Of a stretch of 64,000 bases of DNA, positions 1-64,000 are shown piece after piece. The DNA is from a virus. Positions within the stretch are counted from its first letter, which is position 1; each line of letters starts with the position of its first letter. The notes beneath the pieces are model-generated. The model made no database searches and was not told the origin of the DNA. It was given only the letters and a program-made list of their open reading frames with translations. The stretch lies in IMG/VR virus record IMGVR_UViG_3300045747_000527, positions 62,001 through 126,000 of that record; one strand, written 5' to 3'. Made by a program: the position numbers and the translations under genes.

Positions 1-2
1 CG

Positions 3-365
3 TACGCACAAGATTGTGACCTCGCCATAGAGATCATAAAGAAGAAAATCGACCCGCTCCACAACGAGTTGGCCCTTGCCATCACGGCGTCTAGGGAGAC
101 CAACATGTCCGGCTTCGCTATCCACGGTAACCCGTGCGAGAACTTCGACATCCTGGAGAAACCCGTACTAGACAGACACGGCGAAATTGTGATCGGGCAT
201 AACGGCCAACCCATGCTAGAGCCGGTCATCTTCCACGACACCGCTGACATCTGGAAGATGTTCAAGAAGGATGAGGACAAGTCCTATAGCGCCAAGAACC
301 ACCTGGACCACCTGTCGAGTTCGGTCACGAATGCGAACGTCAGGGAACACAAAGCAAGGGGGTAG
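3..365 (+). CDS. C-terminal part of an unrecognised protein (truncated by window edge)
   Basis: The frame is open from the first bases of the window, so the start lies outside and about 120 C-terminal residues are visible. A TTG at 69 could serve as a start but has no convincing ribosome site, and the coding sense continues upstream of it. The visible part is charged, with an N-terminal helical stretch rich in Lys and Glu and a tail ending in VREHKARG. I recognise no domain. It ends 3 bases before the primase start and belongs to the same operon, so a role in DNA replication is likely by context only. Confidence 0.6.
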   Translation, partial: YAQDCDLAIEIIKKKIDPLHNELALAITASRETNMSGFAIHGNPCENFDILEKPVLDRHGEIVIGHNGQPMLEPVIFHDTADIWKMFKKDEDKSYSAKNHLDHLSSSVTNANVREHKARG

Positions 366-368
366 CTT

Positions 369-1436
369 ATGCTGAGGGACGTGATCATGCAGGAGCTGCC
401 CAAGCTCCTGCGTTTCGTCAAGCCATCAGGCACCAACAACATGGGTGGGCCCTGCCCGTTCCACAAAGGCGGTGAAGAGAAGACCCCGTCATTCTACGTC
501 AACGTGAACAACGGACTCTACTTCTGCCACTCGTGCGGCGTCCGCGGCACCTTCGTACAACTGCTCAAGAACCTCGGAGCCAGGGCAGACAAAATAGAAC
601 TGCTCACCCAACTCGCAGCAGAAGAACAGGACGCCGAGAAACCAAAGAAAGCCCTGGACCACAGAGCCACCCACACCATCAGCGAGGCAATCCTAGGAGC
701 GTTGGACTTCTGCCCCGAAGAGCTCCTTCAGGTAGGGTTCGACATGACCTTGCTACACGACCTGGACGTGGGGTTCGACAAAGAACTCAGTCGGATCACA
801 TTCCCCATCCGGGACGTCTATGGCACCTTGGTAGGTATCTCTGGCCGCACAGTCATCGACGCCTGGCCCAGATACCTGGTGTACCGACCCCAGGACCTAG
901 CCAAGTTTGCCCCAGCAGACGAGCCAGCAAAGTACGCCGGCCACCAACTGAAAAACCATGACCACGTGTGGAATCTACACAACGTGTACCCAAGCCTCTT
1001 CTACGGCGACCTGGACGCGGTCATCGTGGTGGAGGGGTATAAGGCGTGTATCTGGATGATTCAGCAGGGGTTCACCAACACCGTCGCCCTCATGGGCAGC
1101 CGCATGACGTGGAAACAGGAAGCACTGCTCACGAAATTCAGCGGCTCCGTCTTTCTCTGCCTTGACAACAACGAGGCAGGGTGGAACGGTACCTTTGAAA
1201 CGGGCCGAGCTCTAGCACGGCACGGCCAAGATGTTTGGGTGTTCCGGTATCCATTCGACTCAACCGAGGGCGCCCAGCCAGATAACTTAGACGCGAACGA
1301 AATTAAAGAAGGCCTCGACACATCGTCACCATTTGCAACTTGGAGAAGAAAAAATGCACTACTCATCGGCAGACCGCAAGTCACTATCGACACAGATCGG
1401 AGCGTTCGTCTCAGCAAACAAGAGCGGGGGTCTTAG
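369..1436 (+). CDS. DnaG-type DNA primase (CHC2 zinc finger plus TOPRIM)
   Basis: This would synthesise RNA primers for phage DNA replication. The zinc-binding domain is at the N-terminus: Cys29 and His32 in CPFH and Cys53 and Cys56 in CHSC give the CHC2-type CxxH...CxxC pattern. A TOPRIM fold follows, with the catalytic Glu in VVEGYKA (about residue 222) and the acidic motif LDNNEAGWNG (about 265-275), which matches the DxDxxG-type metal site. At 355 residues there is no room for a fused helicase, so a separate helicase is expected outside the window. An AAGGGGG ribosome site precedes the ATG. The 3' end overlaps the next gene. Family assignment is firm. Confidence 0.9.
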   Translation: MLRDVIMQELPKLLRFVKPSGTNNMGGPCPFHKGGEEKTPSFYVNVNNGLYFCHSCGVRGTFVQLLKNLGARADKIELLTQLAAEEQDAEKPKKALDHRATHTISEAILGALDFCPEELLQVGFDMTLLHDLDVGFDKELSRITFPIRDVYGTLVGISGRTVIDAWPRYLVYRPQDLAKFAPADEPAKYAGHQLKNHDHVWNLHNVYPSLFYGDLDAVIVVEGYKACIWMIQQGFTNTVALMGSRMTWKQEALLTKFSGSVFLCLDNNEAGWNGTFETGRALARHGQDVWVFRYPFDSTEGAQPDNLDANEIKEGLDTSSPFATWRRKNALLIGRPQVTIDTDRSVRLSKQERGS

Positions 1437-2310
1437 TAGGGGATCGGCCCTCAATATCCGCTGGAGCAGCTGGTTCAAACCGCCGCTAGCCAAGACAACA
1501 AAGGCTCGCTTGATCCCAGGCGAATACGCTTGCCTAGACGGAGAAACCCACGACTTCTACCAGTACGTTGAGGTGTACTGCGCATCCGTGAAGAAGAGCT
1601 ACGTCAGCTCCGCGCAGTTCAAACTCAACCGAGGGATGCTGGAGAAGGTAGCTGGAGAAGACATCGGCTGGGATATCTTCAAGGAAGAGGTGGACAAAGG
1701 AGTCGAACGCGATCACCGCAGCGTGTCTGTGCGGCTGATGAACGTGTTCACCCTCATCCACTTGGTCAACTACCACCTCGTTCCAGTAGAGGACGAAAGT
1801 GGCAACCCCAAGACGTACACCCGTGGCCCCAAGACAGGGGAATTCATGATGTCCCGCGAACTGTGCGTAGGGGCTGGGTGCAGCTACTGCGAGCAGCAGG
1901 ACGAAATGGTCTTCGGCAAGCGCCTGCACTGGAGTCTGGGGCAAGGCCACCTGGAACAACTGGGTGGGTTTGCGCGCACCATTGCGAGCAACTGCGCTTC
2001 ATGCGGTGGGGAAGAAACCATCGCAGACCCCGATGCCCCCAAGCCAACCTGCTCACAGTGCGGGGAAGCCACCCCACTGAGCATCTTTGACTGCGACATC
2101 AGCGTCAAACGAGAAGGAAAAGGAACCAAGTCAGCCATCCAGGTTGCGCGGTTCAAGCAAACCGAACTCTCTGAAGAACTGACCGATATGGCAAAGCCGT
2201 TCGACTTCAAGGAGATCTTTGCGCCTGACCCGGTAGAGATTCAGGCCAAGCTCCTGCGAGTACGCGTGCAGCCTGAAGCCCGCGGCGCCCACGCTCGGGA
2301 CTACGCGTAG
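1354..2310 (+). CDS. Zinc-ribbon protein of the replication module (possible ssDNA-binding protein)
   Basis: A 318-residue protein. I chose the ATG at 1354 because GGAGAAG lies 6-12 bases upstream; an in-frame TTG at 1333 lacks such a site. The gene overlaps the primase by 83 bases. The middle carries several cysteine pairs (CVGAGCSYC, CASC, CSQC), consistent with one or two zinc ribbons in the region of residues 165-240, followed by a charged C-terminal tail. Lying between primase and polymerase genes, it could be a zinc-containing single-strand binding protein by analogy with T4 gp32, but I see no diagnostic motif, so that function is only an inference. Confidence 0.75.
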   Translation: MHYSSADRKSLSTQIGAFVSANKSGGLSRGSALNIRWSSWFKPPLAKTTKARLIPGEYACLDGETHDFYQYVEVYCASVKKSYVSSAQFKLNRGMLEKVAGEDIGWDIFKEEVDKGVERDHRSVSVRLMNVFTLIHLVNYHLVPVEDESGNPKTYTRGPKTGEFMMSRELCVGAGCSYCEQQDEMVFGKRLHWSLGQGHLEQLGGFARTIASNCASCGGEETIADPDAPKPTCSQCGEATPLSIFDCDISVKREGKGTKSAIQVARFKQTELSEELTDMAKPFDFKEIFAPDPVEIQAKLLRVRVQPEARGAHARDYA

Positions 2311-2314
2311 TAAC

Positions 2315-2374
2315 AGAACCTGGCCCCTCGAAATGATGAGGCGTCTGTCCACTGTGGACGGGGGCCAGGGTTCT
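2315..2374 (+). promoter_or_regulatory. Nested inverted repeat ahead of the DNA polymerase gene
   Basis: The only sizeable gap in the left operon holds a long imperfect inverted repeat: AGAACCTGGCCCC pairs with GGGGCCAGGGTTCT with one bulged G. Inside it is a smaller palindrome, GTCCACTGTGGAC. The RNA would fold into a stable two-tier hairpin ending about 13 bases before the polymerase ATG. There is no U-tract after it, so it is not a standard intrinsic terminator. A translational control element, an mRNA processing site or a protein-binding site are possible; none is shown. Confidence 0.55.
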
Positions 2375-2387
2375 CTATGGAGAAGAC

Positions 2388-5060
2388 ATGGCTCAGATAT
2401 TCCAACGAAAGCCGCCGACCATCTGGGTAGACAGTGCAGAGCAAATGGTTGAGGTGGTAGACCACGTACGCTCCACCGGAGAGTGCGCGCTAGACACCGA
2501 GACTACTGGACTTAACCTGTGGAGTGATCACATAGTTGTTTGGTCCCTGTGCCCAGACATCAACACTAGGTACTGCCTGTCCAGAGAGATGCTGGACATC
2601 TACGATATGGAGCTGGCTCCAGATCCTGGCATCACATGGTACCTTACGCGCCTATCGTACGACTTCTGCATGCTCCGCAACTCAGGAGCCAGCCCGCCCG
2701 TAGGAAACAGCTTCTGCACGCTAGCTATGGACTGGCTCTACGACGAGAACCGCCAAGGCACGCATGGCCTGAAGGAGACCGCCACCCAGTACTGCGACAT
2801 GCCGATGACGGACTTCAAGGAGACATTTGCCAAGAAGAAAGGTGAAACACTGCCTGAAGCATTTGCCCGCACCTTGATAGAAGACTTTGATAAGGCAATT
2901 GACTACGCATCAAACGACGCGTGGGCTACCTTCCGAGTCTTCAAGGCTCTCCGTAAAAGGCTCAAAGCTCAGTCCAACAGCCTGGGGCAAAACCTGTGGG
3001 ACTACTTCTGCGAAATAGAGATGCCCTACTCCCGCACTCTGTACAACATGATCCAGCGGGGCATCAGGATAGACAAACCGTACCTAGACTCGCTAGTGCC
3101 CAAGATGGAGAAGGACATCGCACGGTACGAGCGTAAGATCACCAAGATAGCTGGAAAAGAAATCAACCTGCGCAGCGTACAGCAGATGCGCTGGCTACTC
3201 TACGACAAACTCGGACTACCCGTCATCAAGCGCACCAAGGGTGGCAAGACCGGAGCCAAAGAGCCATCTACGGACGAGGACGTGCTCACGAAGTATGCAG
3301 AAGATGGCAATGAAATCTGTACGACTATTATCGAGATGCGAGGAATCTCCAAGGCACTGGGTACCTACGTAAAGGGCTTGCCCAAGCACGCTGACAGGGA
3401 GAACCGCATCCACCCGATGCTCAACCAGCACGTTACAGTCACCGGCCGCCTGTCTTCGACCGAACCCAACCTGCAGAACATACCGAAGTCTGAGGGAGAC
3501 GTGTACAGGCTACGCGAGGCGTTCATCCCACGCGACAGTTACATCTTCCTCGTGTTCGACTACGCCCAGCTGGAGATCAGAATCCTCGCGCACATGGCGC
3601 AAGAACCTAACATGATTGAAGTCATCAACAAAGGTTGGGACGTTCACATGGGTACTGCCAGCCTCATGTTCGGTCACTCGTACGAGGATATCGCAGCCGC
3701 GGTAAAGAAGAAGAAGAGAATATCAGCCGCGCTTGAAAAGCTGAAAGCCAAGAAGCCGCTCAGCATGGAGGAGTCCGAGTTCGCCCAGATGGTCCTGACC
3801 GCAGTCGAAGAGGAAATGCTCTTCGCCAGGACAGCCAGCAAGGCAATCGGCTTCGGTAGACCGACGTGTTAGGCCGAAGTAAAACCCACTCAAAACGGGG
3901 AAACCTAAGTGCGAGAGCATAAGGCAATCCCGTGCTGCCCTACCGAGGGTAGTGTATCGACTTGGACACCGGAGGGTGTCCTCAACAGGAAGCTTGGACA
4001 ACCAAGCAGCGTAGTCATTCGCGTTTTCCTGTTGATACGGTGGGTGAAGAGTATAGGATTTGGAATGTGGCAGCTAAGCAGCTCAGCGTCAAGTGCATCG
4101 ATTGCGGCAGATCGTTCAGGCGTACCGGGTACAACCACAAACGGTGTAAACGGTGCGCAAGAACGAACCACCTCAAGAAGTGCAAAGAACGCTGGCACAG
4201 AACGTACGAGAAAAAAGGCTATGATCAGTTGGGGCCTAAGAACAACGCGTGGAAAGGCGGCTCATGGAGCTACTACACCCGCATTGCGCGTAAAGCCTAC
4301 GGTGATAAGTGCAACAGGTGTGAGAAAAAAGCCGTGCTCACACACCACAAAGATCTCAATCACCGCAACAACGACCTCAGTAACCTCGAACGTCTGTGTA
4401 AAAGATGCCATCAAGTCTATGCGCACAAGTGCGCCCGAAACCTTCCTCAGTTTCGGAACTCTTCAAAGGGATAGTCAGTACCCAGGGAAACCTGGGATCA
4501 GTACGCTACTATATGGTGAGGGCGTCAAGAAGTTGGCTCACACGCTGGGCGTGACAGTAGAACGTGCCCGAGAATTGGTACAAATGTTCTTCGAGCCGTA
4601 CCCCCACATCAGAAACTACATAGACCTGTGCCACCGCAAGGCCCACGTAGACCACTACATCGAGACCCTGATGGGCCGTCCTCGACGGTTCCCCGCCATG
4701 GATGCTATCGGAGGCCTGTCTTGGCACCAGCTAAGCAAGATGAAGAACGGGGGAGAAATAAAGGGTCAGATCGCTCGCATGGAACGGCAATCGGTGAACT
4801 CCTCTATTCAAGGAGGCGCCGCAGACATCGTACGTAGAGCGCAAAACCTGTGTGAGTACGACCCACACCTCATTGAGATGGACGTACGCATGCTCCTGCA
4901 GGTACACGACGAATTGATCTTTGAGATCCCAGAAGAAAACGCAGAAGAGGCAATGCCCATCATCAAATACCACATGGAGCACCCTCTACCCTTCGAGCTA
5001 TCCGTTCCGCTGATCGTTGACGGCGGGTTGGGACACTCGTGGGCGAAGGCAAAAGGCTGA
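2388..5060 (+). CDS. polA: Family A DNA polymerase, interrupted by a group I intron (exons 2388-3857 and 4506-5060)
   Basis: The replicative polymerase of the phage. Joining the exons gives 674 residues, lacking the 5'-nuclease domain of bacterial Pol I. The 3'-5' exonuclease domain has DTETTGLN (Asp36 and Glu38) and an ExoIII-like YASND. The polymerase domain has motif A (FDYAQLEIR, Asp391), motif B split by the intron (KAIGFG in exon 1, LLYGEG in exon 2, together KAIGFGLLYG like the family consensus KAxNFGxxYG) and motif C (QVHDELIF, His624-Glu626). Gly replaces the usual Asn of NFG. Without splicing, translation stops at the TAG at 3870-3872, before the palm is completed. GGAG precedes the ATG. 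Confidence 0.92.
3858..4505 (+). ncRNA. Group I self-splicing intron in polA, encoding an HNH endonuclease
   Basis: A 648-base intron with recognisable core elements. P1: exon bases 3851-3857 (CTTCGGT) pair with 3873-3879 (GCCGAAG), giving the U.G wobble at the 5' splice site. P10: 3870-3872 (TAG) pairs with the first exon-2 bases CTA at 4506-4508. The intron ends in G (4505). P4 is ACGGG (3895-3899) with CCCGT (3929-3933); P5 is capped by a GAGA tetraloop (3913-3916); P6 is CTACC/GGTAG near 3939-3951. P7 joins GACT (3959-3962) to AGTC (4473-4476). Hairpins at 3964-3981 and 3992-4007 resemble P7.1/P7.2 of subgroup IA. A GAAA-capped hairpin (4481-4496) fits P9. Confidence 0.92.
4067..4474 (+). 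CDS. Intron-encoded HNH homing endonuclease
   Basis: Expected to cut intronless polymerase alleles and so spread the intron. An N-terminal zinc ribbon (CIDC ... CKRC) is followed by an HNH domain: CNRC, then HHKDLNHRNNDLSNLE with the catalytic His pair and Asn, then CKRCHQVYAH. The start is uncertain: I chose the GTG at 4067 (AGGA 8 bases upstream), giving 135 residues. The frame extends up to 3962, but that would run through the P7.1/P7.2 hairpins of the ribozyme. The ORF lies between the two P7 strands, and its stop codon TAG (4472-4474) is part of the 3' P7 strand, a compact overlap of coding and ribozyme sequence. Confidence 0.82.
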   Translation: MAAKQLSVKCIDCGRSFRRTGYNHKRCKRCARTNHLKKCKERWHRTYEKKGYDQLGPKNNAWKGGSWSYYTRIARKAYGDKCNRCEKKAVLTHHKDLNHRNNDLSNLERLCKRCHQVYAHKCARNLPQFRNSSKG

Positions 5061-5064
5061 TCAA

Positions 5065-5304
5065 ATGGCGCGAGAAACAAGCAAGGTCACCTTTCTGGGA
5101 CTAGGTCCAGGAGACCTACAAGAGATCGTACTGGATGTCATGTACGTGGCGGGAGGATTCGCTAGAGGTCCTGATGGCCTCTGCGCATTTTGCCACGGAG
5201 ATCCGTGTGATGAAGACTCACCAAAAGACAGCCTAATCGCTAAGTACTTCGCCACAGCGCACAGCCCCTCAAGCTGTCCTGTGTGTGAAGGTATGGCGAG
5301 CTAA
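5065..5304 (+). CDS. Small Cys-rich protein, unknown function
   Basis: A 79-residue protein starting at the ATG 4 bases after the polymerase stop; an in-frame upstream start at 5017 would overlap the polymerase and has no advantage. It has two CxxC pairs, CAFC and the near-terminal CPVC, plus an intervening Cys, consistent with one small zinc-binding fold. It contains the peptide LGLGPGDLQEIV near the N-terminus. It sits between polymerase and HU-like genes. No family recognised. Confidence 0.65.
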   Translation: MARETSKVTFLGLGPGDLQEIVLDVMYVAGGFARGPDGLCAFCHGDPCDEDSPKDSLIAKYFATAHSPSSCPVCEGMAS

Positions 5305-5316
5305 CAAGGAGAGCCG

Positions 5317-5754
5317 ATGGAACTGCTGGACATCGTTTGCGAGGTCTCGAAGCGCACGCGGTACACCCGCAGAGAAGTACGTAAGCTACTTCGTGTAGCA
5401 GCCACGATCATCAAAGAGGAGCTGGGCCAAGGCAGGAACGTATCATGGCGCGGATTAGGGCAGTTCGAGAATGCCTACCGTGGTTACCGTACTGGGAGAG
5501 ACCCCAAGACCAAAGGTAAAACAACCATGTACGTTCCTCCTGGCCGGCGACTGAAGTTCGTACCAAGTGATGAGCTGATAGAGCTGGTCAAAAAGTCAAC
5601 CAAGTACTTCGCAGAGACAGACCCCAAAGCACGTTACCTACCTAAGGAGATCGCTAATGTCGATGGACAAATACGCAGTGGAACTGGACCAAGAGAAACT
5701 GGCCAAGATAGAGAAAGAGAAGATAGCGGCTGGCAAGACGCCCTCTTCGACTGA
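5317..5754 (+). CDS. HU/IHF-family DNA-binding protein
   Basis: A histone-like protein that would bend or coat phage DNA. Residues 1-95 follow the HU pattern: two N-terminal helices (CEVSKRTRYTRREVRKLL, then VAATIIKEEL), the turn VSWRGLGQFE that matches the HU LxGFGxFE motif, the beta-arm with GRDPKTKGK, and the return strand RRLKFVPSDEL with the final helix. The 50-residue tail beyond HU length is hydrophilic and overlaps the next small gene by 98 bases. The ribosome site is AAGGAGAG before the ATG. A nucleoid-type architectural role fits its place beside polymerase and recombinase genes. Confidence 0.85.
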   Translation: MELLDIVCEVSKRTRYTRREVRKLLRVAATIIKEELGQGRNVSWRGLGQFENAYRGYRTGRDPKTKGKTTMYVPPGRRLKFVPSDELIELVKKSTKYFAETDPKARYLPKEIANVDGQIRSGTGPRETGQDREREDSGWQDALFD

Positions 5755-5833
5755 CCACCCCAACAGCAACATTCCCCTCGATCCCAAACTCGGAAGTCTC
5801 CCATTCGAGAAGGAGCCGCCCAATGGACGGTAA
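5657..5833 (+). CDS. Short charged protein (58 residues), unknown function
   Basis: A small ORF inside and beyond the 3' end of the HU-like gene, in another frame. It begins MSMDKYAVELDQEKLAKI and has a Lys/Glu-rich N-terminal helix followed by a Pro/Ser-rich tail. The main support is an excellent ribosome site, AAGGAG, 8 bases before the ATG, and continuous coding up to an 11-base overlap with the next gene, which makes a translationally coupled chain. The 98-base overlap with the HU-like gene is long, so one of the two reading frames could be partly non-functional there. Confidence 0.6.
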   Translation: MSMDKYAVELDQEKLAKIEKEKIAAGKTPSSTDHPNSNIPLDPKLGSLPFEKEPPNGR

Positions 5834-6089
5834 GCTATTCGTAGTGCTATTCAACCTCCAAGAGGAGGACCTGCCCATGGAGGTAGACGACTTGAGCACG
5901 AAGACCATGCCCACTACGGTCATGGCTTCGTCAGCACGGAACGCCGCCCACCAAGCCATAGAGTACCGCGTGGACAGAGGCCAGATTACAGACGAGGACA
6001 CCCTCCAGATAGTCGTTCTTGGTGTCTCAGGCAGAACCGTCAACAAATTCGATGCTCGCAAGGAAGGGTACAACCTGCATGAAGCCTAA
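5823..6089 (+). CDS. Small protein of unknown function
   Basis: An 88-residue protein with an AAGGAG ribosome site about 9 bases before the ATG. It starts MDGKLFVVLFNLQEEDLP, suggesting a beta strand at the N-terminus, and has a mixed, acidic composition. It overlaps the preceding small ORF by 11 bases and the RecA-like gene by 11 bases, so it is embedded in a coupled set. No motif recognised; the position next to the recombinase hints at an accessory role. Confidence 0.65.
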   Translation: MDGKLFVVLFNLQEEDLPMEVDDLSTKTMPTTVMASSARNAAHQAIEYRVDRGQITDEDTLQIVVLGVSGRTVNKFDARKEGYNLHEA

Positions 6090-7380
6090 AGCAACTGAAG
6101 AGCCCCGCAAGAAGATCGACCTGTCCAAGATTCCGCGGGACAACCCCGATGACATCTTGGAGGTCATTCAGAGCCTGGCCGGAGAAGGCGTGGTTGTTCA
6201 ACGCGGGCAAGACCTTGAGGGCCGCATGGACCTGCGCCGCTCCTCTGGGTTGGTCACCCTGGACATCGCTTGCAACGGAGGACTGCCAGCAGGAGGTCTC
6301 TGTCAGATCGATGGGAGCGACGGTATTGGCAAGAACCTACTCCTGTACCACTACTTCGCCCGGTGCCAAAAGACGTACGGGGACGACTGCAACATCATGA
6401 TGGTGTGCTTCGAGTCCGTGTACGACAAGGTGTTCGGGCGCAAGATGGGGGTGAAGGTGGCGCTGTCGGACTACGAGATTGACGTGGAGGACAGGAAGCG
6501 CAAAGACAAGAACCTGCCCCCACTTACGAAGAAAGAGAAGGACGTACTGGCCACCGACCAAGTCGGGAAGTTCCACATCGTCCGTGGCTCCATCGCAGAG
6601 CGCATGCTCCAGGTTGTGGCAGACGCCACTGCGACGAACTCCTATCAGATCATGGGCATCGACTCATGGGACGCTATGCTTCCGCAAGCAGGTAACACCA
6701 AGGACCTGGAGGACAATGCGAAGGTGGCCGATGCCTCGGGCGTTCAGACCCGCTGGATGTCCAAGGTCTTCGGGGCACTCACTCCCCAAAAGATCTGCCC
6801 GAGCTGCCTCAACAGACCCTTGGAATTCAAGACCACGGGACCGGCCAAATACGTCTACCTCTGCCGGCATGATGGTTGTGGGTGGAAAGGACAACGCCCG
6901 TACATGTGGGAGAACGAGACCACACTCATCGGCATCCGTCAGGTACGCGCGAACCTAAATAAGATGGGCATGCACGCCCGAGACACCAAGGTGGGTGGCT
7001 CTCACGCTCTTCGCCACGGCAAGATGATAGACATCGAGCTCCGCAAGGGTGAGAGCATCCTTGAGGGAAAAGCAAAGATAGGCAAAGAGGTCAACTGGGA
7101 GATCACAAAGGGGAAGGCAGGAACACACGAAGGACTGAAGGGCATGTTCAGATACTTCTACAGTCCCCCGCGGATTGACGTCGCCAGTGACCTGCTCTCC
7201 TACGCGCTACCCAACGGCATCATCGAACACACCGGAAAGACTTACTCCTTCCAGGGCACAGTCCTTGGTACCAAGCAGGAACAATTACTGCCTGCCGTAA
7301 CTGCCGACGGCAAGCTCAAGGCAGCCCTGCGCAAAGCCATCCTGGTGCACGCCGAGCTAGGGTACGTGAGGTATCGGTGA
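6079..7380 (+). CDS. RecA-like recombinase with zinc-ribbon insertion
   Basis: Strand-exchange ATPase for phage recombination and replication restart. The ATG at 6079 (433 residues) overlaps the previous gene; a more upstream in-frame TTG at 6019 is unlikely. The Walker A region reads GSDGIGKN (about residues 78-85), with Asn where Ser or Thr normally coordinates Mg. Walker B is IMGIDSWD (about 191-198). The loop-2 region, IRQVRANLN ... VGGSHALRH, follows the RecA pattern IRxK...GGxAL. Between them is an inserted zinc ribbon (CPSC near 241, CRHDGC near 262). Assignment to the RecA/UvsX superfamily is strong; full ATPase activity is uncertain because of the altered P-loop. Confidence 0.85.
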   Translation: MKPKATEEPRKKIDLSKIPRDNPDDILEVIQSLAGEGVVVQRGQDLEGRMDLRRSSGLVTLDIACNGGLPAGGLCQIDGSDGIGKNLLLYHYFARCQKTYGDDCNIMMVCFESVYDKVFGRKMGVKVALSDYEIDVEDRKRKDKNLPPLTKKEKDVLATDQVGKFHIVRGSIAERMLQVVADATATNSYQIMGIDSWDAMLPQAGNTKDLEDNAKVADASGVQTRWMSKVFGALTPQKICPSCLNRPLEFKTTGPAKYVYLCRHDGCGWKGQRPYMWENETTLIGIRQVRANLNKMGMHARDTKVGGSHALRHGKMIDIELRKGESILEGKAKIGKEVNWEITKGKAGTHEGLKGMFRYFYSPPRIDVASDLLSYALPNGIIEHTGKTYSFQGTVLGTKQEQLLPAVTADGKLKAALRKAILVHAELGYVRYR

Positions 7381-7718
7381 GGGTACTCGCCTGTGGAGGC
7401 CGTGACTTCCTCAACTACGACACCATCGTGCGCGGACTGTCTTGGCTAGGCCCGAGCACCATACTCGCGCACGGTGGTGCCTCAGGCGCAGACACACTAG
7501 CAGGTCGCTTCGGCAAATCCCGTGGCTGGGAAGTAGTCGTCTTCCCTGCGGACTGGACGAAGTACGGCAACGCTGCTGGTCCGATCAGAAACCAACAGAT
7601 GCTAGAGGTGTTCCTGCCTGAACTTGTGATCGCCTTCCCCGGCGGCAGAGGTACCAATCACATGGTGGGCATTGCACAAGAAGTGGGGGTTCTTACAGAA
7701 AGGATCGTACTCCTATGA
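7377..7718 (+). CDS. SLOG-superfamily (YspA/DUF2493-like) protein
   Basis: A 113-residue single-domain protein starting with GTG that overlaps the recombinase stop by 4 bases. It has the signature of the family: VLACGGRDF at the N-terminus, AHGGASGADTLA in the middle, VFPADW, GPIRNQQML and VIAFPGGRGTNHM near the end. This is a Rossmann-like fold of the SLOG group, related to DprA and LOG, thought to bind nucleotides or nucleotide-derived ligands. Its phage role is unknown. Context beside RecA-like and nuclease genes suggests a DNA-processing or nucleotide-sensing function. Confidence 0.82.
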   Translation: MRVLACGGRDFLNYDTIVRGLSWLGPSTILAHGGASGADTLAGRFGKSRGWEVVVFPADWTKYGNAAGPIRNQQMLEVFLPELVIAFPGGRGTNHMVGIAQEVGVLTERIVLL

Positions 7719-8242
7719 AGGTCGAGCTAGTCATCCGATACGTCGGAAAAGGGCTGAACTGCAATAGCTGTGGCAGACGCAGAGAATCCACGCTGTACCA
7801 GCTGAGAAATACACGAACAGAAGAGTTGCTGGAGGAGTTCCAACTCTGCGACCAATGCCAGGACAGAGGCTTCTCCATCGGTTTCAACACCAGCTTCAAA
7901 GACCCGAAGGACTACCTGGCCGCCCGCCGCAACAAACTGTCCGCCGTGATGGAGCACCAGCTTGCCCGCGACGTGCGAGGAAAGAGACAGCCAGGCTCAG
8001 GTAACCAGGACGAAAAAGCAGACGTTCGGGTGATGGGAGACTGGCGGATAGAACACAAATTCACAGAGAACATAAAGGGCTATCACCTGGCCGTGGAAGA
8101 CCTGTCCACCATCATCCGACACGCAAACATGGCGAACGAGTGGCCCGCACTCGTCGTCGCATTCTCAAAACTCAACAGGAAGTTCGCCGTACTGCCGTAC
8201 GAAGTCTTCCTAGAACTCGTGGAGAAAATCCGTGGCAAGTAA
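7715..8242 (+). CDS. PD-(D/E)XK nuclease-like protein with N-terminal zinc finger
   Basis: 175 residues, ATGA overlap with the preceding gene. The N-terminus has CNSC and CDQC, a probable zinc ribbon. The C-terminal half has MGDWRIEHKFT (about residues 107-117), which fits the D ... ExK catalytic core of PD-(D/E)XK nucleases such as Hjc-type resolvases, followed by PALVVAF and FAVLPYEVFLELV as the expected strand and helix. It is likely a small endonuclease acting on branched or recombining DNA. The identification rests on this motif only. Confidence 0.65.
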   Translation: MKVELVIRYVGKGLNCNSCGRRRESTLYQLRNTRTEELLEEFQLCDQCQDRGFSIGFNTSFKDPKDYLAARRNKLSAVMEHQLARDVRGKRQPGSGNQDEKADVRVMGDWRIEHKFTENIKGYHLAVEDLSTIIRHANMANEWPALVVAFSKLNRKFAVLPYEVFLELVEKIRGK

Positions 8243-9113
8243 ACTGATCAAACTGCTGACACTAGCCGACCTGTCCAAGCCCGACTGCCAAAAGGCAATG
8301 GGCGAAGTCACCATCATCCCCAGAATAGAAGCCCTGCTTGAGGACATGAACACCGAGTCCATCTCCATGCGGGGTGAACTAGAAATCGGAGACAAGGTCC
8401 GACGTACCCAGGTATTCAGCGCCTCTGAGGTTGGACTGAAGAATGGGAAAAGCCTATGTGGCAAGTACACCATGGGCTGCGGCCGGTACCTCTACTACTC
8501 GTACACAGGAGCCCCTGGGGTACGGCAGTGGGAGCCAAAACTCCGCAGGATTCTGGATACCGGCTCCGCTATCCACGTGCAACTGCAGCTCTACATCCTT
8601 GAGTGCGCAAAGCGCGAGGGGTTCAAGGCAGAAATAGAAACAGACGGCAACCCAGACCAGAACCAATGGGGCATCTCAGCCCACATGGACGGCATGGCTA
8701 CGATCACAACCCCCGAAGTAAAGGTGCGCTTCGGAATCGAGATCAAGACCATCGGAGATGACGGATTCAAGGTCACCTCTCACGTCCACGACAACCACGC
8801 TACGCAGTGTACGATCTACCAGAAGCTGTTCGACCTGCCAACAATGCTGGTGCTCTACTACAACAAGAACAACTCCTTGATGGCTGAGTTCGCCAAGACG
8901 TTCGACGCCGACAGGTGGGACGCTATCGAGAAGAAGCTGGACATGGTGAGGGAGCACAGCCTACAAGGCGAGCCCCCTCCGCACGAAGTATCGTACGAGT
9001 GCAACTCGTGCAAATACAAGGCAGTCTGCCAACCTCCGAGAAAGACAAGCGCAGCGGACACACGTAAACTGTTCACCTCAAAGCCGAAGACGGTGACCGG
9101 GAAGGGGAAGTAG
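8232..9113 (+). CDS. Cas4/RecB-like exonuclease (PD-(D/E)XK, probable Fe-S cluster)
   Basis: A 293-residue protein starting with GTG (GGAG upstream), overlapping its predecessor by 11 bases. The core has the catalytic Asp in AHMDGM, then FGIEIKTIG with the ExK motif, and a helix ATQCTIYQKLF that fits the QxxxY motif of RecB-family nucleases. One Cys (CGKYTMGCGRYLYY) lies before the core and a CNSCKYKAVC triad near the C-terminus, the arrangement that binds a 4Fe-4S cluster in Cas4 and AddB. It probably resects DNA ends together with the RecA-like protein. No other CRISPR component is present. Confidence 0.85.
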   Translation: MASKLIKLLTLADLSKPDCQKAMGEVTIIPRIEALLEDMNTESISMRGELEIGDKVRRTQVFSASEVGLKNGKSLCGKYTMGCGRYLYYSYTGAPGVRQWEPKLRRILDTGSAIHVQLQLYILECAKREGFKAEIETDGNPDQNQWGISAHMDGMATITTPEVKVRFGIEIKTIGDDGFKVTSHVHDNHATQCTIYQKLFDLPTMLVLYYNKNNSLMAEFAKTFDADRWDAIEKKLDMVREHSLQGEPPPHEVSYECNSCKYKAVCQPPRKTSAADTRKLFTSKPKTVTGKGK

Positions 9114-9731
9114 ATGCCAACACTTGAGGTCACATACGAAGACGGGATGCGAGAGTATGAACAAGCCGTAGCCCAGGGAGATGCAGAGCTGGAGAGCCTC
9201 GGCTTTCCGTCCGCACAACGTCCTCGGAAAACAGATGGGGACCTGGCCGACCGGCCCAACATCCCCTCCAACCTCAGTGTCCTCAGCATGTCCGAACTCA
9301 CGGACATGCTCGGGTACGCCACAGAATGGTACCGCTACGCCATGGAGACATTACCTACCGTGGCCAGCGAAAAGAACGCTGCTGAATCCGCACGAGACTT
9401 TGCCTGGGCTAAGATCAGAAAAGCCAAGGAAGGACGAGTAGCGGATAAAGACAACGAAACACGCTGCGATATACGGTACATCAACGCCGCCGTTCGCTTC
9501 GAAACCTGCGACTACAAATACCGCAGGATCAAAGCGATTTGCGACGGCCTCCTGCGAGAAGTCGAAACCATATCAAGAGCTATGGGCGGCAAAGAGCTGG
9601 AGAACAAGATGGAGGGCGTGGGGCTGTCCAACCAGCGACGCGCCTATCGTAGCGGAGAAGCTGGAGCCGGCAGAACTCCCGCGGGTACTGCCCAGTTCTT
9701 CAAGAGGCAACGGCCCCAGCAGGAGGAGTGA
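9114..9731 (+). CDS. Helical protein of unknown function in recombination cluster
   Basis: 205 residues, beginning directly after the nuclease stop codon. The middle (about 65-165) looks like two or three long helices rich in Ala, Arg, Lys and Glu; the C-terminal 45 residues are Gly/Arg/Gln-rich and probably disordered. Position between a Cas4-like nuclease and a RusA-like resolvase suggests a recombination accessory, but I recognise no motif. Its TGA overlaps the ATG of the next gene. Confidence 0.7.
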   Translation: MPTLEVTYEDGMREYEQAVAQGDAELESLGFPSAQRPRKTDGDLADRPNIPSNLSVLSMSELTDMLGYATEWYRYAMETLPTVASEKNAAESARDFAWAKIRKAKEGRVADKDNETRCDIRYINAAVRFETCDYKYRRIKAICDGLLREVETISRAMGGKELENKMEGVGLSNQRRAYRSGEAGAGRTPAGTAQFFKRQRPQQEE

Positions 9732-10195
9732 TGCTGCACGTGTGGTTACCCTTCCTGCCGCCCTCCTCGAACAACATCTACATCCGGCACCCACAGGGTA
9801 AGGGCCGAATCCTCTCCCACGAGGCCAGGACCTTTAAGATCAGGGCAATGAGGGAGATGCAGGACAGTGGCATCGCCTTTGTCAAAACAGAGCAGAACGT
9901 CCCGTACCGCCTCCACCTAGCAGTCTTCTTCCCGCAGGTGGAGGTGGTGAAAAGTTCTGTAGGAGCCAGGTATAAGAAGATCGATCTCTCCAATATGGTC
10001 AAGCTGGTTGAAGATACAGTCGCAGAAGCTACCGGGCTAGATGACTGCCACAACTTCCAGCTGTTCCTGGAGAAACACTGCGATGAGAAACACCCTGGCA
10101 TGTACGTGGGGTTGAAGAGGATACACGAACACAACGTGGGGCTAACACGGGAGGCATACGATGAGCGAGAAGTACGCAGATCTAAACGAAACTGA
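9731..10195 (+). CDS. rusA: RusA-like Holliday junction resolvase
   Basis: 154 residues from the ATG at 9731; AGGAGG (9721-9726) lies just upstream, and a GTG three bases earlier is also possible. RusA hallmarks are present: the N-terminal PxxNxxY-like segment PPSSNNIYI, then KKIDLSNMVKLVEDTV, which carries the conserved Asp and Asn, and GLDDCHNFQL with the catalytic acidic pair, followed by a Lys. RusA cuts four-way junctions as a dimer; here it would resolve recombination or replication intermediates before packaging. Confidence 0.85.
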   Translation: MLHVWLPFLPPSSNNIYIRHPQGKGRILSHEARTFKIRAMREMQDSGIAFVKTEQNVPYRLHLAVFFPQVEVVKSSVGARYKKIDLSNMVKLVEDTVAEATGLDDCHNFQLFLEKHCDEKHPGMYVGLKRIHEHNVGLTREAYDEREVRRSKRN

Positions 10196-10523
10196 ACTCA
10201 TCGAATTGTGCCGGCTGAAGGGCCTCTCGATAGCACACCGCGGCCTAGGAGAGAAAACCCTCATCGGCCTACTTGACGGAACGGTACAGGAGGAAGACTG
10301 TACCCAGGACCCCATAGACGAAGACCGGGACCTCATGCTGTACATGCAGCACGAATACCCAGATCAAACATTCGGACAACTCCACTGCGGTGATGAGGGC
10401 TATTTCTGCCCGAACTGCCCACCTGGTCGTGCCGTAGCGTGCACCGTAGTAGACTTCGAACCAACCCTCCGCAAGGACATTACCAACGAAATGGCACTGC
10501 AGAGGCTCAGGCTCCTGCGATGA
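10161..10523 (+). CDS. Small acidic protein with SAP-like N-terminus
   Basis: 120 residues, overlapping the resolvase gene by 35 bases; GGAGGCATACG provides the ribosome site. The N-terminal segment LNETELIELCRLKGLS followed by GEKTLIGLL resembles a SAP motif, a short helix-extended loop-helix that binds DNA. The rest is acidic and includes CPNC, perhaps half of a zinc site with other cysteines. DNA binding is a guess from this similarity. Confidence 0.6.
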   Translation: MSEKYADLNETELIELCRLKGLSIAHRGLGEKTLIGLLDGTVQEEDCTQDPIDEDRDLMLYMQHEYPDQTFGQLHCGDEGYFCPNCPPGRAVACTVVDFEPTLRKDITNEMALQRLRLLR

Positions 10524-10765
10524 ACCCATGCTGCGCAAACTGCATCCACCTCACGTACTGTGACCTGGTGGACGAGAAGAAGTTGACCGAGAGCTACCTC
10601 TGCCGAGCGCATGAACTAGCGACCGCACCCGAGGTAGCCGCCAACGAAAGCGTCACAGAGTTGTTCGGAGCTTGGGCACTGGGCTTCGACAACCAAATTC
10701 TGCAGAGCCGAAAAACCCAACAGTTTAGAGTGAGTAAAAGAAGGAGACGACACCGCAATGGCTGA
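10520..10765 (+). CDS. Small Cys-rich protein, unknown function
   Basis: 81 residues from the ATG at 10520, which overlaps the preceding stop (ATGA). The N-terminus CCANCIHLTYC, with a further YLC about 15 residues later, suggests a small zinc-binding site. The last 12 residues are very basic (KRRRRHRNG). An in-frame start at 10439 would overlap the previous gene heavily and is less likely. Function unknown. Confidence 0.6.
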   Translation: MNPCCANCIHLTYCDLVDEKKLTESYLCRAHELATAPEVAANESVTELFGAWALGFDNQILQSRKTQQFRVSKRRRRHRNG

Positions 10766-11597
10766 TCCAAAGACGACCCAAATCAAAGTCTACACCGAAG
10801 AAGAACTGAAGACCTTTTCCTTCAGTCGCGCCCGCTACCTGGCCATCCAGTACGAAGCTGACCCGACCAAGACCATGAAGCTTGAGGAGATCATAAAGTT
10901 CATTCTGGCTGCCCAGAAGAGGACCGGCGGCAAGATTCTTGCCCGACAGACCGTGGCGAAGCCAGCTACCGCTGCAGTGAAGAAGCCAGCGGCAGAGGAA
11001 GACGAGGAGAAGGGGGAAGAGGAAGAGCCCACGCCCACCAAGGCACCGGCAAAGGCAGCCACCAAGGCGCCTGCCAAGAAGGCCGCTCCAGCAGCAGACC
11101 CCGACGATGATGAGGAACCCGCGCCTCCCACCTCCCGCAAACGCACACCTATCGATGACGACGAGCCTCCGATGGATGATGATGACGAGCCAGTAGCCAA
11201 GCCCAGCAAGAAGGGCAAAGCCCCGGCCGCCGAACCGGAAGAGGTGGAGGATGACATGCCTCCCGCCGCGGAGGACGATGTCGAGGAAGAGGCGAACATG
11301 GGAGGAACAAACCCCACTGTCTCCCCAGAAGCAGGAGGCGAAATCGCGGGACTCCTCACAGCTATCGGGCACACGCTCGATGAAATCGCAAACAGCGTAA
11401 CGGCTCTCACCGAGCGCGTAGAGCAGATGGACGCAGGTCTTCTCGAAGAAGTCGGCATCGTCCGCGAGAAGATGTTCATCCAGAGCGGCCTCCTCCGGAA
11501 GATCTTAATCAAATCCGGCATGGGCAAGGAAGACGTAGACAAGCTCATCGCCCTGTACAAGGCGGACTGGGAAAAGAAACTAGCCGCCAAGAGCTAG
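10758..11597 (+). CDS. Protein with long acidic/Lys-Ala-Pro linker and C-terminal helices
   Basis: 279 residues; AAGGAGACG precedes the ATG and the gene overlaps its predecessor by 8 bases. Residues 1-60 form a helical N-terminal domain. Residues 65-185 are low complexity, alternating Ala/Pro/Lys stretches (KAPAKAATKAPAKKAA) with poly-acidic runs (DDDD, EEDEE). The C-terminal 85 residues predict as coiled coil followed by a helical hairpin (ALTERVEQMDAGLLEEVG, then DKLIALYKADWEKK). It is the last gene of the operon. The composition suggests a DNA-mimicking or DNA-bridging linker, without proof. Confidence 0.75.
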   Translation: MADPKTTQIKVYTEEELKTFSFSRARYLAIQYEADPTKTMKLEEIIKFILAAQKRTGGKILARQTVAKPATAAVKKPAAEEDEEKGEEEEPTPTKAPAKAATKAPAKKAAPAADPDDDEEPAPPTSRKRTPIDDDEPPMDDDDEPVAKPSKKGKAPAAEPEEVEDDMPPAAEDDVEEEANMGGTNPTVSPEAGGEIAGLLTAIGHTLDEIANSVTALTERVEQMDAGLLEEVGIVREKMFIQSGLLRKILIKSGMGKEDVDKLIALYKADWEKKLAAKS

Positions 11598-11603
11598 TAC
11601 AGA

Positions 11604-11629
11604 GGGCCCCGAAAGGGGCCCTTTTCTTT
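11604..11629 (+). terminator. Rho-independent terminator of the early operon
   Basis: GGGCCCC, a GAAA loop and GGGGCCC form a 7-bp GC-only stem, followed at once by TTTTCTTT on the plus strand. It lies 7 bases after the last early gene and 20 bases before the end of the convergent late operon. In the reverse direction no T-run follows, so it acts mainly on the early transcript. Confidence 0.93.
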
Positions 11630-11650
11630 CGCCCTAAAATCCAGTCTTGA

Positions 11651-11965
11651 TCATGCCGGAACCCACTTGCCTTCGCGAATGAACCCGTGGTGCTGACAAG
11701 AAAGACAAAGCACCGACGGAGATATGGTCAGCGGGTCAAGACTCTGCACATCCCATCCACGCGGGTCGGCTGGGTTCACGCCCTTAAACGAAACGCCGCC
11801 CCAGCAACGCCCGCCCTTGCCGTCTGGGTGCTCGTACAAGATTCCAGCCTTAACGCTTTCGGCACTGCCGTGTAATCCATAGAACTGAGCAAGCACGCTG
11901 TGCCCCAGGTCCATCGTGCGAGGATCACTCGGGTCCATGTAGTCTTCTGGATCGCGGTTGCTCAT
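11651..11965 (-). CDS. DUF6527-like small protein
   Basis: Last gene of the late operon in this window. 104 residues from the ATG at 11965, overlapping its upstream neighbour by 4 bases. The C-terminal half reads WDVQSLDPLTISPSVLC, CQHHGFI and GKWV, which matches the layout of DUF6527 proteins (L-T-hSPSh then HGFI...GxW) found in phages. The Cys pair and His pair could bind a metal. It follows a fibre gene, so a tail or capsid decoration role is possible. Confidence 0.65.
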   Translation of the reverse strand: MSNRDPEDYMDPSDPRTMDLGHSVLAQFYGLHGSAESVKAGILYEHPDGKGGRCWGGVSFKGVNPADPRGWDVQSLDPLTISPSVLCLSCQHHGFIREGKWVPA

Positions 11966-12699
11966 ATCGGCCCCGCCTCTGTCGGAACGTAGCCACTGTC
12001 CAGTATCCAATTCGCTGGAATGTCAGCGTAGTTGCTGAGTGACGCAACGGAGTTACCAGCGCCGTAGAAACACCTCGACGAGACGGGGGTATTGGTAAAC
12101 ACTGGCCTTGTCACGCCCTGGTCTGCGAGCTTGCCCGGCACACCCGCCACTCCAATGACCTCGCCGAGCGTGAAGTCAGTTCCGCTGTGGAAGTGCTTCT
12201 TGATTCGGTAGACATAGGTTGAGGTCTTCGACACCACGACCGCCGTCGCAGGCAAGAAGGAGACCTGACCCGTACCGACTCCGGTAACGACCCCAACGTG
12301 GTTCACCCCTGCCACACCAGCTCCAGGGATACAGATGCCCTGGCCAATCGCAAAGTCCCCTGAGTTAGCCACCGTAGCTGTCGTGCTACCGCTGGCAAGA
12401 GTACCGACTACGATTGTGCGAAATGCCGACCCACTCGCAAAATAGGGAGCGTCCTTCACGTTGCGCGTTTTGATGGGTAGATCGATGAGCCTTGTTGGCC
12501 AGTAAGGAGCATCCCCCGACGAGGAAGCTGTAGCTGACGTCTTGTCGTAGCCGTACGGCAAACTAGACCACGGGGATACCCCGTCGCCGATCTTCACATT
12601 GCCTGTATCCTTCTCTCGCCCCATTTCCCCCAGGGCAAGAATCGGGTTTACTGCCGTCCAGGCAGCGGCTAGATCACGTCGTACTCTGATTATTGCCAT
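11962..12699 (-). CDS. Fibre protein with Mtd_N-like N-terminal domain
   Basis: 245 residues; GGAG precedes the ATG. The first 50 residues (RRDLAAAWTAVNPILALGEM, then KIGDGVSPWSSLPYG) match the N-terminal domain seen in Major tropism determinant and many phage fibres, which anchors the protein to the tail. The rest is Gly/Thr/Val-rich and probably beta-structured. A longer protein at 51301-52668 begins with the same domain. Likely a short tail fibre or receptor-binding component. Confidence 0.75.
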   Translation of the reverse strand: MAIIRVRRDLAAAWTAVNPILALGEMGREKDTGNVKIGDGVSPWSSLPYGYDKTSATASSSGDAPYWPTRLIDLPIKTRNVKDAPYFASGSAFRTIVVGTLASGSTTATVANSGDFAIGQGICIPGAGVAGVNHVGVVTGVGTGQVSFLPATAVVVSKTSTYVYRIKKHFHSGTDFTLGEVIGVAGVPGKLADQGVTRPVFTNTPVSSRCFYGAGNSVASLSNYADIPANWILDSGYVPTEAGPI

Positions 12700-12718
12700 C
12701 GGCTACTCCTCTATGCTC

Positions 12719-13237
12719 TCACTTAACTGCTATAGCAAGACTCACTGCCGCAGCAGTCGTAATGATCGTCCCTAGCACAAACCCGAACGTCCAAGATCTG
12801 TACCACGCCTGTGACGTCTGAAGCTCTCTACTCAACTGAGCGTTACGAGCTACCAGCGCCGTATTCTGCGCCTCGGCAGCCAGCGCATCCTGCTTGGCCA
12901 CCTCAGTCGCTCGCGCCACCTCTATCTTCTGCTGTGACCGTGCAGTACGTAGCTCAATCCACTGAAGCCTGCGCAGACCCGTAATGCGCAGACCCAACAT
13001 CAGCACGCGGTTCTGGTCAAGCAGCAGCCCTGTGAAAGGTGCCGCAGCCCCCTTCGTCAGAGCCACAGAATCATTAGACAGATCGAGCTTCGGTACCATC
13101 GTATCCTCGTTCGGGATAGGGCAGTGCCAGTTCAGCTCCTTGTCGAACTCTCCGTACACCTGGGTAGTACACGGAACAGTCTGCGCAACCGCAGTCGCGG
13201 GAAACAAGATCAGTAAGATCAAGGCAATGTTCTTCAT
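12719..13237 (-). CDS. Exported coiled-coil protein with C-terminal membrane segment (spanin-like)
   Basis: 172 residues. The N-terminus MKNIALILLILFPATAVAQT is a clear Sec signal peptide with an AVA-Q cleavage site. The middle (about 95-145) is an Ala/Gln/Arg-rich coiled coil. A C-terminal hydrophobic segment, GFVLGTIITTAAAVSLAIAV, would span the inner membrane. This layout can bridge the periplasm, so a spanin-type lysis protein is plausible, although no lipobox is present. The neighbour at 14362-14691 is a second small membrane protein. The function is inferred from topology alone. Confidence 0.65.
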   Translation of the reverse strand: MKNIALILLILFPATAVAQTVPCTTQVYGEFDKELNWHCPIPNEDTMVPKLDLSNDSVALTKGAAAPFTGLLLDQNRVLMLGLRITGLRRLQWIELRTARSQQKIEVARATEVAKQDALAAEAQNTALVARNAQLSRELQTSQAWYRSWTFGFVLGTIITTAAAVSLAIAVK

Positions 13238-13246
13238 GGTCTACCC

Positions 13247-14380
13247 TCAGAGCAGCATAGGGAGGGTACTGCGCGCCTCCCATAGTTTGCGAGCCAAGTT
13301 CACCGTCTTGCGGGCACTCCGCATGTCTTGGGCCACGTCCCCGAGCATACCCTGCTGAGGCTGGCCCATAGGCTGCGCCGGCTGCCAGGGCTGTGGAGCA
13401 CCGTAGAAGGGTCCTCGCGGTTCCGGGCCCATCTCCATAGGACCGAAGGCAGCCTTGACCATCTCGTCCAGTACGGCCCGTACAGTGACCGCGGAAATCT
13501 TGGTGAGCTTCCCCTTTGCCGCCACCAGCTGGTTTAAGCGGTCCATAGACACTTCGCTGATAGGACCGAGAAACTTACTAGGATCGTCGTAGTGAATTTC
13601 GAACGCTTCCTTGGCAGACTGCTTATCTGGAAAGCCTAGCATGATCTTATCCTCGTCCGGCTTCCCTGTATCAGGATGCTTCTGGTGTACGACGTACGCC
13701 TTCTCCGCGTCTTTCTTTGGCCCTACGTAGCAGTCCACGCCCTCGCCGTCCGCACCCTCCGTACTCTCGATGTACCCATAGGGGAACTTCATCTCAGTCC
13801 GCCACTTGTGGCCGTCCTTGTCCGTGCCACTTCGTACCGAACCAGCTTTGTTCTCGATAGCGATGGGCAAGCCCTGGAAGTCCATCTTACCTTGAAGCTC
13901 GAACGCAATCTTCAGGAGCTGGCCCAGCTTGCTGATCTTAGTAGGCGCTGGCTTAGACCCTCTGTCATCATCGTCATCGACGATAGGATTGTCCCCCGTT
14001 GTCCCGCCGCCCCCAGGCGTACTGGTCTGCGTACCAACGTCACTCTCGGTCTTACGTTGGGTGACAGGCTGATTGAAGAAGCTCTGGTTGCCGGCGTCCA
14101 GGTCCTCTATGTCCTGGTTAGAGTACTCCCCCGCAACCTTCTCCCGCGGAACCACGTGACCCATCTTGTGAATCTGGCGCAGAGCCGGCATCAACTTGGT
14201 GCCGTCTTCGTCAAACTCTGCATCCTTCTCCCCTCGCTCACCTATCGTGCCGTCCCGCGCAACGCCAGATTCTTGACCCTCGGGCACCGACTGAGCGAGG
14301 CCCTCATTCTCCTCACTGTAGCCGTCAGGCTTGCGCGTAGCGAGCGTCCCGATGCCTCTGGCTAGAACTGGTCTATCCAC
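13247..14380 (-). CDS. Multi-part protein with InPase-like polyvalent domain
   Basis: 377 residues from a GTG with GGAGG 8 bases upstream; it overlaps the preceding gene by 19 bases. After a charged, disordered N-terminus (with MGHVVPREKVAG) and a run of Gly/Asp, residues about 165-280 match the domain called inorganic pyrophosphatase in phage polyvalent proteins: IENKAGSVRSG, FPYGYIESTEGADGEGVD, VDCYVGP, KIMLGFPDKQSA. It ends with AVTVRAVLDEMVKAAFG and a Pro/Gln-rich tail. Such domains occur in large phage proteins thought to enter the host with DNA; the substrate is not established. Confidence 0.75.
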   Translation of the reverse strand: MDRPVLARGIGTLATRKPDGYSEENEGLAQSVPEGQESGVARDGTIGERGEKDAEFDEDGTKLMPALRQIHKMGHVVPREKVAGEYSNQDIEDLDAGNQSFFNQPVTQRKTESDVGTQTSTPGGGGTTGDNPIVDDDDDRGSKPAPTKISKLGQLLKIAFELQGKMDFQGLPIAIENKAGSVRSGTDKDGHKWRTEMKFPYGYIESTEGADGEGVDCYVGPKKDAEKAYVVHQKHPDTGKPDEDKIMLGFPDKQSAKEAFEIHYDDPSKFLGPISEVSMDRLNQLVAAKGKLTKISAVTVRAVLDEMVKAAFGPMEMGPEPRGPFYGAPQPWQPAQPMGQPQQGMLGDVAQDMRSARKTVNLARKLWEARSTLPMLL

Positions 14381-14691
14381 TTGGCGACCTCCGCAGACGA
14401 GCCCGTAGCCTTCAGCTTCTGGTACTCGGCCACCTGCTCCTGTGACGCCTTGCCCAATAGGGCCTGTGCCTGCTGATGCAGCGCCTCTACCTTCTGCTCA
14501 TGCTGCTGCTCTGACGCAACATTGTCCTGCTTTGGGGGCACCAGCACCGGGGGCTGCGGCTTGTCGCTCTCCAGCTTGAAGCCGATTAGGAGGCCGAGAA
14601 TAGTGAGGGGGAAGAGGACTACCTGCCACGGATGTTTCTTTATCCAGGGCCACGCCTTCTTAGACCAGAATTCTTTGATCACAAAAAACAT
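14362..14691 (-). CDS. Small membrane protein with coiled coil (spanin or holin candidate)
   Basis: 109 residues; GGAGG precedes the ATG. A basic N-terminus with aromatic residues (FWSKKAWPWIKKHPW) leads into one transmembrane helix (VVLFPLTILGLLIGF, about 24-38). The remaining 70 residues are Gln/Glu/Lys/Ala-rich and likely coiled coil. This resembles i-spanin (Rz-like) topology, N-in with a periplasmic coil. With the exported coiled-coil protein two genes downstream it could form a lysis pair. No sequence family recognised. Confidence 0.65.
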   Translation of the reverse strand: MFFVIKEFWSKKAWPWIKKHPWQVVLFPLTILGLLIGFKLESDKPQPPVLVPPKQDNVASEQQHEQKVEALHQQAQALLGKASQEQVAEYQKLKATGSSAEVAKWIDQF

Positions 14692-14700
14692 GAATCCCTC

Positions 14701-17700
14701 CTACACGCCTGGAACGTTGCCGGATGCGTGCGCCGACAGGTTTCCGTTTGTATTGACTTCCCCGACATTGCCTACGGTGATGCCAGTGCTCAAATTGATG
14801 TTACCGTTGCCCACAGGCAGTGACACGTTGTGGGTAACATTCCCTACGTCAGCCACATTGCGTTCTGCGCCTACTCTGATCCCGTGACGAACAGCTGACG
14901 AGCCATCTCCGACCACTGGGTTTTGGCCAACAACCGTGTTTCCCATCACGCTTCCGTGCTGGTTCATGTCAATACCCACGAACGTGCTGTACCACCCCAC
15001 GCCACCAGAGCTGCCCAGCGTATTGTTGATTATGATCTGGTTGCCGTGGACAATAGAACTCCACACGTAAGGTGTTTGCGCCTGGATAGAGATACACGCT
15101 TGAAGTGTCGTGCGCCCCGTCGTAGATCCCTGAGGATCTATGATGTCGTTATGATTTACCTGGCAAATGCCGCTCACGAAGATACTGAACACGGATGAGT
15201 TGTCCCCGGCTCCACTGCAGCCGCAACTATCCAGAATGTTCCTCTCCACAAACACCCTTGCCTTCGGCGGTTCACCTGCTGTTGTCTCGCAGTAGATGAC
15301 GCTGAACACCCCACTCGTACTAAGCTGCCCGACGCCCACTACGTGGGTGAGGCGATTGCCGGAGATGGTGCCGTAACACGTTGACGGACCTCCGCTCACG
15401 GTTACGTAGATGCCACCACCAGGTATCGGAGTTGTGCCGTCCTCAGACCGGATCGTGTTGTCACAAATGTGGTAGTCCGTGCTGTCCACAAGGTAGATAG
15501 ACGACCACGACCCGCTAGAACCGCGTAAGATATTGCCCTCTACCCGAACTCCAGCGCTGGTTGATACGTACACTGTGTTGCTTGTGGTGTACGTGAACGC
15601 GTTCCCGCGCACCACTGTACTATTCGAGTCGCTGACACTGATGCCTGATGTCAGCGTATGACCTACGCCGCTCACGGAAATCGTGTTGCGTGTAAATGAA
15701 CACCCTGGGTGACTGGCCACACGCATAGAAACGCCACAGCTGGCGCTGTCGTTTGTCTGGGTGTTAGCATCCACATCGATAGCAAACGGACCTGCCCCGA
15801 TGTCTACTATGTACTGAGTACAGTTGAAGAAGTGGTTGCCCCTGATCGCACCGTGCGCAAACCCCAGGGCGCGTACCCCCGTCGCGCAAGCAGCTATCGT
15901 ATTGTCTGACACAGTAAAGTGCCCGCAGTTGTTCAAGACGATCCCGAAGGACATGACGTCTGAAGTATTGAACGTCTGCCTAATGTTGTTCCCGTAAATG
16001 ACTAGGTTAGAGTTGTCTGACTCAACCTGATCCATGTCGAACTTAATACTGGTGATGCAGCCGAGGAACACATTCCCACAGATCTCCGCCTTGGTACTTC
16101 CAATGCCACTCTCTCCTGAGCTGTGGGAACCGTTTGAGTTGTCTCCTGTGATAGCGGCACGCCCGGAGAAGATCACGTTCTTGAACGAATTATCTGCAAC
16201 CGTAAACTGGCCAGCCGCGGTGGAGCCTGGGTAGACAAGCGACAACCCTACCCCCGTGAAGTCATTGTGGGCGACCTCGAACATACCGTCCGTGCCATCC
16301 GCCGGCTCAATGCCCAAAGACAAAAAGGCGCCGCCGACTGTTCTGAAAACACAGCGTTGAATAGACCCGCCACCACCAAGAGTGTTTACCCAGCCCCCGC
16401 TGCCGCTGACCTCAGTAAACAGACAGTCCTCCAAGACGGTTTTGCCGCCTGGGTTAGAGATCGCCGTACTAGAGATCGATGAGAACTGGCAGTTGCGGCA
16501 CGTAAGCTGCGCGGCAGACGCTCCCTGCACTACCGCTGTACTGAAGTTGGACCCGAAAAGCACGCCAGCAAACGTACACTCAGATAAGTCTGACCCGCTA
16601 CCCAGGTGAGCCAACGCTCCTGCCGTCGTTGTGCCACTACCTGGGGAGAAAGCAACTCTCCGCACGTGTACTACGCTGCCGTTAGCTTCCAGCGATACAG
16701 AGTTAGCCCCAACAGCTCCACGAAGGAGCGCCTGTCCTTTGTACACTGACGAGACAGAGCCTGAGCCAACTCCTTCTCCAACGATCTCCCATGCGTATGG
16801 GGAGTTCACAGGAAGCGTCACTGTTCCGGCGATGGCGCTGACATCCGTCACTCCACGCAATACCAGCCTCGGTCGCCAACCATCGAGATTAGGAGAAGCC
16901 AGACACTGATACTGCGCGTGTACGTAGTTCACCGCTCGCTGCAAATCTGAGAAGTCACACTGGGCATCCGGGCCTACAAATACCTCGAACTTGCCGTTTA
17001 GGTGACGACCCTTAGTGCGCAGATCACTCTGATAGTTGAATACCCCAAAGGCAGAGCTGACGTTAGCCAAGGCAATGATCACCATATTCTCGGTGAGGTC
17101 ACTGCCGACGGTACTGGCCGAAATGTAGGTTAGCGCGGGCGTGAGATCATCGTGGCTGATCACCACGTAGTAGTCCTGGTCGTCCCATGGCAGCTGTACC
17201 ACGGGGTCGTTCGTGGTGATGAATGACTCGCCGTTGATGGTGTACCCGTTGCCTGTTGGAATCGTGACGGTTCCCTCCATCCCATCGAACACCAACTCTC
17301 CTACCTTATCCACCACACGATTCGGCATAGAGCAGTCCACCCCGCCTATAGCGGAGTTAAGTTTGCCCAAAATACTCACGTGTCCTGCAGGAGACGCTGG
17401 GCTCAGCTGTGTGCCGTAAATGGGCTCAGAAAACCAATTCAGGTAAGGCGCGCACACGTCACGAAACGCGAGTTGATTCTCATCGCCGTTGAGATCTGTT
17501 ACGTGCCGCAGGGAACGACCGCCCAGGTGGAGGTCCTGCAACATACGCCGAGTACCGTTCTGAAGAATGACCCCTGCTGGCACACCGGTCTTGTTGATCA
17601 TCACCTGCAGTAGAGCATCGGACGCCAAAGTCTCATAGTTACCCTTTGCCCCGAAGATGATATTTACCACCGTGGCGTTGGGTATCACGTAGTCCGCGAC

Positions 17701-18252
17701 AAGGATGTCTCCGGTAGGGGCGTCCACCAAGCTGAACCCTAAGCGCACCCCAGGAGTCGGAGGAGGATCTGGGGGAGCAGGCACGATTGGGTAGAAACCA
17801 GCAGTGTCACCCAGCTTGTACACTGTCCCCACGTCAGCCACATCTCGTACTGTCGTCACCCGAACTTCGCCACCAAGGACGGGGTCCTGAAGGGTAGCCC
17901 AACGGTCGCTCAGCACGGAGAACAGTCGCGGCATCCCCAAGGACTCAATGGGGTAACTCGGGAGGCCAACAAAGACAAACTCAGTCAAGTTGTAGTAGCT
18001 GGTGCCTGTCGAGACAAACGTCTTGACTCCGGGGACGGTCCTACTGCCGGCGTAATTCTTGTAGATGTAATCGATGTTTTCCGAAAGTGCCCAGACACCT
18101 CGGTTAGAGTTCTTGGACTTCCCATCCTCCCCCACAGCGATCAGTTTGCCGCCAGTCGTATCAGGAGTGTCATTGTGATCGATCTGGACATTGACTCCGT
18201 AGCCATGCCCAATCTGCCCAGAATCTATGCCATGTGGGTGTGGAAGAGCCAT
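14701..18252 (-). CDS. Tailspike-like protein with right-handed beta-helix
   Basis: 1183 residues; GGAG precedes the ATG. The N-terminal third is mixed beta structure with a Pro run (PAPPDPPPTPG). From about residue 420, FSDLQRAVNYVHAQY introduces a pectate-lyase-like fold, and up to about 1100 the protein shows many repeats of Asn-x-Phe/Ile and Asn-Gly patterns (GNVFLG, DNSFKN, GNNIRQ, DNTIAA, GNHFFN) typical of parallel beta-helix coils. Such proteins bind or cleave surface polysaccharide; no catalytic residues can be named. It closes the block of baseplate genes. Confidence 0.8.
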   Translation of the reverse strand: MALPHPHGIDSGQIGHGYGVNVQIDHNDTPDTTGGKLIAVGEDGKSKNSNRGVWALSENIDYIYKNYAGSRTVPGVKTFVSTGTSYYNLTEFVFVGLPSYPIESLGMPRLFSVLSDRWATLQDPVLGGEVRVTTVRDVADVGTVYKLGDTAGFYPIVPAPPDPPPTPGVRLGFSLVDAPTGDILVADYVIPNATVVNIIFGAKGNYETLASDALLQVMINKTGVPAGVILQNGTRRMLQDLHLGGRSLRHVTDLNGDENQLAFRDVCAPYLNWFSEPIYGTQLSPASPAGHVSILGKLNSAIGGVDCSMPNRVVDKVGELVFDGMEGTVTIPTGNGYTINGESFITTNDPVVQLPWDDQDYYVVISHDDLTPALTYISASTVGSDLTENMVIIALANVSSAFGVFNYQSDLRTKGRHLNGKFEVFVGPDAQCDFSDLQRAVNYVHAQYQCLASPNLDGWRPRLVLRGVTDVSAIAGTVTLPVNSPYAWEIVGEGVGSGSVSSVYKGQALLRGAVGANSVSLEANGSVVHVRRVAFSPGSGTTTAGALAHLGSGSDLSECTFAGVLFGSNFSTAVVQGASAAQLTCRNCQFSSISSTAISNPGGKTVLEDCLFTEVSGSGGWVNTLGGGGSIQRCVFRTVGGAFLSLGIEPADGTDGMFEVAHNDFTGVGLSLVYPGSTAAGQFTVADNSFKNVIFSGRAAITGDNSNGSHSSGESGIGSTKAEICGNVFLGCITSIKFDMDQVESDNSNLVIYGNNIRQTFNTSDVMSFGIVLNNCGHFTVSDNTIAACATGVRALGFAHGAIRGNHFFNCTQYIVDIGAGPFAIDVDANTQTNDSASCGVSMRVASHPGCSFTRNTISVSGVGHTLTSGISVSDSNSTVVRGNAFTYTTSNTVYVSTSAGVRVEGNILRGSSGSWSSIYLVDSTDYHICDNTIRSEDGTTPIPGGGIYVTVSGGPSTCYGTISGNRLTHVVGVGQLSTSGVFSVIYCETTAGEPPKARVFVERNILDSCGCSGAGDNSSVFSIFVSGICQVNHNDIIDPQGSTTGRTTLQACISIQAQTPYVWSSIVHGNQIIINNTLGSSGGVGWYSTFVGIDMNQHGSVMGNTVVGQNPVVGDGSSAVRHGIRVGAERNVADVGNVTHNVSLPVGNGNINLSTGITVGNVGEVNTNGNLSAHASGNVPGV

Positions 18253-18261
18253 GTTGTACTC

Positions 18262-18960
18262 CTAGAACTTCAATTGCCAACGCACTTCCAAAGAAATGCT
18301 TGGCGTCTTAGTGATGGGGGAAAAGGTGTGATAGGCGATAGCCTGTTGCCTGCTGTTAGTGATGTACGCTGGAGGGCTACTGTAGTCGTACACCTGATCT
18401 GCAGTCCGCGTAGCAACCTGAGCCGACGTGAACATTGCAATCTCAGAGAGCGGTATGTTTGTGTACGTTCCCGCCAGATCAAGATCACCTGTGTCGTTAA
18501 ACAGCCACATAAACTCGATGCCTACCGAGGAAACGGAATCTCCAAAAAGAGAAGGGGTGTCGATGCTGATGACGCACGGCTGTAGCCAGGTACCAACAGC
18601 TGCCCCCCTACCGGGAGTTCCAGAGACCTTGATGGGCCGCTCAAGGCAGTGCACAGTGTTGTCTTCATCCGAGAACGTCTGCTGCCCTGGATAATCGTAG
18701 CCGAGAGTACCTAGGCCGGTGGGAATGGTGGCTGTCTGCAGCTCTCCTCCGATCCCAAACCCCGTGTACTTCACTACTCGGTTGTCGTCATGCGTCCAAC
18801 TGCCGTCGCGATTGGGCTTTATCGCCCAAGCCAGAAACTCTCGGCCGGGGAAGACCCACTGGTTATGGCCGTGCCTACAGAGACCGGGAACCTTCTTGCC
18901 GCGTTCTCGTGCCGTGATGAACACGTTCGAGGTAGCACCTATAGTGTCGCTGAGTAACAT
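18262..18960 (-). CDS. Structural protein of unknown role, baseplate region
   Basis: 232 residues from the ATG at 18960, chosen because GGAGGA lies 4 bases upstream; two upstream in-frame starts exist. The sequence is beta-rich with many Thr, Gly and Tyr and no membrane segment. It has three cysteines and a HGHNQW cluster near residue 30. It lies between the large baseplate-type protein and the beta-helix spike, and is likely part of the baseplate or spike attachment. No family recognised. Confidence 0.65.
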   Translation of the reverse strand: MLLSDTIGATSNVFITARERGKKVPGLCRHGHNQWVFPGREFLAWAIKPNRDGSWTHDDNRVVKYTGFGIGGELQTATIPTGLGTLGYDYPGQQTFSDEDNTVHCLERPIKVSGTPGRGAAVGTWLQPCVISIDTPSLFGDSVSSVGIEFMWLFNDTGDLDLAGTYTNIPLSEIAMFTSAQVATRTADQVYDYSSPPAYITNSRQQAIAYHTFSPITKTPSISLEVRWQLKF

Positions 18961-19012
18961 CGATTCCTCCATGGATAGAATAGCAAGCCGGCACACATGA
19001 TGTACAGCATCG

Positions 19013-22000
19013 TCAAGAAATGAAGTAGTAGAACTGGACGCTTCCTGCCGTTGTCAAGTTCCAGGTGAATGTTCGCGCTCGCCAGGTAACGGCGAACCCC
19101 TGGCCTGTACAGGGTGTTGTCAGGCCTGAGAGGTCTAGCGCTGTGTACGTTCCCTGTGACTGCGACAACGGAACCCCGGTGACGATGCTGGTAGATGGCT
19201 GCGCCAGGAGATCTATTGACGCATAGTCTGCCGCCGACGGTCCCCGCACAGGAGCCCGCACGATCACCACTACGCGGGTCAAGGTGCCTGATCCCGGTAG
19301 TACGCGCAGAACAGTCGTCACATCTTGAGACGCTCCCAGCGCCTGTAGCCCAGCCAGAGCGATCAGGTCGGTGGGCAGAGTACTCGATAAAATGGAGACC
19401 TGTTGACGAGGGCAGAGGCCGTCATGGTCCCACACGAACGAGATGGGTGCCTCATCCAAATGGTGTCTTATGCGCCCAGCTCCGTCGTAGTCATCCCAAC
19501 GAAGCACGCCGCGTACCAGCGGGTCTATGCTCTGCACGACCTTTAGCTTGACCGTGGTAGCTACCAGATCTACTACCTCAATGTCGTCCGAAAGATCTTT
19601 CTGCAGAACAGTCATCACGTTCGTGTAGTGCGGCTTGACGTGCCTCACAAAATCTGCGGCGAACATGATGTGCAAAGGATCGAACGCATCCGCGTTACCC
19701 CTCAGCATGAACCTGAAGTACTTCTGCAGACCAGAGATTGTATTGTTCGCCGTAAACCCACTTCCCCAGCTCGGGCTGTTGACCCAGTCTAGGATTTCCA
19801 CGCCTCCGCACAATGGCGCGAACCTCTCCACTACATCGCCTACCTTGAACTGCGTTGGGCCGACAGACCGTGGGTAGAAGTAGCTGCGCACCAGGGTACT
19901 GTTCTTGTCCTGAATGAGCAGGCGACCCTCTTTCGTGCTGAAGAGGTCGTTGACCTCTACAACCGTACCAGCCTCTTCCGCGAAAGGCAGGCCAAGCAGA
20001 ATCTGCACGCCCACTCGCATACGGAAAACAGAGGGCCCACCCCAGTAGGCGTACCACAAACCCTGCACCGCGGACAGGTAGTCTAGGTTTGGCAGATCTT
20101 TCTTCCACTCCGTGAAAGACTTCTCCGATAGCGGAGGCACCAAGCTGCCGAAGTTAGCCTCGATGGCTGGGCTATTATCCAGGTGAGTCTGCTCTGCCCA
20201 ATATGAGTCAACCGGCGGGTCCTGCGCAGCAAACGTCCCATTCCTGAGCACGATAGCGTTGACGCTCACCCCATTCTGCTCTATCCGCTTGACCGAGTAA
20301 TCCTTACCCTCCTCCAGCACATCCCTGGGGTTAAGTACGTCAGCCTGTAGGCGGGGTACGCTCACTACGAGATCATCTACAGGAATACTCTGCGTCCGCA
20401 AAACTCCAGTGAAAATGGTCTCGTAGTTATCCCGGTAGCCGTTCCACTTGATAAGAAGCGGTCGTGGGTCAAAAGCAAGCTGCTTACCATGCGCGATATG
20501 CACTGGACAGTGAATATCGACTACGCCTCCAGTAGACAGATCTCGCACAGAGAACACAGCCAGATCGCTGCGCAGAACCCCTGCAGCGTAAAAATCCACA
20601 GTCTTGGAGACAACCACACTGGGGACAAACCAGAGTCCAAGCGAAGCAGGAGGCAGCTCCTGGGTTATCCTCATGCAGAGATTCGTGTGAACATACGGAT
20701 CTTCCTCATAGCTGATACAGGTAGCTGCAAAGTTACGCCAGCCTGTAGGACTCCCGTAAAAGTCAGTGCTCAAAACCCGCAGAGAACTGTCGAACACACT
20801 ACGCATACTCGCTTCAAACACAACCATAGAACCCGGAAGCACCACATCCTGAAGGCGCTCCACGTCCCGAGCCCACCAACCCACGTACGTGAGCTTCCCC
20901 ATGACTGTACTATCCGTAGTCCACACCCAAACATAGCCATCTCCCCACACCTCATTTTGCGGGTTCTCAAAGGCCAAAGTATTTGGGTGCCGCCTGCCCC
21001 ACTGGAGGGTCACTGCGGCTGAGCTGCTGGGGTCGCCAATCAGTGCCTGCACCAACCCAGTGTGCACAATCTGCGGCATGACCTGCCCTGTGGCACCTAT
21101 GCGCACAGAGGCCATCTCCGGATACCCAGCTGCCACTAGAGCCGCGTTAATTTGCTCAACTATAGCCTCCGTCCCCATGAGGGGATCGGGGTCACCTGAG
21201 TCAAACACCAGACTGACAAGGGGTCCCCCATCTATGATCAAATCCAGGCGTTGGCCCCCCACGGGCCACGGCTCTAGAGAAAAGCCGTCACCGAATAGCG
21301 GCCCACGACTAATACGAATATCGGTAGATGTGTCTGCCACCTTGAACGAATACGGAAGCCACCGACGCTGGAAGGTGCGTTGGATATCTTTCAGACTCTT
21401 GTTGTAGTCGATCTGCCAGGCAGTCAATAAGATGTTTGCCGCAGCCTGGGCAAAACCGGACCACGCGGTGGCTACCTTCTCCTTGTCATCCAGGAGATCC
21501 CAGAAGTTAGATAGATAACTCCACAGGTACGTTACGTCCGGAACTACCCCCAGGGCCAATGCCGTAGGCACTACGTTCACCAGCATCGTGACGGGCGCGC
21601 TAGACATAGACACCGGTGGTGCCGTGGATACCACCAGTTGTACCTCGAACAAACCCGCGACATCAGGAGCCGCGTACGTAACCTGTGCCTGTGGTTCGTA
21701 GATAAACGTCGCTGTATGATTGACCGTCCATGCCGTGTTAGACCATGTGATCGGAATAGTGTCCCCGTCCACCACGAGCTGATCGTCATTCCAACCGCCG
21801 GCGTAATTGCGGACCCACGCGCCGTCCATCTGTGCCCACCTAGTCGGGCTGACCGTGTACGCGTAGGACTGCATGACACCCTGGGCGTCCCGCGCAGAGA
21901 GCACCAGGGTATCGCCCGGTTTCAGCAGTGGCGCGTTGGCTGCGCTAAACAACGATGCCCCTGGTAGCGCGGAAAACACAGGAGTGAATGGGTCGCCATC

Positions 22001-23011
22001 TTCATCGTCAATTGCGTGACCACTGTAATCATAGATCTTAAACCGGCTACCATCTGGGGCCAGCACCAGGGACCACTGGTACCGAAGGTTAGCGTCCGTG
22101 CTGTTCGGTCGATCACGAAAGGCGAGACTGGCAGAGGCATCCAGAAGAGTGGGCTCTCCGAGGAGGTCCGTTCTGTCAGGGCCCGGCACAGCCAACGGGT
22201 ATTCTACTGGGATGATGGGGACCACACGGTAGCAATCTGCCTGCACGTCAAATATTGAGAGACTCAACGGCGTGACTGCCTGACCCACGAACTCCAGCAC
22301 CGCTCCATTGCCGTACCCGTCTGGTGTATCGGGGGCAAGGGCCGTAAACAGAATTCCGGACTCCCCAATACTCTCTGTAGAGTAAGACAGCGTAGCTACG
22401 TTATTCTCGTCTACGGTCAAGCACAGCGTTGTGTCGTGCCCCACGCAAGCTTGAATACCCGCCGTGCCAGGTATGGGAACGACCCCAGAACTACTGAGCG
22501 CACCACCCCCAGGTACGCCTGGGCTACCCCAAGCGTCGCCGCCGTTGATCACCTCGCCAGAACTTCCACTCCAGGCGTCCCCACCGTCAATTACCTCGCT
22601 AGAACTTCCACTCCAAGCGTCGCCGCCATCGATCACCTGCTCCGGTGCTACTGCTCGGTCTACCAGAGCCACACCCTGCATGGACACCAGTACACCGAAG
22701 CACTTGCCCCCAGTACGGTACACCCCGAGGAAAAACCGATTGGCGGCCGGGTTGTTCAAATCTGCAGGCAGAGAGGCGGTGTTGAACCTAACCTGGAACG
22801 TGAATTTTGATCCTACAGGAAGGTCAAATTCCAAGTCGGCTACAGTGCCGTCATCACTCAGCACGTTCAGCCGGTCAGGAGACCCGTGCGCGGCCACAAC
22901 ACGCCCGGAGGAGGACACCTCTGCACAATCCAGCAGCGTATAGATACTCGTAGCACCCGCGTCTAGACAACGATAACTATCAGAAACAGGTACGTGTTGT
23001 AGATCAGCCAT
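19013..23011 (-). CDS. Large baseplate-type structural protein with PKD/Ig-like domain
   Basis: 1332 residues. The N-terminal 110 residues look like a jelly-roll. A short Ser/Gly repeat region (about 125-165) follows, then a PKD/Ig-like stretch (AVPGPDRTDLLGEPTLLDAS, later YQWSLVLAPDGS). The central part includes a helical section (FWDLLDDKEKVATAW, then SLKDIQRTFQRRWLPYSF) that looks like a baseplate core, and the C-terminal 600 residues are beta-rich. It is encoded downstream of the J-like wedge protein, as expected for a baseplate arm or fibre-connector protein. Precise function unknown. Confidence 0.75.
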   Translation of the reverse strand: MADLQHVPVSDSYRCLDAGATSIYTLLDCAEVSSSGRVVAAHGSPDRLNVLSDDGTVADLEFDLPVGSKFTFQVRFNTASLPADLNNPAANRFFLGVYRTGGKCFGVLVSMQGVALVDRAVAPEQVIDGGDAWSGSSSEVIDGGDAWSGSSGEVINGGDAWGSPGVPGGGALSSSGVVPIPGTAGIQACVGHDTTLCLTVDENNVATLSYSTESIGESGILFTALAPDTPDGYGNGAVLEFVGQAVTPLSLSIFDVQADCYRVVPIIPVEYPLAVPGPDRTDLLGEPTLLDASASLAFRDRPNSTDANLRYQWSLVLAPDGSRFKIYDYSGHAIDDEDGDPFTPVFSALPGASLFSAANAPLLKPGDTLVLSARDAQGVMQSYAYTVSPTRWAQMDGAWVRNYAGGWNDDQLVVDGDTIPITWSNTAWTVNHTATFIYEPQAQVTYAAPDVAGLFEVQLVVSTAPPVSMSSAPVTMLVNVVPTALALGVVPDVTYLWSYLSNFWDLLDDKEKVATAWSGFAQAAANILLTAWQIDYNKSLKDIQRTFQRRWLPYSFKVADTSTDIRISRGPLFGDGFSLEPWPVGGQRLDLIIDGGPLVSLVFDSGDPDPLMGTEAIVEQINAALVAAGYPEMASVRIGATGQVMPQIVHTGLVQALIGDPSSSAAVTLQWGRRHPNTLAFENPQNEVWGDGYVWVWTTDSTVMGKLTYVGWWARDVERLQDVVLPGSMVVFEASMRSVFDSSLRVLSTDFYGSPTGWRNFAATCISYEEDPYVHTNLCMRITQELPPASLGLWFVPSVVVSKTVDFYAAGVLRSDLAVFSVRDLSTGGVVDIHCPVHIAHGKQLAFDPRPLLIKWNGYRDNYETIFTGVLRTQSIPVDDLVVSVPRLQADVLNPRDVLEEGKDYSVKRIEQNGVSVNAIVLRNGTFAAQDPPVDSYWAEQTHLDNSPAIEANFGSLVPPLSEKSFTEWKKDLPNLDYLSAVQGLWYAYWGGPSVFRMRVGVQILLGLPFAEEAGTVVEVNDLFSTKEGRLLIQDKNSTLVRSYFYPRSVGPTQFKVGDVVERFAPLCGGVEILDWVNSPSWGSGFTANNTISGLQKYFRFMLRGNADAFDPLHIMFAADFVRHVKPHYTNVMTVLQKDLSDDIEVVDLVATTVKLKVVQSIDPLVRGVLRWDDYDGAGRIRHHLDEAPISFVWDHDGLCPRQQVSILSSTLPTDLIALAGLQALGASQDVTTVLRVLPGSGTLTRVVVIVRAPVRGPSAADYASIDLLAQPSTSIVTGVPLSQSQGTYTALDLSGLTTPCTGQGFAVTWRARTFTWNLTTAGSVQFYYFIS
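22526..22640 (-). repeat. Tandem 42-base coding repeat (three copies)
   Basis: Within the large structural gene, three consecutive copies encode EVIDGGDAWSGSS-type units of 14 residues, the last one degraded. The DNA copies differ at third positions, so the amino acid pattern has been kept. It forms an Asp/Gly/Trp/Ser linker between the N-terminal jelly-roll and the PKD-like domain. Copy number may vary between related phages. Confidence 0.85.
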
Positions 23012-23040
23012 GGTCTGCCCTTACCAAATCTGACACGCTA

Positions 23041-23061
23041 CGGCTACAGTGGTAGTAGCCG
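23041..23061. other. Short hairpin between divergent genes
   Basis: CGGCTAC (23041-23047), a 7-base loop and GTAGCCG (23055-23061) form a perfect 7-bp stem. It lies in the 59-base gap between the start of the large minus-strand structural gene and the start of the plus-strand zinc-ribbon gene. No T-run follows on either strand. It could be an operator or an mRNA leader element; there is no direct evidence. Confidence 0.5.
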
Positions 23062-23070
23062 AAACGCGTC

Positions 23071-23427
23071 ATGATCTTGCTATTTTGCGAAGAAGAGAAT
23101 ACGCTACCAAGCATGCAACTGATATGCATGGACCCAGACGAGATCTCAAAGTTACTAGAGGGCCACACGAACATTGTGACCCCCATGGCAGAGAAACGCG
23201 AAGCCTTCTACAAGAGCCAGCAGTGCCCCAACTGCGAGAGCACGTCCCTTACGAGGAGCACGAACAGTCGTATCGCATTCCGGGGCGACGATCCTCTTGC
23301 CCGGTACGTTATGACCTGCCAAGACTGTGATTGCGTTTTCGATCCTCACTCGAACCTCGTACTTGAGATGGGAAACCGTGCCAAACTGAAGTCAGCAATA
23401 CCCCTGCTATCGGGGCCCGAAGACTAG
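23071..23427 (+). CDS. Zinc-ribbon protein on the opposite strand to the late genes
   Basis: 118 residues, plus strand, filling a gap where the minus strand has no gene. Two pairs, CPNC (about 51-54) and CQDCDC (about 83-88), about 30 residues apart, form a zinc ribbon; DPLARYVMTC and FDPHSNLVLEMGNRAKL surround the second pair. The start is uncertain: 23071 is the first ATG, but 23113 and 23128 are also possible and none has a strong ribosome site. Its stop overlaps the stop of the convergent baseplate gene. A regulatory role would fit a lone zinc-ribbon gene. Confidence 0.65.
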   Translation: MILLFCEEENTLPSMQLICMDPDEISKLLEGHTNIVTPMAEKREAFYKSQQCPNCESTSLTRSTNSRIAFRGDDPLARYVMTCQDCDCVFDPHSNLVLEMGNRAKLKSAIPLLSGPED

Positions 23428-26400
23428 CGCCGTGTGACCACTACCTTTCCGGGGAAGAAGGTCGATAGCCGCCCATGAGATATCACGTTGCTCGACCGCA
23501 CCACAGAAAGAACCCGACTAGCGTTCGTGTCTAAAGAGACCAGCACCAGGGGATTCTGCACGAACGTCGCTCCCCTCCGCATAGCCAGCTTCTGGATAGA
23601 GGACGCCTGCGCATTGTCGGTCGGCCCAAGCCCCGCCAGATACGCGTCTACATCTGCCTGGACTACCTCCATGGATGAGCCGCCTTGGTACACCAACTCG
23701 AAGTACAAGTAGCTAGGGAAGAGGTGTCGCGCCAACAGACTCGCCGTTACCACGCGATCCAGTTCAGCTCCAATGAAGAGCTGCACGGACTCGGTAAGTG
23801 AGGAGTAGTCATAGTTGACCTGGACATTCTGACCCGCGAGCGTGGCAGCGTTCCCCAGGTCATCAGTTTCGCCGTTCAGCAGCAGCTGACGACTGAAGAC
23901 CATATTCACGTCTTCCTCGGTAGAGAAGCTCAAGTTCGGGTCTACCACCTGAAGGTGATACCCGTCCGCCTCGTACCCAGTAGCGAGCAGCACAGTTCCG
24001 TCAGGAATATTGTACAAATCTCCGGCACCGTCTGACAGCAGCTGCACATCCATGTAGTACAGGCCACTCTCGACCTGATTCTGCATGGCTGTAACGTGAG
24101 TGCGCTGTGAGCCGGTCCTTCTGATCTGAAAATGCTGGCTGTTCCACTCTGACGTGATTTGAGCCTGGTCTTCCGGCACCAGCAGCAACCCCATGGTATC
24201 CCCCATGCTGCGGGTGAGGCCGGTGGTCTTGATGGTGTAGCTTCCAGCGTTGACTGCAGCGTTGCTGAGACCGTCTGTGCTACCTAGATAATTCGGCAGT
24301 CCCAAATAAGGTACAGCCCACAGAGCGTACCTCAGCAGATCTGTCGAGTAGACTCTAGGTATCTCTATAGAAAAATCTGCCTCAAGCAAAAGTCTACCGG
24401 TGTCATCTATCGACGCTATGGTGGAGCCGAGCTGCTCATTGATGAAATTGACGAGACTACTCGCGTTCACCACTTGGTCGGTGAACAAGAGGGTCTTGCG
24501 CGGACCACCTCCGAGACGGATGTCCATGAACTTACCCACTACGCCCGCGAGGTTGAAGTCAGCAGTCGCTAGTATCGGCCGGTACGTTATGTCAATTTGA
24601 TCTCCAGCCCGAACCCTGCGAGTGACAAAGTCCAGTTCCTCCGTACGAGAACTCACCACCTGCGCGTTGAAACTGTGTGCGGAGACAAGTCCATACCCGG
24701 TCCCAGCCGCCCTATCTGGTGTGCTACGCAAGTTGTTGGGAATTTTGGAGGTAGGGTCAGGGATAATCACTCTGGACAAAGCCGGGTCCGGTATGAACCG
24801 TAAAGGAACACCGTTCACAGTAGCCGTGAAGTGCGTACGCTTGACCTCTGTCTCCTGGATGACGTCAGGGTCACTTGGAAAGTTACGAACAGCTGCACAG
24901 TTAGCTGGACGGTCGGCCGTATTCAGCAACGCCGGCCGGTAGCCTCCCAGTACCTCCATAGAGGTAGGATCTTTAAAGTAAATCCTGGCAGTGCCAATCG
25001 ACCGAGTACCTACCTGCACAGGAACGTCATACTGTGGCTCAGGGAACCGGGTGATCTTCTTGTCCTCGTCAAAGTCAAGAACGTACAGACGAGCCGTGTC
25101 AACGTGCTTTAGGTAGGTATTCTTAGCTACACCTGCGCCCTGGATTTGCACAGAATCAAGCTCTGCATCCAAAGCTGCCCTAGCCCCTTCCGGCGTCTCA
25201 GCCCACGTAGCAGGGTCAAGCCAAGAAAACGCAGGCGGTTCCCGCACGTTTATGATCTGGCGGTTGTCGTCCATAGCGTCAATGCCGAAGTACTGCGAGC
25301 CGCCCGTAGGTATGGCCGCGGAAACGTGCAACCACGAAAAGTCAGATCTGAGCTGCAGCCGGTGCTTACCGTCCAGAGGGAAAAGACTCGCCACACCTGG
25401 AAGCCGCGAGTTGATCGCGTCCACCAACTCATCTTTGTTCATCACTCCACCGAGAGGCACCACCCTTGGGAGCTCATTATCTGCCGGAGATGCAGAGTAG
25501 TCCTTGTAGATGTACAGAGCAGCTTCGGTAGGCAGAGGGTAGGCCACATCTTCCAGCGGCACACGCCCTATGATCCCAACTATCGCATGGGACGTCACAC
25601 ACTTGACCCCAGTTCCTAAATTGGAGAAGGAACTAGACCGAATGTCTACAGGCACACCGTAAGGAACCTGGTGCCCAGTGGGCTGATTGCTACTGTCCAG
25701 AAGGTCTACCGAACGGATCTGAACCAATGGAAACTGAAGACCCGCCTGTACTCGTAACACCTCCCAGCCGACGCCCACAGCGCTGGTAGTCAGAGGAGCC
25801 GATAACTCCAGGTTTTTGCTGCCCGTGCCTGCCACCCTCAGGATGCTGTAGTCTCCAGCGTCTACTCCATCCGCGATACGCAACCTGTCTCCGGCGGCAA
25901 CACCGAAGTTCTGGAAGTTCACCGCACCGGCCGTAGTGAAGACGTTACTGGACTGAGCAGTACTTCCGTCGCCACCGGATGCCTTCCGCAGTGTAGGCTG
26001 CCGGAGGTTTACGGTGACAGTCTTGACGATCTTGTAGCGCAGGAACTCCTGGGTAGAGCTGAACGGTGGGGTAACCTGTAAGCAGCCATGATCTGTGCTG
26101 CCTAGGGGTTCCACTGCGTTCGACCTGCCGACACGCAGGATGGTCCTCGTGCCAGCGTCAGGACCTGTCTCCACTATCAGGCTATCCCCCGGCTCCACGC
26201 CCATCGCCCCAAAGTTAACGGTGGTGGGCATTCCGCCGTACCAGTACGAATCATCCGAAACATCAGGGGTAGGCCTATCCCAGAAGAAATCACGCTGATC
26301 TGATATCGTTCGGCCGTTTACACCGTCACGGAAAAGAGGATTCTCGTCCTCCAGGTCTGCGATAACCTGAGACGCCGCATCGGCAGCCTGACCTCGCACG

Positions 26401-27920
26401 TAAAAATCGGAGCAGCCCCCAATATGCACCTGGCCCGGCAGGACCTTGATCGCCGCCCTCTCATCAGAGAGAACAATGCCCGACGGAACACCAGAAATGG
26501 TGAGTTCCCGCCTACGAATTTCCCAGCTGAGCTTGGTTACCCAGTTGAGCGAATCTGCGGGAAGAGGGTAACTCCCATTTGCCGGGTCGTCCAAAACCAC
26601 CAGATCAGTAGTATTTCCGTCAAAGCTGACAATCTGACTCTTGCGAGTAGACCGGATCAACACCCACTTTATGTGCTGCTCACCCGCACCGTAGTACGCA
26701 GCAGAGGTTTGGGCATCTACTAGCTGGATATACCCGCCGACGACCTGTGAGATCTTCAGGGTCTTGACGCCGTTCTGCCCAGGAACACCCAAGATCGTTA
26801 TTACGCGACCTACGTCAGATGCATCAAAGACATTAGGACTTGGCACGAGCAGCCTGTCTCTGTGCACCACCTCAATGGACGCCTCGCCCCCACACACGAC
26901 CTCCGTGGTAAGCAGGTACAGCGGAGATTCTGCTGGTACTGGACCAGGGCTAAAACCCGGTGGGAGTACGGTGGCCACCTGAGCACCAAGCCGAGTAGTT
27001 GTGCTACCCCCAGCACCGTCGCTAAGAGGTATGCCGTCTACCCCCGACAAAATCACCTCTCCCAAATCTCCGCCCGTGAGCACATCCCGGTTCATCTCGG
27101 GGTCAGAGCACCCGATTACCTGCAGCTGTGTCAGTGCTGGAAACTCATCCCGGAGTCTTGCGCTCACACCCCGCGGAGTTACCAGGGAGCGTTCCGTAAT
27201 GCTCGCTGCTGTCCTGGCAATGAGATCCTCTGATGTCTCCGTGGGCAAACCACCAGTGAACCTGGTCACATTGGTCACCCGCACAGCCACGCTGATGTTC
27301 GTGACACCCACCAGATAGCCAACGTCGATGTTGTACTGATCTCCTGACTGCTCGGCGACAACATCTACGTCGAAGTAGAACAACGCCCCCGACTGGTTGA
27401 ACGCCATGTTCTCCGCAGAGATGCTCTGCTGCCGATCTGGGTAGAAGCGCAGGTTATCCGCGGTGTAGAACACGTTCCCCACGCTCACACGTACCGCTTG
27501 AGGCGCGTTGAAGTACAACCGGCCCTTACCTCGTGACAGGTCTCCGGTGTTCCGATTGACGAACAGGTTCGCCGCGAAGGCATCCACCTCACTATCCGCC
27601 AGCTGGTCTGGCGCGATAAGAGACTGGCCGTTCTTGATAAGCTGGAGCTCTCTGATCACAGGATCGAGCAGCACCTGCATCGGCTTGATGAGTAAGTCCC
27701 GAAGCCCTGTGCCCTCTTGCACGTTGGTGTCTGGGAACTCTTGAGCCATGCGCGAGTCAAGGAACTCCTCAACGGGCATTTCAAAGGGGTCGGGCTGATA
27801 GCGAACCACGGTAGGCTGCACAACCTGTGCATCCGCGGGAGAGCCTGAGGACAAGTCAATGGTAGGGTCGTAGACACGGAGTCTATCCTGCAGAAACTCT
27901 TCCAGTGTTGTGGTCGCCAT
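23424..27920 (-). CDS. Baseplate J-like (gp6-type) wedge protein
   Basis: 1498 residues from the ATG at 27920, with GGAG 10 bases upstream; a start 54 bases earlier lacks one. The segment of about residues 170-300 has the baseplate J pattern: VVAEQSGDQYNIDVG, a beta stretch, FTGGLPTETSEDLIARTAAS and SLVTPRGVSARLRDEFP, then a GCSDPEM loop. The protein is far longer than P2 gpJ (about 300 residues) and extends with repeated beta-rich domains. It builds the wedge ring that controls sheath contraction in contractile phages. It appears to have its own promoter just upstream. Confidence 0.85.
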   Translation of the reverse strand: MATTTLEEFLQDRLRVYDPTIDLSSGSPADAQVVQPTVVRYQPDPFEMPVEEFLDSRMAQEFPDTNVQEGTGLRDLLIKPMQVLLDPVIRELQLIKNGQSLIAPDQLADSEVDAFAANLFVNRNTGDLSRGKGRLYFNAPQAVRVSVGNVFYTADNLRFYPDRQQSISAENMAFNQSGALFYFDVDVVAEQSGDQYNIDVGYLVGVTNISVAVRVTNVTRFTGGLPTETSEDLIARTAASITERSLVTPRGVSARLRDEFPALTQLQVIGCSDPEMNRDVLTGGDLGEVILSGVDGIPLSDGAGGSTTTRLGAQVATVLPPGFSPGPVPAESPLYLLTTEVVCGGEASIEVVHRDRLLVPSPNVFDASDVGRVITILGVPGQNGVKTLKISQVVGGYIQLVDAQTSAAYYGAGEQHIKWVLIRSTRKSQIVSFDGNTTDLVVLDDPANGSYPLPADSLNWVTKLSWEIRRRELTISGVPSGIVLSDERAAIKVLPGQVHIGGCSDFYVRGQAADAASQVIADLEDENPLFRDGVNGRTISDQRDFFWDRPTPDVSDDSYWYGGMPTTVNFGAMGVEPGDSLIVETGPDAGTRTILRVGRSNAVEPLGSTDHGCLQVTPPFSSTQEFLRYKIVKTVTVNLRQPTLRKASGGDGSTAQSSNVFTTAGAVNFQNFGVAAGDRLRIADGVDAGDYSILRVAGTGSKNLELSAPLTTSAVGVGWEVLRVQAGLQFPLVQIRSVDLLDSSNQPTGHQVPYGVPVDIRSSSFSNLGTGVKCVTSHAIVGIIGRVPLEDVAYPLPTEAALYIYKDYSASPADNELPRVVPLGGVMNKDELVDAINSRLPGVASLFPLDGKHRLQLRSDFSWLHVSAAIPTGGSQYFGIDAMDDNRQIINVREPPAFSWLDPATWAETPEGARAALDAELDSVQIQGAGVAKNTYLKHVDTARLYVLDFDEDKKITRFPEPQYDVPVQVGTRSIGTARIYFKDPTSMEVLGGYRPALLNTADRPANCAAVRNFPSDPDVIQETEVKRTHFTATVNGVPLRFIPDPALSRVIIPDPTSKIPNNLRSTPDRAAGTGYGLVSAHSFNAQVVSSRTEELDFVTRRVRAGDQIDITYRPILATADFNLAGVVGKFMDIRLGGGPRKTLLFTDQVVNASSLVNFINEQLGSTIASIDDTGRLLLEADFSIEIPRVYSTDLLRYALWAVPYLGLPNYLGSTDGLSNAAVNAGSYTIKTTGLTRSMGDTMGLLLVPEDQAQITSEWNSQHFQIRRTGSQRTHVTAMQNQVESGLYYMDVQLLSDGAGDLYNIPDGTVLLATGYEADGYHLQVVDPNLSFSTEEDVNMVFSRQLLLNGETDDLGNAATLAGQNVQVNYDYSSLTESVQLFIGAELDRVVTASLLARHLFPSYLYFELVYQGGSSMEVVQADVDAYLAGLGPTDNAQASSIQKLAMRRGATFVQNPLVLVSLDTNASRVLSVVRSSNVISHGRLSTFFPGKVVVTRR

Positions 27921-27962
27921 TATGTGTTTGCTCCAGGTTCTTTGGGCAGGAGAATGGGGAAG

Positions 27963-27991
27963 ATTATACGCCACCAGCCACCCGGAGTGAA
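27963..27991 (-). promoter_or_regulatory. Sigma70-type promoter for the baseplate J gene
   Basis: On the minus strand a perfect TATAAT (27963-27968 on plus as ATTATA) is preceded by TTCACT (27986-27991) with a 17-base spacer. Four of six -35 bases match TTGACA. The start site would fall about 35 bases before the baseplate J ATG. It lies right after the lipoprotein moron, whose terminator would stop transcription from upstream late genes. Confidence 0.75.
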
Positions 27992-28066
27992 AGAACCGCT
28001 CTGTGACTCAGTGGGGCAAAATGAGGAGGCAAAATGGGTATAAGTACTATGAGGAAAGGAGATCAC

Positions 28067-28861
28067 ATGCGCTACATTACACTGATCATATTGGCCGCGG
28101 GGTGCTCTACTAACACCGCAGGCCTCCAAAACCGCACCACCCCAGGCGCCGATGCCGCCGCCGACATAGTCGTTCAGGTGGACACCCTGACCACCCAGTT
28201 AGCGGACGCCCATTTGGCGGACGCCCAGGTCACCATCCCTTGTGGCGGAGCCTGCGGCGTCGGCACAACCTGCGTGTCTGGCACCTGCCTCGCGACCAGC
28301 GGCCCAGAACCCCAGCAAGGTCCTGAACCCCAGATGGGACCTGAGCCACAGCAGGGGCCAGAGCCTCAGATGGGCCCCGAGCCGCGACAGTTGGTGGAGC
28401 CCCAGCCGCGACTCCCAGGACCCGAGCCCCAACAAGGGCCGGAACCTCAACAGGGCCCGGAACCACAGGGTCTGCTCCGCGAGGTAGGCCCCGAGCCCCG
28501 CCCTGATGGCGGAATGCCTGACACCTCCCCAGTTGGCTGCGGACACATTGGAGAGGCGTGCTGCGCACAGAGAACCTGCATCACAGGGTTCTGCACCAGC
28601 GGCAGCTGCGTGGGCCAGGACGCTGAAGTCGTCACCCCACCGGACACTACACCTGCTTGTGGCGGTGTCGGACAGCTCTGCTGCCTGACCCGAGCGCAAG
28701 CAGTCGCGATGGTGGCGCAAGGACAACCAGCAGACGTAATTCGGCAGTATGACTGCCCAACCAGCTACACGACCAGTGGCTGCTTCGACGTACAAAAGAC
28801 TGACGGCACCTGGGAAGGCCGCTGCCAGACGTGCAAGAACCTGAACAACTGTCCCTCCTAG
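28067..28861 (+). CDS. Cys-rich lipoprotein moron with PEPQ repeats
   Basis: Plus-strand gene inside the minus-strand late region. AAAGGAG lies 5 bases before the ATG at 28067 (264 residues); in-frame ATGs at 28034 (with AGGAGG) and 28049 are alternatives that lengthen the signal. MRYITLIILAAGC is a short lipoprotein signal with a LAAGC lipobox, so an outer- or inner-membrane anchor is expected. Next come a Cys cluster (CGGACGVGTTC), 11-12 GPEPQ-type repeats and a Cys-rich C-terminal half (GEACC...C, GFCTSGSC, GQLCC). Such Cys modules are common in secreted proteins of Myxococcota. Superinfection exclusion or host-surface modification are possible roles; none is shown. Confidence 0.82.
   Translation: MRYITLIILAAGCSTNTAGLQNRTTPGADAAADIVVQVDTLTTQLADAHLADAQVTIPCGGACGVGTTCVSGTCLATSGPEPQQGPEPQMGPEPQQGPEPQMGPEPRQLVEPQPRLPGPEPQQGPEPQQGPEPQGLLREVGPEPRPDGGMPDTSPVGCGHIGEACCAQRTCITGFCTSGSCVGQDAEVVTPPDTTPACGGVGQLCCLTRAQAVAMVAQGQPADVIRQYDCPTSYTTSGCFDVQKTDGTWEGRCQTCKNLNNCPS
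28301..28504 (+). repeat. GPEPQ tandem repeat region
   Basis: About eleven copies of a 12- to 18-base unit encode GPEPQ, GPEPQQ, GPEPQM or GPEPR, with one divergent insertion (LVEPQPRLP). This forms an extended, rigid linker between the N-terminal Cys cluster and the C-terminal Cys-rich part of the lipoprotein, likely lifting the latter away from the membrane. Confidence 0.9.
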
Positions 28862-28868
28862 TTACCTG

Positions 28869-28901
28869 AAAGGCGACCCTTCTGTGGTCGGGGTCGCCTT
28901 T
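28869..28901. terminator. Bidirectional intrinsic terminator between the moron and the late operon
   Basis: AAAGGCGACCC (28869-28879), an 11-base loop and GGGTCGCCTTT (28891-28901) form an 11-bp stem that has As on one side and Ts on the other, so it can end transcription from both directions. It lies 7 bases after the lipoprotein stop and 2 bases before the end of the convergent minus-strand gene. Confidence 0.9.
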
Positions 28902-28903
28902 CT

Positions 28904-29557
28904 CTAGCCCACACCCAAACTGGCGATTGCCGTCTTACCGGATTGCGCGATCAACTCTACTCGTACGTCCAGCCCCGTGTTTTCCGCGTCGTATCTGCAG
29001 CCCAGAAGGTTTGCGGCCATGAGCTTCTCATCACCGGAGAGTTGTGACTGTCGTGCTTGAACAGAGCGCATTTGATCTGCGGCGACATTCACCGCCCTGG
29101 TAACCACAGCTACTACGTTCGCTCCCACAGCTGAATCCGCATTCGTGCCCAGTGCCTCTAATGCTCCGCCTCCCAGGCTGGGCGAAAAAGCGTCGTAGTG
29201 TGGCGTGGTCAGTAAGAACTTGGTGTACGTCTGCATCAAGCAGATCAGACCAGTTGCTTTTTTCGTGTCCCTTCCCAAACGAAAGGTTACCTGGCTCTCT
29301 CTCACAAAACGGAACTCCGAGCTGATTACGGAGACAGACCGCACTGCCTGCGTAGCCAGGTCGATAGGTACCTGTGCGATGACCACGTTGGGGCTTGCGA
29401 TGACGAAGGATGGGCTCGACTCGTCGTTGATTACGACATCTACAGCTGTAGTGAAGTCGGGACCTGTGATACGCAAGGCCCGCGGGGCGTGGTCAGGGAC
29501 TTCGTCCACGCTGGTGAGTGTGAGCAAGTCGCTGAACTGAACGTACTGAATGTCCAT
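28904..29557 (-). CDS. Putative baseplate wedge protein (gp25-like position)
   Basis: 217 residues from the ATG at 29557, which overlaps the TGA of the previous gene (TGATG). It has a beta-rich N-terminal half and a segment GLICLMQTYTKFLLTTPHYD followed by GGGALEALG, which loosely resembles the helix-loop of gp25/GpW-type baseplate proteins, then a long helical region with QARQSQLSGDEKL. It stands directly before the J-like gene, the usual place of a wedge component. The assignment rests on order and weak similarity only. Confidence 0.6.
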   Translation of the reverse strand: MDIQYVQFSDLLTLTSVDEVPDHAPRALRITGPDFTTAVDVVINDESSPSFVIASPNVVIAQVPIDLATQAVRSVSVISSEFRFVRESQVTFRLGRDTKKATGLICLMQTYTKFLLTTPHYDAFSPSLGGGALEALGTNADSAVGANVVAVVTRAVNVAADQMRSVQARQSQLSGDEKLMAANLLGCRYDAENTGLDVRVELIAQSGKTAIASLGVG

Positions 29558-29889
29558 CAGGCATTCTCCGGTGGGTTTGCGTTGTCCTTGTTCGCGACAG
29601 CCTGGTCTGTGCCCCAAACCCACGCGGTAACCGGCGTATCCTTCACAACCTCCAAAGCCGATACCAAATTGCTGCGCACAGTCTCTATGCGAGCAAGCTT
29701 GCTCGGACGGGTGGTCACGACACCGGGAGTGCCTCGTATCTTCCCTATCGCAGCGTCCACAAGCTGCTCGTAAGTCGTCTGGCTGACTCGCTTCGTGTAC
29801 TGTGAGCCACGGACAAATCCGTAAGCATCCGAAATACTATCCCGGATACTGGCGATCAAAGCCTTCTGTTTCGTTGTCGTATCAGCCAC
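29557..29889 (-). CDS. Small structural protein, unknown function
   Basis: 110 residues starting with GTG and overlapping the preceding gene by 8 bases. It is mixed alpha/beta, with an N-terminal helix (TTTKQKALIASIRDSISDAY) and a Thr/Val-rich centre. No membrane segment and no recognised motif. The tight overlap with flanking baseplate genes suggests a baseplate subunit. Confidence 0.6.
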   Translation of the reverse strand: MADTTTKQKALIASIRDSISDAYGFVRGSQYTKRVSQTTYEQLVDAAIGKIRGTPGVVTTRPSKLARIETVRSNLVSALEVVKDTPVTAWVWGTDQAVANKDNANPPENA

Positions 29890-32800
29890 TGAGAGTCTTT
29901 CCCGTTACCTGGTCCGCCGCCGGGTCTACAGAGTCTATGGTAGCACCAGCCCCTATCAGGCTGACAGGGTCCTCGTTCGAGACATCCGCATAGTCATACG
30001 ACGCATCCGGAGAGTACGCCGTGGTTTGATGCGTTCGCACGATGTCCGCACTATCCGTGGTCTTAGAGATCGGCACATCACTCTGCACAACACTGCGGGC
30101 CGCTTTTAGCATTGCTGCGGAAGAGGAGGCATCGTCCTTGTCCATAGCCAGAAAACCGATCAAGTCTCCTGTGGACAAAGCCTTGTACGCCAAGTCAAAC
30201 CCGCGCTCCTGAAGCATACCTAAAGCAGCGTCTACGCGATCTACCTTATTAGCGATAACTGCAGAGCACACAACTATCGCGGCACGCACAACGGAGATAA
30301 AGGCAGTAACCGCGGCTCTGGCGTCGTTGATCTGACCTGTGGAGGGATTGGGGTTAGCCAACAACGGATTTAACACGCGGTCTAACTCTGCTGTGGAACC
30401 CGTCGAGTATGGCCTCGCCTGCGCCTGCTGCATGTATGCGTAGTACTGCGGATACGCCCTCTCGATGAAGTACTTGTACTCAAACGCCTCATAGCTGTAG
30501 ACCACCCAGCCCAGGTCTGGGCCCGTCATCGGACGCAGCGATATGCCTGGCAGATCTAGCGCCAGCACCTTGTTACCACTGCCCGGCGCGTCGGGTTCTG
30601 CGAAGATTCCAGCCACAGTAAAGAGGGTCACACCAGGCTGCCCCAAGTCGCTTGGGTCAGGCCGCCAGAGCAAGTCGCTCTTCTTCACTCCATACGTCGC
30701 CAGATTGACAGCCGCTTTGTAGAACTGCTCGCTTAGTTGCGCAGGTATGGCGGATGAGGTAGGAAAAAACAGAACCCCGTTCGTAGACCCATAGAAGGTG
30801 CCAGCAAGCCCGAGGCTACCTGCGGCAGAGCCAGAAATCACCAGCTGAGACGTCAGTACCCCAGGTGTGCTCCACGCAGTACTTGTGATCTGAAGAGTAT
30901 CCTTCTCAATAGCGTAAGCAGTAGGCGCTTGTGCGCTATCTAGCGGGAAAGGCGCGTCCACACGCATGTGCACCGAGGCGCTATCGTGCGAAAGCATAGA
31001 GGACATTCGGCACACGCCATCGTTGTACCCAGTCTTGATGTGCACCGACAGAACGTCTGTGCCCGTGGCGTAGTTCTGGATGAACGCGGCCGGAATGTCC
31101 GCTGCAGGAAAACTAACGGAATCGGCGCCTAATACCGTGCAGGCAAGACCGGTAACGTCCAGTAGATCTCCGTTCGTCGTGGTGACCCCTCTACTCACGG
31201 AAGCCACCACATTCAGAGCTCTGAAGACAGGGTCCGCGTTCAAGAACTCCGCTAGCTGCTGGGCTGTGATGGGAGCTGTCTGCCCAATTTGACCGTCCTG
31301 AAAGCCGAGCAAAGCGTAGCACCTGGATAGCTCTTCTCGCGTATGGCCTGCATAGCCTCCTCCCACCAACGGGAGTGACATCTTAAACTTGAGCTGGCCG
31401 TTGCGTTGGAGAGAAATGCGTTTGTCATCTGTGTGTGCAGTCGCGACGAATTCTCCGTCAGAGAATGCGCTCGTGATTGCCACTGCTACGTCCGCAGTAG
31501 ATAGCGTTCCAGCGGGCAGCTCTACCAATCGATCTCCGTTGATGAGTAGCATCCGGTTGTAATCTGTGCCCGCGGCGTAAGCCAGACTTCCTTCGAAGCC
31601 CAGAACAGATCCAAGGGTACGCACTATGATTCCCGCCGTGGAACCTTGCTGCACAGTAGTGAGTACAATGTTCCCGGAACCACCGGCCACGACAGTCAGC
31701 ACACTAGAGAGGCCGGAGATAGCAAGGATGTCTGAGATCACGTCACCTGTGCCTCGGGTTCCTGCTGTAAGCAGCCCTGAGTACACAACACCATCCACGA
31801 TCACAGTGAAGACATTACCCGGACTATCGGGAATAACGAAGGGACCAGAGCTGCTGCCAGCTAAGGTCGCGGCAGTCGTATTTACGAACGTGTATTCAGT
31901 GGTCCCTCCACCGCTCAAAACTGTGGGCCAAACCACGGTAGGCAGGCTAAACACAGCAGCGGGTTGGCCATTGGCGGCTACAGCAAGTTGATCATTGGCA
32001 CTTGTAATCTTCCAGGGGCCGGCGATCTTCCCAACCGCAGTAGCATCCTGTGGGATAAACGGGTGGTTGACGTCATCGTAATAGCTGACCGGCAGGTTCT
32101 TGAAGAGAGCCAGACCAGATCCTGGCGTTGCGTCTACCTTCGGCAAACTAGGGTCTGCTAAAAGGCGCACCCCACTGACCGTGGCCTTCGCTGCAGCCAG
32201 CTGAAGGTACGCCACTCGTGCCTGCGAGACCTTGTACGCGTCTGTCGTGCCGGCATCCTCAAACATGCTCTGCATGTCGGTCAGGCTCTGCCGTGCCTGC
32301 GTCACCGTAGTCATCGCCGCGGCTTTCCTAAGTTCGAGCTCAAGAAAGTTAGCCAGGTAGATACCCAATCCCTGTATCCGCTGAAAGGTCGCAGGATAAG
32401 CGGTCCTGAGGGAGAGCAGCTGTCGGTAGACCGTTTGCACCGCCTCGGGGTGAGACCTGTGCACCACCGCGACTGAACCTGGAAGAATGATATTCGGGGC
32501 CAGAGACACATCACGGAAGGAATCCACGGCTCGGATAAACCGGTCGTAAGAAGCCCGCTGAACTGCTGCGTCCTTTGATAAGATCGCGTCTATCTCGATG
32601 AGCGCGCCAGCAGCGTCTCCCAGCAACGTCGTATGCGTGATCGACCTAGTGATCCCTGCAATCTCACTCACCGCTACCAATAGATCTTGCGCGGAGTTCA
32701 TCACCGCAACAAGATCATCCAGGATACTACTAGCGTCGAGGTACAGCAGGTAAAATATAGCGTTGGGATCGCTCACCAACGTCGTAGTCACCAGATCTAC

Positions 32801-32932
32801 TGCCTCCTGGAACTTAGCCGCAATGTCTACGGGTCCCAGTGAATCTACGGCGGTTGTCCCGCTTCCCTGAACCAGCGCAGCTGCGGCTGCAGTGACTTCA
32901 GCATTGCTGTACCCAGTAACTGAGCTAGCCAT
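29882..32932 (-). CDS. Large virion protein, helical ends and beta-rich centre
   Basis: 1016 residues; the ATG overlaps the preceding stop by 8 bases. Residues 1-260 are mostly helical (FQEAVDLVTTTL, SSILDDLVAVMNSAQDLL), the centre (about 300-720) is beta-rich with Gly/Thr repeats, and the C-terminal quarter is helical again, including an Ala-rich coil. This layout resembles a baseplate or tail-tip structural protein. No family recognised. Confidence 0.7.
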   Translation of the reverse strand: MASSVTGYSNAEVTAAAAALVQGSGTTAVDSLGPVDIAAKFQEAVDLVTTTLVSDPNAIFYLLYLDASSILDDLVAVMNSAQDLLVAVSEIAGITRSITHTTLLGDAAGALIEIDAILSKDAAVQRASYDRFIRAVDSFRDVSLAPNIILPGSVAVVHRSHPEAVQTVYRQLLSLRTAYPATFQRIQGLGIYLANFLELELRKAAAMTTVTQARQSLTDMQSMFEDAGTTDAYKVSQARVAYLQLAAAKATVSGVRLLADPSLPKVDATPGSGLALFKNLPVSYYDDVNHPFIPQDATAVGKIAGPWKITSANDQLAVAANGQPAAVFSLPTVVWPTVLSGGGTTEYTFVNTTAATLAGSSSGPFVIPDSPGNVFTVIVDGVVYSGLLTAGTRGTGDVISDILAISGLSSVLTVVAGGSGNIVLTTVQQGSTAGIIVRTLGSVLGFEGSLAYAAGTDYNRMLLINGDRLVELPAGTLSTADVAVAITSAFSDGEFVATAHTDDKRISLQRNGQLKFKMSLPLVGGGYAGHTREELSRCYALLGFQDGQIGQTAPITAQQLAEFLNADPVFRALNVVASVSRGVTTTNGDLLDVTGLACTVLGADSVSFPAADIPAAFIQNYATGTDVLSVHIKTGYNDGVCRMSSMLSHDSASVHMRVDAPFPLDSAQAPTAYAIEKDTLQITSTAWSTPGVLTSQLVISGSAAGSLGLAGTFYGSTNGVLFFPTSSAIPAQLSEQFYKAAVNLATYGVKKSDLLWRPDPSDLGQPGVTLFTVAGIFAEPDAPGSGNKVLALDLPGISLRPMTGPDLGWVVYSYEAFEYKYFIERAYPQYYAYMQQAQARPYSTGSTAELDRVLNPLLANPNPSTGQINDARAAVTAFISVVRAAIVVCSAVIANKVDRVDAALGMLQERGFDLAYKALSTGDLIGFLAMDKDDASSSAAMLKAARSVVQSDVPISKTTDSADIVRTHQTTAYSPDASYDYADVSNEDPVSLIGAGATIDSVDPAADQVTGKTLSG

Positions 32933-33365
32933 TGAACATATCGTACTGGCGTACGTCCCGCTTCTTCAGCTTCATGATCTTCTGGCGCATCAGCCTAGGA
33001 TCTTGCTGAAGATGCCAGCATAAACTGCGGAATGACATCAATTGATCAAACAGCCGCAGCTGGGCTTGCTGAGTCTGGGTGGCTGTCTTCTTGCCCTTGG
33101 TTTTGTACTCGCCGAAGAGCCTCGCTGCCGAGTCATCGTCGTCAGAAAATACCCAGTCTTTAGCCTCTCGGTACAGCCGCCTCGCTTCAGGACGACGGTC
33201 TCGCTTGTACTGGGCGATGTCGAAGGCCGCTCTCCGCAGCACAGTCGCCAGAAGCATCTTTTCTGCGTAAGACTGCGGTAAGATCTCACGGACAATCAGA
33301 AGCGAGGGCTCCAACTGGAACCTCTGCATCGCGGTGGCAACACTTGAGTCGTGTACAGCTCTCAT
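32925..33365 (-). CDS. Basic helical protein, unknown function
   Basis: 146 residues, ATGA overlap with its upstream neighbour. It is rich in Arg, Lys, Gln and Leu and likely all-helical (YREAKDWVFSDDDD in the middle; QKIMKLKKRDVRQYD at the end). No cysteine pattern or membrane segment. The high basic content could allow DNA or scaffold binding. It lies within the baseplate block. Confidence 0.6.
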   Translation of the reverse strand: MRAVHDSSVATAMQRFQLEPSLLIVREILPQSYAEKMLLATVLRRAAFDIAQYKRDRRPEARRLYREAKDWVFSDDDDSAARLFGEYKTKGKKTATQTQQAQLRLFDQLMSFRSLCWHLQQDPRLMRQKIMKLKKRDVRQYDMFNG

Positions 33366-34321
33366 GTGACTGTAATTGTGATCGGCTGACCTGTGATAGG
33401 CTGGTACGGAATCTTCACGAGGCTCCCATCTGTCCGCGACACACGCAGCTGCGTCGTGCCAGGACTTATGCCCACCAAGAACACCTGCGTAGCGGAAGTG
33501 CTGACCCCAGCAATGCTCGGGTCGTCCACGGAGTAGACAACGTCGCTGACCGCAGACCCTGTCAGAATACTACCGTCCGAAGCAGCCACCACTGGCGTCA
33601 GGACTGCCTGCTCTAGAGGAGCCACTGTAACTGAAGGTGCCCCAAAGGCTACTGAAGCTACCACGGGGAACAGCAGATCTGGAAGATTGGCTGAGTTCAG
33701 GTTCGGTACCTTAACTATCCTCGGGAAAGTGATGCCGCTCGTACCCTCCAAATCCTCCTTCGCCTCCACCCCAGGAACCCAGGCTGTGTAGATACCGTTC
33801 CTGTACAGATCAATCTCTATGTACCCACTTTGATCAGTAGTCGCGCTGGCCTCACTGCTCATGACGGCGTTGCTGTCCACCACCACGGGAGAAAAGGTAT
33901 TGATGAAACTGACGGTAAGCCCTGGCAACGGCCGCCCAGAGATATCCAGAAAGAAACCGCTGCAGCGGCACAGCCGCGGGTTCGTAGCGGTAGGCCGGGT
34001 GAACGTCTCTCCCATCACGTCAAACGCATTGGGGAGAGTGAGCACAGGGCTGATGACTGAAATTTGCTGGGGACTCTTGCTGCTGTCACCCAAAGACCCA
34101 TCGAAGGCTACCCCCGGCTTTGACATCCGAATGGTGTACGGAATCGGCGGCGTGTCTCCAGCCAGTGTCACATCCGCCACAGCGTCCGGGCCCACCGCCG
34201 CAGTTACCTGCTGGGTGACCAGCGAGGTGCCCGTGATGTCAAACACGCGCACCAGCACGCCCACCAGTGGCAGGTTGTTTTCATCTACAGCATAGATCTT
34301 AACTGTTTCTGGGGACGACAT
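33362..34321 (-). CDS. Ig-like/carboxypeptidase-regulatory-like virion protein
   Basis: 319 residues. The N-terminal 90 residues start VKIYAVDENNLPLVGVLVRVFD, the pattern of CarboxypepD_reg or CNA-B-like beta sandwiches (NxxP-hxGh-hV); a second such unit starts at GFFLDISGRPLPGLTVSFI. The C-terminal 80 residues (LTPVVAASDGSILTG, then ISPGTTQLRVS) resemble a BIG2-type bacterial Ig fold. Such domains decorate phage tails and capsids. The gene overlaps its upstream neighbour by 23 bases. Confidence 0.7.
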   Translation of the reverse strand: MSSPETVKIYAVDENNLPLVGVLVRVFDITGTSLVTQQVTAAVGPDAVADVTLAGDTPPIPYTIRMSKPGVAFDGSLGDSSKSPQQISVISPVLTLPNAFDVMGETFTRPTATNPRLCRCSGFFLDISGRPLPGLTVSFINTFSPVVVDSNAVMSSEASATTDQSGYIEIDLYRNGIYTAWVPGVEAKEDLEGTSGITFPRIVKVPNLNSANLPDLLFPVVASVAFGAPSVTVAPLEQAVLTPVVAASDGSILTGSAVSDVVYSVDDPSIAGVSTSATQVFLVGISPGTTQLRVSRTDGSLVKIPYQPITGQPITITVT

Positions 34322-34775
34322 GACCTACCTTCTCAAAGCCAAGGCTCTCCGCCAGCGGACGGACCTTCTTGTCAAACCTCTCCAGCTTTTCAGCCGGCGA
34401 TAAAGAGTATCCGCTCTTCTTTCCGCGAAGTCCACGCCTGCTGATGAGCTGCACCGTGGTTGCTACCCTGCCTGGGTCCACCAGCAACTTGCGCTCCGCT
34501 GCCCGCATCAGCTCAGGATTGGCATGCATGGCGTCGATCACAGTGGGCTTGCCAGACTTCTCAGCATCCTGCATGGCACGACCCCAATCGATCTTTACAC
34601 GGTCAGCCTGCCTCTCAGACGGTACTGCGTAGTCGTCTGAGTGGATGACGTGGAACTTGTCCGCGGGAAAATGCTTGCGGACGTAAGTGGTCTTACCAGA
34701 GCCGGAGGCACCCGTTACGTACGCGTGGACCGCGGCGACCTTCTCGTATGGAACCAGCTGCCCAACCCTGGACAT
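34299..34775 (-). CDS. P-loop kinase (zeta-toxin or polynucleotide-kinase type)
   Basis: 158 residues. Walker A is VTGASGSGKTTYVRKHF (about residues 20-35), then VIHSDDYAVP resembling the DxD of nucleotide/sugar kinases and zeta toxins, and VIDAMHANPEL with the R-rich lid LISRRGLRGKKSGY. It would phosphorylate a small molecule or nucleic acid end. It is unusual among virion genes. The N-terminal peptide VGQLVPYEKVAAV is shared in altered form with the InPase-like protein. Confidence 0.78.
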   Translation of the reverse strand: MSRVGQLVPYEKVAAVHAYVTGASGSGKTTYVRKHFPADKFHVIHSDDYAVPSERQADRVKIDWGRAMQDAEKSGKPTVIDAMHANPELMRAAERKLLVDPGRVATTVQLISRRGLRGKKSGYSLSPAEKLERFDKKVRPLAESLGFEKVGHVVPRNS

Positions 34776-34783
34776 ACGCAGCC

Positions 34784-35347
34784 CTAGTCTGAGTGGTCTT
34801 TATACGGATCGTTCTTCGGGGAGAACATCTCCTCGTACCGCTGCATACGCCCAGGAATCTTCCCCACGTCGTTGACCGCGTCGAAGGCGAGAATAGGGTT
34901 AACCTTTCTCAAAAGGTAATCCGTCACGGCCCCCGACAGCTTGGTCTTTGCGGAACCCACCTTGCCAAGCATCCCACCGTGAGCGACCGGTCCCAGCATC
35001 TTGGGGTGCGGCTTGGAGAAGTGCTCTCCCGCGGTCCCGCCGATGATGCCCCCCATACCTACTGGGGCGCTGTCTACGAGAGCCTTTACCAGCTGATGCC
35101 GCTTCATCCACGGGCTATTGTCCGTGAACTTCTTGACAAGGTGGCTGCCTGCCATACCCGCGCCGAGACCTGCGGTAGCCCCGAGACCTGCAGTAGCCGC
35201 ACCCCTCAGGCCACCATGGTGGGCGCCCATGAGTACCGCGGCTGGAATGCCGATGGCCTCCATGGCAGTAGCTGTGTCGAAGCCAATCTTCTCGAACTCA
35301 TCGAGAAAGGCCGCAATCGTCGCTGTCTTTTGAGATTCAGTCGGCAT
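34784..35347 (-). CDS. Hydrophobic Gly-rich protein with DEFEKIG motif
   Basis: 187 residues. The N-terminus IAAFLDEFEKIG (about 11-22) is a shared short helix seen in other late proteins here. Residues about 35-85 are Gly/Ala-rich and hydrophobic with repeated AGLGA, possibly membrane-interacting segments, and the C-terminal part is basic. The layout would suit an internal virion protein ejected with DNA, but no family is recognised. Confidence 0.65.
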   Translation of the reverse strand: MPTESQKTATIAAFLDEFEKIGFDTATAMEAIGIPAAVLMGAHHGGLRGAATAGLGATAGLGAGMAGSHLVKKFTDNSPWMKRHQLVKALVDSAPVGMGGIIGGTAGEHFSKPHPKMLGPVAHGGMLGKVGSAKTKLSGAVTDYLLRKVNPILAFDAVNDVGKIPGRMQRYEEMFSPKNDPYKDHSD

Positions 35348-35367
35348 GACCCGAATCCTAACACGGC

Positions 35368-36285
35368 CTACGAGTGCCGTACAGCAGCAGGAAGGTCTGG
35401 CAGCTGGATACCAAAGGGGTCATCCACCTGCAAACGTGCGTCCAGCAGGTCAAACGAATCCCCCACGGTGGGGACCTGGATACGTCTGATGAGAGACGTG
35501 CCCTTGATGATGACGTCCACCAAAGATCCTCGGACCAAGCTCACCGTAACTACACCTGATGAGTCAGCCCTTGCCGTAATACTCGCCCCCGCCATGAAAT
35601 ATGCATCTGTGATCAGCGGACTCATGCAGTTGACCACTGTGACTTCCGCCCCCTCCAACGCCAGACCGTCCAGAGTTGCGAGTCGTGCGGTTCCCTCGAT
35701 GAGCGACGACTGCTGCACAGCAGTAGCCCCGGACCCCAGGAACCACGCCTGCCAGGCGTCTGTCTCGCCAGTAGAGGAGTTCACGTACCTGACCCGGTAC
35801 CAGCCGTTTTGGTACGGGTACGTGTGATCTACGAACGAGTAGGACTCCACACCAGGGAGCAAGTAGACGTTGTGATCTAACCCGAAGGCAGCTTGGCTTA
35901 TCGTGAAGCCTAGGAGGGCATTTGCTGTTCCGCTCTGCACCAACAGACGCTCATCCATGCCCGTCTTGTCCGTGGAGATCTTTAGCCTGCCGCTCACACT
36001 GGTGACCGCTATGGACGTGTACTCTCTGAGCTCACGCAAAATACTGACGATGGTCATGGGGTTGGGCCCCACAAACACGTGATGAATTCCCACCCCGGAT
36101 ACGTCTAGATTCAGAGCCGTGCCAGCCAGATGCGTAAACACCGTACCAGTGCCTACGAGCGTGGCTCCCTGAGCTGAAAGACCCGTCAACGAGGCGGCAT
36201 CCGCGTAAGGAGGACCCGCCACGGACTTCTGTACCTCTAGTTCGTCGAAGTACCTAAGAACGCTGTCAACGTCAGGAACGTCCAT
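35368..36285 (-). CDS. Beta-rich structural protein of the baseplate region
   Basis: 305 residues from the ATG at 36285; GGAGG is 6 bases upstream, and a GTG three bases earlier is less favoured. It has an N-terminal helix with YFDELEVQKS, followed by beta-rich segments and a C-terminal region of about 60 residues with TVSLVRGSLVDVIIKG. It follows the order of other baseplate proteins. No domain recognised. Confidence 0.65.
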   Translation of the reverse strand: MDVPDVDSVLRYFDELEVQKSVAGPPYADAASLTGLSAQGATLVGTGTVFTHLAGTALNLDVSGVGIHHVFVGPNPMTIVSILRELREYTSIAVTSVSGRLKISTDKTGMDERLLVQSGTANALLGFTISQAAFGLDHNVYLLPGVESYSFVDHTYPYQNGWYRVRYVNSSTGETDAWQAWFLGSGATAVQQSSLIEGTARLATLDGLALEGAEVTVVNCMSPLITDAYFMAGASITARADSSGVVTVSLVRGSLVDVIIKGTSLIRRIQVPTVGDSFDLLDARLQVDDPFGIQLPDLPAAVRHS

Positions 36286-36287
36286 CA

Positions 36288-36647
36288 CTATCCTCCAGAG
36301 ATCGAAACTCCCATGATGGGAGTCAGATCAGAGCCTCCGGCCTTCTCTACGATAGCCTGCCCCGCCGAAACAAGTTGACGCCGAACCTCACCCAGAGCCG
36401 CCTTACTCCTCTGAGCAACCAGACAGGTAGCAGCTACTCGCTCTTGCGGCTTCTTGCTACGAAGCCCCATCTGCAGCTGTGCCGCTTCCTCGATCTGCCA
36501 CTTAGCGCAGAAGCCATGCAGCACCAGCACCTCACCAAACGTCAAGGCATCCTCTGCGCTGTGTTGGTACTCCATCGCAGCGTACCTCTGCGCATCGGTG
36601 AGGTACCCGAGCGTAACTAAGATCTCCCCTATCGTCGTGTCGCTCAT
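36288..36647 (-). CDS. MshEN-like small protein
   Basis: 119 residues with a 4-base ATGA overlap with the previous gene and GGAGG upstream. The first 65 residues follow a repeated pattern, IGEILVTLGYLTDAQRYAA then FGEVLVLHGFCAKWQIEEAA, each with GE-hL-xxG-h plus helix, like the N-terminal domain of GspE/MshE ATPases that binds cyclic di-GMP or partner proteins. The C-terminal half is basic and helical. Whether it binds a nucleotide is unknown. Confidence 0.6.
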   Translation of the reverse strand: MSDTTIGEILVTLGYLTDAQRYAAMEYQHSAEDALTFGEVLVLHGFCAKWQIEEAAQLQMGLRSKKPQERVAATCLVAQRSKAALGEVRRQLVSAGQAIVEKAGGSDLTPIMGVSISGG

Positions 36648-36931
36648 CCTAACCTCCGCTCAACAGGCACAATCAACGGGGTATTTAGCCGACGGTCTAC
36701 GCTGTCCAGAACACGCGTCAGCGTCTCCAGGGACGCAGTGTTGTCCCTGTCTGCTCTGATAGATGCGGCGCTTAACTCCAACAGCCGGTCTAAGCTCTTC
36801 ATGTGCGCCTCGCGCTCTTTGAGATGCGCCTTCCTCTCCAAAAGGTACAGGGTCAACGATAACGCGGCAATAAGATACCCTGCGCCGTACTGCGCAGAAC
36901 TCTTCAACAGCATCTCCACTACCGCTTCCAC
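36644..36931 (-). CDS. Small membrane protein with coiled coil
   Basis: 95 residues. One hydrophobic helix (GAGYLIAALSLTLYLL, about 16-31) is followed by a basic/acidic coil (LERKAHLKEREAHMKSLDRLLE). Holin-like or spanin-like topology is possible, or a virion membrane anchor. No family is recognised. It lies at the edge of the fibre-enzyme region. Confidence 0.6.
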   Translation of the reverse strand: MEAVVEMLLKSSAQYGAGYLIAALSLTLYLLERKAHLKEREAHMKSLDRLLELSAASIRADRDNTASLETLTRVLDSVDRRLNTPLIVPVERRLG

Positions 36932-36981
36932 GAAGACCTACCCAAAGAGTACCACCTAAACAGGCACGAACTCAACGTAAG

Positions 36982-38778
36982 CTACAAGATGTACGCAGCT
37001 GTAGGGCGGCGAACGACAAGTGCGATATACTCGCCCCACAACCCTGGCTGATCGAGCATTCCGACATCCCACTTCACCCGTTCCCAGCCCTCGAAGGCTT
37101 TGGCGAATAGGTCCTCCGTGAGGGTGTGCGGGTGGCCGGGCATCTTTGCGGTGTTACGCCACTCGAAAATCCTGACAAGCCGAGCCGCTAGTCCAGCCTT
37201 ACGCAAAATCGACGCAGGGTCTTCGGTATGCTGAAGGCAGTTGTAGATCCAGCACTCGTCCACGTCAACGGTATGTAGATCAGCCACCTCAGCCTTCTGA
37301 TTCATAAAGGCTACACCAGCAGACCTGTACCGCTGCAATGTCTGCTTCGACACGGGCAGTGGATCGACGCCTACCGCGGGGGCGCCATGCCTGTCCGCAC
37401 GTAGAAGCATGGAAGTTGGCCCACACCCGATGTCCAGAACGGTAGTGGGTTTGCCTAGGTCTAGGTCATCTGGCAAACCCATGAGCCGCGCGTAAGTCTC
37501 CTGCTTGCGTACTTCCTCATTCCACCGCTCGTTGGGTTCGAGCCCCCACCAATTGCGCTCGAACTCGGACGCCTCTTCCCACTCTGTTTTGGTCACAGGT
37601 ACAGGCGGAACTTCAAGTGGCCGAGTTAGATCTAAAGGCTCGTGAACACCCTCTGGGTAAACACGACGTCGGCAATCAAGCTGTGTGCGATTGGGATTCT
37701 CCGTGTACCAGCCGGCACCGTTGAGGTTCATCAGACGCTGGAAGTACTCCTCGTACATCAGAGCCACCCGGTCGAGAGAATAATTAGCTAAAGCCCAGTC
37801 ACGACACGCCTTGCGTGAAAGCTTCCCGATATTCTGGGCTGCCCACACAAACTCCTCCATAGTCCGACCAAGATAACCTGTAACACCGTGGACGACCGTC
37901 TCCGGGAAAACACCAAAGTCAGTGGCGATGACCGGCGTTCCAGACATTTGCGCCTCGATATTCACCCCACCGAAAGGCTCGATGTACCACGTAGGGCAAA
38001 GTAACGCCTTCGCGCCGGCCATCAGTTCCTTGCGCTCCTCTACGCCTACGGGAGGGATATACTCAACATGCGAGCCGACCGCGAGGAACGGCGTAGGGTC
38101 ACCCTGTCCCACGATCTTAATCTTCATGCCCACGCGCTTGGCCACATCGCAAGCTACCCCTACGCCCTTGTCTTCGTTCAGTCGCCCAACGAAGAGCAGG
38201 TAGTCTCCAGGTGTCTCTCGGTACTCAAACATATCTGGATCAAACGCATTCGGGATCACAGCGTCGAGCCAGCACTGACCCCCAAACTTGTTCTCCTTGC
38301 CATAAAGCATGTGCGCCCAGGCGTGAGACTCGAAAACACGATACTTCGCCCAGGTATGCGGATATCCGATCCCTGACTCCACCACAAACTGGGGGAGGTC
38401 TTGGACAGCAACTTGTTGCGCCCCTCCCCAGGTCACGCAGATGATCGCCGAGTTGGATTCCGGCGTGCGCTTCAGAATCTCGGCCCGCATGTTGGCCGAG
38501 AATTCATCCATGAACTCTTTGAAGCCAGGGGCCTGCGTTTCGAGGTTGTAGAAGTCGGTATTCTTGGCCCCGCCATACAGGGCCTCCCACCGCTCGGACG
38601 ACATGACCGAAACGTGTTCCGCGCATTCCGGCGTGCTGCCCTCGTTGCCAAGGTGGATGACCTCGTGCCCCCTGCGGTGAAGCATCTTGCACAGGTGGTA
38701 TGCCTTCATCGTGAAAGCGCACGTTGTGAATTCCAGACTGGTTCGAGTGTGCGGCAATCCTAGGACGAAAATCTTCAT
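36982..38778 (-). CDS. Fused GT4 glycosyltransferase and SAM methyltransferase
   Basis: 598 residues from the ATG at 38778 (GAAAGGAAAC upstream); a start at 38817 has no ribosome site. The N-terminal 390 residues form a GT-B fold family 4 glycosyltransferase: VGRLNEDKGVG, CPTWYIEPFGGVNIEAQMSG and the loop GTPVIATDFGVFPE with the conserved Glu. The C-terminal 190 residues are a Rossmann methyltransferase with VLDIGCGPTSML as SAM-binding motif I. One chain would transfer and methylate a sugar. The target (capsid, fibre or host glycan) is unknown. It is not a typical structural gene and looks acquired. Confidence 0.85.
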   Translation of the reverse strand: MKIFVLGLPHTRTSLEFTTCAFTMKAYHLCKMLHRRGHEVIHLGNEGSTPECAEHVSVMSSERWEALYGGAKNTDFYNLETQAPGFKEFMDEFSANMRAEILKRTPESNSAIICVTWGGAQQVAVQDLPQFVVESGIGYPHTWAKYRVFESHAWAHMLYGKENKFGGQCWLDAVIPNAFDPDMFEYRETPGDYLLFVGRLNEDKGVGVACDVAKRVGMKIKIVGQGDPTPFLAVGSHVEYIPPVGVEERKELMAGAKALLCPTWYIEPFGGVNIEAQMSGTPVIATDFGVFPETVVHGVTGYLGRTMEEFVWAAQNIGKLSRKACRDWALANYSLDRVALMYEEYFQRLMNLNGAGWYTENPNRTQLDCRRRVYPEGVHEPLDLTRPLEVPPVPVTKTEWEEASEFERNWWGLEPNERWNEEVRKQETYARLMGLPDDLDLGKPTTVLDIGCGPTSMLLRADRHGAPAVGVDPLPVSKQTLQRYRSAGVAFMNQKAEVADLHTVDVDECWIYNCLQHTEDPASILRKAGLAARLVRIFEWRNTAKMPGHPHTLTEDLFAKAFEGWERVKWDVGMLDQPGLWGEYIALVVRRPTAAYIL

Positions 38779-38807
38779 GCTTGGATGTTTCCTTTCAGGA
38801 CATGCTG

Positions 38808-41800
38808 TCAACGGCACATCATAAGCCAGAACCCGGCTGGTGTTGCGGCGGGCGGAGCCGCAGATTGCATATTGTACGCCTCAAACTCGGCGAGGCCCAC
38901 GCCGCTGGTCAGTGCGCTGACGGCGGTGACGGTCAATCGAATCCAGGTCACCGTGCGGGCCGAGAAATCGAACACGCAGGACCGCGCTTGGTTGTCGATT
39001 GCGGGGATGTAAAACGGAGCAGACCCGTCGCTGAACGTGATGGTCGCGCCTTGCATCCAGTCGTTGGGATTTCCGCGATCCCACAGCACGATCCGATTGA
39101 TGGTTTGTGCGCTCCCCCAGGTCAGTTGAATCCACTCGCCAATACCACCCGAAGATGCCCATTCGTTAGTTCCTGCTCCGTAGGGATACCAGGCGAAAAC
39201 ATTGTCAATCGCTGCGGATGCCGGGTTTGCTGCGGTCGATGATGTTGCGGTTGCAGTTAGGGCGAGGTCTGGGGCGCCGAGGCTGTACGCCTCAAATTCC
39301 ATCAGGCCGACGGCGGTGGCACCGGCCGCAGCGGTCGATACGGTGAACTGCACCCACGTCACCGTGCGAGCGGCAGCGAGCGTGATCACGTTCGGCAACA
39401 TCGAGACGTTGCCGCCCGTGGCAGAGAACGCGGTGAAAGTCGGCACAGCTACGTTGCTACCGGCATCACTGAATGAGAGGGAGCCTGCTGTGATCAATTG
39501 CGCCGCTGCCGCGCGCCCGAAAAGGACCAATCGATCGATGGTCTGAGGGGTGGCCCACGTCAGCCGAATCCATGCGCCCGCACCTTCGGTAGAAACCCAC
39601 TCGTTCGCGGCACCCGTCGGGCCAGCGGTCCCGTCAATCACGCCATCGACCGCGCGCGCGGCGGTGGTGCTCCCGGTGCTCACCGTGACAGTGGCCTGCG
39701 GGGCGAGGTCAATCGCGCGCGGGTTGTTGAGATAGACGAGAGCCGTATCCGCCGCGCTCCACGTGGCACCAGAATCGTCGGAAACTCTTAGCTCGAAAAC
39801 AAGTTCTTGGGCGAGCCATCCCGCAGTGGTCGCCGCTGTGGATGGAGCCGTGAATGTTGGGCTGGCCACGGTCGCGCTGGAAAGCGTAGCCGTCGGACCT
39901 GCGATTTGCTGCCACCAGTACGAGATAGATCCGCCGCCCGGCTTGTGACTTCCGGATCCGTCGAGCGTAACCGTCGTGCCCTGAACGGCATCCTGGACTG
40001 AACCCGCCCGAGCCACCGGGGGATTGGCAGCGCCGAGTGGACGTGATGCCCAAAAGACCTCGTCCGCGTGAAGGAAAAGACTGAGGAACGGATCGGTGCC
40101 CCCGCCTTGTGTGGAGTGCGCGGCCAGCGAAGTGAATTTCGTGTTTGGAAGAGCCGCGTATCCAGCATTACTCAGGGGCAGCCGCATCGACGGCAGCACG
40201 TCGATCCTGAAGCTATCATTCCACACAAGATCCGTCGAGCCTAGGTGCGCGGGCGCTGTCTGGTAGGTCAGCGGATTTGTGGCCAGGGGCCATGTGACTG
40301 CGCCGCCTACGGTGTTGTCCCAGACGATTGTTTCGAGCAGTACCGGGTTATAGGTAGGGTTCGTCCCTGCGACAATTGCGAGCGCGTCCGTGACTGCGTT
40401 GAATGTTGCCTTGTGCGACTCGTGCGTGTCCCAATCGCTGGTCGTGAGAATTGTGTCGGGGAGAAATGTTCCGATCACTTCCGCTAGATCGTGAACAAAG
40501 TTGTACCAGTTATACGTCGCATGAACCCCACTGTGCGCGTAAGCGTGCCACTCGGCGCTGCCTAGTCCCCTCGTGCCGTAGGTGTGATTCGTGCTTGTTG
40601 ACGGTGCGGTGTAGGTGTCGCCAGAATTTGGGTAAGTGTCGTGGAGGATTTGTAGGTAGCTGTCGGGGTAGCCCAGGAAAATGCAATGGTCTTCTGCTGT
40701 CCCGAGGTTGGCTTGCGCGGCGACGCCTTCGCCCTGCCTGGTCCCGCCTGCCGCCAGCCCGCCAAAATCCCCGTTGGTCGTAAAAACTACTCGGACCGTG
40801 GAGCCGTCGTTGTTCGCTCTGTAGGTAACACCGGCAAACGCGATTATGTCGTCGTCAGGATGGGGAGAGATCACCATCATGTTGTTGGTGACGAGCGCCG
40901 TATATGTCGATGTCGATGGATTGATCCACGACTGCGCGTTGGTGACTGTGAGTGTGACGGTTCCGAGCCCGGCCGGGGTGTACGTGAACGTGAAGCCTGT
41001 AGCTGCGTTCGCGGGCGTGACAACGCACGTCCCTGTGCCTGGACTTCCGACCGACGGAGTGAAAGCCCCTCCCGCTCCTCCGTCGCTTAGAGTGACAGTC
41101 TCGGACCCGTTGAACGTGTCGGCAACGAGTCCGACTGTGAAGTTCGACGAAGCTACGCCGTTTCCGCCAAAGACAGGCCCCGTTTTGGTGAGCTGTTGGA
41201 ATGGGACAAGAATGTACGTCCACGCAACGTAATTGTCTGCGGATTGGGCCGTCTGTGAAAGCGTCGCCGTGCCGACGGCACCGGCACCCATCCCGTCTCG
41301 ATAGGTCGCGCCGAACGAATAGCCGTTGGCGGTAGAGTTAACGTTGCATTGGGTGCCGTTGATGATGTACGCAGCTGATGCGTCCGACTTGGTGTTAGGG
41401 GTGTTGTTGTCTGCCGTCGCGTACATGCGCAAGAGAACGCGGTCAGGCCCGCCCGACGTTGCAGTGGGTGCCGTCATTGTCGCCGTGGGGGACGCTCCGA
41501 CTACCGTGACGGCGCTCGCCTCGACCTGTGTCGCGGCCCAGGCTCCGGTGGGTGAACGCTCAACAAACCCAACGACGCCCCATGTGAACAAAGAGCCGCT
41601 AACTGTGAACGTGGCAGTGGTGGAGTCCGCATTGCCTGCACCCCACGTCTTTTTGTAGATGGCGAAATGGTGAGTCGTGTCTGGCGACTGATCACCGTTG
41701 GCGTCGAGAAGCGTCCACCCCTGCCCCGTTGGCGGGGTGAACGTGGCAGCGTTCGCGCTCGCGAAGTTAGCAAAGCACACGGCAAACAGCAGATCCCCAC

Positions 41801-41903
41801 TCTGGGGCGTGAAGGCCGCGCCCGCGAGAGTGGAGAAATTGAGCGCCCTGGTTGCCCCAGTGGTTCCCGATACTGTAGCCGTGCGACCCTGCGAAGACGC
41901 CAT
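38808..41903 (-). CDS. Fibre-like protein: PIG-L deacetylase plus Ig and two discoidin-like domains
   Basis: 1031 residues; its ATG overlaps the previous stop (TAATG). About 340-560 is a PIG-L/LmbE-type deacetylase: MVISPHPDDDIIAFA (zinc His and Asp), FTTNGDFGG, GEGVAAQANLG, and SDWDTHESHK with two further His. It would remove acetyl groups from N-acetyl sugars. Before it are beta-sandwich domains; after it a PKD-like stretch (GTTVTLDGSGSHKPGGG) and two F5/8 type C (discoidin) modules, about 730-870 and 880-1010, that usually bind sugars. The combination predicts a virion enzyme acting on host surface polysaccharide. Confidence 0.85.
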   Translation of the reverse strand: MASSQGRTATVSGTTGATRALNFSTLAGAAFTPQSGDLLFAVCFANFASANAATFTPPTGQGWTLLDANGDQSPDTTHHFAIYKKTWGAGNADSTTATFTVSGSLFTWGVVGFVERSPTGAWAATQVEASAVTVVGASPTATMTAPTATSGGPDRVLLRMYATADNNTPNTKSDASAAYIINGTQCNVNSTANGYSFGATYRDGMGAGAVGTATLSQTAQSADNYVAWTYILVPFQQLTKTGPVFGGNGVASSNFTVGLVADTFNGSETVTLSDGGAGGAFTPSVGSPGTGTCVVTPANAATGFTFTYTPAGLGTVTLTVTNAQSWINPSTSTYTALVTNNMMVISPHPDDDIIAFAGVTYRANNDGSTVRVVFTTNGDFGGLAAGGTRQGEGVAAQANLGTAEDHCIFLGYPDSYLQILHDTYPNSGDTYTAPSTSTNHTYGTRGLGSAEWHAYAHSGVHATYNWYNFVHDLAEVIGTFLPDTILTTSDWDTHESHKATFNAVTDALAIVAGTNPTYNPVLLETIVWDNTVGGAVTWPLATNPLTYQTAPAHLGSTDLVWNDSFRIDVLPSMRLPLSNAGYAALPNTKFTSLAAHSTQGGGTDPFLSLFLHADEVFWASRPLGAANPPVARAGSVQDAVQGTTVTLDGSGSHKPGGGSISYWWQQIAGPTATLSSATVASPTFTAPSTAATTAGWLAQELVFELRVSDDSGATWSAADTALVYLNNPRAIDLAPQATVTVSTGSTTAARAVDGVIDGTAGPTGAANEWVSTEGAGAWIRLTWATPQTIDRLVLFGRAAAAQLITAGSLSFSDAGSNVAVPTFTAFSATGGNVSMLPNVITLAAARTVTWVQFTVSTAAAGATAVGLMEFEAYSLGAPDLALTATATSSTAANPASAAIDNVFAWYPYGAGTNEWASSGGIGEWIQLTWGSAQTINRIVLWDRGNPNDWMQGATITFSDGSAPFYIPAIDNQARSCVFDFSARTVTWIRLTVTAVSALTSGVGLAEFEAYNMQSAAPPAATPAGFWLMMCR

Positions 41904-44900
41904 TATGCGTTCTGCCCGACGATGAACCCGTCGTAGGTGTTTGTTCCGGTACGAATGAATCCGAACGTATCGCGCTTACTGACCGTTGCGGTTAGGGTCG
42001 GGGCGCTTCCTCCCGCCCATCGCACGGTCGCAAACCATCCTGCGATGGTCGAAACCACGGCGCCCTGGAGAATCTGCACAATGAAACACTGGTTGTTTGT
42101 AGCTCCGGTGACTGTGAATGTGATTGCCGTCCCACTCGCATGCCCCGTGACTAGGTGGATGTTGTGCCCGGTGCAGTCAAGCGCGACGGTCTGAGAACCA
42201 GACGATGGCGTGTATGTTGACCCTGTTTCTGTCGATGTGGCTGGACCCGTTGCGCCTGTTGTTCCGGCTGACCCTGTTGCGCCTGTCACTCCTGCCCCCG
42301 TAGCCCCACTAACTCCGCTCGGACCCGTTGCGCCTGATACTCCAGAAACGCCCGCCCCTGTTGCTCCGCTTACTCCCGCCGATCCTGCCGCACCTGAAGG
42401 GCCAGTTGCCCCACTGACTCCGGCGCCCGTCGCTCCCGTTGTGCCAGCTGCACCCGCCGAGCCAGATGGTCCCGTCGCGCCAGAAACACCGTTTGTACCT
42501 GCGCCAGTTGCACCCGCTGCGCCAGCTGTTCCACTTGGACCTGTGGCACCAGTAACACCACTAACGCCTGTAGTACCTGCGCCAGCTGTTCCACTTGGGC
42601 CTGTAGCTCCCGACACTCCCGACACTCCTACGCCAGTGGCTCCGCTAACACCTGCTGCGCCAGCTGTTCCACTTGGGCCCGTGGCCCCAGTTACACCCGA
42701 GACGCCAGCCCCCGTTGCACCAGTTACGCCCGAGACGCCAGTAGTACCTACGCCAGTAGCTCCGCTTACGCCTGCTGCGCCAGCCGTTCCACTAGGCCCA
42801 GTTGCCCCACTTACACCCGAAACACCGGCTCCTGTAGCTCCAGCATTACCCGCAGGGCCTGTAGCGCCAGTAGCTCCTGTTTGTCCCGAAGCTCCTCCAC
42901 CTGGCCCTGTAGCTCCAACAAAACCAGTAGCTCCTGTTACGCCAGCACCAGTGGCCCCAGTAATACCACTTGGACCTGTGGCCCCACTTACACCCGAAAC
43001 ACCAGTAGTACCTACGCCAGTTGCTCCGCTAACACCATTAGTGCCAGCAGTACCAGATGGGCCTGTGGCCCCTGAAACTCCTGTAGTACCTATGCCAGTA
43101 GCTCCACTTACTCCACTTGGCCCAGTAGCGCCTGCTGCGCCAGCGCCTACCGGAGACAGAAAATAAGATGCGTGCGTATTTCCGTCATGGATAAAGTGAA
43201 CAATACGATTTGCTCCTGATGTGGTTTGGGCGAACACCTTAACCACAATCCGATCAGTAGCAAGCATGGAGGTAGCTGACGTCGTAGTGTACGTCAGGGA
43301 AGAAAATGCAACTGCAAGATCAGCTATAGTAGGAGACGTAACATTGAAAACTTCCGTCTCTACTCCACCCACTGTCCGCGTATACACACGGAAAACGATG
43401 GTCGATGCCCCGACTGCGCTGTCAACGTAACGCCAAAAATTGAACACCCATAGTCCCGCAGGAAGAGCAGTTATCCCCGGATAACCAACATTCGTCGCAT
43501 AGGCTTCGATCAGTACCTGACCTGTACCGCTGTTGACTGTTGCAGTATCGTTGTTCTCAGTGCTGGATGCAGGAGTTGGTACAAGCTGAAAGTAAGTCGA
43601 GATACTAGAAGCTGCATCTTGAAACCAAATGTTTGTTCCTGGGCTTCCCGCAGCACCTGTTGGACCTGTCGCACCCGAAACTCCACCTGTGCCCGCTGAC
43701 CCGCTTGGGCCGGTTGCCCCCGAAACACCCGCTGACCCCGCAGAGCCGGATGGACCGGTAGCTCCAGTCACGCCTACGCCGGTCGCCCCGCTCACACCCG
43801 CCGTACCAGCAGAACCTGACGGCCCAGTGGCTCCTGTGGCACCTGAAACCCCCACAGTGCCAGCACCAGTTGCCCCGGTAACTCCTGCCGTGCCTGCCGT
43901 TCCGGAGGGTCCAGTTGCGCCGGATACGCCGCCTGTACCTGCCGATCCACTGGGACCTGTGGCCCCCGAGACGCCCACACCGGTTGCCCCACTTACTCCT
44001 GCAGTACCGGCAGTGCCGCTAGGTCCAGTAGCCCCTACAGAACCAATCCCTGTAGGTCCTGTCGTGCCCAGATCTCCGGTTCTCTCGTAACAAAGAGTTA
44101 CGCCAGCATTGTTCGTAAATGGTGAAGACGCTGAGCTCCCTACATTCGTTACCGTGATGTTCTTGTAGCCCGCGGGGCTAGCCACAGACGCTACGGTAAA
44201 CAACAACCAGTTGGCTAAGTTGTTAGTCTGCACAAGGCGTATGTGGCCTTTGACGGTGCTGGATGAATCCGCCAGAGTCGCAAGAACGGCAGCCCATGAC
44301 GTCGAGCTGAGATCAGTATTTGAGGCTCTGATAACGGTGGACGCGTTCTCTGTAGCACTGCTCAACCGCAGAAATCCCGCCCCTGGATCAGCGTCAGTAG
44401 TCGTTGTTGAGAAGGTGTAATTGATCGTCACCCCGCCGCCAAACCCTCCAACTGCACCTGTAGCGCCGGAAGTGCCTGTAGCGCCGCTCACTCCCTGAGC
44501 CCCGCCCCCGCCTGACGGCCCCGTTGCTCCGGTAACTCCCACCGTACCGGCACCTCCGGACGGACCTGTCGCTCCAGACACTCCCGCTGTACCTGCTGTG
44601 CCGCTAGGTCCAGTAGCCCCAGATACACCGGCAGAACCAGCCAACCCACTGGGTCCCGTTGCCCCCGAGACCCCAGCGCCCGTCGCACCGGATACGCCAG
44701 TAGCTCCAACAACACCCGAAGGACCCGTCGCACCCGAAACTCCACCACCTGGACCAGTGGCTCCGACAAACCCAGTTGCCCCAGTAACTCCGGCCCCCGT
44801 TGCCCCTACGCTGCCACTTGGGCCCGTAGCTCCAGACGCGCCAGTTACCCCGGCCCCTGTCGCACCAGTTACCCCGGCTCCTCCGGCTGAACCACTCGGC

Positions 44901-46093
44901 CCGGTTGCTCCCGTAACCCCCGCTCCGGTACCTCCTGCCGTACCAAGATCTCCTGTCCGCGAATGGCAGAGGGTCACTGGAGCATTGTTCGCGAACGGAG
45001 ACGCAGCCGAACTCCCGATATTGGCCACGGTAATGTTCTTGTATCCCGTGGGGCTGGCAACCGCCGAAACTGTAAAGAGCAACCAGTTAGCCTGGTTGTT
45101 CGTCTGCACCAAACGGATGTGCCCCTTGACCGTACTCGTAGAGTCAGCCAACGTCGCAAGCACCGCGGCCCATGACACCGCGCTTAGATCAGTGTTTGAT
45201 GCCCGAATGACAGTTGAAGCGTTCTCTGTGGCATTGCTCAAACGCAGGAACCCAGCGCCAGGATCTGCGTCAGTCGTGGTTGTAGAAAATGTGTAACTAA
45301 TGGTGACGGCGCCGCCGAATGGACCGGTAACCCCCGATGGCCCCGTAGCCCCTACGCCGGTACTGCCCGTCGTCCCTGCCCCAGTCGCCCCTGCAGTGCC
45401 TGACACCCCTACAGCGCCACTCGGCCCCGTGGCACCTGATACGCCAGATGAACCTGTGGCTCCGCTGACACCAGCCGTACCAGCAGATCCAGACGGACCA
45501 GTCGCACCCGATACGCCAGAACCCGTAGCACCTGTTGCCCCAGCTGCTCCTCCCAAACCAGAAGGCCCCGTAGCTCCTGAAACGCCAATACCCGTCGCGC
45601 CTGCCGTACCCAGACCTCCCGATGGCCCAGTTGCGCCAGATACGCCCGAAACACCAACGCCAGGTGCCCCCGTAGCGCCGCTCAAGCCAGTCGCGCCAGC
45701 CGACCCGCTCGGGCCAGTAGCCCCCGATACTCCAGCCCCTGGTACACCAGTAGCGCCACTCAGTCCAGACGCGCCAGCTAAACCACTGGGACCGGTCGCA
45801 CCAGATACCCCAGCCCCCGTCGCACCGGTAGCACCTATGCCTGCGGGACCGCTTGGCCCGGTAGCGCCTGTCGTTCCAGCACCAGCGGCACCAGTAGCTC
45901 CCATCGACCCACTCGTTCCAGCAGACCCGCTGGGTCCTGTCGCACCCGTAGTTCCGGCACCGGAAGATCCAGGTGACCCCGACGGCCCAGTAGGACCCGT
46001 AGGCCCCGTAGGACCTGGGTACCCTGGCAAAGAAACACGCATCCCCACCGCTTTAGGAATACCTACAGGGACTACTTTAATCGTTTTGCCCAT
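41903..46093 (-). CDS. Giant collagen-like tail fibre
   Basis: 1396 residues. After a short head ([12 protein letters not shown]), long stretches of Gly-x-y, mostly GATGPSG and GVSGATG units, alternate with four globular segments. Two nearly identical 115-residue domains ([20 protein letters not shown] ... TGDLG) lie around 44945-45300 and 44075-44435; a third differs (around 43150-43640); the C-terminal 110 residues ([18 protein letters not shown]) may trimerise the fibre. Collagen helices of this type form rigid, trimeric shafts. Opposite-strand reading frames here are only echoes of the repeat. It may span the adsorption apparatus. Confidence 0.88.
42235..46060 (-). repeat. Collagen-like Gly-x-y repeat blocks
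   Basis: Several blocks of 9-base periodic DNA (GGx-xxx-xxx codons) encode [14 protein letters not shown] triplets, interrupted by globular segments near 43150-43640, 44075-44435 and 44945-45300. The blocks are similar enough to recombine and could change length by slippage. Confidence 0.92.
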
Positions 46094-46691
46094 CAGAACT
46101 CCATACGCGCGTATCCAGTGGGGCCTCTATGCACGAGTTATCCTCGCAAACGTCATTACTTGGTCTCGCCGTAGCCATGGACACACTCGTGTCCTCAACA
46201 CCAAGCTGGTACTCATGGTCACTGACTGGGAACTCTATGTGCCACGGCTCGATCAAGTAGGGATGGGCACCGTACTGATCCATGTTGGCCACCAGCCAAC
46301 GGTACAGCGGCGTTGATCTCTGCTGGGCAATTGTGGCTGACCGTGGCTCCAAACCACCGCACCCTAGATCTACTGCTAGACCAGTCTCATGCGGAGAATC
46401 GAAGGCCAAGTACAGCCGCCCTTTGGCCACCGAACCGTACTGACTAATCAGCCGCTGCTCGTACTGCTGCCTAGAAGTCCATCTATGTGGTCGCCAACCT
46501 GATGCTGCTGCACCCACGTACCCAAACGCGTCCAGGATAGCGTCAGAAAGTCTGCCGAACTTCTTGGCCGCGACTACATGCATTCTCTGCTGTGGATACC
46601 CAACCGCCGTTGGCACGGGCACGAGTAGACCCGATGCTCTGGGCAAAGACCCAAACGCAGCAACAGTAACTCGACTTTCGGTGTAGCTCAT
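46077..46691 (-). CDS. M15-family peptidase, probable endolysin
   Basis: 204 residues from the ATG at 46691 (GAGAGG upstream; a GTG at 46703 is also in frame). The catalytic pattern of VanY/L-Ala-D-Glu type M15 peptidases is present: [12 protein letters not shown] (zinc His and Asp, about residues 100 and 107) and EPWHIEF (zinc His near 150 with the catalytic Glu two residues earlier). It would cleave peptide cross-links of peptidoglycan for lysis. It sits next to a small holin-like gene. There is no signal peptide, so a holin is needed for export. Confidence 0.85.
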
Positions 46692-46728
46692 GCGACCTCT
46701 CACACCTTAGTATAGCCAAAGCCGTCTA

Positions 46729-46754
46729 CCCCAGGAAGGGTCAGCCACCTGGGG
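46729..46754. other. Hairpin between holin-like and endolysin genes
   Basis: CCCCAGG (46729-46735) and CCTGGGG (46748-46754) form a 7-bp stem with a 12-base loop. Read on the plus strand it is followed by TTTGAT; in the gene direction no T-run follows. A TATACT that could be a weak -10 box lies at 46709-46714 (as AGTATA on plus), 17 bases before the endolysin ATG, without a clear -35. The element may time endolysin expression; unproven. Confidence 0.45.
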
Positions 46755-46768
46755 TTTGATCAACGACC

Positions 46769-47029
46769 TTACACCTTTGGCACAGGTGGTATCTGCACTG
46801 CGGGACCAGGCACATCCTGGCCGGGCAAAATCGCGGAACCTGCCCGCGGCATGACTGGCGCTAGACCAGCCACAAGACGGGGGTTTGTCAAAACTGCTAG
46901 GCCGCCACCGAGCAATGCCACGACAAGGGCCCGCCAGTCGAACGGCACTGCTAGTGCTGTGGGCGCTACGATCAATCCTAGCGCCAAGATGCCCTGAATT
47001 GTCTGCCTGATCATACGTGGGTCTCTCAT
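46769..47029 (-). CDS. Small two-helix membrane protein (holin candidate)
   Basis: 86 residues; AAGGAG precedes the ATG. Two hydrophobic stretches, ILALGLIVAPTALAV (about 14-28) and ALVVALLGGGLAVL (about 34-47), are joined by a short charged turn; the C-terminus is Pro-rich and soluble. With the M15 endolysin directly downstream, a holin is the simplest reading. Many small membrane proteins look like this, so the call is by size, topology and position. Confidence 0.65.
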   Translation of the reverse strand: MRDPRMIRQTIQGILALGLIVAPTALAVPFDWRALVVALLGGGLAVLTNPRLVAGLAPVMPRAGSAILPGQDVPGPAVQIPPVPKV

Positions 47030-47081
47030 GACATTCTCCTTCTTTTACTAACCGATGCTCAGTCCTTGGTGGTGTTCGCTG

Positions 47082-50000
47082 CTATCCGTTTGAACGCTGG
47101 TAAATGACCATCGTTGCGCTCTGGTAAGATCCCGTCCCAGCATTTATTGCGCACGATCCTGACGTGGCAGACGCCATGACGAGGGACACTGTGTAAGTTG
47201 CAGGCGTTGAAAGGTAGTAGGCCGTGATACCGCCCGAGATGGGGCCGTTGGTTCCTGGCACTCGCATCTGAGCGTAGCCTCCGCTGACGCCCGCGTGTCC
47301 ACCTCCTACGTATAACATGAGCACGCAGTCATTCCCCGACACGCTCCCAACACCTGATACGGATGCCGTGATGAAGATGTCGCCAAGACTAAGGTCGATG
47401 TTCGCAACGCTGATAATTGCCGTGAATCCGCTGCCAGCAGAGACGGAATAGTTGTTTATGAGATCGGCTTTGTAGGCATACTTGGTGCGAACTTCTGCTA
47501 TTGAGACTGCTCCAATCTCATTAGACGTCACCGAGGCGCATCCCGTTGCCTGGCCGTTAACGAAGGTGGGCTTGGTGCAAGTGTTGCTTAAACCGTTTGG
47601 CGCAAGGGGGGTGTACCCAAGTGGCGTTGTTATGTCGGTGCTCACAAGTGCATGGGTGGCATAGACGAGGCCGTTTTGAACATCAACTCCGTGCGCATTC
47701 GATGCGGTGAATGTGCTGGTCCCCGTGGCGGTGCTAGTGTTGACACTGACCCACTTTTTGACACCGCTCGTCCCGTCGGTGCTTAGGACCTGGCCAGCAA
47801 CGCCGTTGTCAGAAGGCAGCCGGAAGTCCATAGAAGACGCGGAAAACGTGTAGATGTCACCCGGCTGAACGGCTCCGTATAGCTTGCCTGCGGATGATGT
47901 CATTGCAGCCCAAGCGCGGTTGGTTGTGATCATTGCCGGGACGAATCCACCGACGCCGCCTCTTTGGATGTAAATGCCTCCCGTTGACCCAGCAATTTCT
48001 GCGTACACATCATTACCTATTGCTGCCATTGCCGCCCAGCTACCGGAGGTTCCAGCCAATATATTGAAAGCACCTGTTCCATTTGCCTGTACGTAGATAG
48101 ATCCAGTCGTCATGTTGGTAGCGTACACGCCGCTTGGCGAGGCCGTCATAACTCCCCAGCCTCCAGTCGCCTGACTGAGAGCTACGAAGTTCCCGGTTCC
48201 GCCTGTCTGCATGTAGATGTCGGGGCCTGTTCCAGACGCCGACGCATACACGTTGTTTCCGAATGCTGCCATGCCTCGCCAAACCCGCGAGGTCTGGCCG
48301 AGCGCCACGAAATTTCCGGTCCCGTTGGTCTGCATGTAGATGTCGCCGTTGGCGACTGTCGCATAGACGTTATTGCCCAAGGTGGTCATCGCAGTCCAAC
48401 CACGCGAGGTCTGCCCGAGAGCTACGAAATTTCCCGTCCCGCCAGTCTGCATGTAGATATCGCCGGGACCAACAGCCGCGTAAACATTGGTCCCGAGAGT
48501 GGTCATTGCTGCCCAGTTGCGCGAGGTCTGGCCCAGCCCCGTTGCAGCAAACCCCGGAAGCAAAGTCGTCTGCGTAGTTCCCAGCCCGCCCGTCATCCCC
48601 ACGCTCGGCATAGCCGGGCCGCTCGTCGCGTTGTCGGTGATGGTCGAGTCAACAAGCGTACTGGCGCCCTTCTTCGGCACCACACCCGTGGTCAGGGATG
48701 CAGAAGGATCAGCCGCGATGTCTGCCCACGTCCCCTGCCCACCTCCACTTGGGTAGACGATGGTCTGGCCTGCGCCGGGCGCTGTCGATGGGTCGAGCAG
48801 CGAGTAACTTGCGGTTGTGGCGGCGACGCCGCGTGTGACGGTGCCGGAGGTGGCGCCGTTGAGCTTGAGAGAACCCCCATATGCACCCGTCGTCCCGACT
48901 TCTAGACCGCCTCCAATAGATAGAACACTGCTTCCCAATGACATATCCGTGTGCATGCCCGTGTACATGCCGGAGTGGTACGTCTTAAAGTCAAGCGCGG
49001 TGTTGGCCCCTCCCGCCGTCCTTGCTTCAATCCTAACAGCATCATTTGTGTAGAATGGATTGTTGTTCAGCCCGAACTGAATACGCGACGTTTCTGATAA
49101 ACCCGATAACTCCCCCGACGATTCAATCAGCATAACTTTCGACCCAAGTCCACCTATGTGTATTGATGCCTGTGGGGAAGGGGTATCAACCCCAATTCCA
49201 GAACCTCCGGCGTACACCTGCGAATCCCCCCACCCTCCCGCCGTCTTCTTGGGCATGTAGTTGGTGGTTCCGGTAATGGTTCCGCTTCCCGCCACCGCCC
49301 CCGTAATGCGCGAATCATCCCCCGCCGCAACAGTCCCCGCCGTAGTCCCGACGGGCAGCCAGCCCACGTCCACCCTATGATCGGTCTTGGCCTGGACGAT
49401 TGCGCTCGCCGTGGGCGTGGCGGTGATGTTCGACGCTGAGACGGCGCCAGACATCGAGACACTGTTGTCGGGATTGAGCACGAGTTGGTTTGAGTTAGCG
49501 CCCGACGATGAGTAGGTGTACAGAGTCATCTTTGACGGGACAAACGTGGCCCCAGATGTCCCGGACTGATCCACTTCAATGCCTGCGCCACCGCCCCATC
49601 CGTTCGAAGAATTGACGCCTTGAAATAGCATCAACCCTAAGATCTCTCCGTTCCCGGTCGCGGACATGCCACCAAGTGTTCCGCTGTGGGAATGCCTGAA
49701 CCGAAATTGCGGATACTGGAAAGACGTGCTGCTGTAGGTTTCTAGTGCTACGTATTGATTGCCAAGATATTGGCGAGAGAGCGTGGCCCCGGATTCCAAC
49801 AGCGATGACGGCCCCAGCGTGGAGTTGGTCAGCCATACCGGGATGTACCCGGTGAGTCCTGTGATGCTTCCAATTGGCGCATAGGTCCCGCTCAAGTCCG
49901 GCACGACCGCCACGTTGATCTTGCCGTCGGTTCCAGTCACCGGGACAATGCCCGTGCCGGTCCCAGTGCTGCCGATGTCGGTCGTCGATACCGTAACTGT

Positions 50001-50210
50001 CCCGTCCGCCGTGAGCACCTTCGTCGCATTCGGGAACACAATGGTGGTGTCCCGCTGCTGCGACTGAAGTAGCTTGTGGTCGTTAGCGCAGGTCACGGCA
50101 GGAACACTGACGCGCGGGCAATCAGCGGCCATCGCGAGCGGGCCGACGATGACGCCGGCAAGCGCGAAGGCAATCAGAATGTGGGTGGCTATGGTTCTCA
50201 TTGTTCTCAT
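47082..50210 (-). CDS. Exported repeat protein (signal peptide, propeller-like repeats, fibre tail)
   Basis: 1042 residues. It begins with a full Sec signal peptide, ILIAFALAGVIVGPLAMAAD, unusual for a tail fibre; an ATG 9 bases further on is equally possible. The middle has beta segments (GTVTVSTTDIGSTGTGTG) and, around residues 555-795, six units of about 40 residues of the type NVYATVANGDIYMQTNGTG, resembling a tectonin or other beta propeller. The C-terminal 200 residues look like a fibre tip. It could be a host-surface lectin, or a fibre with an acquired signal sequence. Confidence 0.75.
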   Translation of the reverse strand: MRTMRTIATHILIAFALAGVIVGPLAMAADCPRVSVPAVTCANDHKLLQSQQRDTTIVFPNATKVLTADGTVTVSTTDIGSTGTGTGIVPVTGTDGKINVAVVPDLSGTYAPIGSITGLTGYIPVWLTNSTLGPSSLLESGATLSRQYLGNQYVALETYSSTSFQYPQFRFRHSHSGTLGGMSATGNGEILGLMLFQGVNSSNGWGGGAGIEVDQSGTSGATFVPSKMTLYTYSSSGANSNQLVLNPDNSVSMSGAVSASNITATPTASAIVQAKTDHRVDVGWLPVGTTAGTVAAGDDSRITGAVAGSGTITGTTNYMPKKTAGGWGDSQVYAGGSGIGVDTPSPQASIHIGGLGSKVMLIESSGELSGLSETSRIQFGLNNNPFYTNDAVRIEARTAGGANTALDFKTYHSGMYTGMHTDMSLGSSVLSIGGGLEVGTTGAYGGSLKLNGATSGTVTRGVAATTASYSLLDPSTAPGAGQTIVYPSGGGQGTWADIAADPSASLTTGVVPKKGASTLVDSTITDNATSGPAMPSVGMTGGLGTTQTTLLPGFAATGLGQTSRNWAAMTTLGTNVYAAVGPGDIYMQTGGTGNFVALGQTSRGWTAMTTLGNNVYATVANGDIYMQTNGTGNFVALGQTSRVWRGMAAFGNNVYASASGTGPDIYMQTGGTGNFVALSQATGGWGVMTASPSGVYATNMTTGSIYVQANGTGAFNILAGTSGSWAAMAAIGNDVYAEIAGSTGGIYIQRGGVGGFVPAMITTNRAWAAMTSSAGKLYGAVQPGDIYTFSASSMDFRLPSDNGVAGQVLSTDGTSGVKKWVSVNTSTATGTSTFTASNAHGVDVQNGLVYATHALVSTDITTPLGYTPLAPNGLSNTCTKPTFVNGQATGCASVTSNEIGAVSIAEVRTKYAYKADLINNYSVSAGSGFTAIISVANIDLSLGDIFITASVSGVGSVSGNDCVLMLYVGGGHAGVSGGYAQMRVPGTNGPISGGITAYYLSTPATYTVSLVMASATSGSCAINAGTGSYQSATMVIYQRSNG
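47830..48540 (-). repeat. Six degenerate repeats of about 40 residues, propeller-like
   Basis: Six consecutive coding units share the pattern GQTSRxWxAMTTLGNNVYA..GDIYMQTGGTGNFVAL. The first three copies are closely similar in protein and DNA and the last three are diverged. The regular Trp, Tyr and Gly-Asp-Ile-Tyr positions suggest one blade per unit of a beta propeller. Confidence 0.85.
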
Positions 50211-50236
50211 TGTTCTTCAGTCCTCGGTGGTGATTG

Positions 50237-51301
50237 CTAGATACCCATCGTTGCGCGCATGTCGGCAAGCCAGTCCGTGATCTCCCCGATGCTAGTATCG
50301 TGCGCCGGGTCCGGGCCGCTGGTGTCGTCTGTCTTGCAGTACAGCCGCGCCGTGCTGTCGCAGGCTGCGATATTTTGCTGCAAACCTGTCATCCAATCGT
50401 TGTAGCGGACCCAGTCCACACCGGGAAAGGTGGCGTCTGTCAACCCGTTGCAAATCATGGTTCGACGATTGGGAACGCTCGCACACAGTTGGAAAATGTT
50501 CCCATAGTCTCCCGATATTCCGTGCCGATAAAGGGGCTGCGCTCGATACTGCTCCCAATCGGTAGCCCCGATCCATTCATTGGAACTTGGAGGGTTTGGT
50601 CGCACGTAGCGGGGTAGCTGACCCTGAAATGGAGCCACGTGCAGATAGCGGGCGTCAATGATCCCAAGCTGAGCGCAGGTAAGACCGCCGCCCGAGTGAC
50701 CAGACAGGACAAACCGCATCGTGGAATAGTCCGCGTGCATCTGATTAACGCCTCGAATGATGTGGTCAAAGAACATTCGCATGGAGCAGGGGCCGCCGTC
50801 GGCGTCAAGGGCGCTGAAATTGTGATTGTTGGGAAGCGCGAACGTGGTCAGGACGGAGTTGACCACTACCTGCTGCGTCGCTGGCTGCTGTCCAGAGCCT
50901 GGCATATCATAGACAAGAACGTCGCAGCCAGCAGCCAAGGCCACGCGGATAGGAGACGACCCGTCCGTTGCTAGGTGAGTGACGGACCACCCGTCCCCCA
51001 CCGATTCGTGGCCAGTCAGATACACGCTGCACACGTTGACCGGAGTCGCATTGGGGCGCATGTGCCACCCGTAGAGCGGAGTTCCCCCAGTGCGGCCACC
51101 TGGGTCCGACACAGTGAATAGCCGCATACTCGCCGCCTCGGCTGGCAAAGCAATTGCCCCACTGTACGCCGCTACCGAGCTTGGCATCGTAGCCGGAAGT
51201 CCCGACGGGTAAATGTATGTCGAGAATTGCGCCCGCAACGCGGCCCACCCTGCTGGTGTTGATGGGTAGCCGCGCTGCCATTGAGAGACGATGGGTAGCA
51301 T
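50237..51301 (-). CDS. Alpha/beta-hydrolase fold enzyme (esterase-like)
   Basis: 354 residues; its ATG overlaps the preceding stop codon (TAATG), indicating coupling. The nucleophile elbow is GHSGGG (Ser near residue 200), and the preceding strand VLVYDMPGSG fits the alpha/beta-hydrolase oxyanion region. C-terminal Asp and His candidates include DDTSGPDPAHD. There is no signal peptide. The gene sits between two fibre genes, so it may be a virion-borne or co-expressed esterase that deacylates surface polysaccharide. The substrate cannot be read from sequence. Confidence 0.8.
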   Translation of the reverse strand: MLPIVSQWQRGYPSTPAGWAALRAQFSTYIYPSGLPATMPSSVAAYSGAIALPAEAASMRLFTVSDPGGRTGGTPLYGWHMRPNATPVNVCSVYLTGHESVGDGWSVTHLATDGSSPIRVALAAGCDVLVYDMPGSGQQPATQQVVVNSVLTTFALPNNHNFSALDADGGPCSMRMFFDHIIRGVNQMHADYSTMRFVLSGHSGGGLTCAQLGIIDARYLHVAPFQGQLPRYVRPNPPSSNEWIGATDWEQYRAQPLYRHGISGDYGNIFQLCASVPNRRTMICNGLTDATFPGVDWVRYNDWMTGLQQNIAACDSTARLYCKTDDTSGPDPAHDTSIGEITDWLADMRATMGI

Positions 51302-52668
51302 TAGAACCGCTTTACCGCCCAGAATAAGTCATCAATTGTCATAACAACAGGCGCCGAGATCACTATCATTGGGTCTAGCTGGTACCCCCCGACTCCAGCT
51401 GAGTCGGTAAACGGTCCAATCCACGCGCCGAAGTCTAGCGACGCGCGCCAAGTCCCATTGCCCAAGAATTCCACCGCGAACCAGTGGTAGTCAGTATCGC
51501 GTGCGCCTAGCTCATGCAAATCCCCGCTAACGGGATTCCCTCCTGTGGGATTGAAGCCGCCTCCGAATGCGTAAAATTTATTAGGGTCTGCTGCTCCAGC
51601 ATTCCAGATCCCGATGCTAACCGATGACTGAACCCACGAAACCAAGCGACCAGCCGCAGAAAACTTGATCCGCTCTACCCACAGGATTCGGTCGTTTGGT
51701 GCCCACTGCGAAGGGCCTTTGATTCCACTCGTAATCCAATAGTTGAGCGCATCCGCTCCTGTCATTTTGACCGCCGACACAGACGTCGTGTCCTGCATCG
51801 GCCCGTTAAGGCCGCTGGAAATTTGCCCATAGTTAGGGTAATGCCCAGAAGTGGGCCACCCCGCGATAGGTGGATTGGCGTCAAACCCCACAGTGAAGCT
51901 CTTCGCGTCGAATGGATCGTAAAAAATGTCATAGTTTGCAGGCGTCCCGCCCAAGTCCTGGCAGGCCATCGCGGTCAGTTGATCCTTGAGCGACATAGGC
52001 GCCGACGACGTGATCAGATTGCCGACCTTGGCCGAATAGACAGCGCCGACGCTGGTGTCAACGTAGGGGCACCCGAGAAATACGGAAATTGCCAGCGGAC
52101 TCGGCACCGTCGATGTTGCCCTGCCAGCCGTAGCGCTCAGGTAGCATGGAACATTGAGTGTCGGCGCTGCGACGAAATTGAGCTTGGCCGAGTTGCCTGA
52201 TAGCGGGTTAACTGCCGCACCGTCGTATACGCCAAGTGGGCCAGCGCAGTTCGTTGCCGAGTCTGAAGCGGCAGGCGCCCACACCCCGGCAGACACGCGA
52301 CGGACCACGTCGCCAGCAACGGCTGCGCCCACGCTGGTCAACGTCTCATCGTAGACGAAGCGCGAACGGTCAAGAGCGGTCATCGCCCCCGGCGCGTTGG
52401 GGGTGGCGGGCCTGTACTCGCTCGCCTTGTGGAGCCCGTCAGCGTCTAGCGATGACACTCCATTGGCGGCTCCCCTATGCGAGGCAGGAATTGCAGTTGT
52501 GTCTACTTCATACGGAAGAGACGACCATGGTGTAGTCCCATCGCCCGCCTTGGACGTGGCCGTGTCTATTTCCAGGCCCAGCTCCCCCGCCAGCAGCACG
52601 GGATTCGCTGCGGTCCAATTCGCAGCCGTATCTCGGCGCAGTTGTACTTTCGCTATTTTCGTCGCCAT
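51301..52668 (-). CDS. Tail fibre with Mtd_N-like N-terminal domain
   Basis: 455 residues. The first 50 residues (VQLRRDTAANWTAANPVLLA, then AGDGTTPWSSLPY) match the Mtd_N anchor domain. Then follow a Ala/Ser/Val-rich shaft and a C-terminal part with Trp and Gly (GTWRASLDFGAWIGPF) that resembles a lectin-like jelly-roll. It is expected to bind a host receptor. The same anchor occurs in a protein at the other end of the late region, perhaps as an alternative fibre. Confidence 0.8.
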   Translation of the reverse strand: MATKIAKVQLRRDTAANWTAANPVLLAGELGLEIDTATSKAGDGTTPWSSLPYEVDTTAIPASHRGAANGVSSLDADGLHKASEYRPATPNAPGAMTALDRSRFVYDETLTSVGAAVAGDVVRRVSAGVWAPAASDSATNCAGPLGVYDGAAVNPLSGNSAKLNFVAAPTLNVPCYLSATAGRATSTVPSPLAISVFLGCPYVDTSVGAVYSAKVGNLITSSAPMSLKDQLTAMACQDLGGTPANYDIFYDPFDAKSFTVGFDANPPIAGWPTSGHYPNYGQISSGLNGPMQDTTSVSAVKMTGADALNYWITSGIKGPSQWAPNDRILWVERIKFSAAGRLVSWVQSSVSIGIWNAGAADPNKFYAFGGGFNPTGGNPVSGDLHELGARDTDYHWFAVEFLGNGTWRASLDFGAWIGPFTDSAGVGGYQLDPMIVISAPVVMTIDDLFWAVKRF

Positions 52669-52727
52669 CTACGAATGTCCTCCGTCAAGTAAAGAACCTG
52701 AGCTACACGTGACCGCATAAATTTCTC

Positions 52728-54161
52728 CTAGGGAACGACTGTATAGGATTGGTAACTTCTGAGGTGCCATCGTCCTTCGGCCAAATTCAGCCAGAAGCAC
52801 AACTCAGTAGGGCCATCGAATTCCATGACCGCGGCGACTCCCGCAGCAGCCGGAAGGGCCAGGGGCAGGTATGGAGAGCCGGCGGGCGGCGTGGACCCGT
52901 CGCGCACGATGACGGGATTCGCTGGCGTAGCGTTGTTGATGTAGACCCAGGCTTCCTTGCGATCTGCCACGGGCGTCCCGTCTTGCCATAGCTTGCTGAT
53001 GCCGTTGAAGTCGCCCGTGGCCGTCCAGTTGATGTGGTCCGTGTGCCCGTGCTCCGCAACTATGAGCCACAGCCATCCCGCGCCCATGCTGGTAGAGCAG
53101 TTTGGTCGGACGTAGCCGCTCCCGCCGAACACGAGGTCGAGCCGAAGCGACGTCGGGTCCACAGTAGGGACAATCGACCCGTCACTCGACTGCACGGCGT
53201 CCCGCAGGTACCACCGTGGAGAGTCGCTCTCGGTCATAACCTTGCCATCGTCGGCGGGAGCCACAACGGTTCCGCCTGCCGGGACCAGCAACGGGGTGTT
53301 AATGCTACTCGGGTGATCTGTGCCGACGGCCACGAGTAGAACAGCGCCGGTTGACGATGTCGCAGTCAGTACTACACTAATGACGTCGAAGATACCGAAG
53401 AGGCCGCCAGCCGATTCTGCGACTGCAACGTCGGCTCTAAACAACGTCCACGTAGACGACGTCACGGTCGCCACGGCCACGTTCATCGCCAAAGGGACCA
53501 CGGTACCACCTGTATCTTTACGCCCGAGGTCCGCCGTGATCGTCGCCGTGCCGCTCGTGACCCTCGCCCAGATGCGCATTCGCCACGTTCGCGCACGCCA
53601 CACGACAACGCCAGGGTCTCCGACGTGACTGTCGAAGGTTGCAATCGGCGAACTGACGCTGGAGCCGGGGACGACGTAGAGGCTCGTGGTGACGACCTCG
53701 TCGGGGCGCCATCCGTCGGGGTTGCGCTCAAGAGATGTAGGCTTGGCGGGTGGATCAAAGAACAGCGTCTCGACCTTGGTCTGGTTGGCGCCTCCGTCGG
53801 ACCCTACGTGAACAACAGGACCGGAGTTAGCGCTCTCGCACACAACAACAAAAAACATACGGTCAGACATTGGCCCGGTTCGCGCCCGCACGGGCACAGC
53901 GAACGCGTACAACACCCATGAATTAGTCAGGATGACAGGCACGACCTCTGAAGGCGGCGCCGCGTCTGTCCCTGTATCGTAGACATTGTCGCCCTGCTGC
54001 TGTCCAGCGTTCTGAGCGCGGTACAACCGGGGCCACATTAGGCATGCCTCTGCCCCGTCCTTTTTTGCGTACACGTAAACTGGCACAGTTCCAGCCGGCC
54101 ATGTTGCAAGGCTCGACGCCTCGGGCGGTCCCTCGAACACGAATGTGGTTTGTGCGGCCAT
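52728..54161 (-). CDS. Fibre or tail protein of the adsorption module
   Basis: 477 residues. It starts MAAQTTFVFEGPPEASSLATW and is rich in Val, Thr, Gly and Trp with no long helices, as in fibre proteins. A segment WRLRDAV-like (PRWYLRDAVQ) and the C-terminal QSYTVVP resemble the end of a short tail fibre. No catalytic motif seen. It lies directly after a similar 647-residue protein, separated by 12 bases. Confidence 0.65.
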   Translation of the reverse strand: MAAQTTFVFEGPPEASSLATWPAGTVPVYVYAKKDGAEACLMWPRLYRAQNAGQQQGDNVYDTGTDAAPPSEVVPVILTNSWVLYAFAVPVRARTGPMSDRMFFVVVCESANSGPVVHVGSDGGANQTKVETLFFDPPAKPTSLERNPDGWRPDEVVTTSLYVVPGSSVSSPIATFDSHVGDPGVVVWRARTWRMRIWARVTSGTATITADLGRKDTGGTVVPLAMNVAVATVTSSTWTLFRADVAVAESAGGLFGIFDVISVVLTATSSTGAVLLVAVGTDHPSSINTPLLVPAGGTVVAPADDGKVMTESDSPRWYLRDAVQSSDGSIVPTVDPTSLRLDLVFGGSGYVRPNCSTSMGAGWLWLIVAEHGHTDHINWTATGDFNGISKLWQDGTPVADRKEAWVYINNATPANPVIVRDGSTPPAGSPYLPLALPAAAGVAAVMEFDGPTELCFWLNLAEGRWHLRSYQSYTVVP

Positions 54162-54173
54162 TAGGTGCGTGCC

Positions 54174-56117
54174 TCAGACAACGTAACGACTACCAGCTAT
54201 GACAGTACGTGATATGTCGAATGCGCCTGGCGCAGACGTCGCCAACTCAGGATCTCCTGGTGAGCCAAATACAGCCGTCGCGTAATAGACAACCGGGACA
54301 GCAGCAGTTGCGCCGACGAAATAAAGGTCACCGCCCACCACATCTTTATCGGGGTGTACGTGACGCTTGGCCGTGGCCTCCCCGCTGGACGTATCGCCGT
54401 GGTCGGCGATGCCGTCTTCGAGGGGAAGTTCAGTACTGAGAGTTACCCCCGCGGGAATCGACACCACCAACCGGTCTAATGTCTCTAGCGCCTTCTGTAC
54501 GTCAGTATCCGCGCCACTGAGGTTCCTAGAGAAACGCGCAGCAGCTAGACTGACCGAATACCCATCATGTTGATCTGGTGTAAACCTTTCCGCCAAATCT
54601 GGATGCCGCATGGACCCAGGCACAGGGGTATCCAGCGGTGTCTCAATCCTAGACGAGTGTGGACCATCGTTCAGCATCAAATGAGCACTGACGATGTGCG
54701 TACTCGTAGTACTGGCTTCGTTGTAGACGTATAGGCGGTCTGTTGGGGACAGTACAATCTCAGGAGAGTCGAGGGTGACTTCCTTGATATTGTACTCGGT
54801 AGTACGTATAGGAGTTGTCCGCACGTAGAAGAGGGGAGTCCTGGTACCAGACTCGTTCTCTTTCCCGAGGATCACCCGAATAGTTGTGTCCCCGGCTAAG
54901 TCTAGCACCCGACAGAGGAGCCTAAACGTCCACTTACCCGCAGGAATGGAGCCCACTTTCGGAGTACCCAACAAGGTGTCCAGATACGCGACAGCAAAGA
55001 AAGCGGAGTCAGTGCCCGCAACTGGTGTGGCCGCAACTTCGTAAATAGAAGGCGACGCCTGGTAGACCTGAGCCGCAGTAAGAAGACGCCACTGGTCCCC
55101 GACTGGTGTGTACGTGTCCAGCACATCCCAGTCTAGGGGCGTATCCCCAAGAGTAACTGCGCCTGTCGTCGTGTACTGAATGTACTTTCCACCGAACAGA
55201 GTTCCGTTCTGGATGTGGAAGGTCATCCCAGTCAGGAAATCAGACCCCGCAGCGTAGTCAGGATCTCTCCGCAGAATTGCGTTCGTCTCGACCCACATGA
55301 ATGTGTCGAGATACGGCATCCAGTACCCGCCTATGTCCTCAACAATCCACGGACCTGTGTACGCGGACTCCCCACTGCTGAGGCCTCCGACATACGCCAG
55401 TACTCTTTTGCCGAGAAGAGGACTAGCGAGTCCAAGCGCGGGCTCCGGGTCGAACCCGTCAAAATGGGACGCGTCCAACGCACCGGTAAAATTACACCGC
55501 ATTACCCCTGGGGCAACTTCAGTCCACTGTGTCGGGGCATCGAACAGATAAGGGAAACAGCTAGATCCGCCCGTATAGCAGACGAAAATATCGTCCTTAT
55601 TTAGGCGATCCTCTATGAAGGAGTAGAACAGCGTACCCTTCAGCGCCTGGGGGTCTGTGTACGGGTGCTCGTGATCGTCCCAACTTAGTCCTGGGCCCAC
55701 GCCTGGATTACCTGGGCCAAGCGGCCTCGGCATTCTGGAAGAGCCTACAGCGGAGACTCTGACCTTTCGCTCCGCACCTAGTGTCACTATCTGCAGCAGG
55801 ATGTTATTGCCCTGCACAAGCTTCTCGTACAGGGTGCGGAAAAGAGTGTCTCCTGGGGCTGCTTTGATCAGGTGATCGTCCCCGCCGCCACCTGCTCCAT
55901 CCAAGAACGGGGCGATACCTATCGCGACACCCTTCGCTATAGCAGTAGCCAGCTCCTTGGCGATAATCGCAGGCACGATCTCGTGCTCTAGATTGATGCT
56001 AACCGACCCATCCGCGTTCGGCATCACCCGTACAACGTGATTCGCCGGCCCGCTGCCAACAGATTGCTGTTGCAGAGCCTGAACGATATTCTGGGCAATC
56101 TGGTTTGGATCTACCAC
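54174..56117 (-). CDS. Large tail protein, probable fibre connector
   Basis: 647 residues from a GTG at 56117 preceded by GGGAGAATAGG. The N-terminal 70 residues (QIAQNIVQALQQQ, later IIAKELATAIAKGVA) are helical and could attach to the baseplate. Residues about 75-130 have Gly-rich loops and SRMPRPLGPGNPG; the rest is beta-rich. It is the first of the fibre series in transcription order, so it may link fibres to the baseplate. Assignment by position only. Confidence 0.65.
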   Translation of the reverse strand: MVDPNQIAQNIVQALQQQSVGSGPANHVVRVMPNADGSVSINLEHEIVPAIIAKELATAIAKGVAIGIAPFLDGAGGGGDDHLIKAAPGDTLFRTLYEKLVQGNNILLQIVTLGAERKVRVSAVGSSRMPRPLGPGNPGVGPGLSWDDHEHPYTDPQALKGTLFYSFIEDRLNKDDIFVCYTGGSSCFPYLFDAPTQWTEVAPGVMRCNFTGALDASHFDGFDPEPALGLASPLLGKRVLAYVGGLSSGESAYTGPWIVEDIGGYWMPYLDTFMWVETNAILRRDPDYAAGSDFLTGMTFHIQNGTLFGGKYIQYTTTGAVTLGDTPLDWDVLDTYTPVGDQWRLLTAAQVYQASPSIYEVAATPVAGTDSAFFAVAYLDTLLGTPKVGSIPAGKWTFRLLCRVLDLAGDTTIRVILGKENESGTRTPLFYVRTTPIRTTEYNIKEVTLDSPEIVLSPTDRLYVYNEASTTSTHIVSAHLMLNDGPHSSRIETPLDTPVPGSMRHPDLAERFTPDQHDGYSVSLAAARFSRNLSGADTDVQKALETLDRLVVSIPAGVTLSTELPLEDGIADHGDTSSGEATAKRHVHPDKDVVGGDLYFVGATAAVPVVYYATAVFGSPGDPELATSAPGAFDISRTVIAGSRYVV

Positions 56118-56120
56118 AGC

Positions 56121-56423
56121 CTATTCTCCCGACTTTTCACCCTCAATTTTATCACTTGGCTCAAGTGGCAGCACTTCCATAATCGCCAGCGACTTTGTGG
56201 TTTGTTCTTCCCGTTCCTCTGGCTCCTTCTTGCGCACCAAACCTCTGAGCGCCGCCCAAACGGCCCGCCATCCTTTTGGTGGTTCCGCACGCACGTGGCA
56301 TCTTGCCTGGCATCGGTAGAGGGCACGGTGCATGAGCATGACCTCCAGCGCGACCGAGTTGTTGACGGCCTCAAGCGCGTCTAGACGCATACGTATTGCG
56401 GCCAATTCTTCTATGTCAGTCAC
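56121..56423 (-). CDS. Small coiled-coil protein, unknown function
   Basis: 100 residues; the start overlaps the preceding stop by 4 bases (ATGA). An N-terminal helix (ELAAIRMRLDALEAVNNS) is followed by a Cys-containing basic stretch (CQARCHVRAE) and a C-terminal acidic region. It could be a chaperone or small structural protein. No family recognised. Confidence 0.6.
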   Translation of the reverse strand: MTDIEELAAIRMRLDALEAVNNSVALEVMLMHRALYRCQARCHVRAEPPKGWRAVWAALRGLVRKKEPEEREEQTTKSLAIMEVLPLEPSDKIEGEKSGE

Positions 56424-56653
56424 TTTACACCTAGAAAATCTGTGATCTCGTTTACTGTGAGAACACTTGAATCAATGACGTTTTGGTTAGTGAGCCTACC
56501 TGCTCCCGTTCTACCCCGTAAGATCGATTCCAGAAAATCGGCCTCCTGGTTCAACCGGTCTGTCTCCGACTTGGCCCAGGAATTTGTCAGGTCCGCCAGC
56601 TTCTGCAGCCGGGCATCTCGCTCTGCTTTGCGCTTTTCAACTTCCGTAGCCAT
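56420..56653 (-). CDS. Small coiled-coil protein, unknown function
   Basis: 77 residues; AGGTGA lies upstream of the ATG. Nearly all helical, with KRKAERDARLQKLADL and TDRLNQEADFLESILR predicted as coil. It overlaps the next gene by 4 bases. A tail assembly or scaffold-like role is possible. No motif recognised. Confidence 0.6.
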   Translation of the reverse strand: MATEVEKRKAERDARLQKLADLTNSWAKSETDRLNQEADFLESILRGRTGAGRLTNQNVIDSSVLTVNEITDFLGVK

Positions 56654-56656
56654 GGG

Positions 56657-57427
56657 TCACCTATAGCGGTCGTACTTGGCTGCGATAGCTGCCTTCACAC
56701 GGGACACCTTGGGGGCGCTCATGCCGAGCTTTCTGGAAATATCACCAGGAGATAGCTTGGGCTTCCCACCAACTCCGTACAGGTGCTCAAACACAGAACA
56801 CTCCTCCGGAGTAAGATCATACGGAAGCAACCGAAGAGTCTCCGCTTGTCTGGACGGCATAAACTCAGAAGGATCGTATGCTGCTCTACCGGAAGGGTCG
56901 GAATCAATGCTGTTGACCTCTCTCTGCATCACCGCCACCTTTTTAGGAGACCACTTCATGTGGTCAGCAATCTCCAACTGGGTGGGAGCACGGCCAAGGT
57001 GATCTTCTAGGTTGGTGTTGGCATCCTTGAACTTCTGGATACTGTAACTGCGTGTCTCAGGGATGTACGCGGCGTTCTGGTACGCCTTGATGAACCGCGG
57101 GGCCTTCTTCATGGCGTAGGTAAGGTACGTCTGCAGACCAGAGCGCGCGGGGTCGTACGTCTCCAGCGCCTTGACCGCATGGTTTAGGAACTCTGCGTGA
57201 ATCGCCGCCGGCGGCACATCTCGCTGAATCGCCCACTGGTTAGACTGCTTCCTGATGAGCGGCCGAAGGGAAGTCAGAAGAGGGCGCAAATGCTGCTGTT
57301 GCATCCCCTCACTCTTCCAAGTGCGCCACATATCGAGCTCCTTCTGCCTCTTGGCAGTGAGCTCATCCGTGGCCTCCTTGGACAGGCCCAGATCGAGTAG
57401 GTCTAGGATTTCCGCTACAGTTTCCAT
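56657..57427 (-). CDS. Sigma70-family RNA polymerase sigma factor-like protein
   Basis: 256 residues from the ATG at 57427; the frame is open upstream but this start follows the preceding stop. The layout fits a small phage sigma factor: a region-2-like helix bundle (about 55-120, with ALETYDPARSGLQTYLTYAM), region 3 (LGRAPTQLEIADHMKWSPKKV) and region 4 (LTPEECSVFEHLYG, then LSPGDISRKLGMSAPKVSRV), the last a helix-turn-helix for -35 recognition. It could direct transcription of late genes. No ribosome site is seen, so translation may be coupled. Confidence 0.82.
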   Translation of the reverse strand: METVAEILDLLDLGLSKEATDELTAKRQKELDMWRTWKSEGMQQQHLRPLLTSLRPLIRKQSNQWAIQRDVPPAAIHAEFLNHAVKALETYDPARSGLQTYLTYAMKKAPRFIKAYQNAAYIPETRSYSIQKFKDANTNLEDHLGRAPTQLEIADHMKWSPKKVAVMQREVNSIDSDPSGRAAYDPSEFMPSRQAETLRLLPYDLTPEECSVFEHLYGVGGKPKLSPGDISRKLGMSAPKVSRVKAAIAAKYDRYR

Positions 57428-57428
57428 G

Positions 57429-57674
57429 CTACGGCGTGGCGGACAATTGGTTGATAGATGGCCCCGGCTTGACCAGCGTCGTCGGCTTGGCCGTGTTTTT
57501 GAACGCACCCACCGATTGGCTGTTCTTCAGTTGGTTGAACGCGTTGCTCTTGCTGTCCTCCGTAGGCTCTGGTGGCCTGGTGACGCCGCCCAAGCCCTTT
57601 GTCCTGAGGTCTACCCCGAGGGCGCCAATCTTCTCCAGCTCGTCCAGGAACGCCGTCACAACCTGCGGGGACAT
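57429..57674 (-). CDS. Small protein with DELEKIG motif
   Basis: 81 residues from the ATG at 57674, where GGGAGG is about 6 bases upstream; its start overlaps the preceding TGA (TGATG). The N-terminus VVTAFLDELEKIGALGV carries the shared amphipathic motif; the rest is Lys/Ala/Pro-rich and possibly disordered. It might be an internal or assembly protein of the virion. No other domain. Confidence 0.65.
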   Translation of the reverse strand: MSPQVVTAFLDELEKIGALGVDLRTKGLGGVTRPPEPTEDSKSNAFNQLKNSQSVGAFKNTAKPTTLVKPGPSINQLSATP

Positions 57675-57931
57675 CACGCACCTCCCATGTAGTTGCCAAC
57701 TCCCTCGGTCATCCCTGAGCCTCCCTCGTACTCCGTGAACTTGTCCGGCTGCTTGTACCGCTCCTCAGACACGTCCGGCCTGTCCTGTGTGGGCATGTCT
57801 TTGCGCAGCATGTTATGGACACGAATAGGCCGCCTACCGCCTCGGGTTTGCTGGAAACTCCCGAGTCCGTAGGTCTGAGCAATCTTCTCCAGCTCATCCA
57901 CGAAGGCTGGTACATATTGATCGAATCGCAT
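57674..57931 (-). CDS. Small protein with DELEKIA motif
   Basis: 85 residues from the ATG at 57931 (GGGAG 5 bases upstream; an ATG 12 bases earlier lacks it). The N-terminal segment VPAFVDELEKIAQTYG is nearly the same motif as in the next gene, while the rest (RRPIRVHNMLRKDMPTQDRP) is basic, hydrophilic and Gly-rich at the end. The two neighbours share only this motif. Function unknown. Confidence 0.65.
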   Translation of the reverse strand: MRFDQYVPAFVDELEKIAQTYGLGSFQQTRGGRRPIRVHNMLRKDMPTQDRPDVSEERYKQPDKFTEYEGGSGMTEGVGNYMGGA

Positions 57932-57949
57932 GGCGTCTCCCATTGTACA

Positions 57950-60900
57950 TCAACCGAGTAGGCCGCGAGAATTGTTGAGTTCGTACACGTACTGCTTGAT
58001 GACCAACCTTCGGTCAGGGCGCACGTCAAGTCGAGCAAGCGTGGCGTGGCCATTTTTCTCAGATAACCCCAGCACCTTGGTTACGCTCTCGTTCACCAGA
58101 CCTATCAAGTCTGCTTGATCGCTGAATGCCCTGCTGTGGAATCCCTCTACTCCTGCGGTAGCTGTGACGTGGCCCGATTTATCCGGGGTAAGCACCAGGT
58201 CTGGAGACCCTAGGATATCCACCATGGTTGCGATTGGCCGCCACGTGTACATTCTGATGAAGTTGCCCACATCCTGCTTTTGCTCTCGAATAGTACTGTA
58301 CACCTTGACCAGTATATCCGTGGACGCCTCGACCGTCTGAGTATCATCCGTAGACATCCTGTTGATTCTGGGTGTGTCCACTTTGGGCCGCGGAGCCGTA
58401 GGCGCGTCTGTGCTAATGCCCATGAGGAGCTCGTACGTGTGGTCGTTAGGATCGTACACGACCTCCCCAGGCTCGGACCCGTCGTCCTCTACCGGACTGG
58501 CGGTAGAGGGCGCCTGCTTCTGAGCGAACTGGTCGTCCTTGACGTCGAAAGCAGATACGTCAACGATAGAGTCTGCCCCGATCAAACCCATGTAGGTGTC
58601 GCCGATGTTCCGGTTGTGCCACCCTTCCCAAATCCAGGGGGGTCGTACCGCGTCCTCAATCGGGATATCTACCGCTGCACGCTTTGCTCTGCGGACGATG
58701 CGTTCTGTGACCTTGAAGGCGTGTGGAGCCTCTTGATTGGTGGGCAGCACCATCGACATCCGGTACATGACGCCGTTGGTCGGGTAGACCAGCTTAGTCT
58801 TGCCGAGATACTGAGCGGTGACCTCCTCAGGGTCCTTGATGATAGTGCCGCCAGAAGGCCCCACGTCTCCCTTCTTCGGCAAATTCTCCAACCGCGTGTA
58901 GATGACGGTTTGCTTGGTGGTGGACCCTAAGATCTTAGAAACGAATACCTTGTCTACTCCCTGGTACTCAGCACTCTCCCGATGAACCCGCGCTTGTGCA
59001 AAAGCGTAGCTAGTCTGACCACCCTGCTGAGAAACATTGTGACTGACCTGGACGCACGTCCCTATGAACTGGGGAGCTACGATACCCTGTAGCCCAGTCA
59101 CGTCCCTCACTCGGCCGGCGACGTACAACTGGTCTGAAGTCAGTGGGCGATCTATTATCAGGGTAGGAAACCCTGCGACTATCCAGGGGTTGAACCTCCC
59201 GGTGCACTGCATGGACCTAGAGGCGAACCGGTGTTTGAAATACTGATGGTTGGCTGCTCGTTGACCGTAGCCTACCTTGAGCTGCTTAACCGCATCCGCT
59301 ACCGCACCAGACTGCATGCCAAACAAGTTCAGTTCAGTCATCTTCTCGTACATTGGGATGATGCCCGTGTAGAGCTCGTGCTCTAAGATCATCTCGCCGA
59401 ACCTACGCTCCTCAAACTTCACCCCGCGGCGCATATCTGGCACATTCGGCGCGTAGTACCGAGAGTTGAAGAGAGCATCGTCACCCAGAATGGCATTGGT
59501 AGACTGCAGCTCCAACCGAGATACTTCCCGCATGAAGTTCCGCGACCACTGAACGCTGTTGTAGAGCTCTGGAAAGATGACATTGCACCTCGGCGGCGGT
59601 GCATACCAAATATCCGGTCGGAAGATCTGATTGTTGACCCGTGCCACCTTAGTACTAGTCTTCGTGCGCGTGTGCCTGAAGCTCTTGCCTAAAATGCCGT
59701 CACACTTCTGTACGATCTTAGCGATGTCTGCACTGCACGCCATGACCTTGTTCGGATCGTGTAGACTTACGTTGTGCTGCGCATGGCCGAACTGAACCTG
59801 AACATCTGCGTGCTTCAGCAACTTTCCTATTGCCTGTACCTGTGCGGCCACTCCGCCGTACTGAGAAGGCACAGGGGTCTTCGCCAAAGCAGCGTAAGCA
59901 TCCTCTAGCGCGTATAGAGTCGCCTGAAACTTAGGTACGGACGCTAGGGTAATTGCCGCATCCTCCGCGTTACTCTGCAAGAACACGGTCAAGGCAGCTT
60001 GTGTGCTGACGGCTGCCTTGCGTACGTCAGAAACGCGTGCCGCAAATACTGCAGAGCTGGCGTCACTCGCCAGGTTAGTGCTGACTGTGATCTCTTTGAC
60101 CTTCGCCTCTTCAGGCACAAACAACGGGGACGGAACTGGGTACACCTCATGGTAGATGAACTTCTCCATCACCTGCACAAGCCCGCGGAAGGTAACCAGC
60201 TTCCCCAGGCCTCCGATAGACCTGTTCATCCAGGCGGTGAATGTCTTCTCAGAGAAGAGTTTTGCCGTGCTGGTGTCTGCCTCCGCCGCACTGATTTGCT
60301 GGAGCATCTTCAGCCGCAGCTCTGCGAGGGAACAGAACGGGTTTGCCCCCTTAAATCCGTCGTTCGTGTAGTAGCAGCCTCCGATAGCCTCCAGTACCCG
60401 GATGATGCCCCCTAAGAGGCCGTCGAGTTTGGGGAAGTTTACCGAACGAGACCTAAGTAGCGCAGAGATCGTACCTTCCCCGTTACCCAACGGTGACGTG
60501 AAAAGGTTGGCGTTCGCCCCGATGAAGGCAGCCTCTCTGCGCCCGCCAAGGATGCTGCCATTGAAGTTGTACTGGTAGGTCGTATCCCAGTAGTTCGAGA
60601 AATCCACGCACGAGAGGATGACCGACCTGCTGCCAGGGTCCTTGCTGAACTGAATCCCCTGCACCTCTCCCATGAAGAGCAACTTGTATTGATCCCAGAG
60701 CGTCTGGTCTGCCGAGACCTTGGGCAGTACATCGAACTGCGGTGGCTTAGTGCGAGTCGGCTTACGCTTCACCTGCGGATTCTCGTGGACTGTGCTGCTG
60801 ACAATGCTCGCACTCGGCATGTGCGTCTTCTTGTCGTGATTGATCGGGCTGGTGGCATCCACGAAGTCGTAGAAAAACAGGTGGACCAAGGTCCTGGGCA

Positions 60901-61045
60901 AGATGTCAAAGATGCCGTTGGTGGCGATAACCTGGATGGCAGCCGTAGCCGGACTATTGGGCGCAACGCTCACGGAGGCTCCTATGCAAGGAACCTCGAT
61001 TCCCTCTAGAAACAGACGGATGCTGAGTTTGTGCCCTATCGCCAT
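57950..61045 (-). CDS. Tail hub or baseplate protein (gp27-like features)
   Basis: 1031 residues; ATG overlaps the previous TGA (TGATG). The N-terminal region, with LFMGEVQGIQFSKDPGSRSV and ILSCVDFSNYWD, resembles the beta-barrel motif of T4 gp27-type tail hub proteins (FxGxI ... RxVxLxCxD). Long helical and beta segments follow, with a Cys pair CYYTNDGFKGANPFC. It is expected at the tip of the tail tube. The match is by pattern only; length is much greater than the 391 residues of gp27. Confidence 0.7.
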   Translation of the reverse strand: MAIGHKLSIRLFLEGIEVPCIGASVSVAPNSPATAAIQVIATNGIFDILPRTLVHLFFYDFVDATSPINHDKKTHMPSASIVSSTVHENPQVKRKPTRTKPPQFDVLPKVSADQTLWDQYKLLFMGEVQGIQFSKDPGSRSVILSCVDFSNYWDTTYQYNFNGSILGGRREAAFIGANANLFTSPLGNGEGTISALLRSRSVNFPKLDGLLGGIIRVLEAIGGCYYTNDGFKGANPFCSLAELRLKMLQQISAAEADTSTAKLFSEKTFTAWMNRSIGGLGKLVTFRGLVQVMEKFIYHEVYPVPSPLFVPEEAKVKEITVSTNLASDASSAVFAARVSDVRKAAVSTQAALTVFLQSNAEDAAITLASVPKFQATLYALEDAYAALAKTPVPSQYGGVAAQVQAIGKLLKHADVQVQFGHAQHNVSLHDPNKVMACSADIAKIVQKCDGILGKSFRHTRTKTSTKVARVNNQIFRPDIWYAPPPRCNVIFPELYNSVQWSRNFMREVSRLELQSTNAILGDDALFNSRYYAPNVPDMRRGVKFEERRFGEMILEHELYTGIIPMYEKMTELNLFGMQSGAVADAVKQLKVGYGQRAANHQYFKHRFASRSMQCTGRFNPWIVAGFPTLIIDRPLTSDQLYVAGRVRDVTGLQGIVAPQFIGTCVQVSHNVSQQGGQTSYAFAQARVHRESAEYQGVDKVFVSKILGSTTKQTVIYTRLENLPKKGDVGPSGGTIIKDPEEVTAQYLGKTKLVYPTNGVMYRMSMVLPTNQEAPHAFKVTERIVRRAKRAAVDIPIEDAVRPPWIWEGWHNRNIGDTYMGLIGADSIVDVSAFDVKDDQFAQKQAPSTASPVEDDGSEPGEVVYDPNDHTYELLMGISTDAPTAPRPKVDTPRINRMSTDDTQTVEASTDILVKVYSTIREQKQDVGNFIRMYTWRPIATMVDILGSPDLVLTPDKSGHVTATAGVEGFHSRAFSDQADLIGLVNESVTKVLGLSEKNGHATLARLDVRPDRRLVIKQYVYELNNSRGLLG

Positions 61046-62370
61046 CAGATCACACGTGCGATGCGGTTGGACCCTTTGATGTCACCAATGACGGACTGAG
61101 TGGATTGTCCCGGAGGTGTTCCAGCTACCTGAAAGCGGTGCTGCTGACTCATGGGGCTCACCCCGTCGTTGGGATCATCCAGCTGCGTAGATGATATCTG
61201 AAGCAGCTGCATGGACGCCATAAACGCGCTCTCAATCTGGTACGCGGTCTGTAGTGCCTTGATGCGCGCGTCTCCCGCCACCTGTGCTGCTCGGTCGTAC
61301 GCCACCGCAGCGTAAGAGCCGTTCACGTACTCATCTCGGTTGTCCGTGATCTTAGACCGCGCAGGAGTGGTCCTCTGCGGATTCGCAAGAGGCACGCGGA
61401 AATATCTAGCCAGTACGTTGAGGAAGGTGGCGCTCTGGGCGACTATGCCAGCCTTGATCAGGTCAAGCGCCATATTCTTCGCCAAAGTCCCATGTACGTT
61501 ATCTTGCTGCGTGCGCCCCAGCAGCGCGTTGAACCCTGCGGCAGTCCCCACCAACCCCGCACCTGCTAGCGCATACTGTGCATTCTTCAGACTGGACTGA
61601 GTCAGCGACGTTTGAAGCTGGATATCCTTGGTCTTGCCCGCAGTGCTCTGCACGGTTAGAGAGTCTGTAGAGGGTGACATCGCAGTGACCCCGTCGTGTG
61701 TAGGAAACATGGGGTCTCCCAGGTACGGCGACAGGTACGCGTGGTTGGTGACGAAGAGCTGGAAGGAGAATGGAATGTGGTATGGCATCTCCGCGTTGTC
61801 ATCGGCATCCGCACCGATCATATACCCCTCGACCATCATGTCGTCCCAGCCCAGGTACACGCGTGCGTTCTGCTCAACCAGTTTGGTCCCGCGGAGGTTG
61901 TTCTCGTAGTTGTACCAGAACTCCGTACGCCAATTGAAGTCGAGCGTGTTGAAGAGAACCCCCTGGACGGTGAGTATCCGTGGCCGCTCTCCGAAGAAGA
62001 AGATGTAGGTATCCCCGAAGGTCTCCATGAGCTGGAACTTTTCCTGCCTAGAGTCCTTGATCGACTGGATGATGAAGTTTGAGCTGATGGGGGTAGAGGC
62101 CATCACCCGGCGGCCGGCGCGAGAAGGGATTGCCTCCCCCGTGGGGGTGCCGTCATCCTCGCCACCGAGCGGAGAAATCGGGCCTCCAGCGTCCACCAGG
62201 GGGATGATGGTTCCGTCCGCCGCGATGATTCGAAGGGTGGCGTAGGTATCATCCTTAATCTCAAAGCCTCGGAAGGGTCGGCGGACCAAGCCGCGGGGGC
62301 TATAGGTCTTATCCGAACTGCTGAGGTTCGTTGCGAAGGAATCCGTCCGTGTTTCAATCACTACGCCCAT
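61045..62370 (-). CDS. Tail structural protein upstream of the hub
   Basis: 441 residues; GGAG precedes the ATG. The central part has YIFFFGERPRILTVQGVLFN and WRTEFWYNYENNLRG, and a beta-rich segment VYLGWDDMMVEGYMIGADA. These features, with LysM-free beta structure, resemble baseplate or tail tube initiator proteins. The C-terminal third is Ala/Gln-rich helix. Position between a tape measure-like gene and the hub fits a tail-completion role; identification is tentative. Confidence 0.65.
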   Translation of the reverse strand: MGVVIETRTDSFATNLSSSDKTYSPRGLVRRPFRGFEIKDDTYATLRIIAADGTIIPLVDAGGPISPLGGEDDGTPTGEAIPSRAGRRVMASTPISSNFIIQSIKDSRQEKFQLMETFGDTYIFFFGERPRILTVQGVLFNTLDFNWRTEFWYNYENNLRGTKLVEQNARVYLGWDDMMVEGYMIGADADDNAEMPYHIPFSFQLFVTNHAYLSPYLGDPMFPTHDGVTAMSPSTDSLTVQSTAGKTKDIQLQTSLTQSSLKNAQYALAGAGLVGTAAGFNALLGRTQQDNVHGTLAKNMALDLIKAGIVAQSATFLNVLARYFRVPLANPQRTTPARSKITDNRDEYVNGSYAAVAYDRAAQVAGDARIKALQTAYQIESAFMASMQLLQISSTQLDDPNDGVSPMSQQHRFQVAGTPPGQSTQSVIGDIKGSNRIARVI

Positions 62371-62378
62371 TGTTACTC

Positions 62379-62594
62379 CTACGTAGCTACGTTAGTCCGG
62401 ATCATAAGGTCTTTGACATTCCGGCTGACTCGAACGATGTCCAGGGTCTCAGATGCGCGCAAAGCAAGTAGCTTCGCCCTGCTGCGGTTCACTATCACGT
62501 CGTCCGGGGAGATCTTATCTCGCACGATGAACGTGACCTGCCGGTTGTTCTGTAATGTGTAGCTGAGCGCGACTTCTATTCTGTTCGTTGCCAT
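62379..62594 (-). CDS. Small tail protein, unknown function
   Basis: 71 residues from the ATG at 62594, with AGGTG upstream; a GTG 9 bases earlier is in frame. Alternating hydrophobic residues (NRQVTFIVRDKISPDDVIVN) suggest a small beta sandwich. It sits where a tail X-type or LysM-like connector gene would follow the tape measure. No motif proves this. Confidence 0.6.
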   Translation of the reverse strand: MATNRIEVALSYTLQNNRQVTFIVRDKISPDDVIVNRSRAKLLALRASETLDIVRVSRNVKDLMIRTNVAT

Positions 62595-62603
62595 TGGCCG
62601 CAC

Positions 62604-64000
62604 CTATGCATGTGAGGAGTTCTCTGGAGGCTTTTCCGCGGGCGCGTACTGGAACTTGCCGCCTTGCTCGGACGAGTAATACGCCTCCTGCATACTGAGC
62701 ATTCTTGTGAGGGTATCGTGGATGCCCTCCATAGACCCTCGCCCACCCAGTTGCTTGCCCAACTCGCTGTCCTTTAAGCCTTTCATCTTCGGAAGTCCAG
62801 TGTCGCTGTTCATGCCCACGAGGGCTGCAAGCTTTTCAAGGGCCCTGGATACCCCTGCTGCAGCATCCTTATCCTTACCTCCCAAAGAACCCATCAACCC
62901 CCGCACCGCGGAAGCTCTGTCCGAGTCTAAGCCAGACACGGTACGGTCAATCAGATCATCTCGGGCCTTGCCGCCCTTCCGCAGAATACCCATCTCCTCT
63001 TTACCGAACCCCCCAGCACCGAAGGCACCTAACACACGACCAATTTCTCCGATACCTTTCGCGCCACCCCAATTCTTAATTCCGCTAACTTGCGCAGCTT
63101 CGCCGGCCATGTCTATAGCTCCGCGAATACCCGCAAATTCCGCAGAGTCCGTAGGCAGCAGGCTCTTCAGTTTTTCCGCGGCACCCGCACCCCCTGCCTT
63201 AACCTGTTGGATCAGTTTCTCCATCGTCTCTTTACGGGCACCGGGGTCAAAGTCAGAGTGCAACAGTCTCTTCAGCAATCCTCCTAGTCCTAGACTACTT
63301 CCGCCTTTGCCGGGGGCCTTAATGGCGTCCGCCGTACCTAGAACGTAGTCCTCTCTGCCGCCAAGCTGCCCTGCCGCGCTCCCCATTCTCTTCTGCATAG
63401 TTTCGGCGAAAGCTACATCCCCTTGTTTGTCAATGTTCTGAGCGACGCCGCCCATGACAGATCGCAGTGTCTTTGCCGTTTCACCGCCCGCCTGGGACAT
63501 AGAAAGAAGCTCCTCAACAGCACCCTTTTGGCTGCGAGATAGCTTTCCTTTTCTGAGCAAGTCCATCATGCCATACGGACTCCCCGCGGCCAAAGTACGT
63601 GCTGCTTCCGCAAACCCCTCAACGCCCTGAAGCTCTTGCAAGTCTACGTTCTTGCCAGCTGATCTGGCGGTACTGAACGCACCCGTGCCCATCGCCCCTG
63701 ACAGAGGACTAACACCACCTCCAGCGCCGGACAACTTACTCGCAAAGCCGCGCATCTCTGCATCTAACTCAGCTCGACTTCGTGGCCCGCCCTCTGACAC
63801 GCGTCCACCCGACAAGATGCTCTTACGTAGAGCGCCGGCAGTACTAGACGTGATGCCCTCAACCTTTGACCCAGGAGTGGCACGTCCCCAAATGCGATCC
63901 ATCCCAGACGACCACGCGTCACTGATCGAACTCGCAGCCGCAGCACCGAACTCCACCAGCGCGGAGTTCTCCACATGATGGCCTATCTTGCGCATCAATC
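62604..64000 (-). CDS. C-terminal part of a large helical protein, probable tape measure (truncated by window edge)
   Basis: At least 464 residues; the frame is open to the right edge, where TTG and ATG codons exist but are probably internal. It is Ala/Gly/Lys-rich and almost all helical, with repeated short stretches (LLKRLLHSDF, EKLIQQVKAGGAG, KLKSLLPTDS). Position directly before tail-tip genes and the composition fit a tape measure C-terminus, though a tail lysozyme or internal virion protein cannot be excluded. Confidence 0.6.
   Translation of the reverse strand, partial: LMRKIGHHVENSALVEFGAAAASSISDAWSSGMDRIWGRATPGSKVEGITSSTAGALRKSILSGGRVSEGGPRSRAELDAEMRGFASKLSGAGGGVSPLSGAMGTGAFSTARSAGKNVDLQELQGVEGFAEAARTLAAGSPYGMMDLLRKGKLSRSQKGAVEELLSMSQAGGETAKTLRSVMGGVAQNIDKQGDVAFAETMQKRMGSAAGQLGGREDYVLGTADAIKAPGKGGSSLGLGGLLKRLLHSDFDPGARKETMEKLIQQVKAGGAGAAEKLKSLLPTDSAEFAGIRGAIDMAGEAAQVSGIKNWGGAKGIGEIGRVLGAFGAGGFGKEEMGILRKGGKARDDLIDRTVSGLDSDRASAVRGLMGSLGGKDKDAAAGVSRALEKLAALVGMNSDTGLPKMKGLKDSELGKQLGGRGSMEGIHDTLTRMLSMQEAYYSSEQGGKFQYAPAEKPPENSSHA

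What the first reader, a model, noticed from the sequence alone, without database searches (positions are those of the whole stretch)
27921..28903. Lipoprotein moron on the opposite strand with bidirectional terminator and restarted late promoter
A plus-strand gene interrupts the late operon. It brings an 11-bp bidirectional terminator on one side, and on the other side a near-consensus promoter restarts the baseplate J gene. The Cys-rich protein is secreted and has GPEPQ repeats like host surface proteins. This is a model moron cassette.
Basis: partly seen in the sequence, partly recalled or inferred. Interest (0 to 1): 0.75.

Follow-up and report, generated by a model that had tools for sequence, protein, structure and literature searches.

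The report
Early-promoter lipoprotein moron in tail operon
A large uncultured bacterial virus carries a self-contained one-gene cassette, with the virus's own (probably early) promoter and terminator, that makes a cysteine-rich surface lipoprotein; it sits between two tail genes that touch each other in every relative found, and related phages carry similar lipoprotein cassettes elsewhere, which suggests a recurring way of remodelling the infected cell's surface.

Summary
The cassette is real and is a moron by the comparative test. Window 27921-28903 lies in a 191-kb IMG/VR phage record. In all seven relatives where both genes could be placed, the two flanking tail genes abut (0-8 bp or overlap) and the 983-bp insert is absent. 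The gene starts at ATG 28067, not 28034: lipobox LAAG|C, GPEPQ linker, Cys modules like those of Myxococcota lipoproteins.

Three corrections. By analogy with RNAP-encoding jumbo phages it is an early promoter. (2) The terminator is a phage-type plus-strand terminator (stem + TTTCTCTAGCC), not clearly bidirectional. (3) The J 'late promoter' (TTCACT-17-TATAAT) is only weakly supported.

Two related phages carry lipoproteins of the same architecture, with the same promoter, at two other sites. Codon usage is phage-like, so recent capture from a host is not supported. Best guess at function: early superinfection exclusion, analogous to T5 Llp but not homologous; inferred only.

The parts
27921..28903 (+). 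inserted cassette (983 bp) between the stop of the 28904 gene and the start of baseplate J
   Evidence: the two genes abut or lie within 8 bp in L052, L053, L054, L076, L079/L080, L084, L085
28019..28044 (+). phage-class promoter AA-N16-GGTATAAG (AA at 28019-28020, GGTATAAG at 28037-28044) for the lipoprotein gene
   Evidence: 33 genome sites vs 1.6 expected; A at -18 in 31/31 aligned sites; left-out score 27.5 bits vs shuffled maximum 10.4
28055..28061 (+). ribosome-binding site AAAGGAG
   Evidence: sequence
28067..28861 (+). lipoprotein gene, 264 aa, ATG start
28067..28105 (+). signal peptide and lipobox MRYITLIILAAG|C, lipidated Cys13 predicted
   Evidence: sequence; N terminus resembles a second phage lipoprotein
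28298..28480 (+). GPEPQ/GPEPQM low-complexity linker (approximate limits)
28538..28609 (+). Cys module CGHIGEACC..TC..GFC..GSC (residues 158-181)
   Evidence: profile of natural modules, 14.2 bits, above 2000 of 2000 shuffles
28658..28858 (+). C-terminal Cys-rich domain starting CGGVGQLCC (residues 198-264)
28868..28909 (+). terminator: 12-13-bp stem plus phage-type tail TTTCTCTAGCC
27963..27991 (-). sigma70-like site TTCACT-17-TATAAT upstream of J; function uncertain
   Evidence: not the phage motif
23424..27920 (-). baseplate J-like gene (downstream neighbour), ATG at 27920
   Evidence: PF04865 and phrog_6; start supported by alignment with relatives
28904..29557 (-). conserved tail-operon gene (upstream neighbour)
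   Evidence: 43-47% identity with relatives

Best explanation
A moron: a self-contained transcription unit (phage-specific promoter, one lipoprotein gene, phage-type terminator) inserted between two genes of the late tail operon, on the opposite strand. The promoter belongs to the phage's non-late class, probably early and probably read by a phage RNA polymerase. The protein would be made early, exported by Sec, lipidated at Cys13 and carried to the outer membrane, with a Pro-rich stalk and disulfide-rich modules at the tip. Most likely it changes the surface of the infected cell so that further phages are kept out (superinfection exclusion, as T5 Llp does). Shown by sequence: absence of the insert in relatives, promoter match, lipobox, Cys modules, stem and tail. 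Inferred: early timing, outer-membrane location, disulfides, exclusion function.
For: Flanking genes contiguous in seven relatives. Promoter; kept upstream of homologous genes in relatives. Terminator tail shared with other phage units, 15 plus-strand and 2 minus-strand places. Lipobox and Cys modules. Two related phages have one lipoprotein each of the same architecture with the same promoter at other sites. Conserved motifs upstream of early operons mark early promoters in RNAP-encoding jumbo phages (PMC7598289). T5 Llp is an early lipoprotein next to the receptor-binding gene (PMC9586334).
Against: No transcript or phenotype data. No family match for the protein. At 264 aa it is larger than the small exclusion lipoproteins. 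In G403 the cassette is not beside tail genes. Similarity among the three lipoproteins is weak outside the N terminus and the CGxxGQxCC motif.
Confidence: 0.6

Rival explanations
1. The same moron, but the lipoprotein serves another surface role during infection, for example protecting the infected cell from predators, cell-cell adhesion or mimicry of a host lipoprotein, rather than exclusion of phages.
For: Cys modules and a GPEP linker like those of Myxococcota lipoproteins.
Against: No function is known for those host proteins here; a short-lived infected cell gains little from long-term traits.
Confidence: 0.25
2. The cassette matters mainly for regulation: its promoter, terminator and opposing transcription set the level or timing of J, and the protein is incidental.
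For: J, which follows its neighbour directly in relatives, is here cut off by a stem-loop and given a sigma70-like site. PMC2629481 reports that the P22 ant moron affects tailspike expression.
Against: The reading frame, lipobox and Cys pattern are intact and recur in other phages at sites not next to J.
Confidence: 0.08
3. The lipoprotein is the outer-membrane half of a two-component spanin (Rz1-like) and acts in lysis.
For: Lipoprotein with a Pro-rich stretch, as Rz1 (own knowledge).
Against: Much longer and Cys-rich, a non-late type promoter, no inner-membrane spanin gene beside or overlapping it.
Confidence: 0.04
4. A gene recently captured from a bacterial host together with its own host promoter.
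For: GC 0.647, higher than in all 106 phage genes compared; host-like modules.
Against: Synonymous codon usage at the 48th percentile of phage genes and GC3 0.69 against a mean of 0.67, so the high GC comes from amino-acid content; promoter and terminator are phage-type; no close homolog found in the genome scan.
Confidence: 0.03

Closest known systems
Morons of lambdoid phages, in particular lambda bor (outer-membrane lipoprotein; PMC7067206)
   Same: Lipoprotein gene inserted among phage genes as an independent unit on the strand opposite to the late genes
   Different: Bor is expressed from the prophage and is linked to serum resistance; here the promoter is a phage-lineage motif, no sequence homology, and no sign of lysogeny was looked for or seen
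Superinfection-exclusion lipoproteins: T5 Llp, T1-type Cor (PMC9586334), Ltp of phage TP-J34 (PMC3952083)
   Same: Lipobox; Llp is expressed early and its gene lies next to a host-recognition gene; here the gene is beside baseplate J
   Different: Llp and Cor are small; this protein is 264 aa, with a repeat linker and Cys modules; no homology detected; exclusion untested
Cys-module lipoproteins of Myxococcota (unnamed; L011, L012)
   Same: Lipobox, low-complexity linker, CGxxG[EQ]xCC-C-C-C modules
   Different: Host proteins often have many tandem modules; the phage protein has one full module, a partial one and a different C terminus
[quoted passage not shown] PMC7598289)
   Same: One highly conserved AT-rich motif upstream of presumed early operons
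   Different: Different sequence, with an added near-invariant AA 17-18 nt upstream; no transcript data; the genome found is under 200 kb

Membership tests
[quoted passage not shown]
Moron | Own promoter | tested here: met
   by sequence only: phage motif at 28019-28044
Moron | Own terminator | tested here: met
   by sequence only: stem plus TTTCTCTAGCC
Moron | Base composition different from neighbours | tested here: inconclusive
   GC is high, but synonymous codon usage is typical of the phage
Moron | Not needed for lytic growth | not testable with these tools
   absent from relatives at this site; needs a deletion mutant
Superinfection-exclusion lipoproteins (Llp/Cor/Ltp) | Lipoprotein signal | tested here: met
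   lipobox LAAG|C by pattern only
Superinfection-exclusion lipoproteins (Llp/Cor/Ltp) | Sequence homology to a known member | tested here: not met
   no match in Pfam, PHROGs, NCBIfam or PDB
Superinfection-exclusion lipoproteins (Llp/Cor/Ltp) | Expressed early in infection | tested here: inconclusive
   promoter class suggests it; no RNA data
Superinfection-exclusion lipoproteins (Llp/Cor/Ltp) | Blocks the receptor or DNA entry | not testable with these tools
   needs expression and phage challenge
Lambda Bor family | Sequence homology to Bor | tested here: not met
   no Bor match in Pfam at E up to 1

The most novel reading that the evidence does not exclude
A family of phage-adapted lipoprotein cassettes moves among sites in the genomes of one lineage of large uncultured phages. 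It keeps the lineage's own early promoter, a short lipoprotein head and a disulfide-rich tip built from host-type modules while swapping the low-complexity stalk (GPEPQ, PDT, GTGG), and serves as a changeable exclusion device made before the tail genes it sits among.
Probability: 0.3. Interest if true: 0.65.

Novelty: new variant of a known kind. Interest (0 to 1): 0.45.

Why it matters
It shows a moron wired into the phage's own, probably early, regulon instead of a host or prophage promoter, and gives a concrete, testable promoter (AA-N16-GGTATAAG) and terminator grammar for a lineage of large uncultured phages. Lipoprotein cassettes of this type at three sites in three phages point to selection for changing the host surface during infection. 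If the exclusion function holds, it would extend the Llp/Cor strategy to a new protein architecture.

Tried and rejected
Direct homolog searches with the whole lipoprotein in viral contigs, phages, plasmids and genomes found nothing. Whole-protein hits in Myxococcota were driven by Pro/Glu repeats, some in an unlikely frame, and were discarded apart from L017. The C-terminal search gave only noise-level hits. The Pfam Trypan_PARP hit is far below its cut-off and reflects the repeats. Single-sequence AlphaFold gave mean pLDDT 48, uninformative, so no fold search was run. No direct repeat longer than 8 bp flanks the insert. No paper was found for GGTATAAG as a phage promoter (open-access papers only). 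Rows 2-6 of alignment A2 used for one search were motif variants that I made up, so that scan is biased towards CGxxG[EQ]xCC; the later Cys positions were not part of its scan pattern. Rarity of TATAAT (4 vs 41 expected) was considered as support for the J promoter, but TATAAC and TATAAA are as rare.

Full report
Setting. The window is positions 62001-126000 of a 191,220-bp IMG/VR virus record. It is a contractile-tailed phage: baseplate J, tail sheath, major head protein, terminase, DNA polymerase, primase and UvsX-like recombinase. It also encodes a 2059-aa RNA-polymerase-like protein with NADFDGD. The structural genes run on the minus strand.

Observation. The gene, the inverted repeat, the lipobox, the Cys-rich GPEPQ protein and the sigma70-like site upstream of J are all present. 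The start codon should be ATG 28067 (AAAGGAG at 28055-28061), because ATG 28034 lies upstream of the transcription start implied by the promoter described below.

Insertion. Terminase and J searches gave relatives. In L052, L053, L054, L076, L079 (with its near-duplicate L080), L084 and L085 the homologs of the 28904 gene and of J are adjacent, 0-8 bp apart or overlapping; in the closer ones the further upstream genes keep the same order. L078 is too divergent to place exactly. Only the window phage has the 983-bp insert, so it is most simply a gain. This meets the comparative definition of a moron (PMC2629481).

Promoter. GGTATAAG is the most over-represented 8-mer of the genome, 33 sites against 1.6 expected, and occurs in 9 of 63 intergenic upstream regions against 0.12 expected. 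Aligned sites, chosen by GGTATAAG alone after leaving out two inside genes, share A at -18 in 31 of 31 and at -17 in 30 of 31. In relatives the motif is kept upstream of homologous genes, such as the small acidic gene and the gene starting MSYAD, again mainly on the strand opposite the late genes. The cassette's site (28019-28044), left out of training, scores 27.5 bits against a maximum of 10.4 in a shuffled genome. In RNAP-encoding jumbo phages such a motif marks early promoters, while middle and late promoters could not be predicted from sequence (PMC7598289). Hence 'probably early'; there are no transcript data.

Terminator. The stem is followed by TTTCTCTAGCC. This class of tail occurs at 15 plus-strand and 2 minus-strand places, most plus-strand ones with a hairpin above the 95% level of random places, and 9 of 28 plus-strand promoters have such a tail within 70 bp upstream. 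The cassette is therefore built like the units of the phage's own non-late regions. The minus-strand side lacks a U-rich tail, so bidirectional action is unproven.

J promoter. TTCACT-17-TATAAT has 10 of 12 matches; a shuffled gap reaches this in about 1-2% of cases. TATAAT is rare in the genome (4), but so are TATAAC and TATAAA. The site does not fit the phage motif. J may be restarted there or reached by read-through; this is undecided.

Protein. A profile of 16 Cys modules taken from a Myxococcales, a Sandaracinaceae and a Bacteriovoracaceae protein hits residues 158-181 and 198-206, above all 2000 composition-preserving shuffles. CGxxGQxCC is found in 21 of 141 genomes of the Sandaracinaceae phylum (Myxococcota), often in tandem and with far more matches than the reversed control, and in 3 of 144 genomes of the Bacteriovoracaceae phylum. 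No other phyla were sampled, so this supports but does not prove a Myxococcota-type origin or host. One Myxococcota lipoprotein has a GPEPD linker right after its lipobox. The gene's synonymous codon usage is at the 48th percentile of phage genes; its high GC comes from amino-acid content. The cassette is thus adapted to the phage.

Recurrence. In L084 (record G402) a 291-aa lipoprotein with a PDT linker and ACGGDGQSCCITQ sits on the opposite strand in a neighbouring junction of the same tail operon, with the same promoter. In G403 a 366-aa lipoprotein with a GTGG linker and CGNVGQPCC, whose N terminus resembles the window protein (BLASTP E 3e-4 for the single comparison), has the same promoter and lies just before a gene that resembles the window phage's 131406 gene. 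Each of the three phages has exactly one lipoprotein among its GGTATAAG units. Common descent with movement, or repeated capture, are both possible.

Function. No family match. Non-late expression, envelope targeting and a place beside baseplate genes fit superinfection exclusion as in T5 Llp (PMC9586334). I give that function about 40% on its own and the structural statement (moron with phage promoter and terminator) about 90%; the single figure of 0.6 is a compromise.

Noticed in passing
L004:1340-7519, minus strand (genome 41340-47519, outside the window): One 2059-aa protein matches RNA polymerase beta-subunit families over most of its length and carries NADFDGD, as if beta and beta' parts were fused in one chain.
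   Followed up: partly
whole record, e.g. L002 and L008: AGATCAAA/TTTGATCT (38 vs 8.2 expected) and TAAGATCT (28 vs 4.3) are strongly over-represented 8-mers besides the promoter motif.
   Followed up: no
window 38808-41903, minus strand: 1031-aa protein with PIG-L deacetylase, PKD, F5/8 type C and DUF7402 domains inside the structural cluster.
   Followed up: no
window 36982-38817, minus strand: Glycosyltransferase fused to a methyltransferase-like domain.
   Followed up: no
window 51301-52668 and 11962-12699, minus strand: Two proteins share an N-terminal domain of the Mtd / tail-fibre attachment type; no diversity-generating retroelement was looked for.
   Followed up: no
L004:15058-17325, plus strand (genome 55058-57325): Helicase-like protein with HNH endonuclease matches in its middle, possibly an intein.
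   Followed up: no
L046 and L047, 1001-3478: Terminase match spans about 640 bp more than in other relatives, possibly an intron or intein in the terminase gene.
   Followed up: no
G391 near 136539 (minus) and G399 near 181030 (plus): Two further phage relatives encode small lipoproteins with low-complexity linkers but without the Cys motif or the GGTATAAG promoter.
   Followed up: no
L084:1804-2415, minus strand: A second gene in the neighbouring insert of that relative (203 aa) has a variant promoter GGTATAAA with AA at -18.
   Followed up: no
L009, plus strand (genome 189872-191212): A 446-aa protein at the record's end begins MAHQAYAVIDLGFGDSGKGTIVDYL, resembling adenylosuccinate synthetase (from memory).
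   Followed up: no
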